From Gemmataceae bacterium (GTDB taxonomy: Bacteria; Planctomycetota; Planctomycetia; Gemmatales; Gemmataceae), in assembly GCA_026418875.1 (NCBI GenBank), contig JAOAAM010000233.1:1-14416 (forward strand): a stretch of 14,416 bases of DNA, in the 5' to 3' direction. The translations under genes were made by a program, and so were the position numbers. The notes under the pieces are model-generated. The model saw only the letters and a program-made list of their open reading frames with translations, had not been told where the DNA came from and ran no database searches. Below are positions 1-14,416 of the stretch, in pieces. Position 1 is the stretch's first letter; each line of letters begins with the position of its first letter.

Positions 1-37
1 CTGGTCTCGTGGGCTCGGAGATGTGTATAAGAGACAG
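1..37. other. Nextera/Tn5 sequencing adapter left in the assembly
   Basis: Positions 4-37 match the 34-base Illumina Nextera read-2 transposase adapter, and positions 19-37 are the 19-base Tn5 mosaic end (AGATGTGTATAAGAGACAG). The three bases before it are of unknown origin. This is library sequence, not chromosome. Open reading frames running into it begin with the telltale peptides MYKRQ or MCIRDR, which are translations of the mosaic end and should not be annotated as protein N-termini. Genomic sequence begins at about position 38. Confidence 0.97.
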
Positions 38-1822
38 GAGCATGGCCCCCAACCGATCCGTGAAATTGCCCGACACGTCGGATGTGGAACGGCACCCATC
101 CAAGCCTTGGTCCGCAAAGGCTTTGCCCGACCGCGACGCCAGCGAATCGATCCGTTGGATTTGCCTGAGCCGACCGTTATTTCCTCCGAGGGACCGCCTC
201 TCACGGCAGATCAGCAAACCGCTTGGCAGCAAATCGCCCAAGCCATCGCTGCGAATCGCTTCGAAGCTCTTTTGCTTTATGGCGTCACGGGGAGCGGCAA
301 AACCGAACTGTACTTGCAAGCCATCGCTGAGGTCGTTCGCTCAGGCAGACAAGCGCTGGTACTTGTCCCAGAGATCAGCCTCACCCCGCAGACAATTGAT
401 CGATTCCGGGGCCGCTGCGGCCATGTCGTGGCGCTGCACAGTCATCTGCGGGAAACAGAGCGAGGGAGCTATTGGCGGCAAATCGCCCAGGGCCGAGTCC
501 ACGTGGTCGTCGGGGCACGGAGTGCGGTCTTTGCCCCACTAAATCGCCTTGGCCTCATCGTCGTCGACGAAGAGCACGAGCAAACTTTCAAGCAAGAAGC
601 CATCCCCCGCTACCATGCCCGAGATGTCGCCGTGATGCGCGCACGGCTGGAGAACATCCCCATCCTTCTCGGCTCGGCCACCCCCTCGCTCGAGTCTTGG
701 ACGAACGCCCAACGGGGTCAGTATCGTCTTCTCAGCTTGCCGCAGCGCGTCCTGAATCTACCCTTGCCGCAAGTCCAGATCATCGACCTGCGCACCGAAG
801 GCCCGCGGCACCGCACGGACACGATCAGCCCCTCTCTGGAAAACGCGATTGCCGAAGCCCTTGATGACGCCGGCCAGGTGATGTTGCTGCTCAACCGCCG
901 CGGTTATTCCACCCACGTCGTTTGTTCTCAATGCGGATATGTCGCCTCTTGCGATCAGTGCGACCTCACGTTGACCTATCATCGCCTGCGACAAATGTTA
1001 CTCTGCCACTATTGCGGTTTCCAGCGGCCTCCGCTGGAGACTTGTCCCATCTGCTCCTATCGTCCATTACGCTATTCGGGGAGTGGTACGGAGAAACTTC
1101 AAGCCGAACTCGAACGCAAGTTTCCCAATCGAACGATCCGTCGCATGGATAGCGATACCATGCAACGGCCAGGCAGCCATCGGCAGACTTTGGATGATTT
1201 TCGCGCCGGCCGGATCGACATCTTGATGGGCACGCAGATGATCGCGAAGGGCTTGGATTTTCCGAACGTCACCTTGGTCGGAGTTGTCAATGCCGACGTC
1301 GGCCTGCACCTCCCGGACTTCCGCGCTGCCGAACGCACCTTTCAGCTACTTGCGCAAGTCGCTGGCCGAACGGGCCGCGGCTCGCGCTCTGGCCGAGTCT
1401 TGATTCAGACATTTACCCCCGATCATCCCAGCATCGCATTCGCCGCCCGGCACGACTACGTCTCCTTCGCCCGCCACGAATCAGAGTACCGCCAAAGGCA
1501 TGGCTACCCCCCGTTCCAGCGCTTAGCGCGAATCATCCTCCGCAGCCGTCGTCAAGACGCCGCGGAAACTGCCGCGGAGCGATTCAGCAGCGCCTTCCAA
1601 GCGTCGATCCGGCGATCCGGAGACCGATTGAAAATGATTCGAGTCCTTGGCCCGGCCGAGTGTCCGGTCTTCCGCCTCAATAACTTTTTCCGTTACCATT
1701 TCCAGATCCACTCGGCCCGCGCCGGTCTGCTTCATGAAGTCCTTCGTGAAGTATTGGCCACCGTCCAAACACCTCATGGCGTCGAATATCAGGTCGACAT
1801 CGATCCATATAATATGTTGTAG
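38..1822 (+). CDS. priA: Primosomal protein N' (replication restart helicase PriA), 5'-truncated
   Basis: PriA is a superfamily 2 3'-to-5' DNA helicase that recognises stalled forks and D-loops and reloads the replicative helicase. The 594 residues present hold part of the winged-helix region, then Walker A GVTGSGKT (281-304) and the Walker B DEEH box (566-577). Four Cys pairs follow (CSQC and CDQC from 922; CHYC and CPIC at 1004-1054), which form the PriA zinc-binding module. After them come the helicase C-terminal segment (GTQMIAKGLDFPNV, QVAGRTGRG) and the C-terminal domain ending VDIDPYNML. Family members are about 730 residues, so roughly 140 N-terminal residues, the 3'-end-binding domain, are missing. 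The cause is the contig end: the reading frame runs into adapter sequence at 37. It need not be a broken gene in the organism. It converges with the isomerase-like gene across 39 bases. Confidence 0.97.
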   Translation, partial: EHGPQPIREIARHVGCGTAPIQALVRKGFARPRRQRIDPLDLPEPTVISSEGPPLTADQQTAWQQIAQAIAANRFEALLLYGVTGSGKTELYLQAIAEVVRSGRQALVLVPEISLTPQTIDRFRGRCGHVVALHSHLRETERGSYWRQIAQGRVHVVVGARSAVFAPLNRLGLIVVDEEHEQTFKQEAIPRYHARDVAVMRARLENIPILLGSATPSLESWTNAQRGQYRLLSLPQRVLNLPLPQVQIIDLRTEGPRHRTDTISPSLENAIAEALDDAGQVMLLLNRRGYSTHVVCSQCGYVASCDQCDLTLTYHRLRQMLLCHYCGFQRPPLETCPICSYRPLRYSGSGTEKLQAELERKFPNRTIRRMDSDTMQRPGSHRQTLDDFRAGRIDILMGTQMIAKGLDFPNVTLVGVVNADVGLHLPDFRAAERTFQLLAQVAGRTGRGSRSGRVLIQTFTPDHPSIAFAARHDYVSFARHESEYRQRHGYPPFQRLARIILRSRRQDAAETAAERFSSAFQASIRRSGDRLKMIRVLGPAECPVFRLNNFFRYHFQIHSARAGLLHEVLREVLATVQTPHGVEYQVDIDPYNML

Positions 1823-1845
1823 GATGGTTGTCGATCCGATATTCG

Positions 1846-1872
1846 AACATGACACGGCATGTTATTTTTTTA
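1846..1872 (+). terminator. Probable intrinsic terminator of priA
   Basis: A six-base perfect inverted repeat, AACATG (1846-1851) and CATGTT (1858-1863), with a six-base loop is followed by ATTTTTTTA (1864-1872). It lies 23 bases after the priA stop codon. The stem is short and AT-rich, so it may be weak. The stop codon of the convergent isomerase-like gene (1862-1864, minus strand) lies inside it. Confidence 0.55.
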
Positions 1873-2803
1873 TGGCATTCTCAACGACTGCCTTCATCTT
1901 TTTCAACCCGGTCCGGGCAACGTCGACCGCATCCTGTTTCCAATAGTCACGATTGAATAGTTCCAGCGATAGCGCCCCACGAAACCCACCTGCCATCAGA
2001 TGCCGAAGAATCTCCGTCAATGGTGCGACACCATCGCCGGGATAGACTCGGTGCGCGTCGGTGATTTCGTTTCGCGGCGGATCGGCGGGGTAGTCGTTGA
2101 TATGAAAGACATGCATGCCCTCGGGGCCGAGCAGCCTCAACCCATGAAAGCCGCTCCCTCCCTTGTGCAGATGATACACGTCGGCCAACACACAGGCTTT
2201 CGGATGATCCGCCTCCACGGCGACCATGACCGCCTCACTGAGTCTGCCCAATGTTTTCGAGAAACCCCAAACTTCCAGCATCGGCACGACCCCCATCCTC
2301 TCGCCCAACTCGAGGAGAGCGCGATAACGTTCGGCAATCCTGGGCAACGGCAGGTCGCTTTGATTTTGCGCTCCCGCCGGTGGGGCAGCAATCCGAGTCC
2401 CACCGAGTTGCTGCACCATATCCATCGCTCGCCGGGCATCCTCGAGACCCTTCCGTCGGGCGGCTTCGTCATCCACGATCCATTGAGCGAAACCGATGGC
2501 ACTTTCGACTCGGAGACCACAATCGGCAATTTTTTTGGCGAGATCGCGGAGGCTGCCGCCGCCTTGCACGAAACGCTCCACCTCATCGATCCAAGGTTCG
2601 ATCCCGTCGTAACCCGTGTCGGCCACGAGTTCGACGACGCGATCCAAGGGCAGATTCTGTCCCCGGATCGTGCTCGTGTTCAGGCAAAGGCGAAACGGGC
2701 GTCGCTGTGTTGCCGGTTCCTCTGCACCGGTGCCGCACGTCCCCGCGCACCATGCGGACATCGCCTTGATCCAGCCGCGACGATTCAGACGTACACCGAG
2801 CAT
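1862..2803 (-). CDS. Exported sugar phosphate isomerase/epimerase-like TIM-barrel protein
   Basis: The protein has 313 residues and belongs to the AP-endonuclease-2/xylose-isomerase-like TIM-barrel family (sugar phosphate isomerases/epimerases), which usually bind divalent metal. Seen in the sequence: the first strand RLCLNTSTIRG, then GYDGIEPW, GLRVESAIGFAQW, MLEVWGF, VLADVYHLHKGG, HVFHINDYPADPP and the late GALSLELFN strand, so the metal-ligand Glu/Asp/His positions appear intact. The N-terminus from the chosen start, MLGVRLNRRGWIKAM, has twin arginines at residues 8-9 and a short hydrophobic stretch, so Tat export is likely. Exported members of this family are common in planctomycetes. The frame stays open to an upstream ATG at 2908, but the ATG at 2803 has a strong Shine-Dalgarno site and gives a sensible signal peptide. 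The substrate cannot be told from sequence. Confidence 0.88.
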   Translation of the reverse strand: MLGVRLNRRGWIKAMSAWCAGTCGTGAEEPATQRRPFRLCLNTSTIRGQNLPLDRVVELVADTGYDGIEPWIDEVERFVQGGGSLRDLAKKIADCGLRVESAIGFAQWIVDDEAARRKGLEDARRAMDMVQQLGGTRIAAPPAGAQNQSDLPLPRIAERYRALLELGERMGVVPMLEVWGFSKTLGRLSEAVMVAVEADHPKACVLADVYHLHKGGSGFHGLRLLGPEGMHVFHINDYPADPPRNEITDAHRVYPGDGVAPLTEILRHLMAGGFRGALSLELFNRDYWKQDAVDVARTGLKKMKAVVENAIKK

Positions 2804-3115
2804 CCGCTCTCCTCCCGCGCGAGTCTTGTCACGATGAAGAGTCCACAAAATGTCACGCCAGTTGCAGCTGTATGGAGATCTCGGGAGCAATTCAACACGG
2901 CACAACAAAACCCATCGAATTTGTCATTCGGGATCTTGCTTCGTCGTACTACTTAGGGCGGTACCCTGTTCCATCCCACATCCTCGGGATTCGGACAAGT
3001 ACCAGCCGATCTGGAGAGGTACAAAAATGATCTGACGGTTTGCCGATGACATGCCCTCGGACTAGCAAGTATCCTCGGATGATTTCCGCCTGCATGCGCG
3101 CGCCGGCGGAATCGG
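2804..3115. other. Divergent intergenic region, no gene seen
   Basis: These 312 bases separate the minus-strand isomerase-like gene from plus-strand gene A and must hold the promoters of both. No convincing -35/-10 pair was found for either. The octamer ATCCTCGG occurs twice (2980-2987 and 3071-3078). Near each copy is a similar stretch, CGGACAAGTACC at 2992-3003 and CGGACTAGCAAGTATCC at 3058-3074, making a loose imperfect repeat that could be an operator or chance. Short open frames here do not look coding. Confidence 0.5.
2809..2815 (-). promoter_or_regulatory. Ribosome binding site deciding the isomerase-like start
   Basis: On the minus strand this reads GGAGGAG, five bases before the ATG at 2803. 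It supports that start over the upstream in-frame ATG at 2908. Confidence 0.75.
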
Positions 3116-4225
3116 GTGACCCAATCCGGAGCGATGGCAGGGCAGACCATGACCGAGCAACCGGAACAACGCGAGCATACCGTCCCAAGTAGCGATGCCG
3201 CGGCGCCCCCGCTCGCCTCAGGAGCTTCTGGGATGGAACTGCTTTCTTGCGCCTCGAACCCAAGTGATTTCAAGCAACAGTTGCTCAATGCCGATGTCGA
3301 CACCCTCGCGTCTTGGGCCGGCCATGCCCCCGAGGAGTGGCAAAGACAGATGGCTTTCGAGCAACTCAGACCATTTATCAACGAGATCATCAGGAAACTG
3401 CGTTATCGATGTGCCCGACGCCTGCGCGATGATTTTGAAGTCAACGCCCTCGCACATATCTGGGGAAAGGTAACCAAATTCACACCGCATGCCGGCACAT
3501 TCCAGAAATGGTGTGCTGTTGTCTTACGACATCTCGCCCTCACAATGCAACGCGGAGAGGCCCGGCACAGATGCCTCATAAGCAATTTTGCTAATTCGAA
3601 ACTTAAATCACGGCCCCCTCATCGAAAACCGCTTGATGATCCAGATGCTAGACCACCCCTCGTTGAGGGTATGGACTCGGACGAAGACCAAGATGATGAT
3701 ATTGCCGACCCAAGCTCCTCGAAGACAGATGTCCCTACGCTTGGTGTAAAGCAAGAGCACCTTGACTCGCTCAAGACTTCGATGGAGGACCTTCGTGATG
3801 CATTGAGCAGTATCTCCTGGGGTGCGCTCCGGGGAGTAAATTACCATGCGGTCGTCCTGTTGCAGCTTAGGCTAGCGATGGCGAAACTCGTGACCGGCAC
3901 CATTGAACACGTACTGCGAAGCGAAGTACTCGAAGCATTCCTACCTTGGGTTGATAACGAGAAACACATGTCATTCCGAAACGGCTGGCCCACCCTCGAA
4001 GCGATATGGGACGGTCTATGCCCCCGGCTCGACGAGCCACCTAACTATGTCGATGTTGGCGTGCTTTGTAACGTTGTGAACGACTTGCCTCCACCGACAA
4101 TACGGCTCAACGAGGCTCTTTGGAATCAATGGGTCAAACGGGCGAAGGAGCGATTGAAACTGGAGCTACAAGCAATGAATCACTGGACGCCCCTGTTGGC
4201 ATCTCTGTTCCCAGATCGCTCTTAA
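3116..4225 (+). CDS. Gene A: protein with a sigma-factor region-2-like segment
   Basis: The protein has 369 residues and no family was recognised with certainty. Residues about 80-150 resemble ECF sigma-factor region 2. They form a helical block (FEQLRPFINEIIRKLRYRCARR), an acidic start (DDFEVNALAHIWGKVTKF), then the pattern G-T-F-x-x-W-x-x-x-V-L-R-H-L-A-L, which in real sigma factors reads like GSFRAWLFTIARNLA. A Pro/Ala/Ser-rich leader precedes it. A low-complexity acidic stretch (DSDEDQDDDIADPSSS, about 182-200) follows. The helix near residues 220-260 (LRDALSS, VVLLQLRLAMAKLV) could be a degenerate region 4, but no clear helix-turn-helix is visible. The start is uncertain: GTG at 3116 has GGCGGA upstream, while ATGs at 3134 and 3149 are in frame and the latter follows AGGG. 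It is the first gene of the A-D set, 53 bases before gene B. It could be a true sigma factor, a sigma mimic or an unrelated helical protein. Confidence 0.7.
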   Translation: MTQSGAMAGQTMTEQPEQREHTVPSSDAAAPPLASGASGMELLSCASNPSDFKQQLLNADVDTLASWAGHAPEEWQRQMAFEQLRPFINEIIRKLRYRCARRLRDDFEVNALAHIWGKVTKFTPHAGTFQKWCAVVLRHLALTMQRGEARHRCLISNFANSKLKSRPPHRKPLDDPDARPPLVEGMDSDEDQDDDIADPSSSKTDVPTLGVKQEHLDSLKTSMEDLRDALSSISWGALRGVNYHAVVLLQLRLAMAKLVTGTIEHVLRSEVLEAFLPWVDNEKHMSFRNGWPTLEAIWDGLCPRLDEPPNYVDVGVLCNVVNDLPPPTIRLNEALWNQWVKRAKERLKLELQAMNHWTPLLASLFPDRS

Positions 4226-4278
4226 AGTTCGTTGGACCCGGAATAGACTGAGGAAATTCAGTATTCGAGTGTGGTCTC

Positions 4279-5061
4279 ATGCCCTCCCAGTTCGATGCCT
4301 CTGGACTTCAGCTCCGTGAGATCCCCCATCCCTTGGTGCCTCGTTCCTCGGTGCGGGTCTTCCCGGATGCGGAGTCGGCGTGCCGGCACTTGCGTGATCA
4401 CCTCCTGACAGCTCCGGAGTGTTACGCCTGGGCGCTTATTTGCCCGGATTACGATAAACTCCTCGACGTGCATAACGCCGACGCCCGCTTCCAGTACTGG
4501 CAAGAGGCGCAACGCACGAGTGGAGTCAGCGCCCAGCCGCTTTATGACCTTTATTGCCGGGCTATTCGGATAAACGCCGAGGACGCCCAAAAACTAGGTT
4601 GGCACGTCGGCACCACGAGATGTCTCATCGCCTTGGGCACGGACGGCGTGCTGCTCATCATCAGTAATTACGCCGTCACCACCGCCTTCGTTCCCGGGCA
4701 AGGGACGCCCGACGCTGTTCGGGAACAACGCAACTCAAATTCCCGCGGATTGCCCCGCGAGAGAGGAATGCGATCCGGCCGACCCAATCGCAGTGCCGAC
4801 GACACTTTTCATCTAGACCGTCTCATCCGAGAGCGGCGGGAAGCGTCATGGAGTCGAGACCAGCGGCTTTATTATTATGGATTCCGACCCGCGGTGCAGT
4901 TCCTGAGGCGGTTTCAGCGAATCGCACCGACTACGAATGGCGACGTAGCCTATCTTGGTTACGAGGCGATCAAGAGGAGAATCCCACGGTTAAGTCAGCT
5001 GAAATGGCCGAATTGGCAAGATCTGCGTCGCCAATGCGGCAGAGAGGACCACCATGGATGA
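4279..5061 (+). CDS. Gene B: uncharacterised protein, possible RNase-like fold
   Basis: The protein has 260 residues and no family was recognised. The first 145 residues look like a compact alpha/beta domain with helices (residues 30-100) followed by GWHVGTTRCLIALG (107-120) and two likely strands, GVLLIISNYAVTTAFVPG (123-140). A His/Arg-bearing segment before paired strands ending in T-T-A-F-x-P is reminiscent of barnase/EndoU/colicin-E5/RelE-type RNase toxins, but this is a pattern impression only. Residues about 145-260 are basic and Arg-rich, with RLYYYGFRPAVQFLRRFQ, and could bind nucleic acid. No signal peptide or membrane segment is seen. ATG 4279 is the first start in frame after an upstream stop, with only a weak GAGTG before it. 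The last eight bases overlap gene C, so B and C are probably made together. Confidence 0.7.
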   Translation: MPSQFDASGLQLREIPHPLVPRSSVRVFPDAESACRHLRDHLLTAPECYAWALICPDYDKLLDVHNADARFQYWQEAQRTSGVSAQPLYDLYCRAIRINAEDAQKLGWHVGTTRCLIALGTDGVLLIISNYAVTTAFVPGQGTPDAVREQRNSNSRGLPRERGMRSGRPNRSADDTFHLDRLIRERREASWSRDQRLYYYGFRPAVQFLRRFQRIAPTTNGDVAYLGYEAIKRRIPRLSQLKWPNWQDLRRQCGREDHHG

Positions 5062-6193
5062 GAATATCTTTGTGAGTGACTTCTTGCGCGCCACCCGCGA
5101 AGGACAGACTGATCCGCAAGGTGTCGTGGCCGACTGGATCGATGAGCTTGAATCGGTACTGGAGAACGAAGAGCTTACCTCCGACGAGGCCTTCACGTTG
5201 TTGGCCACTCGGGAGAAATTGCGGCGAGTGAAGCCCGAGTTCATCAACGATGAAAACGGGTGGCAAGTTCTCAAGGCCGCTGAACAGCGTATTGCTGCAG
5301 GGCCACATTCATTGCTTGAATCAGCCTTGGCATTGGTGAATCCCCAAGCCTGGCTTGAGGATCTTCGCCGTCTGCACGCATCGTTCGAGGACGAGGACGA
5401 AATCGATCCGTATGAGCAATCGATATTCGCCGCACAGCTAATTGATGATCTGGATGATGCGCAGCTGCTGTTGGTTGCGGCTCAACGATTCGGCATTCAA
5501 GACAACCAATTGGAAGAGCAACTTGACCTATGTGAGAGTGATTTGGTAGCGCATGCCGATCTTTTCTATGAAGCGACCATCCACGTACAGAGTATTGGGT
5601 TGACCCTCCGGACGGATCTCGACGAGACCGATTATAACTTGGCCGCAACCACCCTTAAATTCATCGACCTTCTTGAAGCTGCCGAGGTGGTTGAAGCGGA
5701 GAATAACTTCGACCATATCACGCCGCTGGATCCCGACTTGGCTCGCGCTCTCTACCACGCTTTGCGCGAGGAGGCCGGCTACACGCAACCACGGCGAACT
5801 TTCCTCAAGCTGATGAACAAGTACCGCCGCGCCTTCGAGCTTTTGCCGGTCGCTGCAGCGACGCCTCATGGACCGACTGAACCGCCCCAGCGCTTCGTTT
5901 GGCGATCGCCCGACGGCTCCGCGTTCGCTCGGATGATCCTGCCCGGAACGCCGACGAGCACGGACGAAGAAATCCGAATCGGTTTCTTCAAAGCATCCGA
6001 TCAAACGCCATTCACAGCGTTGGCAGGCAAACGAATTCGTGTCGGCGACGCCGAGGCCACTGTTCGCCCCGAGGGCTGGTCCGCATTTTCGCTGAAGGAC
6101 CTCGTCTCTTCAAAGGAGCCTTGGAAACTCATGGTGGAATCGGATGAAACCGAATGGCAATTGGAATTGCCGGATCCGGAGCACGACCGTTAA
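5054..6193 (+). CDS. Gene C: acidic helical protein with beta-rich C-terminus
   Basis: The protein has 379 residues and no family was recognised. It is strikingly acidic along residues 1-240 (for example DWIDELESVLENEEL, SFEDEDEIDPYEQ, LIDDLDDAQLL) and mostly helical there. From about residue 280 it changes to a beta-rich domain (RFVWRSPDGSAFARMIL, EIRIGFFKAS, LAGKRIRVGDAEATV, PWKLMVES), suggestive of a small beta-sandwich. The middle region up to 270 is again helical, ending FLKLMNKYRRAFELLP. There is no export signal. AGAGAGGA (5041-5048) lies five bases before ATG 5054, and the gene overlaps B by eight bases, so translation is coupled. By analogy with protease/anti-sigma/sigma modules it could be the partner or substrate that links D to A. 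An acidic surface suited to binding a basic protein such as B is another option. Both are inference. Confidence 0.75.
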   Translation: MDENIFVSDFLRATREGQTDPQGVVADWIDELESVLENEELTSDEAFTLLATREKLRRVKPEFINDENGWQVLKAAEQRIAAGPHSLLESALALVNPQAWLEDLRRLHASFEDEDEIDPYEQSIFAAQLIDDLDDAQLLLVAAQRFGIQDNQLEEQLDLCESDLVAHADLFYEATIHVQSIGLTLRTDLDETDYNLAATTLKFIDLLEAAEVVEAENNFDHITPLDPDLARALYHALREEAGYTQPRRTFLKLMNKYRRAFELLPVAAATPHGPTEPPQRFVWRSPDGSAFARMILPGTPTSTDEEIRIGFFKASDQTPFTALAGKRIRVGDAEATVRPEGWSAFSLKDLVSSKEPWKLMVESDETEWQLELPDPEHDR

Positions 6194-6232
6194 CCAAATG
6201 CTGGAGATGATCATCTGTCCTTCCAATACGCC

Positions 6233-7579
6233 ATGACTGCCCACCTGCCCCGGTCCTTCGCCGAGCTTACGGCGCATGAAGCGAGCGAGTTAGCATGTCG
6301 ATTTGGTGCCCTTGCACGCTGGTGTCTCGACCCCGGCGTATTATCCAAGGCACGGCAGGATCCCACGATCACACCCTCTGTCGCCGAGACCTGGACGCCC
6401 CCGATTGGATGTCCCCGAGAACCTGGCGGATGTTGGATCGTTTTTGCAACAAAAGAGACGCGAACACACCTTCGTCCAGCTTTTATCCTGCCGTTTCGCT
6501 GGTGTCGCGGTCATGACCACGACCATCGACTTCCGCAGGCCGTCGTGAAATTGGCTGACCAAGTGCTTAGCGATTTCGCCAACGAATCGTCCCTTGGAGG
6601 TCACTCTTGGATGCTTCGTTGGTCGGCAGAAATCGTTGACCGTGAGATTCCCGAGCTAAAACTCGATGCCAGTTCCGGCTGGGCTGCCTTGGCGGCGGGT
6701 CTGTTAGTTGCGGCAGAGGGTGGCAGACTCGACACCGGCGTTTGGGCCTCCGCTCGTTGGGATCACGGCATTCAGCCTGTCGCAGATCTCGATCGAAAAC
6801 TCGCTCTCGCGCGGGACTTCGGTGTCCACACGTTCTTCGTTCCCGGCTCTCAACTTCTCGAAGCTGAGCGCCTCGCGCAGCAATTGCAAGCGACGATCAA
6901 AGTGAAACCGCTCCTCGATGGCGAATTGAACCCGCGTAAAGCATTGAAACCGTATTTACAGCACCTAAAAGTTCGTCCGACGCTCGAGGATAGCCAAGAG
7001 GACCGGCGTGGCTACTTCCTCAGCCCAGACTTGGACGCGGGTGAAGCATCCGATTATTATCGGCAATATCTGCTGCCCGATATCATACAGCGTTGCCGAG
7101 CTGATGACTCATTGAAGACTCTCCCCGCGCCGGATGCTTTGATCACCATCGCCAGCGACAATCCCGACTTGGTCATTCTCGGCATTGAAGTTCATCGACC
7201 ACGACGATGCCTTGTTTTATACACGACTGACAAAGCCAATGCGACGGCCTCAGCCCGCCAGGCAGCAAAGGAAAACTCGGTCGGATGCCAGGTTTATGAA
7301 CAATCGTTCAACGATCTAGAGGATTTACGGGCCAACATGTCGGAGACGATTGCCCGCTTCATTGCCCATCATAAGCCGGAATCGATCCTCTTCGATCTCA
7401 CGCCCGGTCCCAAGGACATCAGTTTTAGTTTGATGTTGGACGTTGCTCCATCGAAGAGCATGTTCTACTATCTGAAACATCAAATTGAGCAAAGTGTCCG
7501 CCGAGTCGTCCCCTTCTCCGAGAAGCCGATCGTTTGGCAGTCAATGGGCCGACTGCCGAAAGCTGATGGCACGAGCTGA
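6233..7579 (+). CDS. Gene D: Lon-like (S16) protease domain fused to a CARF-like sensor domain
   Basis: The protein has 448 residues. Residues about 140-215 follow the Lon proteolytic core: DASSGWAALAAGLLVAAEGG (145-164) lines up with the Lon DGPSAG...TALVSxLTG helix carrying the catalytic Ser, and VADLDRKLALARDFGVHTFFVP (183-204) with IGGLKEKLLAAHRGGIKTVLIP carrying the catalytic Lys. The proposed dyad is S148 (or S147) and K189. The spacing is 41 residues, against 43 in E. coli Lon (S679/K722). No AAA+ ATPase domain is present. Residues about 300-440 look like a CARF Rossmann domain: DALITIASDNPDLVILGIEV (301-320), strand CLVLYTTD, and the late motif DLTPGPKDIS (388-397), in the place of the D/N-x-TGGTK motif of Card1/Can2/Csm6-type CARFs. 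No membrane segment is seen. The start is uncertain: ATG 6233 lacks a good Shine-Dalgarno site, while GGAG at 6203-6206 suits an unusual in-frame CTG at 6215. It lies 39 bases after gene C. Confidence 0.75.
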   Translation: MTAHLPRSFAELTAHEASELACRFGALARWCLDPGVLSKARQDPTITPSVAETWTPPIGCPREPGGCWIVFATKETRTHLRPAFILPFRWCRGHDHDHRLPQAVVKLADQVLSDFANESSLGGHSWMLRWSAEIVDREIPELKLDASSGWAALAAGLLVAAEGGRLDTGVWASARWDHGIQPVADLDRKLALARDFGVHTFFVPGSQLLEAERLAQQLQATIKVKPLLDGELNPRKALKPYLQHLKVRPTLEDSQEDRRGYFLSPDLDAGEASDYYRQYLLPDIIQRCRADDSLKTLPAPDALITIASDNPDLVILGIEVHRPRRCLVLYTTDKANATASARQAAKENSVGCQVYEQSFNDLEDLRANMSETIARFIAHHKPESILFDLTPGPKDISFSLMLDVAPSKSMFYYLKHQIEQSVRRVVPFSEKPIVWQSMGRLPKADGTS

Positions 7580-7619
7580 TTACGATTTGGTTCGCTCCGA
7601 CTGCTGCTCGCTCGCTGAG

Positions 7620-9035
7620 CTACATCGGTGACACTGATGCCCTCTCGCCGTCGGGAGGCGTCATCCATCGGGAGAGAGGGATGGCGATAGCTAACGTGGC
7701 CAGGCTAAGCAATGCGGGTATCCTGCGATCTGGTTGCGTGATGGTGTAGCCGACGGTCCATCCCACCAAAATGAGATACAGCAGCGGCGGAAGAGGATAA
7801 CTGGGAAGACGATACGGGTGCGGCAAATCCGCTCGTCGGCGAAGAGGAAAGACGCTCGCCACCGTCAATCCCGACGCCAACGCCAGTCCGACCGAGGCGT
7901 AATCTAATAATTCCAGAAACGTTCCCGACCAGATAAGGACCGTCGCCGCCAAGCCATGAAACCCGATCGCCATCGCGGGAACCTGTCGCCGAGGATGCAA
8001 TCTTCCAGCCCAAACGGGAAAGGCGCGATCTCTCGCCATCGCATACGCGACTCGTGGCCCTGTGAGAACATAAGCACTCACGGATGCAAGTAAGCTTAGG
8101 CCGAACATCACGGCAGCAACATTCGCCACACTTGGACCGAATAAATGTTGGATCGCCAGCTCTGCCACCCGCTCGACTTGCCCAGGGGAGAGGGTCCTCA
8201 TCATCGCCGGGTCAAGAGCGTAGATGTAGGTCACATTGACGGCAAGATAAAGCAACGTGACAGTGATCGTTCCGCCCAGCAAACAGAGAGGCAGAAGGCG
8301 AGCCGGATCGCGGATCTCACCACCGAGATATGCGGCTCCATTCCAGCCAGCGTAGGCGTACCCAACGTAAATCAGACCGACCGCGAGAGCCGGCCATTGC
8401 TCAGGCGATGGCCAAGCGCCTGCGGCGAGATGAGACCAACTGCCTTCGCCGTATGTCAACCCTGCGACCACCAACAACGACAGGACCGTGATTTTCACAA
8501 TCGTCGCAGCGATCTGCAACCGGCTGCTCTGCCGATGCCCCAACGAGTGAGTGACGGCCACCGTGAGGACGATCAACGTTGCGACAACCTGAGCAAAGTG
8601 AGTTGCGATGATGGGCGGCAAGTTGGCATGAAGTATTTCCGTGAAAGGCGAGGTGAGATAGGAGGCGGCGAGCCGGGCGACGACCGCCGTCGGGGCGATA
8701 AACCCAATCACGAAGGTCGCCCAACCGGCGACGAAGCCCGCCGCGTTGCCGAATCCCTCCCGGACGAAAACGTAATCACCGCCGACCCGGGGTAGCCGCG
8801 TTGCCAGTTCGGCCACCGTGACCGCCCCGGCCCATGCCATCACTCCGCCGAGTAACCACAGGCCCAAAAGAGCCGCAGGATTCCCCGTGTCGCGCAGGGT
8901 AAACCCCGAGGTGGTGAGGATGCCCGCCCCGATCATGCTGGCGACGACGACGATATGGCCCGTCCAGTAACCGAAGCGTCGCGGCACAGAATCGGTAGGC
9001 AACGAGGTGTGGCTCGTCGGATCCTGAGATGTCAT
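7620..9035 (-). CDS. APC-superfamily amino acid permease
   Basis: The protein has 471 residues with about 12 hydrophobic membrane-spanning segments, typical in length for secondary transporters of the amino acid-polyamine-organocation superfamily, which move amino acids with protons, sodium or by exchange. The first helix carries the substrate-binding IGAGIL motif (35-40). ELATRLPRVGGDYVFVREGFG follows helix 2. GYAYAGWNGAAYLGGEIRDPARLLP marks the sixth helix and the loop after it, as in LAT/SteT-like members. The short N-terminal tail is polar and cytoplasmic. The exact substrate cannot be assigned. The ATG (9033-9035) shares its first base with the stop codon of the upstream methyltransferase gene (TAATG), so translation is coupled. 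It is the last gene of the minus-strand block and converges with gene D across 40 bases, where no clear terminator was seen. Confidence 0.9.
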   Translation of the reverse strand: MTSQDPTSHTSLPTDSVPRRFGYWTGHIVVVASMIGAGILTTSGFTLRDTGNPAALLGLWLLGGVMAWAGAVTVAELATRLPRVGGDYVFVREGFGNAAGFVAGWATFVIGFIAPTAVVARLAASYLTSPFTEILHANLPPIIATHFAQVVATLIVLTVAVTHSLGHRQSSRLQIAATIVKITVLSLLVVAGLTYGEGSWSHLAAGAWPSPEQWPALAVGLIYVGYAYAGWNGAAYLGGEIRDPARLLPLCLLGGTITVTLLYLAVNVTYIYALDPAMMRTLSPGQVERVAELAIQHLFGPSVANVAAVMFGLSLLASVSAYVLTGPRVAYAMARDRAFPVWAGRLHPRRQVPAMAIGFHGLAATVLIWSGTFLELLDYASVGLALASGLTVASVFPLRRRADLPHPYRLPSYPLPPLLYLILVGWTVGYTITQPDRRIPALLSLATLAIAIPLSRWMTPPDGERASVSPM

Positions 9036-9766
9036 TACCGATCTTCGTTGTGATTCTTCGGATCAGAATTCGCAGCCTTCGCAGGTTTTTCGAAGACCAC
9101 CAGGTAGTTCTCCTGAAGCAAATCTTTGACCTCACCGATTTTCTTGAATCCCGCAGTGGTGATTTCCTTCTCCACGATATTTTGCCCGGCACGGACATGA
9201 TCAAGTATCCACTGGCGACTTTTACCCTCTTCGCGGATGAAATCGACGACGACCATTCGCCCGCCGGGTTTCAGGGCCTGATAGATCGAATGCAACATCC
9301 TCTCGGGATATTCGAAATGATGATAGGTATCGCAGATGAAGACGAGGTCAATCTCACCATGCGGAAGTTGAGCGGACGTATCAGTTCCCAGCACGGTCTT
9401 GATGTTATTTAACCCCGCTTTCTTGGCCGATTCGGTGATGTAGTCCAGGAATTTCTGGGCGATGTCCACAGCGTAGACCGTACCTTTATCTCCAACTTCG
9501 CTGGCGAACAGCCGAGTAAACAACCCTGTCCCCGCGCCGACGTCCGCCACCACCATGCCCGGCTTCAACTGACAGGCAGCCACGATTTCTTTGCGTTTAT
9601 CGAAGGTTTCCCGGCTCTCACGCTCGAAACGAGAGAGCCATTCCTGAATGTTCAGGTTCGGGTCTTTGAAAGGATCGTTGATGCCCGGCTTGACGCTTTT
9701 GTCCTGTGCCCACGCCGAGACCAGCCCGACTGCAAGGAAGCAAGCCCAGATCGCCCATCGTTTCAT
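9035..9766 (-). CDS. Exported class I SAM-dependent methyltransferase
   Basis: The protein has 243 residues. The SAM-binding Rossmann motif I is VVADVGAGTGLFTRLF, followed by TVYAVDIAQKFLDYI (acidic motif II residue), then LPHGEIDLVFICDTYHHFEYP and ALKPGGRMVVVDFIREEG, all standard for class I methyltransferases of the Methyltransf_11/ubiE-like type. The N-terminus, MKRWAIWACFLAVGLVSAWAQ, is a clear Sec signal peptide with cleavage likely after AWA. That is unusual, because SAM is a cytoplasmic cofactor. The frame continues to an upstream ATG at 9823, but ATG 9766 has a Shine-Dalgarno site and gives the signal peptide. The substrate is unknown. Its TAA overlaps the permease ATG by one base. 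The upstream DUF1501 gene ends 87 bases away, so the two pairs may or may not share a transcript. Confidence 0.9.
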   Translation of the reverse strand: MKRWAIWACFLAVGLVSAWAQDKSVKPGINDPFKDPNLNIQEWLSRFERESRETFDKRKEIVAACQLKPGMVVADVGAGTGLFTRLFASEVGDKGTVYAVDIAQKFLDYITESAKKAGLNNIKTVLGTDTSAQLPHGEIDLVFICDTYHHFEYPERMLHSIYQALKPGGRMVVVDFIREEGKSRQWILDHVRAGQNIVEKEITTAGFKKIGEVKDLLQENYLVVFEKPAKAANSDPKNHNEDR

Positions 9767-9774
9767 GAGAATGG

Positions 9775-9779
9775 CTCCC
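9775..9779 (-). promoter_or_regulatory. Ribosome binding site deciding the methyltransferase start
   Basis: On the minus strand it reads GGGAG, eight bases before ATG 9766. It favours the start that exposes the signal peptide over the in-frame ATG at 9823. Confidence 0.6.
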
Positions 9780-9853
9780 GATGTTTGTGATTTAGGTGCA
9801 TTGTAGCGACGCGACCTCGTCATTCAGGATCGGGGTATGAGCGGGAGAAAAAG

Positions 9854-11296
9854 TCAGGCAAGTACTTCGGTAATGACCTTCCCGTGAACATCGGTCAACT
9901 TTCGCTCGAAGCCGTTGTAGTACCATGAGAGCCGTTCAAAGTCGAACCCGAGAAGGTAGAGAACGGTGGCGTAGAACTCCCAGACATTGGTCGGGTTTTG
10001 CACACTGCGACGGCCGAATTCGTCGGTGGCCCCGTAGGAGACACCGGGTCGGACGCCCGCACCCATCATCCAGACGGTGAAAGCATCAGGGTTGTGGTCC
10101 CGGCCGGTGGTGTTGGCCTGATGCGTGGGCATCCGTCCGAATTCGGTGGTCCACAAGACCAAAGTATCTTGCAACATGCCCCGACGTTTCAAATCCGTCA
10201 GCAGCGCGGCGGTGGGCTGGTCGAAAACAGGTCCGTGTCGCTCGTAGTCGGGCTTCAAGGTTCGGTGCGCATCCCAATTGAGCAGTCCATCGACGTCGCT
10301 GGCCCGCGAGGCACAGTAGAGGTTGACGTAGCGGACGCCCCGCTCCAACAGACGTCGGGCAAGGATGCAGTTTCGGGCGTAGGCCGCGAGGAGTTTATTG
10401 GGGCTGTCGGTGCCATACAGTCTGTGGACCTCGGCCGTCTCCCGAGAGAGATCGGTCACTTCGGGAGCCGAGACTTGCATGCGGGCGGCCAATTCATAGG
10501 CGGCCGTTCGTGCAGCCAAAGTCGTGTCCCCGGGGCGAGATTCTTGGTGTTGAGCGTTGAGCAGATCGAGGAAGCGGCGCGTGTCGGCCTCTTCGTCAGG
10601 GGACACATCCGCGGGACGCTGAAGGTTGCGGATGTTCAGATGCGCGGCCATCACTAATGCTTGATGCCTCGCGGGGAGGAAGCCGTTGCTCCAATTTGCT
10701 TTTCCATTCGGCGGCTCGCCCCGAATGTCCGGGATGGCGACGTAGGTGGGCAGGTTGTCGTTTTCGCTACCCAAGGCGTAACTCACCCAGGCGCCGGCGC
10801 TCGGAAAACCCTCTTCGGTTCGCCCCGTGTTCATGAGGACGCATCCAGGTCCATGCGTGTTCGTCTTGGAGGTCATGGAATGGATAAAGGCGATGTCATC
10901 GACGTGCCGGGCCATGTGAGGCAGTAACGAAGAGATGCGTTTGCCGGTCTGTCCACAGGGGATGAATGGCCAGGGGGGAGCCATGAGGTTGCCGTTTTTA
11001 CCCTGGAAGGAGACGAAATTCTCCTCACCCGGCAAGGGCTGTCCGCTGCGTCTGAACAATTCGGGTTTGTAATCCCACAGATCGACGTGCGAGGCAGCAC
11101 CGGGGCAGAAGATCTGCAAGACACGTCGCGCCTTGGCTGGGAAGTGCGTGACTCCGCGTCCCGGCAGCCAAGGAGCCGACTCCGCTGCCCGAGCATCCCG
11201 GTGCCACAGATCCAACAGTCCGATCCCGGCCAGAGCCGTGAACGATCGGGACAATAACCCGCGGCGACTCACCACTTCATCCCAGGGGAAGGACAT
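9854..11296 (-). CDS. DUF1501 family protein, Tat-exported
   Basis: The protein has 480 residues, the full length usual for DUF1501, a family with a sulfatase/alkaline-phosphatase-like fold that is greatly expanded in planctomycetes; its biochemical role is not established. The N-terminus has a twin-arginine signal, SRRGLL (10-15), followed by a hydrophobic stretch FTALAGIGLLDLW and a likely cut near ARAAE. Family hallmarks seen: KARRVLQIFCPGAASHVDLWDYKPE, MTSKTNTHGPGCVLMNTGR and the late LWTTEFGRMP...GRDHNPDAFTVWMMGAGV block with its His and Asp residues. GAGGAAT lies before the ATG. It starts 14 bases after the DUF1549/DUF1553 gene ends. This pairing recurs throughout planctomycete genomes and suggests the two products act together in the periplasm or at the membrane. 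Confidence 0.95.
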   Translation of the reverse strand: MSFPWDEVVSRRGLLSRSFTALAGIGLLDLWHRDARAAESAPWLPGRGVTHFPAKARRVLQIFCPGAASHVDLWDYKPELFRRSGQPLPGEENFVSFQGKNGNLMAPPWPFIPCGQTGKRISSLLPHMARHVDDIAFIHSMTSKTNTHGPGCVLMNTGRTEEGFPSAGAWVSYALGSENDNLPTYVAIPDIRGEPPNGKANWSNGFLPARHQALVMAAHLNIRNLQRPADVSPDEEADTRRFLDLLNAQHQESRPGDTTLAARTAAYELAARMQVSAPEVTDLSRETAEVHRLYGTDSPNKLLAAYARNCILARRLLERGVRYVNLYCASRASDVDGLLNWDAHRTLKPDYERHGPVFDQPTAALLTDLKRRGMLQDTLVLWTTEFGRMPTHQANTTGRDHNPDAFTVWMMGAGVRPGVSYGATDEFGRRSVQNPTNVWEFYATVLYLLGFDFERLSWYYNGFERKLTDVHGKVITEVLA

Positions 11297-11310
11297 GGCG
11301 TATTCCTCGG

Positions 11311-14007
<2,697 letters not shown>

Positions 14008-14357
14008 GAGTCTGACCTCGCAACGAGTGCAGCGCGGTGCAACGGCTTATTCGCCAATCGATGGTCAGCGACGGCAGCATGAGCCACGACACGGATCCGG
14101 TGGGGGCCCGCCATTCCACCGCGAAAAGCGCTCCGGGGCGAATTCACCAAGGGAGGGTCAAAATTTACCGGCTGTCCACCATGATAATTGCCGAAGACGG
14201 CCGAAAAAAGCCCCTGTGGCCGCAGCAGCCCTGCGAAAGAGATTTGAGCTAGCCAAGTGGGAACCTGTTCCGTTACGATTCTCAGGCCGGTTCGCGTCCG
14301 ATAAGAAAATGGGTAAACCGGCGCGATCACCGAAGCGGCGGAAGGAGGGCGGGAGCA
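14008..14357. other. Divergent intergenic region, no gene seen
   Basis: These 350 bases lie between the minus-strand DUF1549/DUF1553 gene and the partial plus-strand gene at the right edge. Short open frames here show no recognisable protein. A possible minus-strand -10 element, TATCAT on that strand, is at 14181-14186 with a T-run about 17 bases upstream in place of a good -35. A near-perfect palindrome, GGAAC-CT-GTTCC, is at 14260-14271 and could be a regulator site or chance. No tRNA, riboswitch or terminator was recognised. Confidence 0.4.
14342..14348 (+). promoter_or_regulatory. Strong ribosome binding site before a GTG start
   Basis: AAGGAGG is a full match to the usual anti-Shine-Dalgarno sequence and stands nine bases before GTG 14358. 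It is the main reason to believe a gene starts there. Confidence 0.55.
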
Positions 14358-14416
14358 GTGGGATCGGCGGCCACGTGGAAGTATCTCGGAGTCTTCCTGA
14401 CTCTCCTGGCAGCCGG
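14358..14416 (+). CDS. Start of an unidentified membrane or exported protein, cut by the window edge
   Basis: Only 19 full codons are inside the window, reading MGSAATWKYLGVFLTLLAA. The hydrophobic stretch from about residue 9, after a single Lys, looks like a signal peptide or a first membrane helix. The GTG start follows an ideal AAGGAGG site. An alternative frame from ATG 14309 overlaps it but gives a basic, low-complexity peptide without a ribosome binding site. Product unknown. Confidence 0.5.
   Translation, partial: MGSAATWKYLGVFLTLLAA

Follow-up and report, generated by a model that had tools for sequence, protein, structure and literature searches.

A CARF-Lon protease gene module with a sigma factor and a candidate anti-sigma factor, linked to type III CRISPR in planctomycetes

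The DNA window analysed here is a 14,416-nucleotide stretch from a Gemmataceae bacterium. It includes a cluster of four genes: A, whose profile matches are those of a divergent sigma factor; B, a family of no identified function; C, a probable anti-sigma factor; and D, a Lon protease joined to a CARF sensor. In relatives, A, C, and D keep company with one another and with type III CRISPR. The cluster is likely to be a transcription switch gated by cyclic oligoadenylate, in which D would bind the nucleotide, become active, cut C, and so free sigma factor A, the presumed partner of C.

The gene cluster and its products

An open-reading-frame check of the window found four intact frames clustered on one strand (Table 1), with gaps of 53, -8, and 39 bases between A and B, B and C, and C and D, as the first-pass annotation had described. 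No RNA families were detected in the window at gathering score. A consensus scan of positions 2850-7800 returned 2 sigma-70-like sites against 2.5 expected and 10 terminator-like sites against 5.0 (sd 2.1) in shuffles, counts that say nothing clear about the operon borders.

Table 1. Features of the cluster and its upstream region in the window.
Feature	Positions	Strand	Basis or remark
Candidate ECF-type promoter TTGTCA-N18-CGTA, 5' of A	2921..2948	+	Motif search; one-mismatch match in same-genus relative (L078)
Gene A, predicted ECF-like sigma factor	3149..4225	+	Frame opens at GTG 3116; sigma profile and start alignment
Gene B, family without identified function	4279..5061	+	Present beside D at 27 of the 40 evaluable loci
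Gene C, probable anti-sigma factor and D substrate	5054..6193	+	Position; conserved C-terminal domain
Gene D, CARF-Lon: N-terminal Lon S16 protease, C-terminal CARF sensor	6233..7579	+	PADLOC and profile matches
Predicted catalytic Ser148 codon, D	6674..6676	+	Alignment of D frames
Predicted catalytic Lys189 codon, D	6797..6799	+	Alignment of D frames
CARF motif D-L-T-P-G-P-K, D residues 388-394	7394..7414	+	Alignment of D frames

D is a Lon protease joined to a CARF sensor, as had been proposed, with an intact Ser-Lys dyad. The 448-residue protein matches the PADLOC model PDLC01981 (CARF_m2--CARF_LON) at full length (residues 8-436, E 1.7e-104). A Pfam scan of D gave no domain above cut-offs, and a solved-structure search with the single sequence gave no match. 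When 19 D proteins are combined into a profile, it matches the CARF domain of Csm6 in one half (E 2.5e-6) and archaeal Lon in the other (E 1.8e-5; the dyad region aligns with 1z0e), as expected, and the CARF half also matches Can2 and Card1. Among 46 aligned D frames, the predicted catalytic Ser148 is serine in 44 (a gap in 2) and Lys189 is lysine in 45 (a gap in 1); of the D-x-T-x-G motif of the CARF half, D388 is kept in 40, T390 in 39, and G392 in 41. Pfam detected no AAA+ unfoldase domain, and the sole AAA trace (NCBIfam AAA_KGGVGR, E 0.079) is far below cut-off and lies inside the CARF half. There are no SAVED proteins among the listed matches of the sensor half in the PADLOC and profile searches. 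Searches of viral, plasmid, and phage collections found zero relatives of D at the sensitivities used, so that an origin of D in such elements has no support. The suspicion that related loci might already be listed was correct for the protein type: CARF-Lon is catalogued in PADLOC and in the review PMC9704534, which guesses that such proteins either cut host proteins that are essential or act as promiscuous proteases.

Judged by its family profile, A belongs among the ECF-type sigma factors as a divergent member. The profile, built from 32 proteins, matches RpoE/ECF SigE (E 6.3e-10), in support of the region-2-like segment noticed in the first pass; region 2 spans about residues 73-166 of the 369-residue frame and is clear in the profile. 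Sigma4 appears there as a weak second domain (2.5 bits), and a region-4-like helix-turn-helix near the C-terminus is probable. With the window's own A, Pfam found neither Sigma70_r2 nor Sigma70_r4_2, and the NCBIfam sigma models scored well short of their curated cut-offs (E 2.9e-4 and 8.8e-4). The Pfam models are reached by relatives, Sigma70_r2 in locus L032 (E 6.4e-9) and Sigma70_r4_2 in locus L036 (E 1.3e-9), where sigma4 is clear. The start of A aligns with that of the same-genus relative (L040) at ATG 3149, which is probably the true start.

Proteins of the C family vary in their N-terminal part and share a conserved domain of about 90 residues at the C-terminal end (W283, P286, A292, L359, V361, and W368). 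Comparison with solved structures and Pfam gave nothing above noise (best, DUF717 at E 0.004 in 1 of 12), and a PADLOC search of 12 C proteins gave zero matches, so C was not placed in a known family. In most loci, C is positioned between the sigma and protease genes. Its counterpart in L036, a divergent relative, carries an HxxxCxxC motif, on which Pfam made no call and which we take to be the zinc anti-sigma motif; this protein sits beside the clear sigma factor of that locus. Gene position and this one relative suggest that C is probably an anti-sigma factor and the substrate of D. This strengthens the earlier view of C as a possible partner, and the inhibition and cleavage themselves we infer.

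The suggestion that B may be a nuclease was not upheld. Pfam matches were noise only, both for 29 B proteins (set A9: Ntox5, E 0.073 in 2; UreE_C, E 0.01 in 1) and for 18 that are partly the same proteins (set A12: GH-E, E 0.16 in 1), so that no nuclease or toxin family rose above noise, and no solved structure gave a match worth naming. PADLOC, applied to 11 B proteins, returned only SspC (E 0.046 in 1).

Conservation and the link to type III CRISPR

The neighbourhood survey comprised 45 D loci with 46 D frames, both frames of the split D in L081 being included. L040, L042, L044, L045, and L046, by their equal lengths, are the contigs of L078-L082 and were counted once. Left out were CARF-only or short matches in G420, G596, and G637, along with the second copy in G664, which is degenerate; G565, with a broken D that was not retrieved, is outside the 45 loci and inside the 29 D-bearing genomes considered below. 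Five loci without 3.5 kb of upstream DNA (L081, L086, L091, L107, and L111) were set aside, leaving 40 evaluable. The genome search scored four D candidates per genome, so that copy number is a lower bound and further D copies may exist.

As anticipated, the genes stay together in relatives. A sigma gene lies within 6.5 kb of D and on the same strand in 35 of the 40 evaluable loci, which makes the pairing of A with D more than chance; the remaining five have no sigma gene. C is near D in 35 of the 40 and B in 27. Across 372 genomes of the phylum, C was found in seven, the same seven that carry full-length D, and always beside D (first five candidates per genome scored). Planctomycetes account for seven of the eight named D loci, the whole-genome searches having been confined to that phylum.

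The module is tied to CRISPR. The source genome encodes Cas10 with a GGDD motif, together with RAMPs, on a contig other than that of the window, which answers the first-pass call to look for Cas10. At E <= 1e-9, Cas10 is matched in 26 of 29 D-bearing genomes but in only 24 of the other 368 genomes in the class (Fisher p 9e-24); the threshold was kept strict because the Cas10 model also matches in the E. coli control. Of 32 D-bearing genomes tested for RAMP genes, 31 have them. Cas genes or arrays lie beside 21 of the 45 D loci, and the other 24 have neither in the retrieved DNA. In Alienimonas californiensis, a cultured relative, the module (locus L035) adjoins a type III locus. Cas1 and Cas6 were not found in the source genome, which is 83% complete. 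The window matches nothing in the Cas query set used (a set without Cas7-11). The idea that the module stands outside a CRISPR locus is therefore true of the window's 14 kb only, given the Cas10 and RAMPs elsewhere in the genome and the 21 loci adjoining cas genes or arrays.

A candidate promoter and the proposed switch

A promoter-like site, TTGTCA-N18-CGTA, is shared in some genomes and is new in this analysis; it lies upstream of A and also, in some sister genomes, of cmr/cas10 and other CRISPR genes. The word was picked post hoc, and its exact form occurs upstream of 5 of 39 modules against 0.1 expected. Besides these five, 8 of 59 genome matches fall upstream of cas or CARF genes. In the initial scan of 18 upstream regions, its count of 3 was also reached in shuffles, and the word is absent from many module genomes. 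An unsupervised comparison across genomes, looking for sites common to the upstream regions of modules and of type III loci, gave no clear signal (31 pairs scoring >= 14 against 16 in shuffles). As a weak control, exact sites were absent from the type III loci in 20 D-less genomes or contigs, where only about 0.5 would be expected by chance; the positive set had 7 in 35 loci, several of them chosen because they bear the site. Several occurrences were not counted as regulatory: one in G670 (C144) within the gene that comes before the cmr operon, some 600 nt from that operon; two in G424 (C122) more than 1.5 kb from cas genes; and one in G441 (C317) inside a B gene. A GGAAC-type ECF promoter, present in 1 of 18 upstream regions, had no support. 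Because the site stands before both A and cmr/cas10, sigma factor A may switch on CRISPR genes through it.

In the proposed mechanism, a type III CRISPR complex (Cas10) meeting foreign RNA would produce cyclic oligoadenylate, which would bind the CARF half of D and render the Lon half active. Active D would then cut C, which would normally hold sigma factor A, and A would be released. Free A would guide RNA polymerase to TTGTCA-N18-CGTA promoters, namely that of its own operon and, in several relatives, those of CRISPR effector, processing, and adaptation genes. Once released, A probably activates the genes of its own operon and, in some relatives, those of CRISPR as well, which would be a positive feedback.

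The 8-base overlap of B with C, the position of B near D in about two-thirds of loci, and the conserved His and Trp residues of its family would also suit a protease-released toxin, whereby B (e.g., an RNase) is held by C and freed by D to stop growth, and A controls cassette expression only; a figure of PMC9704534 depicts CARF/SAVED-Lon freeing a toxin. This is unlikely, as 9 of the 35 loci with a sigma gene lack B, C being retained in 8 of these nine (L080, L087, and L095 among them), and its Ntox5 and GH-E matches are noise. It is very unlikely that active D acts as an indiscriminate degrader of host or viral proteins, a role on which the same review speculates for CARF-Lon, with A-C regulating D only. 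Four D genes do lack a recognised A, B, or C nearby (L089, L092, L094, and L105), but sigma and C each accompany D in 35 of 40 loci, C occurs only beside D in the phylum survey, and the two CRISPR proteases with a comparable layout that have been studied cleave an anti-sigma factor (PMC11417357, PMC10028731). It is also very unlikely that the module answers another nucleotide signal, independent of CRISPR: the window and its same-genus relative (L040/L078) have no cas genes within the sequence examined, but D co-occurs with Cas10 and RAMPs, and relatives adjoin cas genes directly.

A broader form of the transcription-switch reading falls a little short of an even chance. The module would then be a third independently assembled CRISPR protease-sigma cascade with a new anti-sigma family, and its self-amplifying loop would act on its own operon and on cmr/cas10, cas6, cas2, and other CRISPR genes, including loci elsewhere in the chromosome; B would be a further arm parallel to Csx31.

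Relation to known systems

The proposed switch works like CalpL/CalpT/CalpS and like Csx29/Csx30/CASP-sigma, yet the module is a member of neither system. CalpL/CalpT/CalpS, a SAVED-Lon protease, an anti-sigma factor, and an ECF sigma factor of type III CRISPR, is its closest functional parallel, as the first-pass annotation had recognised. Both combine a Lon protease and cyclic-nucleotide sensor with an adjacent ECF-type sigma factor (35 of 40 module loci) and an inhibitor, here a candidate, and both are tied to type III CRISPR. The module sensor matches CARF, whereas CalpL has SAVED; the module usually has four genes rather than three; and in Pfam and solved-structure searches, B and C have no detectable kinship to known families. 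In the Calp system the activator is cA4 and the anti-sigma substrate, CalpT, is MazF-like.

In the type III-E CASP system, as PMC10028731 describes it, Csx29 (TPR-CHAT) acts with Csx30, Csx31, and CASP-sigma; the protease cuts a sigma inhibitor, and sigma sites are predicted at cas1. The module shares the arrangement of a protease that would cut a sigma inhibitor (a candidate here) and three companion genes, including the sigma factor and one without an assigned role; candidate sigma sites at CRISPR genes are a further parallel. The module protease is Lon, whereas that of CASP is CHAT, and the module's trigger should be a diffusible nucleotide, whereas that of CASP is RNA binding by Cas7-11. 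PADLOC, the search bearing on kinship of C with Csx30 and of B with Csx31, gave no match for the 12 C proteins and the SspC trace alone for the 11 B proteins.

Within the CARF-Lon type, D is a full-length member by its PADLOC match; neither its sigma, B, and C partners nor a regulon like the candidate one turned up in the searchable literature, and CARF-Lon fusions had until now been catalogued without known partners. The near-constant presence of a sigma factor and a substrate candidate beside D makes the mechanism directly testable, and the TTGTCA-N18-CGTA site allows an immediate reporter assay. If the promoter link is true, type III signalling raises transcription of the CRISPR machinery, which bears on CRISPR induction during infection. 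The mechanism, if true, would also suggest that control of sigma factors by proteases has at least three origins in the setting of type III CRISPR, with SAVED-Lon, TPR-CHAT, and CARF-Lon proteases.

Composition and conservation of the four-gene unit

The cluster of genes A to D is a fixed unit. Of 45 non-redundant D loci (L-numbers) gathered from phylum, class and named contigs, 40 have at least 3.5 kb of upstream sequence and make up the set evaluated for partner genes. In line with the four-gene module of the first-pass annotation, a sigma-like gene and C each lie on the same strand near D in 35 of these 40 loci, and B in 27; these tallies combine searches with inspection by eye (sigma in L095; C in L112; B in L047, L100, L102, and L112). 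The sigma gene is missing from L047, L089, L092, L094, and L105, and C from L089, L092, L094, L105, and L106. Gene order differs slightly among loci (B-A-C-D in L100 and L102; D-A-C in L108). Because the iterated partner searches were trained on members from the same loci, the E-values they give carry no independent weight. A genome-wide search for C (five candidates per genome scored) does support the unit independently; it found C in at least 7 of 372 phylum genomes, adjoining D in all matches listed; these are the same seven that carry full-length D in a search of 392 phylum genomes. The window's subfamily of B occurs in at least 4 of 372 genomes, solely beside D among the matches listed (seven candidates per genome scored). 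Counting those of the window itself, a set of 5.8 billion proteins holds at least 13 D and at least 4 C proteins (up to 8000 candidates considered for each) as well as 25 B proteins. Four loci (L089, L092, L094, and L105) carry CARF-Lon genes with no recognized sigma, B, or C nearby. Reading frames that extend over the first bases of the window are artefacts, because the contig opens with adapter-like sequence, which we take to be the Illumina Nextera transposase adapter.

D is a full-length member of the PADLOC CARF_LON family (E = 1.7e-104). As a single sequence it found no match among solved structures; the N-terminal half of a 19-protein D profile matches archaeal Lon (1.8e-5), in an alignment covering the Ser and Lys positions, and the C-terminal half matches the CARF domains of Csm6 (2.5e-6) and Can2 (0.0019). 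Ser148 is present in 44 of 46 D frames and Lys189 in 45 of 46, the remainder being gaps. The CARF motif is also kept (D388 in 40, T390 in 39, and G392 in 41 of the 46 frames). These results uphold the earlier description of D as a Lon domain joined to a CARF-like sensor. Pfam and NCBIfam gave no AAA+ match above noise. The two halves, the conserved Ser and Lys, and the missing AAA+ match argue that D should be a nucleotide-gated protease rather than an ATP-driven unfoldase. In L047, a deltaproteobacterial relative, only the Lon part of D is in frame, and a RAMP (csm5-like) gene follows directly.

The sigma-like character first assigned to A is substantiated by a family profile of 32 proteins, which matches RpoE at 6.3e-10 along with many further ECF sigma factors; in this profile the sequence signal for region 4 is weak. 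The window's own A gives weak NCBIfam sigma-factor matches, and Pfam calls neither Sigma70_r2 nor Sigma70_r4_2 in it. Single relatives reach the Pfam cut-offs for region 2 (L032, 6.4e-9) and region 4 (L036, 1.3e-9), and a Pfam scan of 12 members called Sigma70_r2 in three and Sigma70_r4_2 in one.

Neither B nor C yields anything beyond noise-level matches in Pfam, PADLOC, or NCBIfam. Conserved positions in B include His and Trp, and B has no detected known relatives; it is dispensable, since a recognized B is absent from 9 of 35 sigma-bearing loci (including L036, where another gene takes that place). C, where present, lies mostly between the sigma and protease genes. Among 34 aligned proteins its C-terminal 90 residues are conserved and its N-terminal part is variable, with six invariant or nearly invariant columns in the C terminus, the start Met not counted. 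The L036 counterpart of C is short and carries HxxxCxxC, a motif characteristic of zinc anti-sigma factors, which Pfam does not call there. Gene position, the conserved C terminus, and this motif make C the best candidate for both anti-sigma factor and substrate of D.

Association with type III CRISPR genes

D occurs in 29 of 397 genomes of the class draw. Cas10 palm matches (E ≤ 1e-9) were found in 26 of these 29 versus 24 of the 368 others (Fisher p = 9e-24, a guide only, the genomes being related to one another). The cut-off was strict because the model also responds in the E. coli control, and the Cas10 of the window's genome (2.3e-7, cut by a contig end) was counted as a miss. Of 32 D-bearing genomes searched for RAMP genes, 31 have them and one, G664, does not. 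The Cas queries used to look for cas genes around D were largely taken from the D loci themselves and named partly by reading of sequence; in a Pfam check of 10, eight lay above cut-off, the L034 Cas6 just under it, and the L035 Cas6-like protein had no match. The clearest locus, L041 from Candidatus Anammoximicrobium, runs array, reverse transcriptase (RT; named by reading of sequence), cas1, A, B, C, D, and cmr2 onwards.

The first-pass annotation had placed the module perhaps outside a CRISPR locus and called for a check for Cas10. Cas10, with its GGDD motif, is indeed encoded in the window's genome (83% complete), together with two RAMP proteins, on a 4-kb contig distinct from that of the window; Cas1 and Cas6 were not found in that assembly. 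The placement fits the 14-kb window and does not extend to the family, as cas genes or a CRISPR array occur in the fetched DNA of 21 of 45 D loci (in L103, an array-like repeat alone). In the same-genus locus L040 the module sits between the same flanking genes as in the window, on a contig with no cas genes. These two arrangements suggest that the module can act in trans.

Two further arrangements were observed. A Cas6–RT–Cas1 fusion gene lies near the CARF-Lon module and CRISPR array of L036. One chromosomal spot, next to a dihydropteroate-synthase-like gene (by reading of sequence), is occupied by one CARF-like gene in G000, the genome of the window (L216, contig C400), and by a whole cmr operon in same-genus genome G670 (L215, contig C144).

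A promoter-like site at modules and CRISPR genes

In a bipartite-word count over 18 regions upstream of A, three loci share TTGTCAT-N17-CGTA. Shuffled sequences also reached three for one word, and the notable feature is that three overlapping words trace to one site. The exact form TTGTCA-N18-CGTA stands upstream of 5 of 39 modules versus 0.1 expected, including L107 and L109, which lay outside the discovery set. If the pattern is relaxed to one mismatch or N17–N19, 7 of 39 modules have it versus 0.68 expected, same-genus L078 among them. It is not a common promoter, since ten D-bearing genomes hold 59 exact matches versus 45 for the reversed pattern. Counting against the site, many module genomes have no exact match, and an unsupervised comparison across genomes did not clearly separate from shuffles (31 pairs scored 14 or more versus 16).

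The five module matches aside, eight genome matches lie upstream of CRISPR genes (see table), and chance would give 0.006 in 40 target windows of 300 nt or 0.03 in 200, these window numbers being assumptions. In the window's genome, the module site and the C400 site both have TTTGTCATT-N13-CGTCGTA; the C400 CARF gene is not found by a Csx1 model, and a third match, on contig C166, has no CRISPR gene near. Context was viewed for 37 of the 59 matches, 24 of them having no clear target. In L109, a gene running divergently from the module reads as encoding a short protein that combines two membrane helices with a CARF-like end; the same promoter-like site precedes this gene.

Coordinates of the module, neighboring features, and site matches
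Feature	Location	Strand or direction	Basis
Gene cluster A–D (n = 4)	window 3116-7579	one direction	
Start of A, probable (ATG)	window 3149		same-genus relative begins there
Contig-start letters	window 1-37		
Cas6–RT–Cas1 fusion	L036 12217-15108	-	Pfam matches to all three
Lon part of D	L047 8749-9669		
Two-helix CARF-like protein	L109 6073-6807	-	reading of sequence
Site upstream of RAMP (cmr1) operon	G404		gene confirmed by Pfam
Site 63 nt before start of RAMP operon	G441		gene confirmed by Pfam
Site 49 nt upstream of cas10	G441		gene confirmed by Pfam
Site pair between cas2 and Cas6-like gene	G605		phmmer matches to Cas1, RT, Cas6 queries; cas2 by reading of sequence
Site upstream of two-TM CARF gene	G404		reading of sequence
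Site 84 nt upstream of cas3	G404		reading of sequence
Site 293 nt before CARF gene start	window's genome, C400		reading of sequence

Prior descriptions and parallels with known systems

In the portions of the literature available to a phrase search, CARF-Lon appears in just one review (PMC9704534), which does not name partner genes there, and a survey of type III effectors (PMC11229360) lists CalpL, with CARF-Lon not seen in the portion available. A large CRISPR mining study (PMC10910872) reports multi-component CARF/SAVED systems; its available text has no whole-word match for Lon or sigma, nor has that of a conflict-systems survey (PMC7159879) for Lon or sigma factor. The sigma association may already stand in the primary CARF classification (Makarova 2020), in the CalpL study (Rouillon 2023), or in supplements.

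The simplest reading follows by analogy with CalpL/T/S (PMC11417357, PMC12751052) and Csx29/Csx30/CASP-sigma (PMC10028731), as described in the parts of these sources available: Cas10 would make cyclic oligoadenylate, D would then cut C, and sigma A, freed by this cutting, would transcribe its own operon and CRISPR genes. The Csx29/Csx30/CASP-sigma system has predicted sigma sites at cas1, according to the available part of its description (PMC10028731).
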